A stretch of 64,000 bases of DNA from Sciurus carolinensis (taxonomy: Eukaryota > Chordata > Mammalia > Rodentia > Sciuridae): the NCBI RefSeq assembly GCF_902686445.1, contig NC_062232.1:95342932-95406931 (forward strand). Direction: 5' to 3'. Under the pieces are notes generated by a model. It had not been told where the DNA came from, searched no databases, and saw only the letters and a program-made list of their open reading frames with translations. Made by a program: the position numbers and the translations under genes. The stretch's first letter is position 1, and every line of letters starts with the position of its first letter. This document shows, one piece after another, positions 1-64,000 of the stretch.

Positions 1-469
1 AAGCATTTATAGTCATTACCCAAAAGGATAGCAAATCATACATTATTTAAGAAAAAATTATTACTGGCCCCAAGTTTATTTTCATAAAAAATTGAATGCA
101 ACCTCAAACTACTTCTTACTTTTACATGATATTTCGTTATATATATTTTTATTCACAGAATCCGTGCATTTCAACTCACAATGAACTCTTAAAACTTGAA
201 AACACTGAATTTGTAATATTTATCCTGTCATTGTTCAAATAATTTCTGGCTTTCATATCACATCCTGTTATCCTGTCATTGTGCATATACTTGAGCTATC
301 ATGCTTAATGTGTTGTTTTCCATCATTTTAAAGAAATTAGAATATATACCCAATATATGTTTATGTGAATTAATTATAAAAAGGTTTGTTATTCAGCTCA
401 TTGACACTCCCTAGAAACAATTCTTTATGCAAGTTGCAGAGCATATAATTAAGTGTATGGAGCCTTACA
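1..469. other. AT-rich unique DNA, no gene seen
   Basis: No ORF over 60 codons and no repeat recognised. Confidence 0.6.
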
Positions 470-885
470 GGAAGCTACAATAATCACAGATAATATTTGT
501 TGAGTATATCCTATATGCCAGGTACTGTTTTACATGTATGAAATCATTTAATTCTGACAAACCATTAAGATTTAGATTCTGTTGTCATCCTTAGTTTACA
601 CATGATAGAACAGAGGAATGGAGTTATTAATTCATAGAAGGTCACATAGTTAGGATATTGTAGAGCAGAGATTTATTGAACACCTCCTGTATACCAAGCA
701 CACTTCCTGGTACTGTGGTTGGCATACAAAATAGTAACAATACATTCCTGGCCTCATGAGGCTTACATAGTGGCTCTGACTTGCTCAACGTCACATGAAG
801 AGACCAGCAGATAGGAGAATTAGGATTTGAACCTGGATCTAGCTGATTCTAACACTCATCATTTGTATTTTTATTATATCATTTT
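470..885. mobile_element. MIR elements (two in a row, likely)
   Basis: 'atatgccaggtactgtttta' and 'cagaggaatggagttattaa', then 'aggatttgaacctggatcta' are MIR core and 3' motifs. Old and diverged. Confidence 0.5.
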
Positions 886-918
886 GATACTCATGATTTA
901 CTTTTAAAAAGTCAGGAA

Positions 919-1005
919 AGGGACTGGGAGTATAGCTCAGTGGATGAGCAGTTGCTTGATATGCACCAGGATCTTAGCACTGCCAAAAAATGGGGCGGGG
1001 GGGGG
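919..1005 (+). mobile_element. ID SINE monomer
   Basis: 'gactgggagtatagctcagtgg' with a degenerate 3' half and an A/G-rich tail ending in a run of G. Confidence 0.65.
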
Positions 1006-1497
1006 GCGGTTATTGGGAGCATAAAGGACATGGATGGAAGCTAAATTGGAAGAAAATTCGAAGTCAAGTTGTACCCTAGAACGCCAAGAAGGTAAGTCTG
1101 ATGGTTTAAAAATCGGCCTCCAGGTATTGACAGAAATGAAAGTAGTCTTGGTGTCTAAGGCCTTGGTGTGTCTTTGAGGTATTTAGTTCACAATATGCTT
1201 CAAAATATTTTTGTCCTTGTAATCATATGAAGAATTTTTTTTTTCAGTTGTATACTTTAATGATGACCTTAGGTCTCTAGTTTTAAAATATTACTATTGC
1301 TATAATTGCTAGGCTATTATTATACTTTTATTCCTCCCTCAAAACTACCACTCACTTAAAACTTCTGGGAACATATATTATGGTAATAACTCTACTTTCA
1401 TAATGAAAGGGAACTTCTTGTAAAGAGGTGAGGACCATTAAATTGAAGAGATGTCAGACTGAGACCTGGGAATGGGTACATAATGGCATCAACAAAT

Positions 1498-1711
1498 TCT
1501 TTTTTTTTTTGGTATCAGGGATTGAATCCATGGGCACTTAACCACTGAGCCACATACATCCCCAGCCTTTTTTATATTTTATTTAGAGACAGGGTCTCGC
1601 TGAGTTGCTTAGGGTCTCGCTAAGTTGCTGAGACTGGCTTTGAACTTGAGATCTTCCTGTCTCAGCCTCCTGAGCCGCTAGAATTATAGGCATGCACAAC
1701 CATGCCTGGCT
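1498..1711 (-). mobile_element. B1-dID SINE
   Basis: Antisense order: T-run, ID half ('cactgagccacatacatccccagcc'), then the B1 half ending 'accatgcctggc'. Confidence 0.85.
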
Positions 1712-2067
1712 ATGCTTATGATTCTTAATTTTTAAAAATCTCATATTCCATGTGGAGGGAAAAGAGATGAGGTAGTTATAAATTGGCCTGATAATATATT
1801 GTAGTACTAGTATTCAAGATTTTAGTAGTAGTAATAGTAATAGTCATACTATTCTGTAGCGGTGACAGGTTAGGCTCATCTGGCCACAACAGTGGAAATA
1901 GTGGAACCTAGGTGTATGATTCAATGCTTTCCCCCTAAGATTAAGAATAATATAGTTAAATAGAAGTGAGAAATACTGGTTTGTTATTGCACAATAGGTT
2001 GATTATAGATTTCAAAAAACTAGAGGAAAGAATTTTTAATGTTTTCACCTTAGAGAAGTGATACCTG

Positions 2068-2250
2068 CCAGATGTGGTGGCACATGCCTGTAATCCCAGC
2101 TACTCAAGAGGCTGAAACAGGAGAATCTCAAGTTCCAGAACATCCTTGGAGACCCAGCAAGACTCTGTCTGAAAGATAAAACAAAAGGGCTGGGGATGTA
2201 GCTCAGTGATAGAGTACCCTGAGTTCAACCCCAAATATGACAAAAAAAGG
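2068..2250 (+). mobile_element. B1-dID SINE
   Basis: 'gatgtggtggcacatgcctgtaatcccagc' followed by the ID half and a short A-tail. Confidence 0.85.
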
Positions 2251-2449
2251 TGATACATGTTTGAAGAGATAAATGTGTTTAATCTGACTGAAACATTACA
2301 CAATGCATACATGTATAAATATCACATGACACCCCATATGCAGTTTTTGTGTTTTTATATATTAGTTTAAATAAATTTAATTTAGCTTAAATATATTATG
2401 TTATATGAATCATATGCAAAGAAAGCCTTTCCAAAAATAAAGAAAAAAG

Positions 2450-3390
2450 AATAAACTTAGGATATCTGCTCTTACCACTTGTTACACAGTACTGCTTAGA
2501 AAGTTCTAGCTATTGTAATAAGGCAAAAGAAGAAAGGCATATAGATGGATAAGGAAGAAGTAACTATTCCTATGGGCAGATGAAGATTATCTTTGTAGAA
2601 AATCCTAAAGAATCTATTTAAAAAAGATAAAATAAAATCCTAGAACTAAGTGAGTTCCACCGAGGTCACAAAATACAAGAACACAATGAAATCAATCACA
2701 TTTTTATAGTAACAGTGATTATATGGAAACAAAAGTTAAAGTTCAGTATCATTTACTGTCATTCAGAGGAAAATACTCAGGTCTGAATGTGAAAAAAATA
2801 CATACAGGATGTGTATAGTTAATATTTTTAAATGCTGATGAAAGAAGTCAAAGACCTAAATAAATCAAGAGACATAACCTGTTCATGGATTGGAAAACTC
2901 AACATAGTAAACATATCAATTCATCCTATATTAGTTTGATAGAGCTGCTCTAACAAAATACCACAAACTAGGTGTTTTAAAAAATATATTTATTTTCTCA
3001 CAGTTCTGGAGACAAAAATGATGCTGAAGTATAATTCATTGGATAAACAAACGATGCCAAAGAAACTGATCATGTATAGGCAAAAAATTAAATAAATAAA
3101 AGAAACCTTGATCTAAACCCTATGCTTCATACAAAAATGAACTCAAAATTGCCACAGATAATGTAAAACTATAAAACTTTAGATAAAAACTATAGAAATA
3201 CTTGCAGATTTAAGGGCTAGGCAGAGTTCTTAGATTTGACCACAATAACACAATCCATTATTAAAAAAATGTATAAATTGGACCTAATGAAAATTAAGAT
3301 TTTTTGCTGTCCTAACCAACCCTTTAAGAAAACAAACAATCTACAGAGAAGGAGAAATATTTGTAAACCATGTAGCCAACAAAAGAACAG
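2450..3390 (+). mobile_element. Ancient L1 ORF2 fragment, interrupted
   Basis: Sense-strand ORF2 remnants: 'gtagaaaatcctaaagaatc' near 2600 and 'gtaaaactataaaactttag' near 3165 are typical. The MaLR-like piece at 2935-3025 splits it. Frames are broken throughout. Confidence 0.6.
2935..3025 (-). mobile_element. MaLR/MLT1-like LTR fragment
   Basis: The text 'ctaacaaaataccacaaact' and 'tttctcacagttctggagac' is the well-known end of MLT1-type LTRs. It lies within an old L1. Confidence 0.5.
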
Positions 3391-3391
3391 T

Positions 3392-3900
3392 GTGTTAGTT
3401 TCCTATGACTGTTGTAAGAAATTATTATGAAGTTAGTAATTTAAAAATTTATTTTCTCATAGTTCAGGGGCCAAAAGTCTGAAATTAGTATGGCTAGGCT
3501 GAAATCAAGTTGACTGAAAGATCATGCTTCCTCCAGAGACTCTAGGGAAACATGCTTTTTCCAGTTTCTGGTGGCTGCCAGCATTTCTTGGTTTGTAACC
3601 ACATCTCTCTACTCTCTACCTCTGAGATCATATTGCCTTCTTCTGAAATTGTGTGTGTCGTGTTGGGGATTGAACCTATGCTAGGAAAGAATTCTACCAC
3701 TGAGCAATATCTCCAACTCTTTTTATTTTTTATTTTGAGACAGGGCCTTGCTGAGTTGTGAGGGTCTTGCTAAGTTGCTGAGGCTGGCTTCAAATTTGTG
3801 ATTGTCCTTCTTCAGCCTCAGGAATCACTGAGATTACAAGCGTGTACCACTGCGCCTGGCTGTTCCCTCTAATTTTGTGGGGTCCCTGCTAGTAATACAT
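3392..3900 (-). mobile_element. MaLR/MLT1-like LTR split by a SINE
   Basis: 'gtgttagtttcctatgactg' through 'tctcatagttcaggggccaaaagtctg' and on to 'tggctgccagcatttcttgg' follow the MLT1/MST layout. A B1-dID copy at 3648-3861 has inserted, and the LTR resumes after it for about 40 bases. Confidence 0.55.
3648..3861 (-). mobile_element. B1-dID SINE inside a MaLR LTR
   Basis: ID half starts 'ttggggattgaacctatgctagg'. The B1 half ends 'tgcgcctggc'. Confidence 0.8.
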
Positions 3901-4396
3901 TTTAATGTTTAGACTCAATCTTCCCTATATTTATTTAAAATTAAAACATATATGTGTATAAATATGTATTGAGGTTATATATTTTAAATTTAACTGTTGA
4001 GCATATAAAATTTAAAATATTAAATGAAGAAAACTTGGTTGAAAAACTGAACCTAAACATAGATCTTGCATGGTTAAAATGATCCTCGCCCTTGATTTTC
4101 TTCACTAAGTTTCAAAATGTAAGTCATACTTAATTTAATACAGGGTCCCAGTTTGTCAGTCTCAACTCCTTGAATTGTTTCTGTATTTTTAGTGCTTAGG
4201 AAGAAGTCATTGATGAATGAAATGGAGTTATGCTCTCTGGCGCCTTGCTTACATTCTCTCTTGCACTTTATGGAGTAACAACTTCCTAGCGCACTTCACT
4301 GAGCATTAGAAATCAACACTTCATTCTCTACCCATGGCTGTCCTCAACCTACCTATTGCCATCCCCTCAGATTGGGTGGCAATCGGTTCAACACAA

Positions 4397-4428
4397 TCAT
4401 TCATTCATTCATTCATTCATTCATTCAT
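4397..4428. repeat. (ATTC)n microsatellite
   Basis: About eight perfect units. Confidence 0.9.
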
Positions 4429-4500
4429 CAGTTTTGACTACTCACTATACCTCAGGTGCCTACTAGACAATATGATATAGCAAGAACAGAAAATAGATAT

Positions 4501-4692
4501 GAGCCAGGCTTGGGACGCATGCCTACAATCCCAATGACATAAAAGACGGAGACAGAAGAATTGCAAGTTCAAGGCCAGCCTCAGCAACTTAGCAAGACAT
4601 TATCTCAAAATAAAAAAATAAAGATAGAACTGGGAATGTAGCTCAGTGGTAGAGCAAGCCTGGGTTCAATCCCCAGTACAAAAATAAATACG
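4501..4692 (+). mobile_element. B1-dID SINE
   Basis: Both halves present, ending 'caatccccagtacaaaaata'. Confidence 0.8.
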
Positions 4693-5418
4693 GACATGAT
4701 GTTATGGAATTTACAATCTAGTTGGTGAAGTAGAGGCAGGACAGTAAGCAAAGATCTGGGTGGCACACTTACTTCATAAAGGCACATATACTTTGCTAAT
4801 AAGGAGTGGGGGACAACTGGGAAAAATACTCTTCCCACAACAACAGGCAAAAAGAAAATTTTATTTATTTAAATAATATACTTGCAGGTCTACATAGCTT
4901 TGCAGGTTTAAACTGTGAATCATTATTTTTTTAATTACAAATTTCTGTGATTATGAAATAGATATCCTCCAAAAGAAAGAATCTTCAGCCAAGTTCCCAC
5001 AGGTCGGCCCTCTTCTTGGATGATTTCACCTACCAATATTTGGGGTCCCCTGATAAGAGTATCCTTTAAAGTCATTGGATGAATTTATACAAGTACAGAG
5101 AGTTCAGTCTTGAATTTCTGATTCTCTATCCAGACATTATCATAATATTTGCCACTGGGCACTTATGATGCTTTAAGATGTATATATTTAATTTATCACA
5201 GTGGAATTATACCACTCCAGGTCCTCCCTCTGATAGCCATGGTTTCTTTTCAGGTAGCATTGTCTTTGTAATTTATTCGCAAGTGCTCAACCAAACTAGG
5301 CACATTGGGGTAATAGGTTTCTCACTTCGCTACTAGAATTTAACTCATGAAATCACATGTCTGTGTACAAAAATAGATTCTAGGTTATTTAGTGAGGAAA
5401 TGCATTATCTATTAGTAA

Positions 5419-5606
5419 TTTTTTTTTAATACCAGGAATTGAACCCAGGGGCATGAACCACTGAGCCATATTCCCAGCCCTTTATATTTTTTTTCTTTTG
5501 AGATGGGGTCTCACTCATTCGCTGAAGCTGGCTTTGAACTTTTGATCCTCCTGTCTCAGCCTCCCGAGTCACTGGGATTACAGGCATGTGCTACTGCACT
5601 TGGCTA
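5419..5606 (-). mobile_element. B1-dID SINE
   Basis: 'accaggaattgaacccaggggc' to 'gctactgcacttggct'. Confidence 0.85.
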
Positions 5607-6059
5607 ATTTTTCCTTATTTAAAGGAAGTACTTTCATAACTTGAAAATGACATAATTTATATATAGCCATTTTAATGAACTAAATCAAGGAAGCACCGAT
5701 GTAATTCTTTTCACAATTTTTAAAATTCCTTATAGTTTTGTTGTTTATCTTTCTAAATTAGGGCTAGGAGTAATAATTACTTAAATTTGAATTCTTTGAG
5801 AAAGTAAGTGTATTAGCTTTAGTTGGTTTTTTTTCCACTCGAGTCAAGAAGTCTATTAATCAGAAATAAGTCTAGTGGCTAAAATTCCTATAAAAGTTAT
5901 TAAAGTGTCTGTGTTTACCAAGATATAGGATTGCCTATGTACAAGAAAATTAACCAACTGTTTAAGTATGTTAATAGGAATTGAGAAGGATGTAAGGACT
6001 GGAAATGGAGAAAACTACCAGTTGTTGACTCGTAACTCTATAAAGGCCTAGACTATAAT

Positions 6060-6320
6060 CTCCTCATTTCATCTTCACATTCATAATATGTAGGCTTAAT
6101 TGAGAACATGCTATTTCCCCAGGCATTCTGCAAAGGAGTTTGTGTGTGTTAACTCATGTACGCCTCATAAAATAATACCTATTAATATTTTTTATATTGA
6201 AAAAATGAAGAAACTAATATTTAGGGAAGTTAAGTAATGTGCCCAAGACTTCAGAACTTGGCAGTGGCACAACTAATTTTTAAGCACAGACCCAACAAAT
6301 TCCAAAGTCCTTGTTCTTTA
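6060..6320 (+). mobile_element. MIR element
   Basis: 'aagaaactaatatttagggaagttaagtaatgtgcccaag' follows the MIR core. Diverged. Confidence 0.5.
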
Positions 6321-6436
6321 TCATTGTTTCATGCGATATGTCACTTAGAGCATTATTTTAATGAATATTAAAACATGGAACCTCTAAATTAGCCACAGCC
6401 CCTCCTAATAAAAAATTACTACTTGTTTCATATACA

Positions 6437-6592
6437 TATGAATATATATATGTATACACACACACATATATATATACACACATGTATATATATGTATATG
6501 TAGATAGATAACTTTGGCAGTTAATTATTACATTAAAATATAATATATGCTTATAAACTAAACTAAGTCTTCTTTCTCCATGTGTGTGTATA

Positions 6593-6608
<16 letters not shown>
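6437..6608. repeat. (TA)n/(CA)n microsatellite cluster
   Basis: Alternating TA, ACAC and TATG runs at 6437-6500, then (TA)n at 6583-6608 just before a SINE tail. Confidence 0.8.
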
Positions 6609-6626
<18 letters not shown>

Positions 6627-6843
6627 TTTAATTTACTTATTTTTTTTTTTTTTGGTACTGGGTATTCAACCCAGGGGCCCTCAACCACTGAGCTACATCC
6701 CCAGCCCTTTTATTTTGAGAGAGGGTCTCCCAAAATTGCTTAGACCCCTTGCTAAATTGATGAAGCTAGCCTTGAACTTTTGATTCTTCTGCCTCAGTCT
6801 CTCAAGTCACTGGTATTACAGGCATGTACCACTGAGCCTGGCT
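6609..6843 (-). mobile_element. B1-dID SINE next to a (TA)n run
   Basis: Long T-run, then 'ggtactgggtattcaacccag' to 'accactgagcctggct'. Confidence 0.85.
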
Positions 6844-6958
6844 ATCTTCATTTCTTTTGAATAATTATTTTAAATCCTAACTCCCTTTTACTGGAGATTT
6901 ATTTATGCATTTTAGTGAAAGATAATCTCAAAACCAGGCTATAGAAACACATTTGGAG

Positions 6959-7180
6959 TCAGGTGCAGTGGTGCACACCTGTAATCCCAGCAGCTCGGGA
7001 GGCTGAGGCAGGAGGATGGAGAGTTCAAAGCCAGTCTCAGCAACTTACGAAGGCCCTAAGCAACTCAGTGAGACCCTGTCTCTAAATAAAATACAAAATA
7101 GGACTGGGGATGTTGCTCAGCAGTTGAGTGCCCTTGAGTTCAATCCCCAGTATCCCCCACTCCCACAAAAAAAAAAAGAA
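6959..7180 (+). mobile_element. B1-dID SINE
   Basis: 'caggtgcagtggtgcacacctgtaatccc' to 'caatccccagtatccccc' with an A-tail. Confidence 0.85.
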
Positions 7181-8024
7181 ATACACTTGGGAAAGTGGCT
7201 TTGGGAATAATTATCAAAAGTATAGATCTACTCTCATATTTTTCAGTGTTGTTCCTGGGTATTTTTAGGAATTACATCAAAAATCATTGAGTGGAGTCTA
7301 AATTGTCTTAACTGTTCTGAAAACATATGTAGTTCATTGAAACAAAACATGGTAAATAGAATCCCCTTGACTTATTTGACTTGATTAACAAATGACAGAA
7401 GACAATCTTCTCATATGTAATATGTCTCTAAAATTTGTCTATCTAGAGTTCATTCTCTGAATGAAACATTGTTCTTATTTGTATAAAGGTAGTACCACAT
7501 TTCTAGATAAGTGATACAGCAAGCTGCTTTAGGACATTGGTGGTTGTTCATCTGAATGAGATCAGCAAGTTGTTGCCTTTTGGCTGACTTCTGCCTACAA
7601 ATGATTTTTGTTTTGGCTTAGCCAACAATTTTAAACTTTGTAATTTGAATCTCTTTTAATAGTGTGTGGGTTCCAATTTTGCTGTGTTTTCTACCACTCC
7701 CCATCTTCTCTTATCTAGCTGTCTTACTCATTGATATTGTCTACCTAGCCTCTAAAAGCATTTGAGTTTATGAGAGGCCTCACAGATGTGAGCCCAAAAG
7801 AGACAAACTTGATATTGATACCCTTCTAATCTCCATATGCCAACAAAGGTCTTCCAGCCCTATAGAAAATACACCCATCCCCCCATGTACTTGAGCAGTG
7901 ATCTCACATGATTATGAATAAATTAATTTGTATCACACACTGTTGCAACTTTTCTGGGTTTTCATGGAGCATATATGTATCCACTATCACCTACTATCAT
8001 TCACAGTATTTGTTGATCATACAT
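7181..8024. other. Unique DNA upstream of the minisatellite
   Basis: No conserved coding pattern. Nothing recognised. Confidence 0.5.
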
Positions 8025-8129
8025 CACATCCCATTGGGCATTCATCATCTCCCACTGGGCCTCCATCATCTCCCACTGGGCCTCCATCATGGGCGACTGG
8101 GTATCCATCATCATTGCTGGGCATCTGTT
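8025..8129. repeat. Minisatellite, five 21-bp units
   Basis: Units such as CATCTCCCACTGGGCCTCCAT start at 8025, 8046, 8067, 8088 and 8109; the second and third are identical. The unit is a multiple of three, so long frames stay open on both strands (153 aa sense, 73 aa antisense), giving a 7-residue repeat like HHLPLGL. No sign of a real gene. Confidence 0.85.
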
Positions 8130-8884
8130 GAGTACCGCTATGTCTGTTGGGCATCCACAGTCTCCCACCAGGCATTGTGGTCTCTGCTGATACTCTGCCA
8201 TTTCACCACCAGTGACTTCCATGAGAATGCTGCTAACAGGTCCAAGGTGCTGTCACCTGGTGCTACCAAATCTACAGACCTTCAAGATACCACACGGTGC
8301 TGCATTTTCTTCAGTCTTTGTTGTACTCAGCAATGTTTCTTGCACAAATTAGAAAAACGTCCCCTATAACTATAGCACACTTTGCTATCTAAACATTTTT
8401 AAAAAATTGTCCCTCTCCCCTTCACAAAGTTTCTCTGTAAAACAGTTCTGTTTTTTTTTTTTTTTTTTTTTTTCTTTTTTTCTTTTTTTACTTTATCTCC
8501 TCAGGGATTACACATTGGGTAGGACCGATCTAGAGTTTATGTACTGAGGTCTTAATTCCCATCCTTGGGCATTCAAACAAAACTTTCCCTCTGAAAGGTC
8601 AATTGGGGACCTTGTTAATCTTGTGTACTTGTATAACTAGCATTTACCTCTTTATCTGGTCACTTAATATTTTTAATAACTGAACAAAAGTATCCTTTTC
8701 TCTTGCAAATCAATTTATGAAGTTGGATACTTTGGATTTCCCAACACCACACATCTATACTTGTGAATAATAATTTTTTGGTTGAAATGCCTTCTCCTAA
8801 TATCCTCTTTCCTTCTATCAACACACTTAACCATTTCACTACAGACTCTTTAACCTACAGGGGAAAAAATGTCATTATCAGATG

Positions 8885-9215
8885 CTGTAGTTTGGATGTT
8901 GAATATCCCCCAAAGGTCTGTGTGTTAAGGCTTGGCTCCCAAGGTGCCCTATTGGTACTGTGAACCGTTGGGAAGAGGGGCTTTGTGGGACGTGCCCCTG
9001 GGGAGGGGGGGGATGATGGAAACTTGGCCTCTTTCTCTTTTATTTCCTGGTCATGAGATAAGCAGTTTGCTCTGCCACACACTTCCTGCCATTGCCATTG
9101 GAAACCCCACTAGAGCCCAACGTTTTAGAGAGATGACAGTACATGGGGAAGCACTCTCAAGCTTCAGAGGTGGAAAAACTTGTGGGAAGGTAAATTTATC
9201 TGAAGAAAGACAGTG
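8885..9215 (+). mobile_element. MaLR-type LTR fragment
   Basis: 'tagtttggatgttgaatatcccccaaag' to 'tctgccacacacttcctgcc' resembles mammalian MaLR (MST/THE-like) LTRs. The 94-residue ORF across it is not a gene. Confidence 0.45.
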
Positions 9216-10420
9216 ATTCCTCTGTCACTGTCTCTGAAATGATAAGTGAGAATTTCTCTCTGTCTTTAGGTGGGCAAATGGAGGAGGAAAATAAAAAGAC
9301 CTTCTGTTTGTATACTTTTTTTTCCCAATTTTTTAGGTAAACAGATTTTGAAAGGACAGCATTCCCCAACATTTCAATTCACTTCTACTTAAAGGCATTA
9401 GGCTAAAGAGGCAGATTTTGAACTGACACATTCTGATTTACTTCATTATTTGAGAACCATAGCTTTATTAAAAATGATTTCATTTTAGTGCGGATCAGAC
9501 TCTGTTACCACCCCCTTAAAGACAAAGTTTAAAGGCCTAGGCTTCAATGCCTCTGCTTCTGTGTGATCAGAAAATAGAATTAAGGACAAGTGGGGGGACG
9601 TAATATATATTCAAATAATGGACAGATATTTCACATTCATGTGCTTCAGAATGCAAAAGCATGATAAATGATAAGATACAGAAAGAAACAAATTAGAGTT
9701 CAATAAAATGAAAAACTGTATCTTTCACAGAGAGAAACTCTCCCATCACTAGAGCTTATGCCAGGAATTTTTGAAATGGATAGGAGGTTGAACTAGATAT
9801 TTTCTACTGCCTTGAAATTCTATATTCTATAAGTTACCTAGTTATGTGACTTAGAACAAGTTGCTTGGAGTTTGAAATCAGCATTATAAAGATAGATACA
9901 CAATGACTTTGTAAAAGATTAGGAGATGAAAGGAAGAATTACCATTTCATATAATAGTGTTACATTTCATATGTGCATAATCAGTTTAGTTAGCTCTGGA
10001 TGAAAAATCTACTCATTAATTATATGTTATTTTAATAACTCAGAAGACATTTTATCTTTTGTTACCATTAAAGTGAAAATAAAGGAAAATTTGCTTAGAA
10101 TGAATGGACTTCATATCCATAATCCTTACTCTTAAACATTCTAAGATAAATAAAAATAGTCCTTAGCCTTAATTTTCAAAGGGCAATAATTCAATCTTGA
10201 AAGTTGTCTTCCTTACACTAAATGAGACCTCTTACAACTACGAATCTTAATTCCACATTTATCTGTATAAACTCCTAAGTTAGTGCTTTAACTTGTAGTT
10301 TGGGGGATCCTTAGACCGTCAAAAGTTTTCTTTCTTTTACTCTTTAGTCAAATTTCTATATTCACTGAGTGTTGAAATGTATTTTGGGTTTTGAATAAAG
10401 CATAAAAATTCTAAAATGTG
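9216..10420. other. AT-rich unique DNA
   Basis: No frame of note and no recognisable repeat except short A/T runs. Confidence 0.55.
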
Positions 10421-10507
10421 GGCTAGGTGTGTAACTCCATGGTAAAAGTACCTATCTAGCATTGTGCAAGGCCCTGAGTTTGGTACCCAACACTACAAAA
10501 AGAAAAA
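10421..10507 (+). mobile_element. ID SINE monomer
   Basis: 'gggctaggtgtgtaactccatgg' to 'ggtacccaacactacaaaaag'. Diverged A and B boxes. Confidence 0.65.
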
Positions 10508-10546
10508 ATATCCTAAAACTTTGCTCTCTAATTTTTCTGCATTCAT

Positions 10547-10760
10547 CCGGGCATGGTGGTGCACACCCATAATCCCAGGGACTCTGTAGGCTGAGAGAGG
10601 AGGATCACAAGTTGAAGACCAACCTTAGCAACTTAGTGAGACTCTGTCTTGAAATAAAAAGGACTGGGAATGTAACACAGTGGTAAAATGTCCTTGGGTT
10701 CAATCCCCAGTACCATAAACAAATCAATCAATCAATCAATAAATAAATAAATAAATTTTC
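10547..10760 (+). mobile_element. B1-dID SINE with (AATC/AATA)n tail
   Basis: Both halves, ending 'caatccccagtaccataaac', then a tetranucleotide tail. Confidence 0.85.
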
Positions 10761-12524
10761 TGCGTTCAAAAAATCGCAGAGACAAGTCACTCATCCAACG
10801 TTCACCTAACGTTAAGTCCCCAAAATCCACTTAATGAATTCGGTTTTTCCATGATCTGATGCCTGATCATCAACAAGACAAGAAAGGTTAAATGAGTTTT
10901 TTTTTTTTCTTCCAGTTTTACTCACTGAGAAATATTTAATAAAATAGGTAGTAAAGATAGAATTTTAATTATCAGCCTATTTATCTCTATTCTTATTCTT
11001 CATTACATGTGATGGGATATTTAGAGTCTTTATGGAAATGTATACATTTGCAAATCAGCCAAGGCATTGTAAATTCCATATTGCTCTTCTCAAAGTAATT
11101 GTAGGATCACAGAAACTGAATTTTGATCTTATTCAGAAAGGAGCAGAAAAAGTTTTCTGAATTAGTATTTTTAGTACACATGGGAGAGCCAGGTCAGGCT
11201 ATCTTTTATAGAGTAGGAGCTTTCCTTATTCTAGATTAAGATCATTTTTAGAACCCAAAAGAATTACAGAGGTTGATAAAAACCATACTTTCTGTTTTAA
11301 ATTCAGTAGAAAAAAAAAAACTTTTAAAGGGCAACTAAAGTAAAGGCATTCAGCATTAATTAACATCTTGTTTTTCTGTTTAGCTTAAGCCCATCTCATA
11401 CACTTTCAGCTTAATATCCCCTTCACAGTTATAGGGAGAAGGAATATGCATGGATTTTTTGTTCTACTAACAAGTATAGTGGAAGAAGAGGAATATGTGC
11501 TATTGAACTGATAGCTATAGCTAACTTTCATGTGTTTAATTTCAAATGGAAAAATGTATTCAAAATGTAATATAAATAATGAAAAATAAATTTCTTGTGT
11601 TCTTTGAAGTGTCTCTCCTGATGGGAGAAATGGAAGTCTATAATTTCCAATTCCTCAAAAACCTAAGATTACAATCGTTGTGAATACATGAATGTGGCCA
11701 GTGGGTGGCACATATAAACCATGGTAATCAGCCTCTGTGTTCTCTAGATGGGTAATTGGGACAAAAAAATCAAGAGGACAAATTATTTTCACTATCATTG
11801 TAGTGTAGTTTGTTTTGTTACCAATAAAAAGGTATTTTGTGAGTAGAAAAATAGTATAAAAGCTAAACATTAATAAGTTAATCATATATCTACTTGAATT
11901 TTGATAGTTTCATAGTCCTTAGCTTTAATGTTGGTGACGCAATTCTGTTTTAATTAAATCTTTTTGACCAAATGACTCTTAAATAATGCCATATAATATT
12001 GTGATTTGGGGCAGCTCGTTGGTTATCTCTAAGAACTAGATTGTCTTTTATAAATGACTAGTTTTTGTTGTATATTTTTCATGCTAAGTAAGTATTTTAA
12101 CCTACCTAGCATGTATGTCCCAGATATTTGTGAATACTAAAGATTGAAAGTAAAAATATTTAGTAAACTTTTATTCTCTATACAATTTATTCTATGTAAT
12201 GATAAATTCTCTATGTAACTTTATTATTACTTTTAATGTTAGAAGAAACCAAACCTCTATCTGAAAGCAGAAAGATATCATACATACAAAAATATAAATT
12301 ATGCATTTCCACATGTACTAAAACAAACATCTGGAAGAGTATCTTGGTTTAAATATAACAAAATATAAACATATCTTCTCAGTTTAAATACGGTGAAGTA
12401 AGTTAAGCATCTTATAATTTAAGTAGAGTAGAAAAATTAAATGGGTATTTCCTTAAGTTTTCCTTAATATTTCCAAAAATATTAAGGCAATTTTTGAAGG
12501 TCAACATTTCAAACAATTTTTTTA
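10761..12524. other. AT-rich unique DNA
   Basis: One 76-aa antisense frame at 11655-11885 without recognisable features. Otherwise nothing. Confidence 0.55.
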
Positions 12525-12652
12525 AAATATATTTTTAGATGTTGATAGACCTTTATTTTTATTCATTTATTTATATGTGGTGCTGAGAATCAAACCAGTG
12601 CCTCACATGTGCTAGGCAAGTGCTCTACCACTGAGCTACAATCCCAGTCCCT
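12525..12652 (-). mobile_element. ID SINE monomer
   Basis: 'gtggtgctgagaatcaaaccag' to 'cactgagctacaatcccagtcc', with a T-rich tail on the left. Confidence 0.75.
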
Positions 12653-13229
12653 CAAATAAATTTTTTACATTGCAGTACCATGACAGCTTACTCACTTAGG
12701 TTTTACTGTGAATTATCTTCCTTAAAATTTCTTTTTAAGGAAGTCATGATATTATTGTACACATAATTACCAAATGTTACATTAGTTATGTAAGTGACTG
12801 AACAAAAGAAGGTAAATGTAGTGAGTCCAAGACTGCATTTAATTCTGGTGCAAAATATTAAAACAAGGCAATTAAGAACTGTTCAATTTAGATTTCAAAA
12901 TATACAGAAAAGTTCAGAAGATATTGCATTTGCCATTATGTGATACTTCTAGACCTACCTGATGTTCCTTGGCAGCTTTTTCTAGATGTGGAATTACTTT
13001 TAAAATATTAGCTTAAATGTATACAAAAGTGATAGTTAATAGGAAAAATAGAAGAGTAAAGGAAGGAAAAATATTAAGAAAGCAAAGTTAATCCTAGAGT
13101 CACCTTACTTCCTTACATTTTTTTTTTAAATTCAGTGCCAACTAGAGCAAAGCTATGGCATTGAGAAAAAAAAATTGTATGCTATTTTTTGCAATAACAA
13201 AAATAAGGTTAATAGTACTTATATCCCAA

Positions 13230-13400
13230 ACCTATTTGGTTCCTGCTATGTGCCAAGCATTTAACCCTAACACAATTACATAAGGCGGGTGTTATTATCC
13301 ATTTTTTACAGATAAGGAAACCTAGCTTCAGGTTGTACAACTGGGGAATGTAGATTCAACTTGAAATCCTCTACTTTCTCCAACCTGCCCAGCTGTGTCA
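13230..13400 (+). mobile_element. MIR element
   Basis: 'ctatgtgccaagcatttaac' then 'ttacagataaggaaacctag' is clear MIR order. Confidence 0.65.
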
Positions 13401-13898
13401 CACAAATAACAGCAGTATCTGAGATTTAATATTTTCCTTTATATTGTTCATCAAAACTACAGAGAAGTCATTTGTTACAGGTGTTATTATCCATAATTTT
13501 AAAATCTGGCAGAAAAAGGTATAGGTGGTGACTTGAAAACAGTGTGCTAATAGGTATGTAAAAAATTATACAAGAAGTTTAAACATTTTTTTCCCCTAAA
13601 GAAGTCAACCCCTTACATAAAGAATAACACATTTCGGGGAGAAAAAAGTCATTCTTTTTCTGCACAATTTCTTACCACTGTAGCAACATTTGTATGGATT
13701 TTGAAAGACCTTCTACTCCTACTCACAGAAAATTCTTAATAATTTTTTTCCACTTGTCAACTCAATGGAGATGATAGGGATATTTTCTAGGGTACCAGTT
13801 AAAGTTGTTTGTTGGATTTTTAAATTTGTTAATGTTCTGTTGTTGTTAATGGTTACTCTGTGGTTTACAATATAAATCTTTTAATTTTCATCCCACCC

Positions 13899-14074
13899 AC
13901 CTTGGTACTGAAGAATGAACCCAGGGGTGTTCTAACACTAAGCTACCTCCCAGCCCTTTTTTATTTTGACTCAGCATCTCACCAAGTTACTCAGGCTGAC
14001 CTTGAACTTGTGATTCTCCTGCATCTGCCTCCCTAGAAGCTGGGATTACAGGTGTGCACCAGCACACCCAACTA
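13899..14074 (-). mobile_element. B1-dID SINE
   Basis: 'ggtactgaagaatgaacccagg' to 'accagcacacccaact'. Confidence 0.8.
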
Positions 14075-14084
14075 ATTTTTATTA

Positions 14085-16665
14085 GTTTTAAAATTGAAAT
14101 ATAATTTTAATAGACTGTGAAATTCACCCTTTGAAGTGTACACATCCATGGTTTTGGTACATTCACCCAGTTAGGCAATCAACTTTATCAAGTTCCAGAA
14201 CATTTTCATCACTCTAAAAAGAAACCTGAGCTAATTAGCAGTCATTCCCCAAATATACATTCTTAAAACAATCTTAAGATTAATACTCCATTTCACTGGT
14301 ACATAGAAACTTTGCTCCAATATACTTTTATTCTTTACCTCTCCTTTGTGATATTATTGTCATATAAATTACATCTTTATGCATTATGATACACAAAATA
14401 ATTTTGCAACTTTTAAAATACTTATGTCTTTTAAAACATTTAGGAGGCTAAAAGTTTAATTCTTGTAGATTATGTTGCTATCTAGCTTTTCATTTCAGCA
14501 ATATTAGGGATTTTAGCTTCAGTAGATATTATAGGTCAAGTATGCTGGTCACAAATTTTATGCTTTTTTTTTTTTAAATCTGGGAATGTCTTCATTTCTC
14601 TTTCATTTTAAGGATAATTTTGCCAGATACAGAATTCTTGTTTTTTTTTTTTTTGTTTTTTTTCCCCCACAATCCCACAGTGCTAGAGATTTGAACCCAG
14701 GCCTTGCACATGCTAGGCAAGCACTCTACGAGATGGGTTATAACGTTAGCACCAGAATTCTTGGTTAACAGACTTTGTCTATTGGTCGTTTGCATATGTT
14801 ATCCTAATGCCTCTGGCCTTCATAGCTTCTGATGAGAAGTCAGCTGGTAATCTTATTTGGGTTCTCTTGTACATATTGAGTCATCTGTCTGTTACTTCTT
14901 CCAGAATTTGCTCTTTGTCCCTGTCTTTTTACTGTTTGACTATGATGTGTCTCAATATATATCTCTGAGTTTATCCCAAGTGATGTTCATTGAGATTTGT
15001 ATATGAAAATTGATGTTTTCCATAAAATTTGGGAAATTTTCAGTTATTATTTCTTTAATTTTTTTTTCTGTTCCTTTACTGCCTGTCCTTCTGGATTCCT
15101 ATTTTGCATACATTTGAAAGAATCCCACAGACTCTAAGGCTCTATTTTTTACTTCTTTTTTCTTTCTGTTCTTCATATTGATATAATTTCTCTTTTGACT
15201 CACATTTTAGTTCTTTCTTCTACCAACTGAAATCTACTATTAAGCCCATCTAATGAATTTGCCATTGTACTTTTCAACTCCTGCATTCTTAGTTGTTTTT
15301 ATTTTTAAAATAAAATATCATATTAATTTGTATCTCTATTGATTTTCTTTGTTTGGCAAAGCATCATCATCATAGTTTAGTTATTTAAACACGGTCTTCT
15401 TTAATTCTTCTGAAACACATTTATTTAGCTGGTTTAAATTTTGCCCAAAAATCCAACATCTGCCCCCACCCCCATACCTTTCTATTGACTGCTTTCATTC
15501 CTGTCTATGGGCCACATTTTCCTATTTTTTTTTTTTTTGTTGTTTGTTTGTCCTATAATTTCCTGTTGACAGCTGAACATTTAAAGTAATATATTTTGGT
15601 GACTTTGGAATCAGATCTCATTTTCCCCTCAGTGTTTCTTATTGCTACTGTTTTTTATTTGCTTTTCCCCTTATTGCTGCTTACTTTGGTGACCTTCCAA
15701 GAATAATTCTGTAGGTTCTATATTCCTTGGCTGCTATTCTCCTAGATTTTTTCTTTAATTCTTGTTTTAATTTTTAGGCTTGTGTAGTTAAGAGTTGCCC
15801 CCTGAATCAGCATAGTTTGTGGTTAACCAATGGTTGTTCAGAATACTTTATTCAATGTTGTAAGACACTTGGAAATTTCTTCCACCCTGTTCCAATGGAA
15901 CTTTTATGAGAAGTCACACCTTCAACTTGATGTTATAGTCAGTCTCACCTTTTATTGCCCGCTTGAGCAGAGCATTAAGAACATCAAGGCATAAGTTATT
16001 GGTGTCTTCTCTGAACTTTTTGGCCATGTGCCCAGACATGTGCTACATGACTTTTTAGATCTCCTGGGATATATTGGAGCATTTAAAATTCCTTTATGTT
16101 TTTGTCTTATTCCCATTACCAAGGTTTTCTTTTAAATGTTTAGCCAGCATCTCTTACATTCCAACTAAATTCAGTCTTAGGCAACTGCAGTGTTACTAAA
16201 TTCAGCTTACTATTACTGTTTTCAATAATACCCTGAGGATTTTTCTAAGGAACTGAACTCAGAGTCAGGTCAAATAACCCAGCGCCCTGGGAAGAATAGG
16301 ATGATTTTAAAGAAACTGCTGCAGATATTGTCAAAATATTGAGAGCATTCTGGGGGAGGCATTTTATGTGGGAGTCCCGAAACAAATCAGCTCCCACTCT
16401 ACTTCTACTACTGGCTGCCAACTTTTCACAGCCAATGTCTTCCATTGCTCTGGTGAGAGAATGGAAATATACCCAAGTTAAAATAATACAAACCCCACTT
16501 TTCTTACCAATGTTCAGTAGGAGCTTTTTTAATGAATATTTTTCTGTGTCTTTGATTAATTTCTGGATTCTAAAATGGTTGGTTTTTGTACTTTTGCAAA
16601 CATTTTTATTACTTTTGTGAGAGAAAGGATTCACTCAGGTCCTCACTCTGCCATCTTGGAAGTTT
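14085..16665 (-). mobile_element. Ancient L1 (L1M-type), antisense
   Basis: Starts with 3'-UTR text ('gaaattcaccctttgaagtg', 'ccagaacattttcatcactc') and continues with T-rich antisense L1 text ('tcttctgatgagaagtcagc', 'tatgatgtgtctcaatatat'). It ends near 'ctctgccatcttggaag', a 5'-region motif. An ID SINE lies at 14641-14735. The 129-aa and 93-aa overlapping frames at 16245-16634 are not supported as genes. Confidence 0.5.
14641..14735 (-). mobile_element. ID SINE inside the antisense L1
   Basis: T-run, then 'cagtgctagagatttgaaccc' to 'ggcaagcactctacgag'. Confidence 0.7.
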
Positions 16666-17784
16666 TGCTCTTGTAAATACTTCTTTATCCATCTTCAAAT
16701 ACAACAACATTTTAAATGCAATATCATAAAGTTATCCTATCTAATAAATTAAAGTAGTTACTTAATATTATCTACTACCAAATCTGTATTCACTTTTCAC
16801 AATTGACTTGAGGACCTAAACAATTGGCTTCAATTAAATTATGATTCAAAGAAGGTTCGCACATTGCGTTTGGTTTCTTTCTCTTTCTCTCTCTCCTTTT
16901 TGTTTTGTTTTGTTTTTGGAATTAAAAATTTTATTAAATGCGATTAAGAGAAAACTGTAGACAACAATTAGAAGAATCAGTGCACTTGAAGATGGGCCAG
17001 TAAAATTATACAATCTAAAGCTAGAGGACAAAGTTAGAAAAGTAAAATAGTACAAATAGTACACATTTTAGACAAGATTAGTTCTTTCAATATGCAGAAG
17101 AATTTTAATAAACCCCCACTTATTGAGGTCAGCAGTTGAAGAAGAAAGGTGCTAACATATTTCCTCCACTTGACTCTGAACTCTGGTTGCTTTATTTAAA
17201 ATTTTGTGACTTAACATATCATGAACAAATATGAAAGACATATTCCAAATACAGAGAAAAGCTTCTATTATCTTCAGTGTTCTTCCTTTAACCCCTTATC
17301 AAGATTGAATTTCAAAATTCATTTAGCAAGTAATAGTGTCACTTACAGAAAAAGAAGAGCAATTGCCTGTATTCTTTCAAATCTTAGTAATTTACTGTCC
17401 TTATCTTTCAAGAGATCATTCTTCTTCTCTCCCAAAAGTAGGATTGACTCAATCCTGTAGCCTATGGTCTTTTTAGGAACAGATATTCAGTTGTGTTATT
17501 CAGAATTACTAAGACATCTGCTTCAGCCAATTTTCTAGATATTTCTTCCATTTTAAATATCACAGTTCTCTGGAATTAATGTTTCATGCTTATCTCAACT
17601 CCCACTTTAGAGAGTTAAGATGTTTTGGAAAAAACTCTATCTGGTATTTGCCTACTGTCTAATAATTTCCATGTCATTGTTAGAAAAGTAATAAATTCAT
17701 CAAAGTATAATCTAATTCAGATTTGAAGCGCATTCCTAAATTTGACAGATCCTTGAAGAATTTCTTTAGAGAGCAAGTTTTGTT
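16666..17784. other. AT-rich unique DNA
   Basis: A CT/TTTG-rich patch at 16875-16915. Frames of 72 and 79 aa show no known motif. Confidence 0.5.
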
Positions 17785-18215
17785 TTTATTTATTTTTTCC
17801 ATGTTTTTATATTATAAAAACATGGTGCATTATAGTTGTTCATAATGGTGGGATTTGATGTTACATATTCATATATGCACACAATATCACAGTATAAGTT
17901 GGCCAATATCATTCCCCGGTATATCCCCTTTCCCTTGCCTCCTTTCTCCCCCAGTTCCTTTTCTCTACTGATCTCCCTTCTATTTTCATGAGATTCTCCC
18001 CAACACACATCTTTTCCTATTTCCTCTCTTGCTTCTACATAGGAAAGAAAACATAGCCCTTGACCTTCTGAGTTTTGTTTATTGTATTTAACACAATATT
18101 CTCAAGTTCCATCCATTTTCCTGTAAATGACATAATTTCATTTTTCTTTATGGCAGAATAAAACTCCAATGTGTGTATTGGGTTTCTATGGAGCCATTTT
18201 TTGATGGGCTTGATT
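17785..18215 (-). mobile_element. L1 3' end, antisense
   Basis: The minus strand encodes a short ORF2 tail (EFYSAIKKNEIMSFTGKWMELENI), followed by the 3' UTR read as 'ggccaatatcattccccggt'. Divergent. Confidence 0.65.
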
Positions 18216-20467
18216 CTGGCCCTCAAAGTGGGAACATTTATTAGAAGGAGACACAAACTCAATGAAGTACTTTAATTGTGAAGGAGAACTGTGCATGTTT
18301 ATAGGCCCCAAGGAAATCACTACAGTTTCTGACTTACAAAACAAACTTATTCATGTCTTGTCTAACAACAGCTGTTAATTTCAGGTTAGCCTGGCATTCA
18401 AGAGAAGCAAAAGCTAACCATGAAAATGATTCATTTTGAAAGGTACATGTCAGACAGGAGAGCTGGAGAGGGGAATTGCAATATAAATTTCTTGAACAAG
18501 TCATCAATAATGTAACTTGGGTTTACTTTGGAATGCCAGACCCCTGGCAGATTACTCTTTCTTGTGAACTTTCTCTATGTTGCATTTTAGCAGTTTCTTT
18601 CCATTGGTTAATCCTTAATGATAGTAGAAAGATCATCTTTCTATAGGAATGTCTGTCTCCAACAAATACACAGAAATATACACATTTGAAAATATATGTT
18701 TGCAGCTTTTGCCAGTACCTGTGTCAAGGCTGAGTAACTGTGGTCCACATTGGATGACTTGGCTTCTTTGATCCTACTTTGATTTTTCAAATGAGAAGTT
18801 TAGGTTGGATGTCTCTACAATTGCTATTGCTTTTGCTTCTAAAATATGATTATTTTAAGGTTTCCTTTGGCAGGTAGATGTAATAAAGATTATCTTCAAT
18901 GCTGAGCTTATCCTTTATGCTTTCCTTATCCTGAAAATCAGGTACCCAAGAACTTTCTTTCCCCCTTTGCCATCAAAACCTATTTTATGGAAAGAATCTT
19001 AAATCCAAATTAAAACTGGTATAGGCTATATATTAGTAAGACAGAAATATCACCCTTCATCCTACTCAAACCCTGAAGCAAAACCATTTTGCTATCCTAA
19101 ACAGCACTTGGTTTATGTAGTATGAACTACTTTCATGAGTGAAACTATCTCAACAAACAGCTTTGAGAAAGTCGGAAAATAATATGTCGTGCTTCAGAAT
19201 ATCTACGTTCAGTTTATGTGTCAGTTTTCCAAATGTTAAATTCTAGATTAATCTTGCTTAAATTGGAACATGGACTCTTAAATCTTCTCAAAACAGATAC
19301 TTTTGCAGATACTACAGAGTCATATCCTTTATCAACAATAAAAGTTCTGTTCATCAGTGTGCTTTTGGGATATAGAGCAAATATTTCAGAGATCATTTTT
19401 TGATTAACAATATGATGAGTCCGTACCAAAAACTGCAATTACAATTGCATATTCATTTATACACTTTTTATTTAGCCAAATCAGATAACTACAACCACAG
19501 AATCTATCCAGGAACTGGAATTAATTATTTTTCTTTATAAACTTATTAAATAACTCAGATAATACCAAAATTATTTTTGCCCTGTGCACTTAGATTGGAT
19601 TTCTTAAATGCTTTCTGAAAGACATATTTAAATGAAATCACAGCATTTATTTTACCCAGAGGTCTCTCATCTCACCTCACCCCACCCTGTGCCCAAACTC
19701 CACCATCTTTAACACTTATGAACTCAAAAGTAACTAGAAAGCCATCAAGATGCAGATATCCTAATAATATCCAAAAATTATTGTCAAACTATTGTAACTC
19801 ACAAGTCAAGCTATAATCAATATAAAGATACTATCTGCTTTTTGCCCAAACTGAAAAAAACATAGTGGTATATCATAATGTGTTAATCTTAACCCTGCCT
19901 ACTAGGGAGTTCATAGTATTAGATATGTTCTTGTGTGTATATCTCTGTGTATTGGATGGAAGCAGAAATTTATATTAAAAAGATGATTAATAATGTAATT
20001 TTATATGCTAATGGTGGTCGAGAAGTTCAGAGGAAAAACTTTGTCAATCCATGAAAATAAGACTCACAATGCTAGCATTTAAATGACTATAATAAAGTAC
20101 AGGAACATTTTTCTAGTCCCCAAATGACCGCAGAAATGGTTCTTTTCATACTTGCTAAATATATTCATAAACTCAACCCAACTGTGAGGGGAAATAAAGA
20201 AACTCAATTTAATTATATGTTCAAGATTGCATCTTTCTACCAAAAGTTTATGAAAAATATAAGTACTTATATCTTTAACTTTTAGAGATACATCCTTAAC
20301 ACAATGTTATCTACCTCTTGTGGGGAAAAGTTAGTATAGTTTAAAATTTCATGTAAATACTATGGAATAGAAAAATGATAACAAAAACATTATGATAAAA
20401 TTTACCAATACATTGGTAAAAATATTACCTCAACTACCATCTACTGCATTAAAAAATGACACCATGT
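18216..20467. other. Longest stretch without a recognised repeat
   Basis: About 2.2 kb without SINE or L1. Only short overlapping frames near 19220-19440. It could be conserved unique DNA, but nothing marks a gene. Confidence 0.5.
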
Positions 20468-20692
20468 CAGGTGTGGTGGCGCATGCCTTTAATCCCAGCA
20501 GCTCAGGAGGCTGAGGCAGAAGGATCTTGAGTTCAAAGCCAGCCTCAGCAACTTAACAAGGCCCTAAGCAACTTAGTGAGATCCTGTCTCTAAATAAAAT
20601 TTAAAAAAGGGCTGGGGAATGTAGTTCAGTGATCGAATGCCCCTGAGTTCAATCCCTGGTATCCCCCCCCACCAAAAAAAAAAAAAAAAAAG
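20468..20692 (+). mobile_element. B1-dID SINE
   Basis: 'caggtgtggtggcgcatgcctttaatccc' with the CpG kept, an ID half and a long A-tail. Looks fairly young. Confidence 0.85.
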
Positions 20693-21019
20693 ACACCAAA
20701 ACCTATGTAAAATGACCAAGGATAAAGTGAACAATAAATATACCAAGGTCCTTCCAAGGACTGTAGTCCCTATTAATTATGTTTAAGCTCTATCCTATTA
20801 ATTACAATTAAGAAATGTAGAAGCTAGGTACTAAAAAGTTGACTGTTCTCCATACCTTCTCTGGAAATTTTCTTGATTGCCCTTCTCTGCATTCATAGTT
20901 CTCTACTTCTAGTCCAGTTAGTTTTGTTTATGTTCTAAGATATACCTTACTCTGAGCAGTTCAAAAGGTTCTAAGGGGTAAATGGCCTTTGAAGGAACTT
21001 TCCTGGATCATGTGTCAGT

Positions 21020-21125
21020 ATTTTAATTCACCAAATATTGAATGAATGCCCACTCTATGGTTAGGTACTGTGCTTGGAGGAATGCAGAGGTAAATCCCAA
21101 GAGCCCTGTCCCCCAAGAGACTTAT
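21020..21125 (+). mobile_element. L2-like fragment
   Basis: 'aatgaatgcccactctatggttaggtactgtgcttgg' resembles the L2 3' end. Old. Confidence 0.4.
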
Positions 21126-21554
21126 TCACTTTTAAGAAAATATTCCAATAATTTAAATAGATTGCAATAGTGTTAAATTTCTTAACTCAGGTAGAGCATC
21201 TGATTTCAACATCAGTCTTTAATAACTTCTGAAGAATTTTCAAAATCAGCAATGATTACATTCAGTGGAGCTACTGGACAGCTAAAATGTCCAGTTCCAA
21301 CTAAAATCCTTGAGGCAGATAGTGGTTTTGCTACATTCCTTAGTGGACAAGATGAATTCCTGAAGAAATGCATAATGCATGTTTACGTGACAGAAAATGT
21401 TGGGCAGGAAATAAAGTGCTATAACCATTTGTTAATGTGGGAATTAATATTTTTCCTTTCCCAAAAATATTTCCTTTCCCGAAAAGATTCATCTGTCATT
21501 TCATCTATCAATAAGCATAAAATACCACTAACTCTCAGTGGTATTTTTTGAGGT

Positions 21555-21785
21555 GCTGTAGTACAGTAGAAAGTGGGATTTGGCATTAAATGGACATAGT
21601 TTTAAATCCCTACATTACTATATATTTACCTTGGGCAAATCACCTTTTATTTCTAAATATAAATTTTTCTTACCTATAAAATGGGGCAATAATATCTAAT
21701 AGGCATGGCACTGAGAGGTAGAAGTTATGTATATAAAGTATACAGCACTTAGTATGTGTGTCATATTTTAATTTATTAACAGAAG
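21555..21785. mobile_element. MIR element
   Basis: 'accttgggcaaatcacctttta' and 'tacctataaaatggggcaat' match MIR motifs. Confidence 0.55.
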
Positions 21786-21952
21786 CACTGATAAGAATTG
21801 ATTTTACTAGAATATTATTTTAGAAGCCCTAAATAAATATGATCAGGCAAATTTTTTGAGTTCACATGCAGCGATTTCTAAAAATATGTCCTAGATGAAT
21901 GATAAGGATAGTATGATGAGATCAAACAATGAAGAAAAAATTCAGTATTTAA

Positions 21953-22140
21953 GTCAGGCACACACTCGGGAGGCTGATACTGGAAGATTGCAAGTTCAAG
22001 GCCAACCTCAGCAGTTCAGTGAGATCCTATCTCAAAATTAAAAAAAATAAAAAAAGATAGGGATGAATGAATAAATAAATAGCAATGGGGATATAGCTCA
22101 GTGGCCAAGCACTCCTGGGATCAAGCCCCAGTATTAACCA
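21953..22140 (+). mobile_element. B1-dID SINE, left half shortened
   Basis: Left half begins 'caggcacacactcgggaggctg', lacking about 25 bases. ID half ends 'caagccccagta'. Confidence 0.75.
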
Positions 22141-23068
22141 AAAGGAAAAGAAAAATAAGGAAAGAAAAGAAAAAAGAAAAATCAATACTTAAAAAATAAA
22201 AAGGGAGCAAGGAAAACATCTCATAAGTCAACTTGCAAATGGAAATGCCTTCTAATCTACTGAACGGTATTTGATTAATATTTTGATATGTAACATATAT
22301 GCCTTGATTTGGAGGGTAATGGTCATACATACTTCATTTTCCCTTTCACATATATCTTTTCTATCATTTTGCTATTTTAAAAAGTTTATGTCTGCCATTC
22401 ACTTTGAAAACAGAGCTACCTTGATAACTCCCACACCCTCCCACTCTTACCCCACCCTTGCCCTCACCCCCACCCCTCCACCCCTTACCATAAGAGACGG
22501 TAACTTATTCTCTGGGACATAAATAAATAAAAGACTGTTCTGTTCAGTAAAACAAAAACAAAAACAAAAACAAAAACTGCTATTCCAGATCAACAAAGGA
22601 ATGCTTCAAATTCCAGGCTGGTAGTGCTTCCTGTCTTGATTCTCTTTACTATCTTTTCAGACTTCTTCTAAACAGAAGAAATGGAGAGTATGTATGGCCA
22701 AATGATGAAGCAAAATATTAGAGTTTTGTGTATAAATGTCATGTTCTTAATTGATAGTATATATGTCAGAGCAGGTACTAAAACAAGTCATCTTCTTCCC
22801 GTCCCATTAGAACCACAGAATATATTTTTTCCTGTCTTTCAGGGTGGAGGCAGAGTTAAACACCTGTTGATCAGTGCTGATATTTTGCATATAACACCTC
22901 TAATCCAGTTATTTATTCTAAGCAAAAATTCCTTAAACAGGATAACTGCCTCACATGGACAGGGAAGCCCTGAGCTCATTCACATTCACTTCACCACTGC
23001 TCTAGAAGACTAGTGGGGGTGTGCTTATAGTTAACACTAGCAGCTATTTCAAATAAAAACTCCAGAAA
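22141..23068. other. Unique DNA with a 110-aa frame
   Basis: The frame at 22681-23013 has no recognisable domain and ordinary AT-rich codons. Left unassigned. Confidence 0.45.
22437..22492. repeat. C-rich low-complexity tract
   Basis: Runs of CCCAC and CCCCA on the plus strand, G-rich on the other. Followed at 22551-22576 by (AAAAAC)n. Confidence 0.7.
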
Positions 23069-23283
23069 GGCACAGTGGCTCACGCCTGTAAGCCCAGCAG
23101 TTCAGGAGGCTGAAGCAGGAGGATTGCGAGTTCAAAGCCAGCCTCTGCAACTTAGTGAAGCCATAAGCAACTTAGCGAGACCCTATCTCAAAATTAAAAA
23201 TAGAAAAAAAAAAAAAAAGACTGGGGATGTGGCTCAGTGATTAAGCATCCCTAGGTTCAATCCCCAATATAAAAAAAACAGGC
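23069..23283 (+). mobile_element. B1-dID SINE
   Basis: 'gcacagtggctcacgcctgtaagccc' to 'caatccccaatataaaaaaaac'. Confidence 0.85.
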
Positions 23284-23479
23284 AAAAATATTGAGTATAA
23301 ATGTCACAAATTCATTATATTGTCCAGGAGAAGAATAAAGGTGCTATTAGCTTTAGACTTTGTTAAAAAAAATAATACTTTATAAAGTTATCAGCAAAAT
23401 GAGAGTAAAATGTGTATAACTTTGAAAGGGAGGTAGACAGAAAAATTGAGATGTTGAAAGTGATCACTAATAAAAAAAA

Positions 23480-23854
23480 AAAGACCAAAAATGGAACAAA
23501 AAATAAGCTGAATAACTAAAATGCATTAAGTAAGGTAGTGGCAAATAAACCACTATTTACATGTCAATGGTCGATTTAAATGTTAGTGATCTAAGAGTTC
23601 AGGTAGAGCTTGTCAAACTGGGTTAAAACAAAATACAAATGAAATCCACGTCTATTCTGTCTATCAAAAAATACATCTAAAGCATAAGGATATATAAATA
23701 TTAAAATTAAAAATATAGAAAAATACATATCGCACAATAGCTAAAAAAGATGATATAGCTACATAAAGAGATAAAAAAGCTAAGAGTAAAAGAACATTAT
23801 TAGACATTCAGGTATTCACTTTATAGCTATACAAGGTTTTATTTACCAAAAAAT
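23480..23854 (+). mobile_element. Old L1 ORF2 (endonuclease-proximal) fragment
   Basis: Degenerate text resembling the early ORF2 region ('aatgttagtgatctaagagttcaggtag'-type) on the plus strand. It forms the landing site of the 23868 L1. Weak call. Confidence 0.4.
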
Positions 23855-23867
23855 ATGTGGAATTTTA
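23855..23867. repeat. L1 target duplication, left copy
   Basis: ATGTGGAATTTTA, identical to 24547-24559. Confidence 0.8.
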
Positions 23868-24546
23868 TTCCATCTCACTCCAGTCAGAATGGTAGTTATC
23901 AACAATACGAGCAATAATGTGTTGGTGAGGATGTGGGGGGAAAGGTACACTTATGCATTGTTGGTGGGACTGCAGATTGGTGCAATCACTTTGGAAAGCA
24001 GTATGGAGATTCCTAAGAAAACTTGGAATGGAATGAACCACCATTTGACCCAGTTATCCCACTCCTTGATTTATACCTAAAGGACTTAAAATCAGCATAC
24101 TACAATGACACAGCCACATCAATGTTTATAGCAGCTCAATTCACAATAGTTAAGCTATGGAACCAGTCTAGATGCCCTTCAACAGATGAATGGATAAAGA
24201 AAATGTGGTGTATATATATATACAATAGAATATTACTCAGCCTTCTTAAAGAAAAATGAAATTATGGCATTTGCAGGTAAATGGATGGAACTAGATAATA
24301 TCATGCTAAGTGAAATAAGTCAATCCCAAAAAACCAAACGCCAAATATTTTCTCTGATAAGTGGATGCTGATCCATATTTGGGGGTGGGTAGGGAAGAAT
24401 GAAGGAACTTTGGATTATGCAGAGAGGAGTGAGGGGAGGGACAGGGTGGTGGGGATGGGAAGAACAGTAGACTGTGAGACAGACATTATTACCCTATATA
24501 CATGTATGAAAAAAATTCAAATTAAAAAAAGAAAAAATTTTTTAAA
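23868..24546 (+). mobile_element. 5'-truncated L1 with 13-bp target duplication
   Basis: The plus strand gives the last part of ORF2 in two frames ([15 protein letters not shown]..., then [20 protein letters not shown]), so it has at least one frameshift. A G-rich 3' UTR and an A-rich tail follow. The repeat ATGTGGAATTTTA flanks it at 23855-23867 and 24547-24559. Confidence 0.85.
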
Positions 24547-24559
24547 ATGTGGAATTTTA
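24547..24559. repeat. L1 target duplication, right copy
   Basis: ATGTGGAATTTTA, identical to 23855-23867, immediately after the A-rich tail. Confidence 0.8.
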
Positions 24560-24779
24560 AGTTTGAATGTACTTAATAGCATGACCACAGAATATTTAAA
24601 TTAAAATTTCACAGGAATATAGAAAGTCTTACTAATGGATGGAACAAGTGGGACAAAGATCTGAGTTTTGAAATGTTAGCCTATACCTCACCCATATTCA
24701 GAACACTAATTATTTTTTAACATACATGGAATATTAACAAAAGCTGACTCCTTAATGTATCTTCCTTAAATTTTTTAAA

Positions 24780-25105
24780 AATATATATTATGTATACGTA
24801 TGTACATTATCATTATACATAATAGTGGGGATTTATTATGCCACATTGGTACATTCACGTAACATAATTTGATCAATCTCATTCCCCTAGTTCCTTCACT
24901 TTCTCCCCCCTTTCCCCTACCCCATCCTCTTGCTCTACTTTATTGATCTCCCTTCTATAATTATTACTTTAATTAACAGGATTCATTGTGGTGTATTCAT
25001 ACATGGTCATAGCATAGTTCGGTAATTCATTTCCCAGTAGTTAGTACTTCTCCATGTCCTCTCCTCTCTTCCCCTCCTCCCTCCTTCTCTATCCCCTTCC
25101 TCTAC
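24780..25105 (-). mobile_element. L1 3' UTR fragments, antisense
   Basis: 'ccacattggtacattcacgtaac' and 'tctcattcccctagttccttcac', then a second similar block near 25000, match the L1 3' UTR type seen at 17850-17990. Confidence 0.5.
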
Positions 25106-25110
25106 CTTTT

Positions 25111-25330
25111 TTCTTTTTTTTTTTAGTTACAGGAGATTGAACCCAGGGGTATTTTACCACTTTACCGCTGAGCTACATCCCCAGCTCTTTTGATTTATTT
25201 TTTATTTTTATTTTTAAATTTTGAGATAGGATCTCACTAAGTTGCTGAGGCTGTCCTCAAACTTGTGATCCTTCTGCCTCAACCTCCCCAAGTTGCTAGG
25301 ATCACAGGTGTTAGCCTCTGTGCCCAGCCT
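25111..25330 (-). mobile_element. B1-dID SINE
   Basis: 'acaggagattgaacccaggggt' to 'gcctctgtgcccagcc'. Confidence 0.85.
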
Positions 25331-25639
25331 GTCTCCACTACTCTCTAATGATCATTTTGAAAATCTCAATCTCAGGAGCAAGCTGTCATTAACATAGATG
25401 AAACATGTTTGTGTCTTTCCAGGATTTCAGAATTTATTGAATAATAATAAATTCACAGGCTACACCATGTTCATCAGTGGCAGTTCACTGAATACTTGTG
25501 GGTCACCTGGTAGTCAGACGCTGGCAAACACAACTTTTATTTCAATCTTGATTTCTAATATCTTCAACACCCAAGTCACACTTGTTTCACACTAGGAAAT
25601 ATAAATAAGTCGCAGAAAGACTAAGAAAGGGTTAAAGCA

Positions 25640-26330
25640 GTCACAGGGTTACAGGATGCTATGCCAAGAACATGGGCAGAGAGAGATATGAATGCAGAGT
25701 CAAAGAGTTGCTGTAAGTGGTCAGAAAGGATTTTAAGGAACCAGTTCCACAGAGTTGTCCAAACAGAGGGTTCAGATAGAATGATGGCAATTTCAGAGTG
25801 TCAGCTCCAGGTGTCAGCTTGGAGTGAGCTGTGCATGGTCATCACAGGCAGGAGAAATCACCTTTACTGAAGCCTGACAGGGACAGAAAATCAGAGGTCT
25901 GTCACTATGCCCATTTTCCTGGAGAAGGTTTGTGATGAGTGACCAGTTGACAGGGTCAAGTTGCTACCATGTTCAATCTTGGGGTGCTCCTTCTTTTATG
26001 GATCTCAAGTGAGGGATCCTCATCTGATAAGGTTGATAAACTTCCATGCCTGGTGTTCCTGACATGATTTGGGATGTACACATGTGCAGGTACTCCTTGA
26101 TTTAGTTTGATAAGTTGGCACGCAGAACTTATTTATCAATCTGTGCCTTATGGTGGTGCCAGGCAGATGGTGATTGTTTGCGTGTACAAACAAGGTATGG
26201 AATCATTCTACCTTGGCACACTTGTATTAAAAATGGAGTAGTTCATGGCAATATATTGCCTTACAAAATGGAGTAACTCAGGGTTAGGCACAACCTGAAA
26301 ACTGCTGTTCTATATATCAAAGAATAATTC
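25640..26330. other. Possible old LTR or unique DNA
   Basis: No gene. The text 'attaaaaatggagtagttcatgg' and 'cttacaaaatggagtaactcag' near 26230-26280 resembles ERV LTR or leader motifs, but I cannot place it. Confidence 0.25.
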
Positions 26331-26399
26331 AGAGCAGGGCACAGCTTGCTTTCTACACTGAACAAAGTTAGCAAACTGGAATTTATACAGAGCCTGTTC

Positions 26400-27144
26400 T
26401 CAGACTTAAAGATTATAAGCTAAAAACCCAGTATAAAATCACTAGAAAATTGTGCTTAGAAATTAATAAACACTTAGAAATTATCTGTGGGTTAAAAATC
26501 ATATTGAAAATTAGAAAAATATTATAAACTGAACATAACAAAATATTTGATATCAAAATTTGTGAGATAAATTTAAAATATTTATAATAAAATATGTAGA
26601 CAAAACTCATGTATTATAAAAAATAAAGCTGAAAATTAATGAGCAAAGCTTAAAAGAGAAAGTACAAGATATTTCAGGAATAAAAGAAGGATCTCACTGC
26701 AAATGCTACATAAATTTTAAAATATAACAGAAAGATAAATAATTTTGTGTCAAAAATTATACAAATTGCCGGATGCAGTGATGTACACCTATAATCCCAG
26801 TAATTTGGGATGTGGAGGCAGGAGGATCTCAAGTTGGAGGCCAGCCTCAATGACTTAATTAATAAAATAGAAGGAAACTATAAAGAGAAAAATACATCAC
26901 AATCAAGTTAGGTTTGCAAAGTTGTTTCAACATCAGAGTATCAATTGATGGATTTTACAACTTTATCGGATTAGAGAATAAAAACCAATGATGACCCATA
27001 GATACAGAAAAGGATTTGATAAAATTCAACATCTTCCCATGATTAAATATTTAAGCAAATAAGAAATGGAAGAGAATTTCATTAATTTAATAAAGGACAT
27101 CTTCAAAATGCATGTGACCAGTATCATATTAATGGAATAATAAT
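26400..27144 (+). mobile_element. Ancient L1 ORF2 fragment, 5' segment of a split element
   Basis: A-rich sense-strand sequence with recognisable ORF2 stretches, such as 'gatacagaaaaggatttgataaaattcaacatc'-like text near 27000. Many stops. A B1 half-element lies at 26768-26857. It continues on the far side of the nested L1. Confidence 0.6.
26768..26857 (+). mobile_element. B1 half only
   Basis: 'gccggatgcagtgatgtacacc' to 'ccagcctcaatgactt'. The ID half is missing. Confidence 0.7.
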
Positions 27145-27155
27145 GAAACCTTTCT
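27145..27155. repeat. Target duplication of the nested L1, left copy
   Basis: GAAACCTTTCT, matched at 28404-28414. Confidence 0.8.
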
Positions 27156-28403
27156 CTTTTTTTTTTGTATTTTTTTTTTATTGTAAACAAATGGGATACA
27201 TGTTGTTTCTCTGTTTGTACACGGAGTAAAGGCATACCATTTGTGTAATCAAAAATTTACATAGGGTAATGTTGTTTGATTCGTTCTGTTATTTTTTCCC
27301 TTCCCTCCACCCCTCCCACTCCTCTTTTCCCTCTATACAGTCCTTCCTTCCTCCATTCTTGCCATCCTCTCTAACCCTAACCCTAAACCTAACCCTAACC
27401 CTAACACTAACCCCTCCCACCTCCCACTATGTGTCATATTCCGCTTATCAGCGAGATCATTCGTCCTTTGGTTTTTTTGAGATTGGCTTATCTCACTTAG
27501 CATAATATTCTCCAATTTCATCCATTTGCCTGCAAATGCCATAATTTTATCATTCTTTATGGCTGAGTAATATTCCATTGTATATAGTTTCTTTATCCAT
27601 TCATTAATTGAAGGACATCTAGTTTGGTTCCACAGTCTGGCTATTGTGAATTGAGCAGCTATGAACATTGATGTGGCTGTATCTCTGTAGTATGCTGATT
27701 TTAAGTCCTTTGGGTATAGGCCGAGGAGTGGGATAGCTGGGTCAAATGGTGGTTCCATTCCAAGTTTTCTAAGGAATCTCCACACTGCTTTCCAGAGTGG
27801 CTGCACTAATTTGCAGCCCCACCAGCAATGTATGAGTGTACCTTTTCCCCCACATCCTCGCCAACACCTATTGTTGCTTGTATTCTTGATAATCGCCATT
27901 CTAATTGGGGTGAGATGGAATCTTAGGGTAGTTTTGATTTGCATTTCTCTTATTACTAGAGATGTTGAACATTTTTTCATATATCTGTTGATTGCTTATA
28001 GATCTTCTTCTATGAAGTGTCTGTTCATTTCCTTAGCCCATTTGTCGATTGGATTATTTGCATTCTTGGTGTAGAGTTTTTTGAGTTCTTTATAGATTCT
28101 GGAGATTAGTGCTCTATCTGAAGTATGATTGGCAAAGATTTTCTCCCACTCTGTAGGCTCTCTCTTCACATTGCTGATAGTTTCCTTTGCTGAGAGAAAG
28201 CTTTTCAGTTTGAATCTATCCCATTTATTGATTCTTGCTTTTATTTCTTGTGCTATGGGAGTCCTATTAAGGAAGTCTGATCCTAAGCTGACATGTTGAA
28301 GATTTGGACCTACTTTTTCTTCTATAAGATGAAGGGTCTCTGGTCTGATTCTGAGGTCCTTGATCCATTTTGAGTTGAGTTTTGTGCAGGGTGAGAGATA
28401 GGG
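27156..28403 (-). mobile_element. 5'-truncated L1 (ORF2 C-terminus and 3' end), nested in an older L1
   Basis: The minus strand encodes the C-terminal third of L1 ORF2 (for example PYLSPCTKLNSKWIKDL, then [18 protein letters not shown] and [20 protein letters not shown]). It then runs into a 3' UTR and an A-tail, seen as poly(T) at 27156-27181. One in-frame TAA at 27998-27996 splits an otherwise open frame. An 11-bp target duplication, GAAACCTTTCT, flanks it at 27145-27155 and 28404-28414. Divergence looks low compared with neighbouring L1 pieces. Confidence 0.9.
27371..27414. repeat. Telomere-like (CCCTAA)n tract inside the L1 3' end
   Basis: About seven CCCTAA-type units with three variants (AAACCT, ACACTAA, ACCCCT). 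On the L1 sense strand this reads TTAGGG-like repeats, so the ORF2 frame continues as a Leu-Gly repeat. It could form a G-quadruplex. Confidence 0.85.
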
Positions 28404-28414
28404 GAAACCTTTCT
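28404..28414. repeat. Target duplication of the nested L1, right copy
   Basis: GAAACCTTTCT, matched at 27145-27155. The ORF2-like frame reads across it only by chance. Confidence 0.8.
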
Positions 28415-30350
28415 TTTTGAGATTGCCCATCAGTAAGGACTCTGGCTATGACACGGCTATTCAATATTATATTAGTGATTGCCTTGGTCAATTGAATTAG
28501 GTAAAGAGAGAGAGAAAGAAATTTAGATAGATACATACACAGAGATTTAAAAGAAAATAATACTATTAAAATTCTCAGGTAAACCTGGCGAGGTGGTGCA
28601 GGCCTGTAATCCCAGCAATTGGGGAGGCTGAGGAAAGAAGATTACAAGTTTGAGGCCTGCCTCAGCAACTCAGTCAGACCCTGTCTCAAAATAAAAACTA
28701 AAAAGGACTGGGGATGTAGTTTAGTGGTAAAGGACCCCTGGGTTCAATCCCCAGTACCAAAAAACAAAAAACAAAAAGCAAAAACAAAAAACCCACAGGT
28801 GATACATTAGTTATGTAAAACCCCAAAATTATAGAGAAATTATGACATTTAATCAGAACATGTAGCAAATTTGTCAAATACAAAATAAATTTATAAAATC
28901 GATTGCATTTTAATAAAAAATTAAAATAAGAAAATTAAATTTTAAAATGATTCCATTTGCAATAACATTAAAGTTTGAATTGGATTCCTAAAAGTCATTT
29001 TAACAAAACTTATACAAGACCTCTGGAAAAACTCATCACATTTATTGAACAAGTAAAGAAGGCTTAAATAAATGAGAACATATCCCATTCTTACAGATGG
29101 GAAGTTTTAGTGCTTCAAGGATTCCAGTTATCCTAAATTGATCCATAGACGGAGCATAATTGTAATCAAAGTGTCGACTGTGACTGTGCTGGTATGTGGC
29201 AATACAAAAGAACTCCAAATACTCCAGACACTCGTTAAGTAGAAGAACAAGATAGGAGGACTTGTTTTACCAGAAATGAAGACATACTATAAACCTAGAA
29301 TAAATAAGTCAATGTGATATTGGTAGAGCAATAGCCAAACAGTCAAGGATCAGAACCAAAGCACAGGTATCCAGATACACATACAAAAATATAAACTTGA
29401 TATAGAATATAGCTCAATTTTCAGATTGTTATGAAAAGGATGGAATTTTTCATAAGCGGTGCTAGAAAAATCAGATATCAATATGTAAAACTAAGATTAG
29501 ATCACTCCCTCCTACCACACACAAAATGAGTTGCATTAAAAACCTAAATGTGAAATGCAAAATTATTCAGATTTCAGAAAATCATGTAGAAGAATATATT
29601 CATAATCTTGTGGTAAAAGAACGATTTACTAAATGAGACATAGAAAGCAATAATTATAAAAAAATGCTGAATCTAACTACATTAAAATATAGAACTTTGG
29701 TTCATCAGAAGACACTAAAGTGAATTTTTTATGGAAACTGTATCTCAATAAACATGGGGAAAATATATATACCGTGCCACCTGGCAGAATCAAATCATAA
29801 GCCACATATTCGTTGTACAAGTATTTAACACACCACTAGTAACCAAAGTAAATAAAAAAACACTGATGGATTCATAAGGAAATAGCAAAGAATATAATTG
29901 GGAAAAAGACAAAAGACTTGAAGAGCTATTTCAGACAAGAAATCCAAATGGTCAATAAACATGTGTAAAAGTGCTCAAACTTCTCAGTAATCAGACAAAT
30001 TAAAATCACAATTAAATACCAGTTAATACCAGATTGACAGAAAAATAAAGTGTGACAATACTTGGGTTGGCAAGAATGGAAAGTAAGAGGAATTCATATA
30101 CTTCCCAGGGGAATGTAAATTGATACTACTATATTGGAAAGCAACTTAGCATAATATAATAATGTTAGAAAAGTATACACCCAATGGTCTAGAAATTCAG
30201 TTCTTGGGCATATAGCCTAGGGAAAGACTTATTCCCCAGCAGCAAGACACATATAACAATTATTTGTAGCCATATTGCTAGTGATTACCCCAACTAAATT
30301 GTATAAGCAGCAGTAAAAAAGGATATTTAAATTGATGTCTTTAGCAAAAT
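28415..30350 (+). mobile_element. Ancient L1 ORF2 fragment, 3' segment of a split element
   Basis: Degenerate ORF2 on the plus strand. The order of recognisable pieces (endonuclease-distal, polymerase, C-terminal) follows on from 26400-27144. It is interrupted by a B1-dID copy at 28582-28795. No ORF survives. The 3' edge is approximate. Confidence 0.6.
28582..28795 (+). mobile_element. B1-dID SINE inside an old L1
   Basis: 'acctggcgaggtggtgcaggcctg' to 'caatccccagtaccaaaaaac', with an A/C-rich tail. Confidence 0.85.
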
Positions 30351-30354
30351 ACAA

Positions 30355-30480
30355 TTGAATATTGGGCAGATGAGGAAACTGAGGCATAAAGGGCAAATTT
30401 TAACTCAAAATGACAGATTTTTAAGTGGCAGTGGTAGCGTTGCTTCCAAGTAATCTAATGCTAAAGCCTTTAGCTATTAT
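30355..30480 (+). mobile_element. MIR fragment
   Basis: 'cagatgaggaaactgaggcataaag' is the MIR core. It follows an old L1. Confidence 0.5.
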
Positions 30481-31363
30481 ACTCTACTACCTTTCTTAAA
30501 TTTGTTCTGGAGGAAAGGAATAAAATCAGGTTGAAATTGATGTTTTTGTAGGTCAATGCAGTTGAATATTAGCAACTTTCTATAATTCTAATAGTTCTCT
30601 TAAAGTTCTGAGTCCTGTTGGCCTGAAAACACTTAACTTAGTATAACAGTCTACTTCTCTCTAGCTTTCTCACTCAATATGACTTTCTGAATTGTCTTTT
30701 AGCAGTGAAAAAAAAGTTTGATTTACTTTTTATCCTGGTTTTTATTTTCTGAGTGATTATGGCTCAAAACACAAAACACTAACCAAAAGGAATGGAAATG
30801 ATGACAGCAACTAGAATTTTCTATATCTGCAAAAAATACAGTCTTTGGCATGCATTTGTGCTGGTCTCGTACTTCTGGGCGGCAGAGAATTCCCAAATAC
30901 AAGGACCCAAAGAATCTTCTTCTGGGTGGTTCTGTATCCCGAATGAGAATGAATAACCTATCCTTGGGCCTGGTTCCCCACATGACCTCATACAACAAAA
31001 ACCTACCAATGAAACTGAAAGAACTTTCCAAAATTTCGTGAAAGCCAATAAATAAACACACCACAGAGAAATTTCTCTCAGGATTGTGTTTTAAAGTTTT
31101 AAGAAGATAGTAGAACATAAAAGAGGATGGCAAACAGGTCATGAAAACTTTGATCACAGAAAGTCTTTATGATTTAACAGGTCAGGAATATTTATCTGTT
31201 GGGTAAAGATAAAAATGACCATTCAATTTTGGTCTAAACGGAGTACCTTTTTTGAAGGATTCAAAGCTGAGTTGTCTGCTCATGAATAAAAAAAAAAGTT
31301 AAAGCTAAATCTGAAAATAATACATTAACTGCTATTTGAAATATATTGAAAATATACATTTTG
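30481..31363. other. Unique DNA with overlapping frames on both strands
   Basis: A 144-aa minus frame (30723-31157), a 75-aa frame in another phase and a 63-aa plus frame overlap. None resembles a known protein. A decayed processed pseudogene is possible, but I cannot name a parent. Confidence 0.35.
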
Positions 31364-31568
31364 ACGTCATGCAGATGGTGCATGCCTATAATCCTAGCAG
31401 CTTGGGAGGCTGAGTCAGGAGGATGGCGAGTTCAAAGACAGACTCAGCAAAAGTGAGGCCCTAAGCAACTTAGTGAGACCCTGTCTCTAAATAAAATACA
31501 AAATAGGGCTGGGGATGTGGCTCAGTGGTCAAGTGCCACTGGGTTCAATCCCTAGTATCTCCCCCCAG
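31364..31568 (+). mobile_element. B1-dID SINE
   Basis: 'catgcagatggtgcatgcctataatccta' to 'caatccctagtatct'. Confidence 0.85.
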
Positions 31569-31754
31569 AAAAGATTTATGATTCATGTTTTCTGTACTTA
31601 ACACTTAAAAGGACCAGAATATCCATGTGCTCTCATTAACTGGAGGTGTATCCCCCATAAAATGTTGAGTCAGATCTTCCCAGGGCTTCAGCGTCTTCTT
31701 GGAAGCAAAAATTTTTCAAAGTGTTGTTAATTCTTTCTCATTTAATTCTTTTTT

Positions 31755-32480
31755 GTTTTCCCCCTCCCAATTTATTTGCGTATATTTTGCTCATCTTTTT
31801 AAAAAATTAAACCTATTTTTAATAGATAAATAAAACATAAAAATTGTTCATGTTAATGGAGTACCTTGCAACGTTTCAATATTTATATGTATTACATAAT
31901 GTTTAGATGAGGTTAAACACACCCATGTTCTCAAACATTTATCATTTCTTTATGGGGAAAATGTTTAAAATCTTTTCTTCCAATTTTTTGAAATATTCAG
32001 TGCATTCTTGTTACCTGTTGCTACCTGTCATGACCCTATTGTGTAATAGCACACCTATTAGAACTTGTTGTTCTTATCTAGCACTAACAGTAGCCATTGA
32101 TCCCCTTTCCCCATCCCCACCCTCCACTCTCCCCAGACTCTGGTAACCACCATTCTACTCTCAACTTCTATGAGATCTACTTTTTAAGATTCTATATATG
32201 AGTGAGATACTGCAGTACTTGTCTTTCTGTACCTTAACATAATGATCTCCAGTTCCATCCATATTGTTACAAATGACAGGATTTTGTTCTTTTGATGACT
32301 GATTAATATTTCATTGTGTATATGGACTACATTTTCTTTATCCATTTATCACTTGATGGACACAGGCTATTTTCATTTCTTGGCTATTGTGAATAGTGCT
32401 AGTGAACATGGTGTACAGATGTCTCTTTTGATGTATGATGAACTGATTTTGCTTTCTTTAGATATATACCAGTTAGAGAA
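31755..32480 (-). mobile_element. Old L1 3' region, antisense
   Basis: Antisense 3' UTR and ORF2 tail: 'ctctggtaaccaccattctactc', then 'tggctattgtgaatagtgct'. No intact frame. Confidence 0.65.
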
Positions 32481-32486
32481 ATTGAT

Positions 32487-32621
32487 TTTTTTTGGCAGGG
32501 GATACAGGAGATTGAACTCAGTGGCACTCAATAACTTGCTGAGTTTGGCTTAGAACTCATGACCCTCCTACCTCAGCCTCCTGAGCCCCTGGGATTACAA
32601 GCATGCACCACTGTGCCCAGC
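32487..32621 (-). mobile_element. B1-dID SINE with internal deletion
   Basis: ID half is cut after 'agattgaactcagtggcactc' and joins the B1 half at 'aacttgctgagtttgg'. Confidence 0.7.
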
Positions 32622-32705
32622 AAGGAGGAAGTGATTTTTGAAGGAAGGCTAATCTATTCCATACCTTTCTCAGAAAGAATAATTATAGATAAAAATTAGA
32701 AGTGG

Positions 32706-32896
32706 TTTTTGTTTTTGTTTGGGTACTAGGGATTGAACCCAGGGGTGCTTTGCCACTGAGTTACATACCCAGCCCTTTTTATTTTGTCTTTTGAGATGGG
32801 CTTACTAAATTGCTGAGATTAGCCTCGAAATTGCAATCCTCCTGCCTCAGCCTCCTGAGTCACTAGGATTACGGGCATCTACCACTTTGCCCAGCT
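32706..32896 (-). mobile_element. B1-dID SINE
   Basis: 'ggtactagggattgaacccaggggtg' to 'accactttgcccagct'. Confidence 0.85.
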
Positions 32897-33064
32897 AGAA
32901 GTGATATTAAATGTTTAGGTTAAAAAAAAAAAGGCAGAGACCTCTAAGAACTTGAAAAGTAGGTTTTGAGTAGAGCGCAGACACCATAAAAGTCACAAAA
33001 GGAAATAATACTAACACACCCATGACCAAGGACAATATTGATAAGAAGAAAGGAGGGAAGAACT

Positions 33065-33230
33065 TTGTCTCTTTTCCAGTGGCTCGGGTACACTCTGGAT
33101 TCCTCATCTGTACAATGGAAATGATAAAAGTATGTGCCTCACTTGATGTGAGGAGTAAGCAATGTGATAAAAAAAATCACCTAGAACAGTGCTTAACACA
33201 TAGTAAACCACACGTTTACTGTTGCTTACT
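33065..33230. mobile_element. MIR-like fragment
   Basis: 'cctcatctgtacaatggaaatgat' and 'agaacagtgcttaacacatag' are MIR-family motifs. Confidence 0.55.
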
Positions 33231-34404
33231 GTTAATTGTAAAATACTATATTTAGCATTCTAAGGATTTTGTTATAGTTACAATCAAGTTTTTATGTTTA
33301 TCTACAGGTTCTTAACATGTCTTTCCAACAATACTTAGGTAGGTTTGCACTTTGAATTGTTTATATCCCAGCTACCTTTTGCATAAAATGACTTATTTAG
33401 TTTATCCTTGAATATACTGTAGGTGATGGAATTGTATTACTTTTTTGCTCTTCAGTCATGTTAGGACCTAAAAATATTATATAGTACAAATAGTTAGATG
33501 TTTGTCCCTTTTTAAAATTATCTAGGGACAGAGTCCATCCCACTGCTGTTTTTCTTCAGGATAATCAAAGACCTCGTGGTATTCAAAAAGTTCCACAATC
33601 AGTCCAAATGAGAATCTTCACATCTATGTCCTTCCAAAGCCTAACTCTTTCTACCCATTCTATTGTCTTAAGAATGAGTTTTACATGCAAATATTTCCCT
33701 GTGATATAGATATATTTAGTTGCATAGACCTCATAAGTATTAAATCAAATGTCTAAAGGAAAGAGGTCCAAGAATACCATTACAGTGAAATATTTTGCAA
33801 AATCAAAAAAACTTCCAAGTCCCAACCAATGAACCATATAGGTTAGGCAATACTTGAGTTAAAACCACTTCATTATAGCAAAAATAATTTTTATTTTATG
33901 GCAATTCATTATAATAGGATACATGATTAATAGATAAAGATAGGAAGGTAGATAAATAGACTTTGTATTGCACTTATAAAATTCATTTTGGATGTTAAGT
34001 TGCAACATAAGCACACCAACCAATATAAACAAGTATTAGAGATACAAGGTAGAAAATGAAAACTTATTTTCTTTTTCCCATTTAGAATACAACACTACTT
34101 ACTGTCCCACAAATATATTGAACAGGCTATGACTCTCATTTTATCTGCATTTAATGAACTAGCTGAAGCTTTAATCTCGAAAAATTTCTTCTCAATCACA
34201 AGTTTTATGATAGAATCAATAAGATATAAATATTCATCATACTGAAGCTTATTTGGTTTATCATGTAGTGTTTGGAATTTTTTAAATAAGCAAACTAAAT
34301 GTGTAATATAATTTTCTAGCAATAGCAATAAAAAGACATTGCCAGTACCCTGTGAATTTCTGAACAGATATCACTTTTTTTTAACTTTATTTTATTTGTT
34401 TAGG
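33231..34404. other. AT-rich unique DNA
   Basis: A 77-aa minus frame at 34095-34328 is Lys/Leu/Ile-rich with no recognised motif. Otherwise empty. Confidence 0.45.
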
Positions 34405-34498
34405 TTTTTTTTTTTTTTTCATGTGATGCTGAGAATCAAACCCAGTGCCTCACACGTCCTAGGCAAGTGCTCTACCAATGAACCATAACCCCAGCCCC
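34405..34498 (-). mobile_element. ID SINE monomer
   Basis: 'gtgatgctgagaatcaaaccc' to 'ccataaccccagcccc', with a T-run before it. Confidence 0.75.
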
Positions 34499-34791
34499 CA
34501 GCTGTAGCTTTCTGACTTTAACAATCAGAAACCACAAACACAAACACATGAACCATACCCATAAATGGGACTGCATAGCACATAATAAGAATTCAGTCAC
34601 ATTGCAGATATGATCATAAGGTTGACAGACAAATTAAGTAGCTAAACACATTTATCATGTTCCAGTACATTAATCTGAACACAGCTATGCATATTTACAT
34701 ATGAGCATATGCTTGTGTGTAGGAGGGCATACTTACAGAAAAAGTGCAAATAAATAAAAATTGACAGAACAGTCTACAAAAAATTCTCAGG

Positions 34792-35004
34792 TTTTTTTTT
34801 TGTTGTTGTTTGTTTGTTTGTTTTTCAGTATTAGGGATTCAAGCCAGGGATGCTCCACCACTGAGCTACATCCCCAGTTTTTTTTTTTTTTTTTTTTAAG
34901 ACAGGATCTACCTATATTGTGGAGGCTGACCTCAAATTTGTGATCTTCCTGCCTCACACCCTCATGAGCAGCTGTGATTATAAGTGTGTACCACCATGCC
35001 CAGT
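34792..35004 (-). mobile_element. B1-dID SINE
   Basis: T/GTT-rich tail, then 'agtattagggattcaagccagg' to 'accaccatgcccagt'. Confidence 0.8.
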
Positions 35005-35267
35005 TTCTCAGCCTCTTCCTTAGTGCACAGGAAGTCAGAGTAGAATTACTCTAAGAAGAGATAATCCATTGCATTAAAGTGAAAGATGGAGGGCATAGGG
35101 TAGAAGAAACAAATTCTTCCTCTCATCCCAGAACACACTGGAAAGCTTTCTTTCCACTCCCAAATTTATGGCTGTTTCATGTCCAGATTATAAGTGAGAA
35201 AATGGGATAGCTTGAGTCAAATTTTCTTCAGGATCTGTCAATTAGAGATGGATAGCGAATTCATTCA

Positions 35268-35460
35268 TTCCTTCACGTACTTACTGAGTATCTACACTAG
35301 GTGCTTGGTTTATAATGCTGAACAAAACCAACATTGTCCTTAACTTTAAGGAGTTGTAAATCTTGTAGAGAAGCATGGACATTAGAAACACACATAAATA
35401 GAAATAGGTGCACATAGTGCAAAGGAAGTATGAGCTAATGTTTTGAATAAAGTATTATGA
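35268..35460 (+). mobile_element. L2-like fragment
   Basis: 'cttactgagtatctacactaggtgcttgg' then 'ctgaacaaaaccaacattgtcc' resembles L2. Confidence 0.45.
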
Positions 35461-35619
35461 AGCACCTAAGGAATTTTGGAAGATTTGAGTTTACCAGCCC
35501 CTATTTCCAGTGTCTAACCTTGACCTGTGATCTTTAAATGGTCATTCTAATTCACTGTAGCCACAGTTCTTAGAATGTGCCATCTGCATCAGGATTACTT
35601 GGTATTTGAATTAACATTT

Positions 35620-35822
35620 TCTTTTTGGTACTGGGGATTAATCTCAGGGGTACTTGACCACTGACCCACATCCCCAGCCCTGTTTTGTATTTTATTTGGA
35701 GGCAGGGTCTCACTGAATTGCTTAGTGCCTTGCTTTTGCTGAGGCTGGCTTTGAACTTGCGATCCTCCTGTCTCAGCCTCCGGAGCTGCTGGGATTACAG
35801 GCTTGTACTACCACACTTGTCC
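35620..35822 (-). mobile_element. B1-dID SINE
   Basis: 'ggtactggggattaatctcagg' to 'actaccacacttgtcc'. Confidence 0.85.
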
Positions 35823-35929
35823 GAATTAACTTTTTCAAAAACTCCTCAGGTCATTATGATGCATTCTAAAATTCAGGACTCACTGATGTATGTGAACTTT
35901 CATTTTTTTGTTGTCTTCTTGCTTGTTTT

Positions 35930-35951
35930 CCCTCTCTCTCTCCCTCTCCCT

Positions 35952-36004
<53 letters not shown>
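35930..36004. repeat. (CT)n microsatellite, about 75 bp
   Basis: CCCTCT units grade into pure CT. Abuts an antisense ID SINE, so it probably grew from that element's tail. Creates spurious Leu/Ser and Glu/Arg-rich frames. Confidence 0.9.
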
Positions 36005-36006
<2 letters not shown>

Positions 36007-36080
36007 AGCCATGCTGGGTTGAACCCAGTGTCTCGTGCATGTTAAACATGTGCTCTACCACTGAGCTACATGCACCCATT
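36003..36080 (-). mobile_element. ID SINE monomer with (CT)n tail
   Basis: 'agccatgctgggttgaacccag' to 'cactgagctacatgcaccca'. Its tail has become the long (CT)n run at 35930-36004, (GA)n in the sense direction. Confidence 0.7.
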
Positions 36081-36168
36081 ATAAAGACACTTCCTACTAA
36101 ATTGCAAGATCTATCCATTATTGTCCAGACATATGACAGCAGTAGCACAATACTTTTTTAAGGGTCAC

Positions 36169-36380
36169 TTTTTTTTTTCTTGTTTTGGTACTGGAGATTG
36201 AACCAAGGGGTGCTTTACCACTGAGCTACATCCTCAGCCCTTTTTATTGTTTCATTTTGTCTTTTTAAATTTTGAGACAGAGTCTTGCTAAATTGCTGAG
36301 TCTGGCCTCCAACTTGCGATTCTCCAGCCTCAATCTTCCAAGTGATTGGGATTATGGGCATGTATGCCTGCACTCAGCCT
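36169..36380 (-). mobile_element. B1-dID SINE
   Basis: 'ggtactggagattgaaccaagg' to 'gcctgcactcagcct'. Confidence 0.85.
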
Positions 36381-37025
36381 AAGGGTCACTTTGTATTATT
36401 ATCTTCTTGACCAAGATCCCATAGAGTAATATAGTCATCTCAGCAGATATAGAAGGGAGAGTGAGAATTCTCATAATCCTTTTAAAAAGTTTTTAAAGTT
36501 TAAGGTCTTAAGAAGATATTGATGTGTTAGTGACCTAACACATCTCCATACTTCAGTTGGGCAACTTTCATTACTGGCTTCTCATTGTCCCTTGGGTCTA
36601 GGACAATTTACTTGTCATAGGAAAGTTTACTAGATAAATTAATAAAATAAATTAAATTACTTTTCATAGCAAATTTTACTAGATAAATATTACTAGATAA
36701 CTTAATAAATGAATTAATTAAAGTTCAAATCATATAGTCTTCAAAGCATAAACTTTTCATTACCAGTATCACCCCATTCCCATCCTCCTTCAGCAGGCAA
36801 TTATTAAAGATTTTTAGTTACCTTTCTCTTTCGTTGATAGGGAGTAAGGGTTTAAAGTCAGAAGATCTGGAATCTAGATCTCTCTCTACTACTGAATGAT
36901 GCATAAACACTGGCAAATCAATAAACAACTCCCTAGTCTTTATTCTGTCCTTTATTCTTTATCCATTTATCTATTCATTCCTTCAATCAATATATATTAA
37001 GCACCTACTTTGTATCAGATATATT

Positions 37026-37246
37026 TTTTTTAAATTTGGTACTAGGGATTGAACCCAGAGGCGCTTCACTACTGAACCACACCCCAGCCCTTTTAATATA
37101 TATATTTTTAATTTTGACACAGGGTCTCTCAAAGTTGCTTAGGACCTTGCTAAATTGCTGATATTGAGATTGTTTTTGAATTTACAATAATCCTGCCTCA
37201 GCTTCCTGAACCGCTGGGATTACAGATGTAAGCCACCATGCCTGGC
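37026..37246 (-). mobile_element. B1-dID SINE
   Basis: 'ggtactagggattgaacccagaggcg' to 'ccaccatgcctggcc'. Confidence 0.85.
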
Positions 37247-37257
37247 CAAGCGCCTAC

Positions 37258-37365
37258 TTTGTATCAGACACTTTTATTATTATGTTGTCATTAGTGCATC
37301 ATAATTGTACACAATAACAGGGTTCATTGTGACATATTCATATATGCACTGTGGCTGGAGCAGGG
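37258..37365 (-). mobile_element. L1 3' UTR scrap, antisense
   Basis: 'acaataacagggttcattgtgacatattc' resembles the same L1 3' UTR. Short. Confidence 0.4.
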
Positions 37366-38424
37366 AAAACAAACAGACATGAAATTTACATGATGGGAAA
37401 AGATCAACAATAAATAGAGTGAAATGTGGAGTAGGTCAGGTGCTAATCAGTTTTATGAAGTAAAATAAAATGGTGAGGTTAATAGGGAAAATCAGAGAGG
37501 GAAAGAGAAAAATATACGCGTACCATGTTTTGTTAATGGATCATGTACAAGGTTACATGATCCTGATCAGTAATTTCAGCATTAGGTTTATGTTTATGAC
37601 AATTTAAACTCTGCTATCCTTCTTCCATGATTCTAAAGTTAGCAAAAGTTTAAAGAAGACTCATTGATGGATTAAAACCAAAATTATATAACCAAAATGT
37701 CTACATCTTATTCCTAGATGGGTTCTTTGTTGCTTGTGTAAGAGGCAAACAATACTCAACACCTATCATGTTTGTTCTTGCTACTTTGGGGCTGTGTCTT
37801 TTAAGCAGCAGAATGGAGTCAGGTAATATTCTAGAGATGTGTTCCTCTTCTATTTACTGTCTATCTTAGCCACATTTCTTTGAAATGTAAGAGGTTTTTC
37901 TGGCCCCACATCAAACAGGCCACTCACCAGGAACAATGATCTCTGTTACAGACTGAAAGAGTATTTCTCATGTTTGTTTTGCTAACAAAGAGCTCTTGTG
38001 TCTCAGCTAAGAGCCCTGGGTGTCAGAACTGTAGAACAACATTGCCTCAGAGCTAATGATGTTGTTTTGCTTTGAATTTTCTTCTTAAGATGAAAGATGC
38101 TTTCTAGCTTGTAGAGAGCCACCTTAATACCTTCATGACAAGATCTTAAGGTGTTTATTTGCAATGAGAGAATTGTGGTTATCGGTGAGTGGTTTCAAAC
38201 ATCTGGAAGATATAAGGAACGAACGCTGATATGCTAATTGCTGACACTTTTCAAAATTCTAATTCATAGAAATCTTAAATGTTAGATATTGAAAAATCAC
38301 AGGAAATTTCTTGGATTTGTAGAAAAGTATGTCTGTGAACATTGAAACAACTCAGAACAAATGAAAATGAAAAATAAATTCACATGCATATTCTACACCT
38401 GTATCTCCTATACCTGGTAGTATA
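37366..38424. other. Unique DNA, no gene seen
   Basis: Mixed composition, no open frame of note, no clear repeat. Confidence 0.5.
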
Positions 38425-38790
38425 ACTGAAAGCTCGATCCTTGTCCCTAGTGCCAAATCAGTAACGAGGTCACAGTTTTGAGAAAAAGGAAAAAGAAGTT
38501 TTACTGCTTTGCTAGCAAAGGAGATACACAGGGGACTCCTGTCCCAGAGGCTGTGATTCTGCCCATCAGGGAAAACAGAGGACTTTTAAAGGAGCTATTC
38601 AAAGGCTTCATTCCAGGTGTGGTCTGGTGGGGGTCCCAGGACACCCTGATGGTGTGTTAGGATTCACTTGTTAATTTGGGAAATATTCACTTCCTAGATC
38701 CTGTGGTAAACATCTCCTTCCTGTGAGCACAGATAACTCAAGGTAATCTTGTTCCCTGCCCCCAGGTTAAGGAGAGGGAGAAGAGGAAAA
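38425..38790 (-). mobile_element. Possible LTR-like repeat, unclassified
   Basis: 'gcaaaggagatacacagggg' preceded by 'gaagttttactgctttgcta' resembles the poly(A) and U5 side of an antisense LTR. No clear ends. Confidence 0.3.
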
Positions 38791-38965
38791 GGAAAACATG
38801 AACCCTTTAAAAACAAGCCTCAGAACTATGTTCAAAAGGTGAAGTGGACCACTGTTACAGTAGTATGAATGCATTTGTGGACAGTTAAGAATGTTACGCC
38901 TGGAGATGGGTATTCCCGGATTCAAGTCCTAATTCCTGCTGCATAATTATATTATTTTAAGCAGG

Positions 38966-39048
38966 TTTAGGGGTCAGGGATGTAACTTGGTGGTAGAGCA
39001 CTGCCTAGCATGCTAGAAGCCCTGGATTTAATCCCAACACCACAAAAA
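38966..39048 (+). mobile_element. ID SINE monomer
   Basis: 'taggggtcagggatgtaacttgg' to 'tttaatcccaacaccacaaa'. Confidence 0.75.
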
Positions 39049-39847
39049 TAAACTTCTATAAACCTCACCTTTTAAAAAATTCTATAAACTCCAAAGGAGA
39101 CAAACCACATTTAGTTATTAAGCATTACATGTTTAACACAATGATACTATCTCACAAATTCCTCAGATATGACTATAATTGTTTCTGTTAGCTCTTTATA
39201 ATGCCGTACGACTCCCATTCAGCAAATTAATCTTAGCTCTCTGATTTACCGAGACCTGATTTCTTGACTCCTTACCTTCTGTGCCTCACCCTCCACCACC
39301 CAGTGATCATATACAGTGGCAAAATCTACTGAGCATAAGTGTTCACTTAGTTGTACCTGGTCTCTCAGATGAACACTCCAACAAAATGTGACTCTCATCT
39401 GGTGAAAGAGCATATTAAATATGCTTAGGAGAATGTCCACCGAATTGGGTTATGCCCTTCAGATAAATGTAACATGTTCCTAAAGCAATTCATGCTTGTA
39501 AGGTTAGTTTCATCGAATTCTATTCCAAATACTTAGGTTTTTGCAAATCAACAGCTAGGAAATGGTTGTGGTGAAGTAAGTCATCTTGAAGGAAGACCAT
39601 CATATTGATGCAAAAACCAAAGTTAGTTGACTTCCTGTAGCTTACTTTCCTTATCATTTTTTCCTGTCTACAGCTTGTTGCAAATTATGAGACTTCAATT
39701 AAGGAAGATACTTTTAAAAAATCCTGTTCAGATAGTGTTAATATGTTGTCACTTTAAATTCATATGGTACTATTTTTGTTTCCCTGTATCTTGAATTTTG
39801 ATGTTTCTTAGTGAGATAGGGGCAAAGGACAGATAGCATAGATAATA
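39049..39847. other. Unique DNA, no gene seen
   Basis: A 64-aa minus frame only. Confidence 0.5.
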
Positions 39848-40318
39848 AATGATCGGAGTAGGAAAGAGGGGGACTCATTCAAAGAAAAGGAAATAAAATG
39901 CTAACATCTCCAGAGTGCTGTCCCCTCCTCAACTGGTTACCAAGGTAACAAACACCTCCAGGGAAACACTCCTCCCAACACAAGGAGGGTCTTTTCTTGC
40001 CTTTTGGGCAGGTATGGAGGATATGGAGAGGTACCCCCTGGGCTGCTCTCTTCCTGCCTTTTGGTCACATAGGCAAGATAGGAGGATGAGGGGGAATGGA
40101 AAGAAAGAAAACTTGGGGTCTATAAAAAGACAAGACCACCCTATTCTGCAGCTCTGGGTCCTGGGATCCTCTCCAGAGGAATCAATCTCTCTCTCTCTCC
40201 CTCTCTGTTCTCTTAAACAAAACTTGCTTTCTACTCTTGCCTTGGCATTTCTTGGGCATTTAATCTTCAGCACTGGGGGAATGAGAACCCAACCCAGATT
40301 TTCAGGAGGGTATCATTA
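39848..40318 (+). mobile_element. Probable LTR of an older endogenous retrovirus
   Basis: Reads like a sense LTR: TATA-like 'tctataaaaag' at about 40118, then a CT-rich stretch, 'cttaaacaaaacttgctttc' and an end at '...gggtatca'. Open frames on both strands (134 and 114 aa) look like by-products of GC-rich LTR sequence. No matching partner LTR or target repeat found. Confidence 0.45.
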
Positions 40319-40424
40319 GAGATAGTCTTTCTGCCAAGTTGTGGCCAGCTAAACTCCAATCCACTTGTATTTGGCCTGTGGTAAATTCCCATCAGGATTT
40401 TCTGATTATTAAGAGCTGAGTTTA

Positions 40425-40690
40425 TCAGAAAGTACATGGTTGTATGTTTTCTCTCATAAGTGGGTGGAAGACAGAGGTGGGGGAGGTTCTCATGAAAATT
40501 GGAGGGAGATCAGTAGAGTAGAGGAAAGGGACCGTGATGAGGGAGGAGGGGACAGAAAAGGGGCATACTAGGGAATGTTATTGACCAAATTGTATCATTA
40601 TATCCTGTGCATGTACAAAGATGTAACAAAAAATCCCACAATTATGTATAATTATTATGTATCAATAAAAATATGGAACAAAAGTTTAGT
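40425..40690 (+). mobile_element. L1 3' UTR, sense
   Basis: 'gttttctctcataagtgggtgg' followed by G/A-rich UTR and 'cacaattatgtataattattatg...caataaaaatatgg' near the tail. It lies about 420 bp outside the provirus. Confidence 0.6.
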
Positions 40691-41108
40691 TAATTGGGCG
40701 ACACTATGTCTTACGTTTCTAACCTAAGCTATAGAATGTACAAGTTAAACATCTCTGGGAACAAAAGTGACTTCAGATTTTACTTCTTAGCCTTAAATTA
40801 ATTAAAGAATTAAATCAATTATTGTGCAATCAAGGTTAAATAGGGCTAGTGGATTTGAAAGAGCACATTGTTCCATGAATGTTCTCATTTGGGAAGTTGG
40901 CAATAAGTATTTAATCAAGTTAAAGACAATTTTGCCAAGCACACAGTGTGTGACTGAAATACCCCTAGTCAGACTGGAATGAGGTCTGTTCTCATAAATA
41001 GAGATAGCACAGAACAGTATAAATTTAAAAAGATAATTGCTGGGATAGGAAGACTGAGCCATCATCAGCAATTGGAGAACAGGGACAGAAAATGTGCTTC
41101 TGGGACAA
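40691..41108. other. Left flank of the provirus
   Basis: Ordinary AT-rich sequence running into the AATAGT target. No gene. Confidence 0.6.
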
Positions 41109-41114
41109 AATAGT
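41109..41114. repeat. Target site duplication, left copy (AATAGT)
   Basis: This hexamer directly precedes the 3' LTR on the plus strand and is identical to 48357-48362. Six bases is the class II (betaretrovirus/ERVK) duplication length. Confidence 0.95.
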
Positions 41115-41462
41115 TGTCCCGACCCGCGGGACATCAACACGGGACCGCAAACCTGAGAGAGAAGGAATGAAGGGACAAGAGACGCAGGGAGAGGCAGCAA
41201 GACAGGAATTCTGATCAAGCTGCAAATTTTTATTGTTCACACAGGGGTATTTATACTGAGGGAAGGAGGGGTGTGACAAGGTGCAGGCTGGTTGGCTGTG
41301 TTCTTCTGCTGGGTTCCTGATAGGGTGCAAATTCGCGCCGGCCGGGAGGTGAGGTTCGCGCCGCCGGGAAGGTGAAGTTTGCGCCGGCGGGAAGGGAGGG
41401 GCGCTGCTGCTTATTGTAAAGATCAGAATGTTCTCAGAATAAGAACTTCTTGGTCCCTGACA
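41115..41462 (-). repeat. 3' LTR of the endogenous retrovirus (348 bp)
   Basis: Same length as the 5' LTR and identical over 347 of 348 positions by direct reading; the one difference is at 41127. It is preceded in the sense direction by a polypurine tract and followed by the AATAGT duplication. It supplies the poly(A) signal for the provirus. Confidence 0.95.
41229..41234 (-). terminator. Poly(A) signal AATAAA in the 3' LTR
   Basis: AATAAA on the minus strand, followed within about 35 bases by T/GT-rich sequence suited to cleavage. The same hexamer in the 5' LTR (48123-48128) lies just upstream of the inferred cap site. It would therefore be left out of the 5' end of the transcript and used only at the 3' end. 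Confidence 0.75.
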
Positions 41463-41476
41463 TTTCCCCCTTTCTT
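41463..41476 (-). promoter_or_regulatory. Polypurine tract
   Basis: The minus strand reads AAGAAAGGGGGAAA directly before the TG of the 3' LTR. It is an all-purine plus-strand primer in the expected place. Confidence 0.92.
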
Positions 41477-41584
41477 ATATAAAATTATTGACCATTTTTC
41501 GATAGCCATATTTTAAGGGGGTGATAGAGGCTATGCGCTGAGGCGGGGGCGCGGCTTGCCCGAACAGGTACAGAGCTGGAGTGA
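41477..41584 (-). other. Retroviral 3' untranslated DNA between CTE and PPT
   Basis: About 108 bases with no ORF. The part next to the CTE is GC-rich and the part next to the PPT is AT-rich. No further signal recognised. Confidence 0.6.
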
Positions 41585-41730
41585 CAATCCCTCGGGAACT
41601 GCGCCTGTCTTAGGTTGTCCGTGGCAGAACAACATCCTTACCCGTCATTGGATAATGAGGCTCTAGCCCTCATTTCCTGTCTTAGGTTGGTATGAGCTCT
41701 CACGAATCTTACCCGTCATTGGCTGTCCAG
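41585..41730 (-). promoter_or_regulatory. Constitutive transport element (CTE), MPMV type
   Basis: Between env and the PPT lie two copies each of CCTGTCTTAGGTTG (41604-41617, 41676-41689) and TTACCCGTCATTGG (41638-41651, 41709-41722), written on the plus strand. On the RNA strand these read CAACCTAAGACAGG and CCAATGACGGGTAA, arranged alternately about 71-72 nt apart. That is the layout of the MPMV/SRV CTE, whose two internal loops bind the export receptor NXF1 (TAP) and let unspliced RNA leave the nucleus. The flanking GCGCAG and CGAGGGATTG also resemble the MPMV element from memory. Confidence 0.88.
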
Positions 41731-41736
41731 TTCAGC

Positions 41737-42342
41737 TCACAGGGGTGATGGTCTTTTAAGATCATCATCACGATCCATCATCTCCAGTCGATGGTAATGA
41801 ACCTGAATAGGTTTCGCCTGTATAGCCTCAATTTGAGCTTTAAGAAAAGCCATGATCTTGTTGAATATCAAAGGACCTATAGATACAATAAGCAGCAAGC
41901 AAAGGAGGGGACCTAAGAAGGGAAGAAGATAGGGAAGGAGTCCACTGAATCCAGTCCATAGTGGATTATCAGCCAGTGCTTGTCGGCGTTTTTCTGAGTC
42001 TTCCTGCAGCTGTTTGATCTTGTCCTTAACAATTCCTGACTTGTTGGCATAGAAACAGCATTTTTCCTGCAAAGACAGACAAATGCCTCCCTGTTCGGCA
42101 GTTAGAAGGTCTAAACCTCTCCTATTTTGTAGGACCACTTCTGCTAAGGAATCCACCTGATCTTGAAGATCTTGTATGGTGCTTGAGAGTATCTGTACAT
42201 CAGAAATCAATTGTCTGGATAATTTTGTATATTGAGTAAGAGAGACCCCCAAACCAGCAGTACCTGAGGCCACTGCTGTAGAGGTTGTGCAAGAACAGGG
42301 TCTGTCATTCAGGGGATTTTTCGCATAGATTGTTAGCTGCAT
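41737..42342 (-). pseudogene. env: Env remnant: transmembrane subunit only, surface subunit deleted (201 aa open)
   Basis: What remains of the envelope gene. The frame starts at an ATG preceded in frame by TAG, so it does not extend upstream. After about 18 residues of unclear origin it enters a small, Gly-rich segment like the end of a fusion peptide. A heptad-repeat coiled coil follows (about 40-80), then the gamma-type immunosuppressive-domain region and CX6CC motif (Cys88, Cys95, Cys96). One NKS glycosylation site, a hydrophobic membrane span (about 132-160) and a cytoplasmic tail complete it. No signal peptide or receptor-binding surface subunit is present, so it cannot act as an entry protein. 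The TM part is undamaged, which fits one clean, recent deletion rather than slow decay. Whether it is expressed is unknown. Confidence 0.88.
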
Positions 42343-44974
42343 CTATAAGAGAGGAAGATTCATCCTCAGGGGGAGGGTTTCCGTCCCTGGGTTGTGGTAA
42401 ATCATTGACCTGTTTGACCAGGCGTTCTGGTAACCATCTTGGGGCTGCTTGTTCTTGATCTAAAATACAAGCTGAGCCTCGTCCCCAAATGAGGACGGGA
42501 TCTGGGCCTTTCCATTTATTTGTTAAAGGATCGCGCCACATAACAGATGGGCGAGCAGAACTAGAAGAGGGATGCCAATGTCTGTCTGCGGTCGAATGTC
42601 CTTCATTGTCTAGGGTAAGAAAGTTAAGAGCAAATAATGCATGATTAAGGCGATCCCTGGGAGTGGTAAATGCAAGGGAAGAGGCCTTAAGGCGGGTAAG
42701 CCAGGTTTTTAAGGTGAGGTGTGCACGTTCCACAATGCCTTGACCTTGAGGGTTATATGGAATTCCAGTAGTATGAGAGATTTGAAGAGTGGCACAAAAC
42801 TGTTTGAACTTGGTACTGGTATATGCAGGGCCATTATCTGTCTTAATATGTGCTGGCTTTCCCATTATGGAAAAGGCTGAGACAAGATGAGAAATGACAT
42901 CCTTGGTAGCTTCTCCGCAATGCGGTGATGCAAAAATAAAGCCACTAAAGGTATCTATGGAAACATGTATGTACTTTGTTTTCCCAAATTCAGGAAAGTG
43001 AGTAACATCCATCTGCCAAATCTGATTGGGCAGTAATCCTCGAGGGTTAACACCCAGATGTTGAATAGGAAGGGAGACAACGCAAGCAGGACACGCTTTT
43101 ACAATTTCCCTTGCTTGTTGCCTGGTAATTTTACAAAGTAGCCGAAGGCTCTGAGAATTTAAGTGGTGAAGTTTGTGTAAATCTGTGGCCTCTCGGATGG
43201 ATCCAATAAGAACTGGGAAAAGGGACCGAGTGGCTGCATCAGCCTGAGCATTACCCCGTGATAGGGGACCGGGAAGATCAGAATGTGCTCTAATGTGTCC
43301 TAAGAAAAATGGATGTTTTCTAGCCTGAATTAGTCGTTGAAGCTGGTTAAACAAAAAGGCTGCGTTGGAGGAAGCCTTAATGGCGGGTGAAATCTCCAAT
43401 AGGGGCACAGAATGGGCAATGTAAGCACTGTCTGTATAAATATTAATAGGTTTATCAAAAAATGTCATAAAGACTTGTGTTATAGCAAACAATTCTACAA
43501 GCTGTGCTGATGGATAGGCAGTGTCAAAGGTGGTGGGCTGATTATCAACAACAAAGGCTGCACGGCCATTGCTGGAGCCATCTGTAAAAACAGTAAGGGC
43601 TTGTGGAATAGGAGCCTTCCGAGTAACCCGAGGAAAAATAAATGGATGTAACTGAGCAAAATGCAAAAGGGGGTCATTGGGAAGATGGTTATCGATTATT
43701 CCCAAAAAGCCTGATAGAGCAATACCCCATTCATCCCTCGTCTGTAGCAAAAATTGGGTTTGATCCTTAGTGTATGGAATCAGAATGCTATCAGGGTCTT
43801 TGCCAAAATGTTGTCGAGAAAGCAAGCGACCTTTAATAATGATAGAAGCTACCTGAGCAGGATAGACAGCAATAACTTTAGAGGATGTGGCGGGCAAATG
43901 AACCCAAAGCAAGGGGCAACCTTTATTTTTAAAATGTGGATCCCGCTGCCAGAATAGTCCCGTGGGTGTATGAGGGGTGTGTAATATAACCAAAACCAAA
44001 GGAAGGTTATAAGATATTTGTGTAACAAATTGTTGAGCAATGGCTTCTGTGACTTGAATTAATGCTTGCTGTGCCTCGGGAGTAAGCTCTCGAGGAGAAG
44101 AAGGGTCAGAATCTCCCCTTAAAATATCATTAAGAGGCAAAAGCACATAGGTGGGCAGTTTTAAATATGGTCTTAGCCATTGGATATCCCCTAGTAGTTT
44201 TTGGAAATCGTTAAGAGTGTGGAGATGGTCCACACGCAATTGTATATTAGGGATTTGAATTTGATTAGTTTGAAGTTTGAGGCCCAAGTAGGTGTAGGGG
44301 TCCTGTGTCTGAACCTTATCAGGGGCTATCTGAAGCCCCAAGGCAGTAAGGGCTTTATAGAGATCCAAATAACAATTATTAAGATCATAGGTATTAGGTG
44401 CAGCAATTAACAAATCATCCATATAATGTAATATATAAACTTGTGGCCACCGCTCTCTCACAGGGTCTACTGCTTGAGCAACATATTTTTGGCAAAGACT
44501 AGGGCTGTTAGCCATACCCTGGGGAAGGACCTTCCATTGAAATCTTTGCATAGGGCCCTGAAAATTGATGCGGGGGAGGCTGAAAGCAAAATAGGGTCTG
44601 TCATCAGGATGTAAAGGAATAGTAAAAAAGCAATCTTTTAAGTCGATGACCATTTTATAATAGTCCCTAGGAATAGCTACCGGTGTAGGGATGCCTGGCT
44701 GTAATGCCCCCATCGGGCGCATAACCTTATTGATAGCGCGCAAATCCTGTAAAAGGCGCCATTTGCCTGATTTCTTCTTAATAACAAAAATAGGAGTATT
44801 CCAGGGTGAGGTTGAGGGTTCCACATGGCCGGCTGTCAACTGTTCCTGTACTAACATAGAGGCAGCCTCTAATTTTTCTTGGGTAAGGGGCCACTGATCC
44901 ACCCACACAGGAGTTTGAGTTTCCCAAATAATTTTGTCTGCATGGGGTACAGGAGGGTCAGGGACCGACACTAA
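42305..44974 (-). CDS. pol: Pol: reverse transcriptase, RNase H, integrase, intact (888 aa after the slip)
   Basis: Copies viral RNA into DNA and inserts it. Numbering begins at the GTG codon at 44971. The RT palm has Asp110 (VIDLKD) and YMDD at 183-186. RNase H has Asp464 (FTDGSS), Glu493, Asp514 (YTDSAY) and Asp578, a full catalytic set. Integrase has an HHCC zinc site (His599, His603, Cys627, Cys630) and the DD35E triad Asp655, Asp712, Glu748, with exactly 35 residues between the last two. A C-terminal DNA-binding region follows ([13 protein letters not shown]). No stop or frame break interrupts it. The tail overlaps the env remnant by about 38 bases and contains that frame's splice acceptor, so the coding end looks native. 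Confidence 0.95.
42343..42358 (-). promoter_or_regulatory. Splice acceptor directly before the env-remnant ATG
   Basis: The minus strand reads TCTTCCTCTCTTATAG|ATG, a good polypyrimidine tract with AG immediately followed by the start codon. Joining to the donor at 47867 would give a short RNA whose first ATG is the TM frame. It lies inside the coding tail of pol, the usual place for the env acceptor in type D viruses. Confidence 0.75.
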
Positions 44975-45924
44975 AAATCCACATACCCAAGTCCAAATTT
45001 GTCTGTTTTTTGTATGGGCTGTACAGGCTCAACCTGTCCTTGTCCTAGCCTCCCAAGGCCTGTACCAGGGATAAAGCCCATACGAAGCATTTGATGAGTG
45101 ACTAAAGAGTCGGGACTAGCAAGAATAACTTTCATTTGGCTTAGAATGTCTCGTCCCCAAAGGTTGACAGGGAGATCAGGAACAACAAAGGGGGTAACGG
45201 TTCCTTTATTCCCTGTGTTATCTTTTGTGTCAGTCCAATTAAGCACCCTGGAGCTAACTAAGGGGTTTCTTGATTGCCCTATTCCTTTAAGGTCAGTTAG
45301 TGATGAGGTGAGGGGCCATTCTGATGGCCAATATTTTTGAGAAATAACTGTGGCATCCGCACCAGTATCTAGGATCCCTTGGAATTTCTTTCCTTCAATA
45401 AATAAGGTAAGAGTGGGTCTTTTGTGGGAGATAGGTTGGACCCAATACACATCAGAGGAACCTAAAGAGGCTGTGTTTCCTGGTGAATTTCCTGAATTGA
45501 GGGGAAGGAGTATTAATTGTGCAATTTTTGTTCCTGCAGGGATGGCCGCTACTCCGTTAACAGCTGTGGCCAGTATTTTAATTTCTCCAGTGTAATCATC
45601 ATCAATGATGCCAGGGAAGACCTGAACACCTTGTAAGGTGGTAGGAGCTCTCCCAAGAATAAGAGCACACATATGAGGTGGAGGGGGGCCTACAACCCCA
45701 GTGGGTATTATTTGAGGTCCTTGCATAGAGTCTAATATTGTATCGGTGGAGGCACAGAGGTCCAATCCTGCGCTGCCTGGGGTAGCACGTTGGAGGGAGG
45801 TGATTGTGGAGAAGGACAGGGAGCCTGGATTGGGTTGGGAGTCTGAGAGGGAACAAACCTTATTGCCCCTGGGTTTGCTCTGGGGGTGGTCGGGGCCAGG
45901 GGCTGGCCCCGAGAGGAGTTTCCC
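44971..45924 (-). CDS. pro: Pro: dUTPase, aspartic protease and G-patch, made by frameshifting
   Basis: Read from the gag-pro shift site; there is no need for its own start codon. About 53 codons after the shift, a trimeric dUTPase domain begins at the AGLDLCAST motif (45765 region). It continues with PTGV, IIDDDYTGEI and IPAGTKIAQL, which hold the expected catalytic Asp region. The retroviral protease follows, with catalytic ILDTGADATVIS near 45365 and the C-terminal NLWGRDIL motif. The frame ends in a glycine-rich G-patch (MGFIPGTGLGRLGQG) typical of betaretroviruses. The products would cleave Gag and Gag-Pro-Pol and remove dUTP during reverse transcription. The frame is fully open and ends with TAG at 44973-44971, which abuts the pro-pol slip site. 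Confidence 0.93.
   Translation of the reverse strand, partial: GKLLSGPAPGPDHPQSKPRGNKVCSLSDSQPNPGSLSFSTITSLQRATPGSAGLDLCASTDTILDSMQGPQIIPTGVVGPPPPHMCALILGRAPTTLQGVQVFPGIIDDDYTGEIKILATAVNGVAAIPAGTKIAQLILLPLNSGNSPGNTASLGSSDVYWVQPISHKRPTLTLFIEGKKFQGILDTGADATVISQKYWPSEWPLTSSLTDLKGIGQSRNPLVSSRVLNWTDTKDNTGNKGTVTPFVVPDLPVNLWGRDILSQMKVILASPDSLVTHQMLRMGFIPGTGLGRLGQGQVEPVQPIQKTDKFGLGYVDF
44974..44980 (-). promoter_or_regulatory. Pro-pol -1 frameshift site GGATTTT
   Basis: In the pro frame the codons read G GAT TTT and are followed at once by the TAG stop. This resembles the G GAU UUA class used at the MMTV pro-pol junction. Slipping back one base gives TTA GTG and enters the open pol frame. A short GGTC-CCT-GACC hairpin follows, weaker than the one at gag-pro. 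Confidence 0.7.
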
Positions 45925-47852
45925 GAGAAGTTAGAGGGAATAGGCTGTCCAAGGGCATTGGTCTTGGATCTACACTCCTTGGCCCAGTGGCGACCTTTAC
46001 CACATTTAGGGCAAAGGGTGAGCGGAGGTGGTTTAGCCCCTGTTTGAGGAAATATGGGTCCTTGACCCAGTTTCCCTGTTGGGCAGTCTCGCGCAAAATG
46101 GCCAGGTTGTTTGCAAGTAAAGCAAGTACGTGGGCCAGGGTGGTGAAGGGCCTTGGTGAAGGCGGCACCAATGGCGAGACCCATGGCATGGGCTGTTCCT
46201 ACCCCGGCACACAGCCTAATGAAGTCAGAAAGGTCCCCTTTATCTTTGTGGGGCCGAAGAACATCTTGACATATTGGGTTGGCATTTTCAAAGGCAAGAT
46301 ATTTTACAAAGGAGCTCTCATTTTCACTTGGTCCAAGTAGGCGCTCCGCAGTTAGATTAAGCCGGGCAACAAAGTCACTATAAGGCTCGTCTGGACCCTG
46401 ATGAATTTTTGCTAGGGAGGTGGTGGCCGAGCCCTTTTGAGGGAGCCGTCTCCAAGCATGCAAACCAGCAGTTTGAACCTGCGCTAGGAGCCCAGTAGGA
46501 AAGCGCGCCTGTTTAGGGTTGGTATCAAATGGCGCATTACCCACTAATTTAACATAGGTCCAGGATTTAGAGGAAGCCTTGGTTGAATTTTTTTGGGCAG
46601 TTTCCCGACAGTATTCCCTAAAGTCTGCGTTCCACAACAGGAAGTCACCTGCACTGAGGGTGGCTCGGGCCAAAAATTTCCAATCATTAGGGGTGAGCCA
46701 CTGTGTACTATGGTTCTCTAGCAAGGCCAGTGTATAAGGTGCAGTGGGGCCATACTGTGTACAAGCCTTTTTAAGTCTTTCAAGAAAGCGGAGGCTCAGC
46801 CTTTTATAAGAACCAAGGGCTCCACTCTGTCCAGAGGTGGGCTCCTCCTCATCCCCTGATTCCTGGTCCTCCTCTTGTTCCCTCTCTGGTTCTACCTCTT
46901 GTTCCTCCCCTGGTTCCTCTTCCTGACTTCCTTCTAAATTCTCTGCTTCAGTTTGGGGGGGCTGATCTGCTTGACTGCGAGTGACTGGAAAGGCAAGAAC
47001 AGGCTGACCACGTGGCTTCACCTTACGAGTATTAAGGGGTTTTGGGCCAGTTTGTGTTAACTCTGTGCCCAAGGCCAGTGAGCGAAGCTCGGCATCAAGG
47101 GCTTTTAGTTCTTTTAAAAGTTGGATTTGTTCCCGCCTATGTTGGAGAGACTCGCGTAAAGGGGTTAGATTAGGCAAGGGAAGCGGGGAAAAAATGTCTG
47201 GGGGGGCAGTAGGTCCCTGAGGGACCGGAGCACAAAAGGCAGGGGGTGTATAAGTGGGAAGTGGATTTGTAAGAGGTGGCAGGTCTGGAAAATGGTGTTG
47301 AGCCACTGCCTCCTCCAGGGTGGCCTCATCCTCTGGGGTCAACTCATCATGGGGATTTAAAACCGGATAAATCTTAGGGGGATTTTTAGAGGACTCCTTT
47401 GGTAAGGTGGGGTCTGGGAGGTTCCCAGGGTCTGGGAGGGTCCCAGGGTCCTGAGAAGGCTGAGCAGGGGGCATTTGAATACTAACCGAAGGGCATGCCG
47501 ATGGGGGGCGAGAGGTGGATTGCATTGCCTGCTCCCCAATCTTTACAAGTTTTAAAGTACCACTGTCAAAGGGTGAACTTTTAAGAATCTCATTAATTAA
47601 ATTCCAATAAGAAAAGACAGTGACGGGCACCTTTTGAGGACCAAAAGTCTCATAATAATCTTTGAGGCAGTCTCCTACTCTGAGCCACCTTTTACCATCA
47701 ATCGATCCCTCGAGGGGAAACCAAGGACACAAATCCTCTATGTATGAAAAGAATAATCTTAAATCCTTTTTCTTAACACGCGCTCCCCGAGTCTTGAGGG
47801 CCTCCTCGAGACCCGTCAGAAACAAATCATGTGACGAGACTGCTTGTCCCAT
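45732..47852 (-). CDS. gag: Gag polyprotein, type-D-like, intact (706 aa)
   Basis: Structural precursor for virus-like particles. The start ATG lies in a strong context (ACCATGG). The N-terminus MGQ fits a myristoylation signal. Residues about 42-62 (CPWFP...KRWLRVGDC) resemble the cytoplasmic targeting/retention signal of type D matrix, including Arg55, the residue known in MPMV to keep assembly cytoplasmic. A PTAP late motif is at 214-217 and a second PTAP at 369-372 inside capsid. A Glu-rich tract lies at about 302-338. The major homology region QGPDEPYSDFVARL is at 485-498. Two CX2CX4HX4C zinc knuckles are at 577-590 and 614-627, with all ligands present. No internal stop. The 3' end overlaps pro in the -1 frame. 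Confidence 0.95.
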   Translation of the reverse strand: MGQAVSSHDLFLTGLEEALKTRGARVKKKDLRLFFSYIEDLCPWFPLEGSIDGKRWLRVGDCLKDYYETFGPQKVPVTVFSYWNLINEILKSSPFDSGTLKLVKIGEQAMQSTSRPPSACPSVSIQMPPAQPSQDPGTLPDPGNLPDPTLPKESSKNPPKIYPVLNPHDELTPEDEATLEEAVAQHHFPDLPPLTNPLPTYTPPAFCAPVPQGPTAPPDIFSPLPLPNLTPLRESLQHRREQIQLLKELKALDAELRSLALGTELTQTGPKPLNTRKVKPRGQPVLAFPVTRSQADQPPQTEAENLEGSQEEEPGEEQEVEPEREQEEDQESGDEEEPTSGQSGALGSYKRLSLRFLERLKKACTQYGPTAPYTLALLENHSTQWLTPNDWKFLARATLSAGDFLLWNADFREYCRETAQKNSTKASSKSWTYVKLVGNAPFDTNPKQARFPTGLLAQVQTAGLHAWRRLPQKGSATTSLAKIHQGPDEPYSDFVARLNLTAERLLGPSENESSFVKYLAFENANPICQDVLRPHKDKGDLSDFIRLCAGVGTAHAMGLAIGAAFTKALHHPGPRTCFTCKQPGHFARDCPTGKLGQGPIFPQTGAKPPPLTLCPKCGKGRHWAKECRSKTNALGQPIPSNFSGNSSRGQPLAPTTPRANPGAIRFVPSQTPNPIQAPCPSPQSPPSNVLPQAAQDWTSVPPPIQY
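45892..45924 (-). promoter_or_regulatory. Gag-pro -1 ribosomal frameshift signal
   Basis: The slippery heptamer GGGAAAC (45924 to 45918, minus strand) is in the right phase, G GGA AAC, in the gag frame. After a 7-nt spacer comes a perfect 8-bp hairpin, GGGGCCAG-CCC-CTGGCCCC (45910 to 45892). The CCC loop could pair with the GGGG further down (near 45870) to make a pseudoknot; that part is inference. The -1 frame then stays open through dUTPase, protease and G-patch. Confidence 0.9.
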
Positions 47853-47988
47853 GGTACGTCACTTACCTTGCGCTGACCTCACTCTCCTCCTGGATCTGAC
47901 TCCCGGTTGCGTCTACCAGGGCGATCCCGAATCCTGCTTGGCCAAGTCTTCCCCGGAGGGCAGCGTTCCGCTTCTCAAAGTTTCCAAT
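47853..47988 (-). other. Untranslated leader between PBS and gag
   Basis: About 136 bases that would hold the packaging and dimerisation signals, which I cannot identify by eye. The major splice donor lies near its gag end. It is short compared with typical type D leaders. Confidence 0.6.
47861..47869 (-). promoter_or_regulatory. Major splice donor in the leader
   Basis: The minus strand reads AAG|GTAAGT, a perfect match to the U1 consensus, with the exon ending at 47867. It lies 14 bases before the gag ATG. Spliced RNA would therefore skip gag and join a downstream acceptor such as 42343. Confidence 0.8.
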
Positions 47989-48006
47989 CGACCACGTTGG
48001 GCGCCA
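47989..48006 (-). promoter_or_regulatory. Primer binding site, tRNA-Lys1,2 type
   Basis: Two bases after the LTR end, the minus strand reads TGGCGCCCAACGTGGTCG. The first 15 bases match the tRNA-Lys(1,2) 3' end used by MPMV-group viruses and the last three diverge. This fixes the reverse-transcription primer and the position of the 5' LTR. Confidence 0.9.
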
Positions 48007-48141
48007 ACTGTCCCGACCCGTGGGACATCAACACGGGACCGCAAACCTGAGAGAGAAGGAATGAAGGGACAAGAGACGCAGGGAGAGGCAGCAAGACAGG
48101 AATTCTGATCAAGCTGCAAATTTTTATTGTTCACACAGGGG

Positions 48142-48149
48142 TATTTATA
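48142..48149 (-). promoter_or_regulatory. TATA box of the 5' LTR promoter
   Basis: TATAAATA reads on the minus strand within GTATAAATAC. Transcription would be expected to begin about 25-30 bases on, near 48120. An identical copy is in the 3' LTR at 41248-41255. Confidence 0.8.
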
Positions 48150-48225
48150 CTGAGGGAAGGAGGGGTGTGACAAGGTGCAGGCTGGTTGGCTGTGTTCTTC
48201 TGCTGGGTTCCTGATAGGGTGCAAA

Positions 48226-48294
48226 TTCGCGCCGGCCGGGAGGTGAGGTTCGCGCCGCCGGGAAGGTGAAGTTTGCGCCGGCGGGAAGGGAGGG
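48226..48294. repeat. Three 23-bp GC-rich tandem units in U3
   Basis: Units at 48226-48248, 48249-48271 and 48272-48294 share the core TT(C/T)GCGCCG followed by CGGGA(A/G)G. All are rich in CpG. An identical array is at 41332-41400. Tandem U3 units are typical retroviral enhancer modules, but I cannot name the factor. Confidence 0.75.
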
Positions 48295-48313
48295 GCGCTG
48301 CTGCTTATTGTAA

Positions 48314-48328
48314 AGATCAGAATGTTCT
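48314..48328. promoter_or_regulatory. Steroid (glucocorticoid-type) response element in U3
   Basis: On the plus strand AGATCA-GAA-TGTTCT matches the palindromic AGAACAnnnTGTTCT consensus at all but one half-site base. It sits near the outer end of U3, about 165 bp upstream of the TATA box, a typical enhancer position. A second copy is at 41420-41434. MMTV, another betaretrovirus, is known to be hormone-driven through such elements; use here is inference. Confidence 0.5.
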
Positions 48329-48356
48329 CAGAATAAGAACTTCTTGGTCCCTGACA

Positions 48357-48362
48357 AATAGT
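48357..48362. repeat. Target site duplication, right copy (AATAGT)
   Basis: It directly follows the 5' LTR and matches 41109-41114. The match shows that both ends belong to one integration and that neither LTR was exchanged by recombination with another locus. Confidence 0.95.
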
Positions 48363-48669
48363 AAAATTAACTATGTACTTGTCATATATCAGATGTTATG
48401 GTGTGTATGTACTAGAATTTCTTTGGAAATTACATATTTGAAATCCTCAGCCAAATTCTGTTCAGAATATTTGCTTTCTTCATGTAGTTTCAAACAGGTC
48501 TAGGTATAAATCTTGCTGTAGATTAATATTATTAATATAAACATTGCCTGTTAGCGTAATTTCACTGAGACTGTAACAATGATTTGGACATCTCTATATT
48601 CCTCAGATAACTGGGAGGGTAACTATGAGTTTATAAGCAAGGTCTGAGAACTAGAAGAGAACTTAAAAT
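48363..48669. other. Right flank of the provirus
   Basis: Ordinary AT-rich sequence continuing the host DNA after the second AATAGT. No gene. Confidence 0.6.
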
Positions 48670-48795
48670 TCAAATTTCAGTTCCCTTGTTTTACGGATTT
48701 GGAAACTAAGGTTCAGTGAGATGAATTGATGAATGACAGAACTAAATACTGAACCAGGAGTGAAGTCCATATCCAGGGTCTAACCATTGAACTTG
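48670..48795 (+). mobile_element. MIR fragment
   Basis: 'ttacggatttggaaactaaggttcagtgag' is MIR core text. It lies 300 bp outside the provirus. Confidence 0.5.
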
Positions 48796-49240
48796 ACTTT
48801 TAAAATTAAAAGAGCACAAGGCAGTTAGGGCTTCCCAAACATAGTTGATCTTGGTTCTGCCAGGAACTGACAAATCTGACAAATTCATAATGTTTGGGTT
48901 TTAATGTCAGAAAACACCTAATTCTTAACTTTCCATAGCATGTGTATATTTAGGCATAGGACTTCAGTGTCTAAAGCATTTAGCTGAATGTGACGATTTT
49001 TTAAATGGGAATGTGAACAGAAGAGTAACTTAATGGATTTGACTGATGTTTCAGGCCAGTGAATTGTTGCTTACAACAAAAAGAAATGTCAAATAATGCT
49101 CATGTTCTTTAGAGTCAATTAAATGAAAACCCATCTTTTCTATACAAAATCAGATATGCTGTGATGTCAGTTATCACATAAAAACACTACTTAACCATAT
49201 TATGATGTTGTTGATCATGGTAAAGATAATGTATTATCTT

Positions 49241-49327
49241 TTCATTTTTTTGCGGTGCTGGGGATTGAACCCAGGGCCTTGTGCTTGCAAGGCAAGCACT
49301 CTACCAACTGAGCTACATCCCCAGCCC
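49241..49327 (-). mobile_element. ID SINE with perfect 14-bp target duplication
   Basis: 'gcggtgctggggattgaacccaggg' to 'gagctacatccccagccc', almost unmutated. TAATGTATTATCTT flanks it at 49227-49240 and 49328-49341, so it is a recent insertion. Confidence 0.9.
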
Positions 49328-49756
49328 TAATGTATTATCTTAGCACTTATCTGCCTTACATTTCTATCTTACACTTCTAAATCCTTGACTCCTAAAAATT
49401 AGAAACCATTTTGTTTGAATTCAGTAGGTAACTACCAAATGAAGTATTTTGCTAAAGACATTTACATGATGTTAAGTAACCCGTGGTGCCAGGCACGCAT
49501 ATGAGTGGGTGAGTGTGTGTGTATATATACTCATTTAGGTGTCAGGCACAAGTGACAGTGTTATAAGACATGATTCTTACCCTGGATGTGTACAGAAAAA
49601 GATGTAAAACAAAACAAAACAAAACAATGTAGAATAGTCTAGATCAAATGGCAAATGTACAATAAGTGTCATGTGAGGTAAGAGAATGGAGGAATGGCTA
49701 AAGATTAGTGGTCAAAGACGATCTTACTGAGACATTAGCAAACTCAAATGACATTT

Positions 49757-49987
49757 TCTTTCTTTCTTTCTTTCTTTTTTTTTTTTTCTTTTGGTACTAG
49801 GAATTGAACCCAGGGTTACTTTCATACTGAGCCACATCTCAGTCCTTTTAAATATGTTATCTAAGGAAAGGTCTCACTAAGTTGCTCTGGACCTCACCAA
49901 GTTGCTGAGGCTGGCTTTGAATTCGAAATCCTCCTGCCTCAGCCTCCCAAGTCACTGGGATTACAGGAATGCACCACTGTACATGAC
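49757..49987 (-). mobile_element. B1-dID SINE
   Basis: (TTTC)n and T-run, then 'ggtactaggaattgaacccagg' to 'gcaccactgtacatgac'. Confidence 0.85.
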
Positions 49988-50935
49988 TTCAAAAGATATT
50001 TTCTTGAAGCTCAAAGTTGAAACTAGTAAATTTCAGGGGCAGAAAACTTTTAGCTTTATTTTCAGTATGTTAATTTTTCCATCAAGATCATATTCTGACC
50101 AGCCGTGGTGGCCATAAAGTTGTAGAAATAGGAAGAATGAAAATCATTAAGAAATCATCCCCTCCAAAATGATGAAGTATTTACATTGTATATGATTACT
50201 TCCTGTCTTTGCAAAAGTTTCAAAAGTCAAGACACTTCAAAGTGATCAAAAAGAATAAAATACAAACATAAAGTCCTTCAGCTTTAGTGTGTGGATGCTG
50301 GATCAAACTCCTATTAACAATTTTTTAGGAGAAAAGTATAAAGTTTTTGACTTTTCAAATGATTGCTTACACTAAAGGACTATAAAATCACTTTTCAGTC
50401 ATCTGAAGTGGCAAGTAATCTCACCTTTTGTCCCACAGTGTCCTGTGCTAGTGGTCCCTTTAATGCCTTCAGCTTGTGGCTATAAATTTCAGACAGAAAG
50501 TAATCCAGAAAACGCTCAAAGTCCTTGTTCTGGCGTCTCCTTTCCCTCCATTTTTCCCGAGGCAATCCAACCTTTCATATTTTCTACTCTCTGCTGATGA
50601 TACTCAAATCTGAAATCCAGGCCACAAGTTTTTTTTTCACACTTTGAGTCCTTTAACTTTGGACTTTATGCCAAGAAGAAGGCTTATCTGTTTATGAAAA
50701 AAGCATGTCAAAGACAAAAGAAGCTGGTCAGTATCCAGGGAACAAGATATAAAGGTTGCAAGTTAGTTATGTAACCAAATCATTTAATCTAAAGGAAACA
50801 GACAGAGCATAAAGGGGGATTCACCATAAATCCAAATGGATTAAATGAGAATTTTTCCTGTTATATTTATCTTAGTGTGTCCCATGGGATATCATGATTG
50901 TTCAGTTTTATTCCATAGCCATTTTGGTCTTTGAT
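49988..50935. other. Unique DNA, no gene seen
   Basis: No frame above about 70 codons and no repeat recognised. Confidence 0.5.
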
Positions 50936-51173
50936 TTTTTTTTTTTTTATTTTAATTAATTTATTTTTTTGGTACCAGGGATTGAACCCAGAGGTACTTA
51001 ACTACTGAGCCAATTCCACAGCCCTTTTTATTTTTATTTTTTAATCTTGAGACAGGGTCTTACTAAGTTGCTTAGGGCCTTGCTAAGTTGCTGAGGCTGG
51101 CTTTGAACTCACAATCTTTGCCTCAGCCTCCAGAGTCACTCGGATAACAGGCATGAGCCGCCACTCCCATCTC
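50936..51173 (-). mobile_element. B1-dID SINE
   Basis: 'ggtaccagggattgaacccagagg' to 'gagccgccactccca'. Confidence 0.85.
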
Positions 51174-51607
51174 CACAGTCATTTTAAAAATCTGTTTTTC
51201 TTTTGGTTCCTGCTTGCCTGGTTCTCAAACTTTTTCATATGATTATTCTGCTTCTTCAGCTGTAAATATTGAATAGAGCTTCATTTCCTGGCTATACTTT
51301 GTTGGACTGAGGCCCTTGCTTATGATATAGTGCCATAGTCAATCCATTATTGCAATCCTGTATCTGTCTCCACTCTTTTTTTTATTTTGTCATTTCCTGT
51401 CCTCAATTTCAATTTGGAAGCAAGAATTTCATCCCACCAAAAAAATTTAGAAAAATTTCTATGTCTCTATGGGGATTTCTCAGCCACATCCCACATGGAT
51501 GAGAAAAGGGTTAACTGTCAGAGGATGATGTTGGTTGTAAATCAATCAATTACCCATAAACTTATCTAATCAATAAACACACAAGAGCCAATACTCTTTT
51601 TAAGTGA

Positions 51608-51946
51608 GAGGGGGTGTGATGGGTCGGGCCATACTAGATCTGGACTCTAACAACATGGAGTAGCCCACCACTCTTTTATTTATAGACACACAGGTAAAGG
51701 GGGCCAAGACCGGGAGGAGCTTCTTCTGTGATGAACAGGATGGAGTGGGATTAGGGAAGCCATTTTCTCAGGGAAACTATCATAGAACCAGACAGGGAAC
51801 CACTCCCACACAGCACCACATACTCCCTGGCAACCTGGGACAGACCTCTGTGTCTGCCAGTTCCGAGAAGTCAGACCTCTGTGTCCTGTGGCTCAATCTT
51901 GTTTGATTCTGCTAGATAAGTATGACTTCCCACATGCCTCACCACA
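51608..51946 (-). mobile_element. Probable solo LTR (ERVK-like)
   Basis: On the minus strand it starts TGTGGTGAGGC and contains a joined TATA and poly(A) signal, CTATAAATAAAAG, near the far end. It closes ...GACCCATCACA followed by CCCCCTC. AAGTGA occurs on both sides (51602-51607, 51947-51952), a possible 6-bp duplication. The expected CA end sits seven bases short of the repeat, so the edge is uncertain. Confidence 0.5.
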
Positions 51947-52027
51947 AAGTGATTAAATGATAGCGATTGTCAGCTAAAATGTATATTTTTTGATTTTTAA
52001 AACAAACTTATGTAAATATTTAAATTG

Positions 52028-52412
52028 TGTATTAGTGTTAGTCAGCTTTCTGTTGCTGTGACAAAATACCTCATGGAAATCAACTTAAAATAAGGAAAGA
52101 CTTATTTTGGATCATGGTTTCAGAGGTTTCAGTCCATAATTTGACTAACTTTTAGGCCTATGGTGAGGCAGAACGTTATGGTGGGGACCATGTGGTAGAG
52201 CAAAGCTACTCAGCTCAAGGCAGGTGAGAAATAGAGAGGAAGGAGTTGGAGGCACAGTATATCCTTCAAGTGCACACACCCACAATGCTCACTTCCTCCG
52301 ACTAGGTCCCACCTCCCAAAGTTTGAACCACCTACCAATAGTGCTACAGGCTGGGGACCAAGTCTTTTGCACATAGCCTTTGGGGGATGCTTCAGATTCA
52401 AACCTTAACAAA
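52028..52412 (+). mobile_element. MaLR-like LTR
   Basis: 'gttagtcagctttctgttgctgtgac' to 'gggggatgcttcagattcaaacc' is a widespread mammalian repeat of MaLR/LTR type, complete or nearly so. Subfamily not determined. Confidence 0.55.
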
Positions 52413-52645
52413 TAGATAAACTATGAGTCAATTTAAGTGGACAAAATATAATAAAAAGACTAATAAACTTCTTTTGTAGATGTTAGATAGAATGGTTAAG
52501 CATGTTTTTGGAAGCCTTAGTATTCTTGAAGTTCAAAGTAGGCCTCTGAGTGGGTATGATTTGAGTGACACTGCTAAAGGTGCCTTGCCTTCCCATGCCA
52601 ACCAAAATGTCCCCCTGTAATCTGTCATTCCTACAATTTCAATTG

Positions 52646-52768
52646 TTTTTTTTTTTTGTTTTTTATTTTTCATTTTCTGTTTTTGTGTTTTTGTGGTGCT
52701 GGGATTGAACCCAGGGCCCTGTAGATGTGGGGCAAGCACTCTACCAACTGAGCTCTATCCCAAGTCCC
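52646..52768 (-). mobile_element. ID SINE with 11-bp target duplication
   Basis: 'gtggtgctgggattgaacccaggg' to 'gagctctatcccaagtccc'. TACAATTTCAA flanks it at 52632-52642 and 52770-52780. Confidence 0.85.
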
Positions 52769-52780
52769 TTACAATTTCAA

Positions 52781-53538
52781 ATAATAGAAATTTGATTTTA
52801 ATTCAAAATGTCTAACTAAAATATAGATATTAGTAATGAGAGAAAGAAATTTAAAAGTACCCAAAGACCAATTTCATCTTTTCATAATTTTCCTAACGCT
52901 ATCCCACGTGTTCTAGAAAGTTAACACATTAATGTTTATAGACTGCTGTGAAGCATTAAATTTTTTAATAACAAAAGAATCTTTATAGTGATAGTAATAT
53001 GGTACGATGTTCAAAGAGCATACAGATGTCAAATATACTTATGGGACACTTGTATCAGGGAAACTCTTACACATTTCCTGTGTTACCTTTACATGACATT
53101 TCTCCCTCCACTATTCCTGGCAATATCTGCTATATGGCAAAGACAAGGTCATGGTAATATTTCCCCATTGCAGGCACTCATTACAAAGATTAGTTCACTG
53201 AGAAATATATTATCATATTAAATCTTCCATTTGCCTATCAAAACTAAATGTTGTATCAGTGTTTCTCTAAATCCATAGTTCAAATAGAAGATAGGAAGAG
53301 AGATATTGCTGGAAGTGTCTTCATGGGAAACTTTGTTATTTTCCGATTAGTCTACCTGTACCCAGCATGTGCTTTCATTAAATCCATTACAAACACCAGC
53401 TCATTCTCTCAACCTTGAGGGTTCCTTCTGGTAAGACAACCATTTTTTCTTAGTGTCCTCTTTTTTTCTACTTCTCCACACAGACACAAAATTTGAGACA
53501 TTTTTCATCCCACAAGCTTCTTTCCTGTCTTCCCCCCA

Positions 53539-53539
<1 letters not shown>
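52781..53539. other. Unique DNA, no gene seen
   Basis: A 77-aa frame at 52988-53221 without known motifs. Confidence 0.5.
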
Positions 53540-53569
<30 letters not shown>

Positions 53570-53766
53570 GGTACAGGGAATTGAACCCAGGGGCGCTTAA
53601 CCACTGAGTCACAACCCTGGTCCTTTTTTATATTTTACTTAGAGACAGGGTCTCACTGAGTTGCTTAGGGACTTAATAAGTTGCTGGGGTTGGCTTTGAA
53701 CTCAAGATCCTCCTGCCTTGGCCTCCCAAGCCACTGGGATTCCAAGTGTGCATCACAGTGCCTGGC
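53540..53766 (-). mobile_element. B1-dID SINE with long T-run
   Basis: 'ggtacagggaattgaacccaggggcg' to 'catcacagtgcctggc', preceded by about 30 T. Confidence 0.85.
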
Positions 53767-53784
53767 TGCTCCCCTGCTATTCTG

Positions 53785-53995
53785 TCAATGTGTTATATAT
53801 ATACAATGGAATATTATTCAGCCATAAAGAAGAATAAAATTATGGCATTTGCAGGTAAATGAATAGAGTTGGAGAATATATCATGCTAAGTGAAATAAGC
53901 CAATCCCAAAAAACCAAAGGTCGAATGATTTCTTTGATAACTGGATGATGATACATAACGGGGGCTGGGGAGAGGCAAGAATGGAGCAAGGATGG
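53785..53995 (+). mobile_element. L1 ORF2 tail fragment
   Basis: 'tacaatggaatattattcagcc' and 'ttatggcatttgcaggtaaatg' are the L1 ORF2 C-terminus. Truncated at both ends and directly beside a B1-dID copy. Confidence 0.7.
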
Positions 53996-55224
53996 TCTGT
54001 GAATGCGTTTTGACACATCTCATTTGCTTTCCAGCAAATTGTTGGTTATCCCAGTTTTGTTTCCTCACCCCATGCCTGGTTTATACATTTAGTAAATCTA
54101 CATTTTAGAAACCAGACTGTATCCTATGAAGATCCTCTCTGATATCTCAGACTCAGAATATGTTTAAATAAAATGATGGAAAGGCTATATCGTTAAACCC
54201 CAGTGACCTGGTAGTGAACTGAACTAGCTGATCCTAATTTTCAGTTTTTCCCTGAGTAATACCAATGTACAAATTGAATAATGATGGTCACTAGTTGATA
54301 TTTTGTTAAGTAAAAATAAAAATATCAAATAGTATAACAAGTATTTGCATATGATAGACAAGGAATTCTTAAGCATTTAAATTTAAGATTAGTGATTAAA
54401 AACACATTATAGACTTATGAAGTCAAAAAGTAGCTTCATCTAATTAAATTCTTTATACTCATAGAAAGTCCACCTCACAGATGAAAATCTACAAAAATGA
54501 ACACTTATATTTACCCAAAATATATTTCACAATCTCCTTTATTAATGCATGAAAGCATTTGAAACTTCGCCCTTGGTGATTAAATACTGTCAGAAACAGG
54601 CTCAGGAAATAAGGATTTGGAAATACTTGATGAAATCTTGGTGGAGGTGGTCCATTAATACCTTCGTAAATTTCTTCCAGAGTAGGATAAAATAGACGAG
54701 CAAAAAATCCTATCCCCATCTGGAAGTCTGGTTCAGCAGATTGAGTCCAAAATTCGCCAGTCTAAGGCAAAGGTGTACAGTTGAAACTTGGAGTATCTGG
54801 ACAGTCCAAGGGAGCTGGCTGTGATGTCACATCATGTGTTTTCAATATTTTTGATACTCCGTCTTGAGAGAAGATATAACCCAGGCAAAAAATGTGAATG
54901 CAGAAGAATCTGGAACTGGGATGAGATGTGGAAAGTCAAAAGTAGATACTCTGCCTCCAAGCAGAACAACAAATTATGACTCTGGTCACCCAAATATCTC
55001 TTTTTGAAGCAATGATGCTAGAAGAGCAAGGCAACCAAGAATTTATGTGGTGAGAAAGGCTACTAAGTAGCCTGGCCACAGAAAGAGAGTTGGTTATCAG
55101 GGGTTGGTAATATACTACTACGTCTGTCTCTCATTGGTTGAGAGTCTGGGCGGGGCTGATGATGTCAATAGTAAAGTGAATTGTGACGTCATCACGGCAT
55201 GCAAATACTGATATCTATGGTATT
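53996..55224. other. Unique DNA with a short minus frame
   Basis: The 76-aa frame at 54489-54719 (containing GPPPPRFHQVFPNPYF) looks less AT-driven than most short frames here. Nothing else supports a gene: no splice context and no recognised family. Short GC-richer segment near 55140-55200. Confidence 0.35.
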
Positions 55225-55440
55225 TTCTGTCCAGTGGGAAACATTACATAGGACGTGAGGGCAGGATGTAACCTCAAAAAGTTTATAGTATACTGGGAGA
55301 TATAAACAAAATTACAGGACACAAATATGAGCGAACTATGGAAACACCTAGGAATAAGTACTTAACTGTATTTGTGGAGTTTTAGAAATGATTTCATAGG
55401 TGCAATACTGCCTCAACTGGGTCTTCAATCACAGGTAGGT
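55225..55440 (+). mobile_element. L2-like fragment
   Basis: 'tgtaacctcaaaaagtttatagtatactgggagatat' and 'cctcaactgggtcttcaat' fit an old L2 piece. Weak. Confidence 0.35.
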
Positions 55441-55889
55441 GTTTGGGGGGCAAAATATCAAAGAGATATTTTTACAAGTGTCATTCTGGGTAAAAATGAC
55501 AAAATATAAAATATAAAAGGGGAAAATGGCTAGAGATGAGATTGGAGTAGATTGGAGTATATTGGAGATTGTAGGAGAGATGAAATCTGAATATCAGAAG
55601 TCAGAGTAGCCTAATTCTTTATGGCCTATGATGACCTCTTTACTCAAACTTTTTTCTTGATGAACTGAAGAAATATCTGTGTAAGGATACTTGTAAGCCA
55701 TCATCAATGTTGTAGTTCCCTAAAAGGTAAGCAACACAATCTAATGAAATGCTATAGATTTATTTTCATAACACTTGTAATCATCATAGGGACTTTTCCT
55801 ATAAAGTCCTGGAACCTAAAACTATGCTTAGTATGTACCTAGGCAGTATTAGGAATTTATAAGACAGCAGACCACTTTATGAGATTAAT

Positions 55890-55985
55890 AAGGGGCTGGG
55901 GATATAGCTTAGTTGGTCTCGCAAGCACAAGGCCCTGAGTTTGATCCCCAACACTGGAAAAAAAAAAAGAAAGAGAGAGAGAGAT
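55890..55985 (+). mobile_element. ID SINE monomer
   Basis: 'ggggctggggatatagcttagttgg' to 'gatccccaacactgg', then A-run and (GA)n. Confidence 0.8.
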
Positions 55986-56840
55986 TAAAAAGTAAGAAAT
56001 CAAAATGTGATTTGAGTACTACTATGAAAACAGAACAATATTAGTAATCAACATCTATAATGTTGTGGAGTTATAAATAGAATGACAAATATTAATGAAC
56101 CATAAATCATCCTAATCCATACTGGAGCCATGTTGTTCAAATTATTGACTAAAAGAAAAATCTATGCCCATTTATTAAGTTCCACAGAACATATAATATA
56201 TAGCATTATATGTGTAATATGTAACATACACAATATACATGTAATCTCATGTAATAAATAGTATTCTACTTCATAGGCATTTTTCCTCTGCTAAAATAAA
56301 GTTTTAACCAACCTTTCAGGTTTTTCAAAGAATATCAGCTAATAGTTGTCTTTTCTGTGTATCCTTCATTTCTGTTTCTCTTTGTCTGCACTGCCTATTT
56401 CAGTCTATGTGACTGTAAGTTTTCATTATGTCTCCTTTTGAAACCAATGTATCCTGTTTAGAAAGGTCAAAGAGATATTTTCCTGATGCTAAAATGAGAT
56501 GATACCACTTCTAGCAGTTAGGTATCCTTTTTTCCTTGATCCTTTCTCTTAGTACCAGAGCACAACTAAAACAGTTCCTTTTGCATTAACTTAAAGTAAC
56601 AGAGTATGCAAAGTGCTGGAGACTCTTCTTAAAATCTCATACATATGGTATTTCCATATTTTCCTTCATATTTGTTTTCTAAATCACCATCTCTACTCTA
56701 TATTAGTAATATGATTCTAGTGAGCAGAATTTTCTATAATTGTAGTTTCTAAACGCTGAGATTATAGACTATTATGATATATCAGCAAAAAAATCACAGA
56801 CTACGGACTTCCAAAATTCTCCCCTCCATAAAAGCAACAA
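55986..56840. other. AT-rich unique DNA
   Basis: TATA/ACATA-rich patch at 56180-56250. No gene seen. Confidence 0.5.
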
Positions 56841-56926
56841 GAGGGCCAAGGATGGAGCTCAGAGGTAGACCACTTTAGCATGAGCAGGGCCCTGGGTTCA
56901 ATCCTGAACAACACACACACAAAACA
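56841..56926 (+). mobile_element. ID SINE monomer
   Basis: 'agggccaaggatggagctcagagg' to 'caatcctgaacaacacac'. Confidence 0.7.
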
Positions 56927-57601
56927 ACAAGTCAATTTATAAAAATTTTCAGAACCAGTCTTTTCAGGACTCTGGAAATTAACTAAAAGCTTGAAAACCC
57001 AGAGAGTGTTTAAGAAAAATGCCTGAATATTGGCAAGACTATCAATCTCTATGGTGTTTTTAACTTGTCCTATTCCCATTCCTCATTTCAGGTTCCAGAG
57101 TAGCTTTGAAAACCAACCAGTCTGTAATCATGGTGAAAACCAGAAGCCTAGCAGCTACTAGAGGGGGGAGAAAGGGGTTGCCACTTCTCCAGAGTCTCAT
57201 TCCCAGAAAATAGTCATTATTTGACTTGTCTAGTCAAACAAATTCCCTAGAAGACCTAACATCAGTCCTTCCAAAACTCTTCCAAAAAATAAAAGAAGGG
57301 AGAACTCTTCCAAACTCTTTATAATGCCAGTATTATCCTGATATCGAAACCAAAGTTACCACCAAGAAAACCACAGACCAATACCCCTTTACAACTACAC
57401 GTGCAGAAATTCATAACAATGTAATAGCAAACTGAATTTAGCAATTCATAAAAAAAGATTGAACATCATAACAATGGTGCTATGCCTCAAATGTAATGTT
57501 GACTCAGCATATGAAAATCAATCAATATAATGCACCATATTAAGAGTAAAGGATTTAGCAAGGCTTTAAGTAATCTCAAGGTAAAAAATAAAACAAAATA
57601 A

Positions 57602-57686
57602 AAGGGGCTAGGGATGTAGCTCAGTGGTTAAGTGCCCGTGGGTTCAATCCCTCAGTACAAAAAATAAATAAATAAATAAATAAAAG
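57602..57686 (+). mobile_element. ID half-element with (AAAT)n tail
   Basis: 'ggggctagggatgtagctcagtgg' to 'caatccctcagtacaaaaa'. Possibly the right half of a dimer. Confidence 0.75.
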
Positions 57687-57712
57687 AGTAAAGGAGAAAA
57701 AAACTATCTGTT

Positions 57713-57732
57713 ACACACACACACACACACAC
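57713..57732. repeat. (AC)n microsatellite
   Basis: About nine units. A similar imperfect run is at 58760-58785. Confidence 0.8.
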
Positions 57733-58238
57733 AAAATTTGACAAAAATTCAAGACCCTTTCGTGATAAAAGCAACATACTAAAAATAGAAGGGAAGTTCC
57801 GCAACCTGATAAAAAACTTTGTGAAAAGTGAAGCTTTGTGTCAAGTGAGGGATGCGTGCATATGGGTTTGTTGTGTTTATTTGTATTAGAGACTCGTGTT
57901 TCCTATTGAAAATAGAGTATCTCAGTGCCTAATGAAATTAAACTCCAAATGTTCAAGTTCTCTATGAAATTTTTTTAGTGGCTTGGGTGAAATGCTTTTT
58001 AAATCCCTTTTTCTTCTGAATAGCAATGTCTTTCAAGAAAGCTAATGGCTATTCTTACTAATATGCTTATTTTATATAGCTAAAATAGAAACTTTTTTGT
58101 ATATCTGAATTCTTGTTTCAATTCCCAGTGTTAATTCCATCCCTGATACCTTCAAGCAACAGCATTGAACATAAGATTACATCATCACCATAAATCCATC
58201 CTTCTACTATATGTCACCTCTTTTCCTAGCTCTCTAGG

Positions 58239-58462
58239 TCAGTGGTTGACTAAGGGCAATGGACCAAATTTTTCAGGTTGCCTGCTTTGATAAATACAAT
58301 TTTATTGGAATACAGCCACGCCCATTCTTTTGAGGATTGTCTATGGTTGCTTTCACCCAATAACAGTAGGGTTAAATAGTTGCAATGGAGAACATATGAA
58401 CTAGCAAGACAAAATCTACACCATGTGGCCTTTTACAGAAAACATTTGCCATTCTCTGGTTT
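58239..58462 (+). mobile_element. MER20-like hAT DNA transposon
   Basis: Contains 'ttattggaatacagccacgcccattc', 'gattgtctatggttgctttc' and 'ggccttttacagaaaacatttgcc' in the right order for MER20. Non-coding and diverged. Assignment is from memory of the consensus. Confidence 0.6.
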
Positions 58463-59279
58463 AAGATGAAGTTCTAGAATCTCAACATTTTTGTTTGCTT
58501 GTTTCATTTTGTTCTGCTTTTCATTTGGCTTTCTTTTCTCTATATTGCTACAATTTTAAAAAAATGCTATTCTATTCCATGTATGCTTTCCTTTTGCCTG
58601 ATTTATTTTTTATTACTTAATACTGTTCACTATAAAACCATGATAATAAGCATAACATTAACCATCTGGATCATTATCTCCCTCTATCTAGTATATATTA
58701 AGAATTAACTTTATTAAATGCATAAATTAAAGTTACATGGATAAAACCCCTCAAACTAGACACACACACACATACACACACACAGCATATCTAGAAATAC
58801 TCTATGAAAATGTTTATCAATATCACTTATCACTTTCTGGTCCCTTTTAGAAGCTTTAAGGAGTTTCTATATTCTGTTAAAATTTCATAGTCACTTTTAA
58901 TCTATTTTCATTCTGCAGAATGAACTGTTTGAATACAGAATAAATTAAAAGAGTAGAAGAATAACACATTAGTAAAATTTAGGATGTGTGAATGTTTGCA
59001 AATTGAACATATGAAAACTAATTAAGAAGCATTGATTTCAACCCATGATGCAAAAGATAGGAGATCTTGGGAACATTCATGAGTAATTGGGGCTCATTAG
59101 AAGATGTATTTCCAAGCCTTTGATGATTACTACAAGTAAACAACAGGATCACTAACTAGAGAAAAATGATGTGAATATAAGTTACGAGATAATAAACAGC
59201 AACTAATAAGGGAATCTAAGGTTGTAGATGGTGTTTTTGAACTAACACTACATTGAGCGATCTAAAAACTTGATTTCTG
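58463..59279. other. AT-rich unique DNA
   Basis: A 69-aa hydrophobic frame from T-rich sequence and an (AC)n run. No gene. Confidence 0.5.
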
Positions 59280-59417
59280 CTGGGCACAGTGGCACACACC
59301 TATAATCCCAGCGGCTCGGGAGGTTGAGGCAGGAGATCACGAGTTCAAAGCCAGCCTCAGCAACAGTGAGGCACTAAGCAACTCAGCGAGACCTGTCTCT
59401 ATATAAATTATAACAAA
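59280..59417 (+). mobile_element. B1 left half of a B1-dID SINE
   Basis: 'gctgggcacagtggcacacacctataatccc' to 'acctgtctctatataaatt'. The ID half ends after a few bases. Confidence 0.75.
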
Positions 59418-61079
59418 GGGCTTGTGAGATGGTTTGTTTCAACTGGGATAGACTTGACAAAAAAGTGTGTACTGCCCTCTAGTCTTCCAGCAATAGAAAT
59501 GCCTTTGCTGTCATGTAAGACACCTCTGTGTATATTACTTAGAAAGGCAAGCAGTTGGGGTGCCCAAATTGGGAGTGGAACTGGAGAAGGGAACCCATGA
59601 AATATCTTGGCACCTGTAACTGTCTGGAGGATTTTCTCCTTTTACTTAGATTGGTGAGAAATGCTAGTTTTGAGGTATGGGGTTGGTATCTGAGGAAGAG
59701 GCGGCTTATTAGTTACCAGCCTTCTAGGTCATATTGACGATTCACAGCCAGTTCACCAGGAACAGAAGACAAGGTCATAAGGAGTCCTTGCAACGTCATT
59801 CACACACAAGAGCATCCATCAACGGCAAGTCATTCAACAGAAACAGCAACTTCATGGTGCAGCAGTTGATCTTCCCATGGGCCGGGAGGTTGAACATCCT
59901 GCATAGTGCTGCCAGGAAATCCCTATTCTATACTAAGAGGGGGCCAGCTGGTTGCATATGTAGGATGTCCCATCTCCCGGCCCACTTCATCGTGACAGAC
60001 ACCAGAAACATCACTCTGCTTCACTGAAGAACCATAAAATCACCAGTCAAGGATACGGTGATGTTGAGCTACATGAGTAGAAAGGTACTCAGATAAATGT
60101 ATTTTAATAGAGGGCATAGCACTGAGTGTTATGACTTTGGATCATAAGAGCAATGAATATGTGTGTGAATCTGTAAACTTGGGGCTAGCAGGTCTGCACC
60201 GAACAATATTAGTTGGCCAAAGGGATGGCAAGCTGTCAATTACCTCTAGTCACACAGGGAATGTCTTCAGCGCTGTGCCTTGTATTCTCTGCACTATATC
60301 ATCTTTGGGAGATTAGGAATTGGGGACACAAATTTAAGGTGGCCAGAGGCAGAGTAGCTACAGGAAGAGAGAATCGAATTCCTACTTGCAGAAAGAAAGT
60401 TTATAGATGGAAAAGTAGAAATAGAAAATGAAATGAGCCTCAAAGTCATAAGTGGGCTACTTGGGAGTAGTAGTCCAGAGAGGACTCAATAGTTCTAAAT
60501 TGGGTAGAACCTAATTCAGGCAGGAATCGTTACAAGGGGTGGGAGTAGATATGATTGCAAGGGAGAAAGTTAATGACATGTTCCCCAAATCATGTTAGAT
60601 GTAGTATCCAATCAAATTCAGGGAACCCTGTCAAGGGCAAGGTCACAGGAAATATCAAGAGTAGGGACTAGCTCTCAAAAACATGGGGACAGGAATAAAA
60701 TAATAAAGAAAAATGCAGGCAATCATTTAACAAGGCCATTTCCAAAGACTCTGGAGTTCTAAAAAGTATTTATCTGCTCTGCCTTCAAATCTGGATTAAG
60801 TTTCTAGTCAACTACCCTGGTTTTGGCACTCTTTAAAGGATGGAAAGCAGGCCAATCCTATGCCCAGAAAGACTGACTCAAGTTCGGGAATTTGGAACAT
60901 TTATATTCTTTTAATTTCCTCAGTAGCACAGAATTTCCACTGAATTCTGGGCTTAGTACACAGCCCCAAAATCTGTGGTTTCATACCCCAAAATCCCCAA
61001 ATTCCATGCAAATGTATGCAAATTCAAATATTGCCTTATATTTGTGGAATCTATAGAGAAACCTCTCTTTGGCCAGAGA
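59418..61079. other. Unique DNA, GC-richer than its surroundings
   Basis: Several overlapping plus-strand frames (97 aa at 59734-60027, 72 aa at 60213-60431) without recognisable domains. Could include an old pseudogene or UTR, but nothing identifies it. Confidence 0.35.
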
Positions 61080-63770
61080 TATTGATCGTTGGTGTCTTCT
61101 GCCTTTATTTCTTGGTCCATCTATGTTCAGGTTTATCAATTTTGTAAATTTTTTAAAAAATTAATTTCGTTGGACTTTTTCTATTTAGTGTATTTTCTCA
61201 ATTTCATTGATTTCTGCTTTTATATTTATTTCCTTTCTTCCAAGTACTTGGCTTTAATTGTCCCCGTTTGTCTTAGACTTTAATTTGGAAACTTAGATCA
61301 TGGATTTGAGTTTTTTTTGTTTTTTGTTTTTAAATAGACCATTAATGTTAGAAATTTTCCTTTGAGTTCTACTTTAATTCCGCCACATCAATTTGATATG
61401 CATTATTTTCATTTTCTTTTACTTCAAACTACTTTCTAATTTTACTTGCTTCTTCCTTTTTGAAACATGGTTTATTGAGAAGTGTGCCTCCTGCCTGATT
61501 TACAAATTTTCTGATGTTTTTAAAATGACTTTTTGTGATTGGTGTCAGGCTAATTTTGTTATTGGTGTCAGGCTAATATTGTGTGATTGCAATCATTTTA
61601 ATTTCTTAAGGTTTATTTAATGTCCCAGAATATGGTCTTTCCTGGTCAATTTTCCATGAGATCTTGAAAAGATTGTATATTTTCCAGTTGTTGGGCAGAG
61701 TGTTTTATCAATTAGATCAATTTTGCTGTGAATGTTTTTCAGCTTTTTTTATATTATTGGTAATTTTTGATCTTTGTACTTCAATTACTGAGGGGGGAGT
61801 TAAAATCTTGAAGTATAATTGTGATTGTAATTTTGATTTTCTTTTGTTCTATCACTTTTTGCTTCCTGAATTTTGAAGCTCAGTTATTAGGTGCATAAGT
61901 ATTTGGTACTATTATGTTTCCTTGATGAATTGACACCTTTATCACTATAAAATTGTCTGTTATCCCGGGTAATAGTCTTTGATTTGAAATTTACTTTTTT
62001 GTTATTAATATAGTAATTCCAGCACTCTGTTGATTAGTATATGCAATATACACCTTTTATATCTTTTTACTATATACCTATCTATATGACTATATTTACA
62101 TTTGTAGAGTTTTTTATAGATAGCATATAATTGTGTCTTATTTATTTTCATTCTCATGTTTAATCCAGGAAGGCTGTTTCTTTCTTTAAATTGTCATTTT
62201 TAAACTGTTTGCATTTAATAAAACTGTTGATTTGTTTGGACTCATTTCTACCATTTTAAAATTTCTTTTCTATTTATTCCTTCTTTTTTTATTCCTTTCT
62301 TCCCCACTTTTGAATTGTATTTTTTTATTTGAATATTCCATGTCATTGATCGATTGGATTTTTGATGATATTTTGGTAGTAATTGTGCTCTGGATCAAAA
62401 CATACATATATTATGTAAATATATATATAATGATTTACCATTTCCTTATAGCTAATATTTTATCATTGTGAGTAAAATATAAAAAACTTACAATCACAGG
62501 TTTCCTTACCTTTTCCTGATTTGTCTTCATTGTAATATGGACTATGTCTACATACTTTGAGAACCTCATTAGACAATGTTATAATTTTTGCTTCTGACAG
62601 CCATATGTATTTTAAAGATTTAAGAAAAATAGTCTATTATATTTTCCCATATGTGTACCATTTCTTTTGACCCCCTTCCTTTCTGAAATGTTCAAGTTTT
62701 TCTCTAGTATAATTTTCTTCTGCCTATAGAGCACCCTTTAACATTTTTCTGAGTAAATTTCTGACAGTGAGTTCCTTAGTTGCCCTTCATCTGAGAATTT
62801 CTTTTTTCACACTCATTTGTGACAGGTATTTCCACTGGATATATTATTCTAAATTGGTAGTTCCTTTCTTTCAACATTTTAAAATTATGTTTACATTGAC
62901 TTCTGGCTTCCATATTTTCTGATAAAAAAGCTGAAGTCATTCAAATCATGGCTTTGCTATATGTAACGGGTAGTTTTCTCAGACAGCTTTCAAGATTTTT
63001 TCTTTATCTCTTGTTTTCACCAATTGTATTATGATGTATCCAGGTATGAATTTTTGAATTTAACTATTTCAGTTTTGCAGAACTTCTTAAATCTGTAAAT
63101 TTGTTTTTCACCAAATGTGGCATGCTTTGGGCCACTATTTCTTTAAATAGTTTTTCTTTCCAATCTTTTTCCTTTATAGAATTCTGATGACACAAATATT
63201 AAGCATAGATATTGTCCTATGGGTCCCTAATATGTTCATTTTTTAAAAATTTTTTCCTACTGTTGTTCAGATTCAATAATTTATATTGATCTAATTTTAG
63301 TTTCCATGACTCTTGTTGTCTCTGTTCTCTTATTGAACTTGTTCAATGATTTTTTTCTTTCAAATATTGCATTTTTTCAGCTCTAAGGTTTCCATTTGGT
63401 TCTCATTATAAATTCTTACTAGTCAGGAACTCCTATCTTCCTATTCATTTGAAGAGAAACTCTCCCTTCCTTCATTAAGCATGGTTATGGTAGCTGCTTT
63501 GAAAAATCTTTGTCTGTAAAGTCCAACATTTGGACCATCTTAGAGTTGTTTCTTTCTGTTTGTTTTTTAAATTCTCTTTTTCCTTCAAATTTTTGAGATT
63601 TTTCTAGTTCTATGATATCTGAGTAAAATATATTGTATCCTTGATACTTTCAGTATTATGTTTTGAGATCATTGGTCTTTTTTCTTTAATTGATGTGAAA
63701 CTCACATTACATAAATTAACCATTGCCACTTAGAAGTGTACAGTTTAATGGTACTTAATACACTCACAGC
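61080..63770 (-). mobile_element. Ancient L1 (L1M-type), antisense, long
   Basis: T-rich text typical of antisense L1M: 'ttaggtgcataagtatttgg' near 61890, 'aattgacacctttatcac' near 61930 and 'cactttctg'-type blocks. The part from about 62760 on shares the same order of motifs as 14800-15300. The last 100 bases repeat the 3'-UTR motif 'gtgtacagtttaatggtact'. Confidence 0.55.
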
Positions 63771-63796
63771 AATGTCCACTCATGTGTGTGTGTGGT

Positions 63797-63888
63797 CTTG
63801 TGGTTTTTGTTTTTGCAGTGCTAGGGATTAAGCCTGAGGTCTTGTACATGCTATGGAAGCACTCTGTCACTGAGCTACCTCCCCAGCC
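63797..63888 (-). mobile_element. ID SINE monomer
   Basis: 'gcagtgctagggattaagcctg' to 'gagctacctccccagcc'. Confidence 0.75.
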
Positions 63889-64000
63889 ACAAGTTCCAAG
63901 AAATTTTTATCACTGTCCCCCAAAATTCCATATCCATTAATTGGTTGCTCTACGTTGCCTTATTCCCCAACCCTTAGAAAACACTAGTCTCCTATCAGTG

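What the first reader, a model, noticed from the sequence alone, without database searches (positions are those of the whole stretch)
41115..48356. A recent, env-less type-D-like retrovirus with all replication frames open
Seen: open gag, pro and pol with complete catalytic residues, both LTRs, PBS, PPT, frameshift sites and target duplication. Only Env SU is missing. Known: loss of env often goes with a switch to intracellular retrotransposition and copy-number growth (IAP and MusD in mouse). Inferred: this may be a master or recent daughter copy of a type-D lineage that made this switch in squirrels.
Basis: partly seen in the sequence, partly recalled or inferred. Interest (0 to 1): 0.9.

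Follow-up and report, generated by a model that had tools for sequence, protein, structure and literature searches.

The report
Envelope-deleted retrovirus that recently multiplied
This is one of 96 places in one animal's genome that carry the same envelope-gene deletion of a type-D retrovirus; the family likely multiplied within about the last million years, and likely did so inside cells without an envelope of its own, while relatives with a complete envelope frame still sit in the same genome.

Summary
A 7,242-bp provirus (minus strand, 41115-48356) has near-identical LTRs, a 6-bp target duplication and open gag, pro and pol with catalytic residues. One correction: besides SU, the env signal peptide, furin site and start of the TM fusion peptide are gone.

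The exact 39-bp deletion junction occurs 96 times. In 30 copies studied, 27 TM frames are intact; 22 LTR pairs differ by 0.26% (about 0.6 My at 2.2e-9). Five copies share a second, gag deletion: a non-autonomous subfamily has also spread.

Env-bearing relatives sit in the same genome: TM 98.3-98.7% identical, 7 env matches with an open 619-codon frame, LTR pairs 1.1% apart. The 201-codon remnant is the 619 frame minus 418 codons, in frame; a 514-codon type shares its left breakpoint, suggesting stepwise loss.

How it spread is open. Env loss, the burst and a missing PPxY late motif favour intracellular retrotransposition (0.5); kept membrane signals in Gag and open env relatives favour borrowed Env (0.38). 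New member of a known kind. No call names the host.

The parts
41109..41114 (.). target-site duplication, left copy
   Evidence: AATAGT
41115..41462 (-). 3' LTR (348 bp)
   Evidence: 347/348 identical to the other LTR; LTR-start pattern 854 times in the host genome
41463..41476 (-). polypurine tract before the 3' LTR
41575..41738 (-). CTE-like RNA export element (predicted), two motifs each present twice
   Evidence: no Rfam match
41737..42342 (-). env remnant, 201 codons plus stop: env start and about 20 residues, then TM
   Evidence: TLV_coat 409-560/560, E 6.8e-71; 619-codon env frame minus 418 codons in frame
42280..42304 (-). env deletion junction, shared by 96 places in the host genome
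42343..42357 (-). predicted splice acceptor; exon 2 would begin with the env ATG
42305..44971 (-). pol (RT, RNase H, integrase), 888 codons listed; frame open from 45028
44971..45930 (-). pro frame (dUTPase, protease, G-patch)
45918..45924 (-). gag-pro slippery site GGGAAAC, hairpin behind it
45732..47852 (-). gag, 706 codons (p10 MA, p24 CA, two zinc knuckles); 46034-47512 is deleted in a spread subfamily
47861..47870 (-). predicted splice donor CAAG|GTAAGT
47992..48006 (-). primer-binding site, tRNA-Lys type (tRNA identity recalled)
48009..48356 (-). 5' LTR; TATAAATA 48149-48142, AATAAA 48128-48123
48357..48362 (.). target-site duplication, right copy
   Evidence: AATAGT

Best explanation
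This provirus is one of 96 places in its genome with the same in-frame env deletion, and the family likely multiplied inside germ-line cells by retrotransposition with its own Gag, protease and polymerase, without needing an envelope. Shown: the anatomy, the shared junction, the near-identical copies with different target duplications, LTR pairs 0.26% apart on average, and older env-bearing relatives. Inferred: full-length RNA leaves the nucleus by the CTE-like element, cores form in type-D fashion in the cytoplasm, and the new DNA enters the same cell's genome; copies without gag use the Gag of intact ones in trans. Likelihood of this route about 0.5; identity as a young env-deleted family above 0.97. 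(Before the genome search answered I put borrowed Env first, 0.45 to 0.35; the burst and the family-wide PPxY loss changed that.)
For: 96 exact junctions, control 0; 40 of 40 scored matches to a 221-bp junction probe are full length and listed at 100% (541 first-look candidates). 22 of 30 copies with both LTRs in the fetched pieces: 21 with a perfect 6-bp TSD, 20 mismatches in 7,673 sites. Env-less pairs with at most one mismatch 18 of 22, env-bearing 1 of 9 (p 0.0005, but both sets were picked). PPxY absent in 14 of 14 env-less copies, present in both 619-type copies read. Env-less betaretroviral bursts are read as intracellular in MEBrv 3 (section 10 of PMC11334065) and IAP/MusD (passages of PMC6466679).
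Against: Gag keeps MGxxxS and R55 in 16 of 16 env-less copies read and PTAP in 14 of 14; in IAP env loss came with a new Gag address (passages of PMC10924933). Env-bearing relatives with open 619-codon frames exist (7 of 122 scored rows), one with a single LTR mismatch in 393 (E7), so Env in trans was available at about the same time. No expression or particle data. All env-less copies may trace to one source, so their Gag features count as one observation.
Confidence: 0.5

Rival explanations
1. Borrowed envelope: env-less RNA would be packed into budding particles and carried to other germ cells with the Env of an env-bearing relative, as a parasite of that relative.
For: Open 619-codon env frames in the same genome, TM 98.3-98.7% and pol end 98.8-99.5% identical where unbroken; one of them as young as the env-less burst; Gag membrane signals kept. 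In cattle ERVK, defective copies dominate new insertions, by what the authors take to be trans-complementation (passages of PMC10924933).
Against: PPxY lost in 14 of 14 env-less copies read; young LTR pairs are mostly env-less in the picked sets.
Confidence: 0.38
2. Spread by the host's own duplication or by assembly doubling rather than by reverse transcription.
For: Some of the 96 places lie on small contigs that may be alternate haplotypes; two copies lie 18 kb apart on C3.
Against: 21 of 22 copies with both LTRs have a perfect 6-bp TSD of their own.
Confidence: 0.03
3. A one-off defective provirus.
For: None after the genome search; earlier only P0001 was known to share the junction.
Against: 96 places.
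Confidence: 0.01

Closest known systems
MEBrv 3 endogenous retroviruses of dasyurid marsupials (PMC11334065, section 10 read)
   Same: Betaretroviral gag-pro-pol open, about 7.3 kb, env lost, immunosuppressive-domain remnant behind pol, young multi-copy family
   Different: Remnant described as degraded; here a 201-codon frame is intact in 27 of 30 copies. Sequences not compared
ERV-PDRV.1-Cynomys ludovicianus (PMC7354474, sections 17 and 25 read)
   Same: Betaretroviral gag-pro-pol, env not found, in ground squirrels; 652 of 3156 alignments cover over 80% at over 90% identity in a prairie dog genome
[quoted passage not shown]
   Same: Type-D layout, C-type TM, dUTPase-protease-G-patch pro
   Different: Env 605 aa, PBS tRNA-Gln, LTR 403 bp, Gag 567 aa; here env deleted, Lys-type PBS, LTR 348 bp, Gag 706 aa
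Marmota flaviventris Gag-like protein (P0241), unnamed jgi Pol (P0121)
   Same: Gag 76% over 100%; Pol 88% over 100%, 100/100 sister
   Different: Single proteins; env state unknown
DrERV and simian type-D viruses
   Same: Pol 65% and 57-58%; DrERV in the same 5-row clade, 100/99
   Different: DrERV has an env gene with stops (passages of PMC10768307); distinct lineages
Mouse IAP, MusD/ETn; cattle ERVK (passages of PMC6466679, PMC10924933)
   Same: Env-less or further deleted copies that multiply beside more complete ones
   Different: IAP changed its Gag address; here the membrane signals of Gag are kept

Membership tests
Betaretrovirus, type D | p10-type MA with the cytoplasmic targeting region (R55) | tested here: met
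   Gag_p10 E 8.5e-23; colinear with M-PMV MA, R55 kept; role of R55 recalled
Betaretrovirus, type D | separate pro frame (dUTPase, protease, G-patch) reached by -1 frameshifts | tested here: met
   frameshifting itself untested
Betaretrovirus, type D | C-type Env TM with CX6CC and immunosuppressive region | tested here: met
Betaretrovirus, type D | Pol falls with betaretroviruses | tested here: met
   28-row tree, (27 of 120 listed relatives used)
Betaretrovirus, type D | constitutive transport element with two internal loops | tested here: inconclusive
   fold z only -1.33, no Rfam match
Betaretrovirus, type D | intracytoplasmic assembly | not testable with these tools
   needs microscopy
GPDRV | tRNA-Gln PBS, 403-bp LTR, 567-aa Gag, complete env | tested here: not met
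   against PMC7354474
ERV-PDRV.1 | identity to the published consensus | not testable with these tools
   sequence not held
Env-less multi-copy ERV (superspreader pattern) | many copies sharing one env deletion | tested here: met
   96 junctions
Env-less multi-copy ERV (superspreader pattern) | recent spread by reverse transcription | tested here: met
   own TSD in 21 of 22, LTR pairs 0.26% apart
IAP/MusD-like intracellular retrotransposon | Gag no longer addressed to the plasma membrane | tested here: not met
   MGxxxS and R55 in 16 of 16, PTAP in 14 of 14; prediction only. PPxY is lost
IAP/MusD-like intracellular retrotransposon | retrotransposition without Env | not testable with these tools
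   needs an assay

The most novel reading that the evidence does not exclude
Env was not simply lost but pared down in steps that kept its own start codon, splice acceptor and reading frame (619 to 514 to 201 codons), because a SU-less TM protein with an intact immunosuppressive region is useful to the element: the 201-residue mini-Env would be made from a spliced message and damp immunity or block related retroviruses while the family multiplies.
Probability: 0.12. Interest if true: 0.75.

Novelty: new member of a known kind. Interest (0 to 1): 0.5.

Why it matters
One genome holds env-complete, env-shortened, env-less and gag-deleted forms of one type-D family, closely alike and datable by their LTRs. 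That makes the order of events (late-motif loss, first env deletion, second env deletion, burst) directly testable, instead of being inferred from long-separated lineages as in IAP and MusD. It also gives a test of whether env loss alone, with the membrane signals of Gag still present, is followed by copy-number growth.

Tried and rejected
Led nowhere: other copies in the window (none); IMG/VR by Pol (no pattern match), TM (28 pattern matches, none confirmed), exact junction (0); Rfam for the CTE region (0); my regex for the major homology region (the conserved columns Q485 G486 P487 E489 F494 show it); a fold of the wrong stretch (repeated); an out-of-frame query; PMC2279246 and PMC3358877 are not held; the last paper search, for squirrel SINEs, was useless. 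A count of the 514-type junction did not complete. The 206-bp shortening of five copies was not located (pieces of three of them mapped without a gap).

Considered and rejected: my first mechanism (borrowed Env ahead) and first wording that P0001 was the only sharer; both were written before the genome search answered and are replaced. P0001 (3 of 201 residues different) remains of unknown origin. Selection on TM: window against six env-bearing copies gives 4-5 synonymous and 3-5 amino-acid-changing differences each, a weak hint (0.049 for 4 of 9 under a 0.75 share), not independent and mostly from before the deletion.

Full report
What is there. On the minus strand a provirus spans 41115-48356 (7,242 bp). 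The 348-bp LTRs differ at one base, at a CpG. AATAGT lies on both sides. Gag carries p10, p24 and two CCHC knuckles; pro carries dUTPase, protease and G-patch; pol carries RT, thumb, RNase H and integrase, without internal stops. Catalytic residues are in place: RT D110/D185/D186, RNase H D464/E493/D514/D578, integrase H599/H603/C627/C630 and D655/D712/E748, protease LDTG. The frames step by -1 twice. GGGAAAC is in frame at 45924-45918, followed after five bases by a hairpin (z -3.12, 1 of 200 shuffles as stable). For pro-pol, GGATTTT before the pro stop fits the kind recalled for MMTV; the RNA behind it is unremarkable (z 0.19). Missense defects cannot be excluded.

Relatives in public proteins. 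TM frame: 315 matches among 677 candidates, best 120 listed; I aligned 12 and read one more. P0001 alone among the listed rows covers the frame end to end; it is 198/201 identical with the same first 34 residues. GPDRV and ERV-PDRV.1 are not seen by name, but many rows have no name and names are cut.

The family in its own genome. The window lies at C30:95342932-95406931 of a 2.8-Gb assembly. A 221-bp junction probe had 541 first-look candidates; 40 were scored and all 40 match end to end, the window at 399 bits, the other 39 at 395. The exact 39-bp junction occurs 96 times; up to three mismatches were allowed, the rows shown have none, and the backwards control gives 0. Some places are on small contigs and may be alternate haplotypes. 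The first 39 bases of the LTR occur 854 times with up to three mismatches, so solo LTRs and relatives with like LTRs are numerous; only the first 100 are listed.

Age and structure. I studied the 30 copies that came as loci; they are the best matches and so lean to the young. 27 of 30 have an intact 201-codon frame; 24 of 29 full-length remnants are identical. Both LTRs lay in the fetched pieces for 22; 21 have a perfect 6-bp TSD. LTR pairs differ at 20 of 7,673 sites, 0.26%: 0.59 My (0.36-0.91) at 2.2e-9, point values 0.29-0.87 over four assumed rates. Among the 100 listed LTR starts I counted by eye 20 pairs spaced 6,886-6,895 (full length), five at 6,687-6,689 and five at 5,406-5,418. The last five share gag breakpoints near 46034 and 47512 (L012, L071-L074): a gag-deleted, non-autonomous subfamily. 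Four further copies have private deletions.

Env-bearing relatives. P0002, a public protein with SU and TM, found 122 scored matches among 3,482 candidates; 7 rows show an open frame of exactly 619 and no stop, 7 of exactly 514. The pol-end pattern occurs 327 times, so over 200 places have this pol end without the 39-bp junction. In six env loci (L087-L092) the pol end is 98.8-99.5% identical where unbroken, TM 98.3-98.7%, the stretch before the LTR 85-96%, and the LTR about 80% over some 395 columns with about 50 gap columns in five of six. The env-less family therefore carries a different LTR type; L011, a junction copy with a 396-bp LTR, lies between (15 substitutions to the window type, 14-17 to four env-type LTRs). 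Relative to the 619 frame the window lacks 1,254 bp, exactly 418 codons; the 514 type lacks 315 bp at the same left point. Two of six frames are 619, two 514, two broken. Nine env-bearing LTR pairs differ at 39 sites, 1.1% (2.5 My at 2.2e-9), 8 of 9 with TSD; the youngest, E7, has one mismatch in 393 and a 619 frame. A tenth had no 5' LTR in its piece. These copies were picked for their env, so the ages are not a fair sample.

Gag features. MGxxxS and R55 are present in 16 of 16 env-less copies where the gag start was readable (in the other 14 it lay outside the pieces or was missing), MGxxxS in 8 of 9 and R55 in 9 of 9 env-bearing copies. PPxY is absent in 14 of 14 env-less copies fully spanned, with PTAP in all 14; in env-bearing copies it is present in two 619-type copies, absent in one 514-type copy and in one gapped copy, and one piece missed the place. 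In distant relatives PPxY is in 15 of 16 and P(S/T)AP in 4 of 16.

How it spread. Loss of env, a burst from what looks like one source and loss of PPxY fit intracellular retrotransposition. Kept membrane signals, open env relatives and one young env-bearing copy fit borrowed Env. I put them at 0.5 and 0.38.

Export element. Two motifs occur twice each before the 3' LTR (7 repeated 12-mers, none in 5,000 simple shuffles); the fold puts AAGACA opposite AAUGAC in two internal loops of opposite orientation. A long stem with two internal loops is described for MPMV, and AAGACA for the NXF1-recruiting element of MLV (passages of PMC7551171). The fold alone is not unusual (z -1.33), so this is likely, not shown.

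Known or new. Env-less betaretroviral families are published (MEBrv 3; ERV-PDRV.1). In the listings I saw no title or abstract reporting this one; most subscription journals are not in that library.

Setting. mir-1911 (8129-8187, +; 91.8 bits, cut-off 88) and mir-448 (59881-59992, +) flank the provirus; both are given as intronic to HTR2C and running with the gene (passages of PMC4186326), so the provirus likely lies in an HTR2C intron, antisense. A squirrel host fits a repeat motif (14 hits, 0.04 expected; link recalled) and the marmot-like Gag, but no call names the host.

Noticed in passing
window 8129-8187 and 59881-59992: mir-1911 and mir-448 flank the provirus, so the window is likely HTR2C intronic and the provirus antisense.
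   Followed up: partly
L012, L071, L072, L073, L074: Five copies share one gag deletion of about 1.48 kb (window 46034-47512): a non-autonomous subfamily within the env-less family.
   Followed up: yes
L011 (G000 C7:122012038-122018813): A junction copy with a 396-bp LTR, between the 348-bp type and the env-bearing type: possibly an older or recombinant form.
   Followed up: partly
G000 C3:141096326, C3:172269975, C6:111110195, C7:105835970, C8:143453084: Five LTR pairs are about 206 bp closer together than in full copies; the missing stretch was not located.
   Followed up: partly
P0308 (protein, jgi source): A 510-residue protein (28 member sequences) fuses Gag p10 (83% over 16% of this Gag) in frame to Env SU and TM.
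   Followed up: partly
window 48226-48293: A 23-bp GC-rich unit three times in U3, with two GGCGCGAA motifs in the 5' LTR that resemble E2F sites (recalled).
   Followed up: no
window 49250-49322 and 36006-36075: Two Rfam tRNA matches not called by ARAGORN; likely tRNA-derived SINEs.
   Followed up: no
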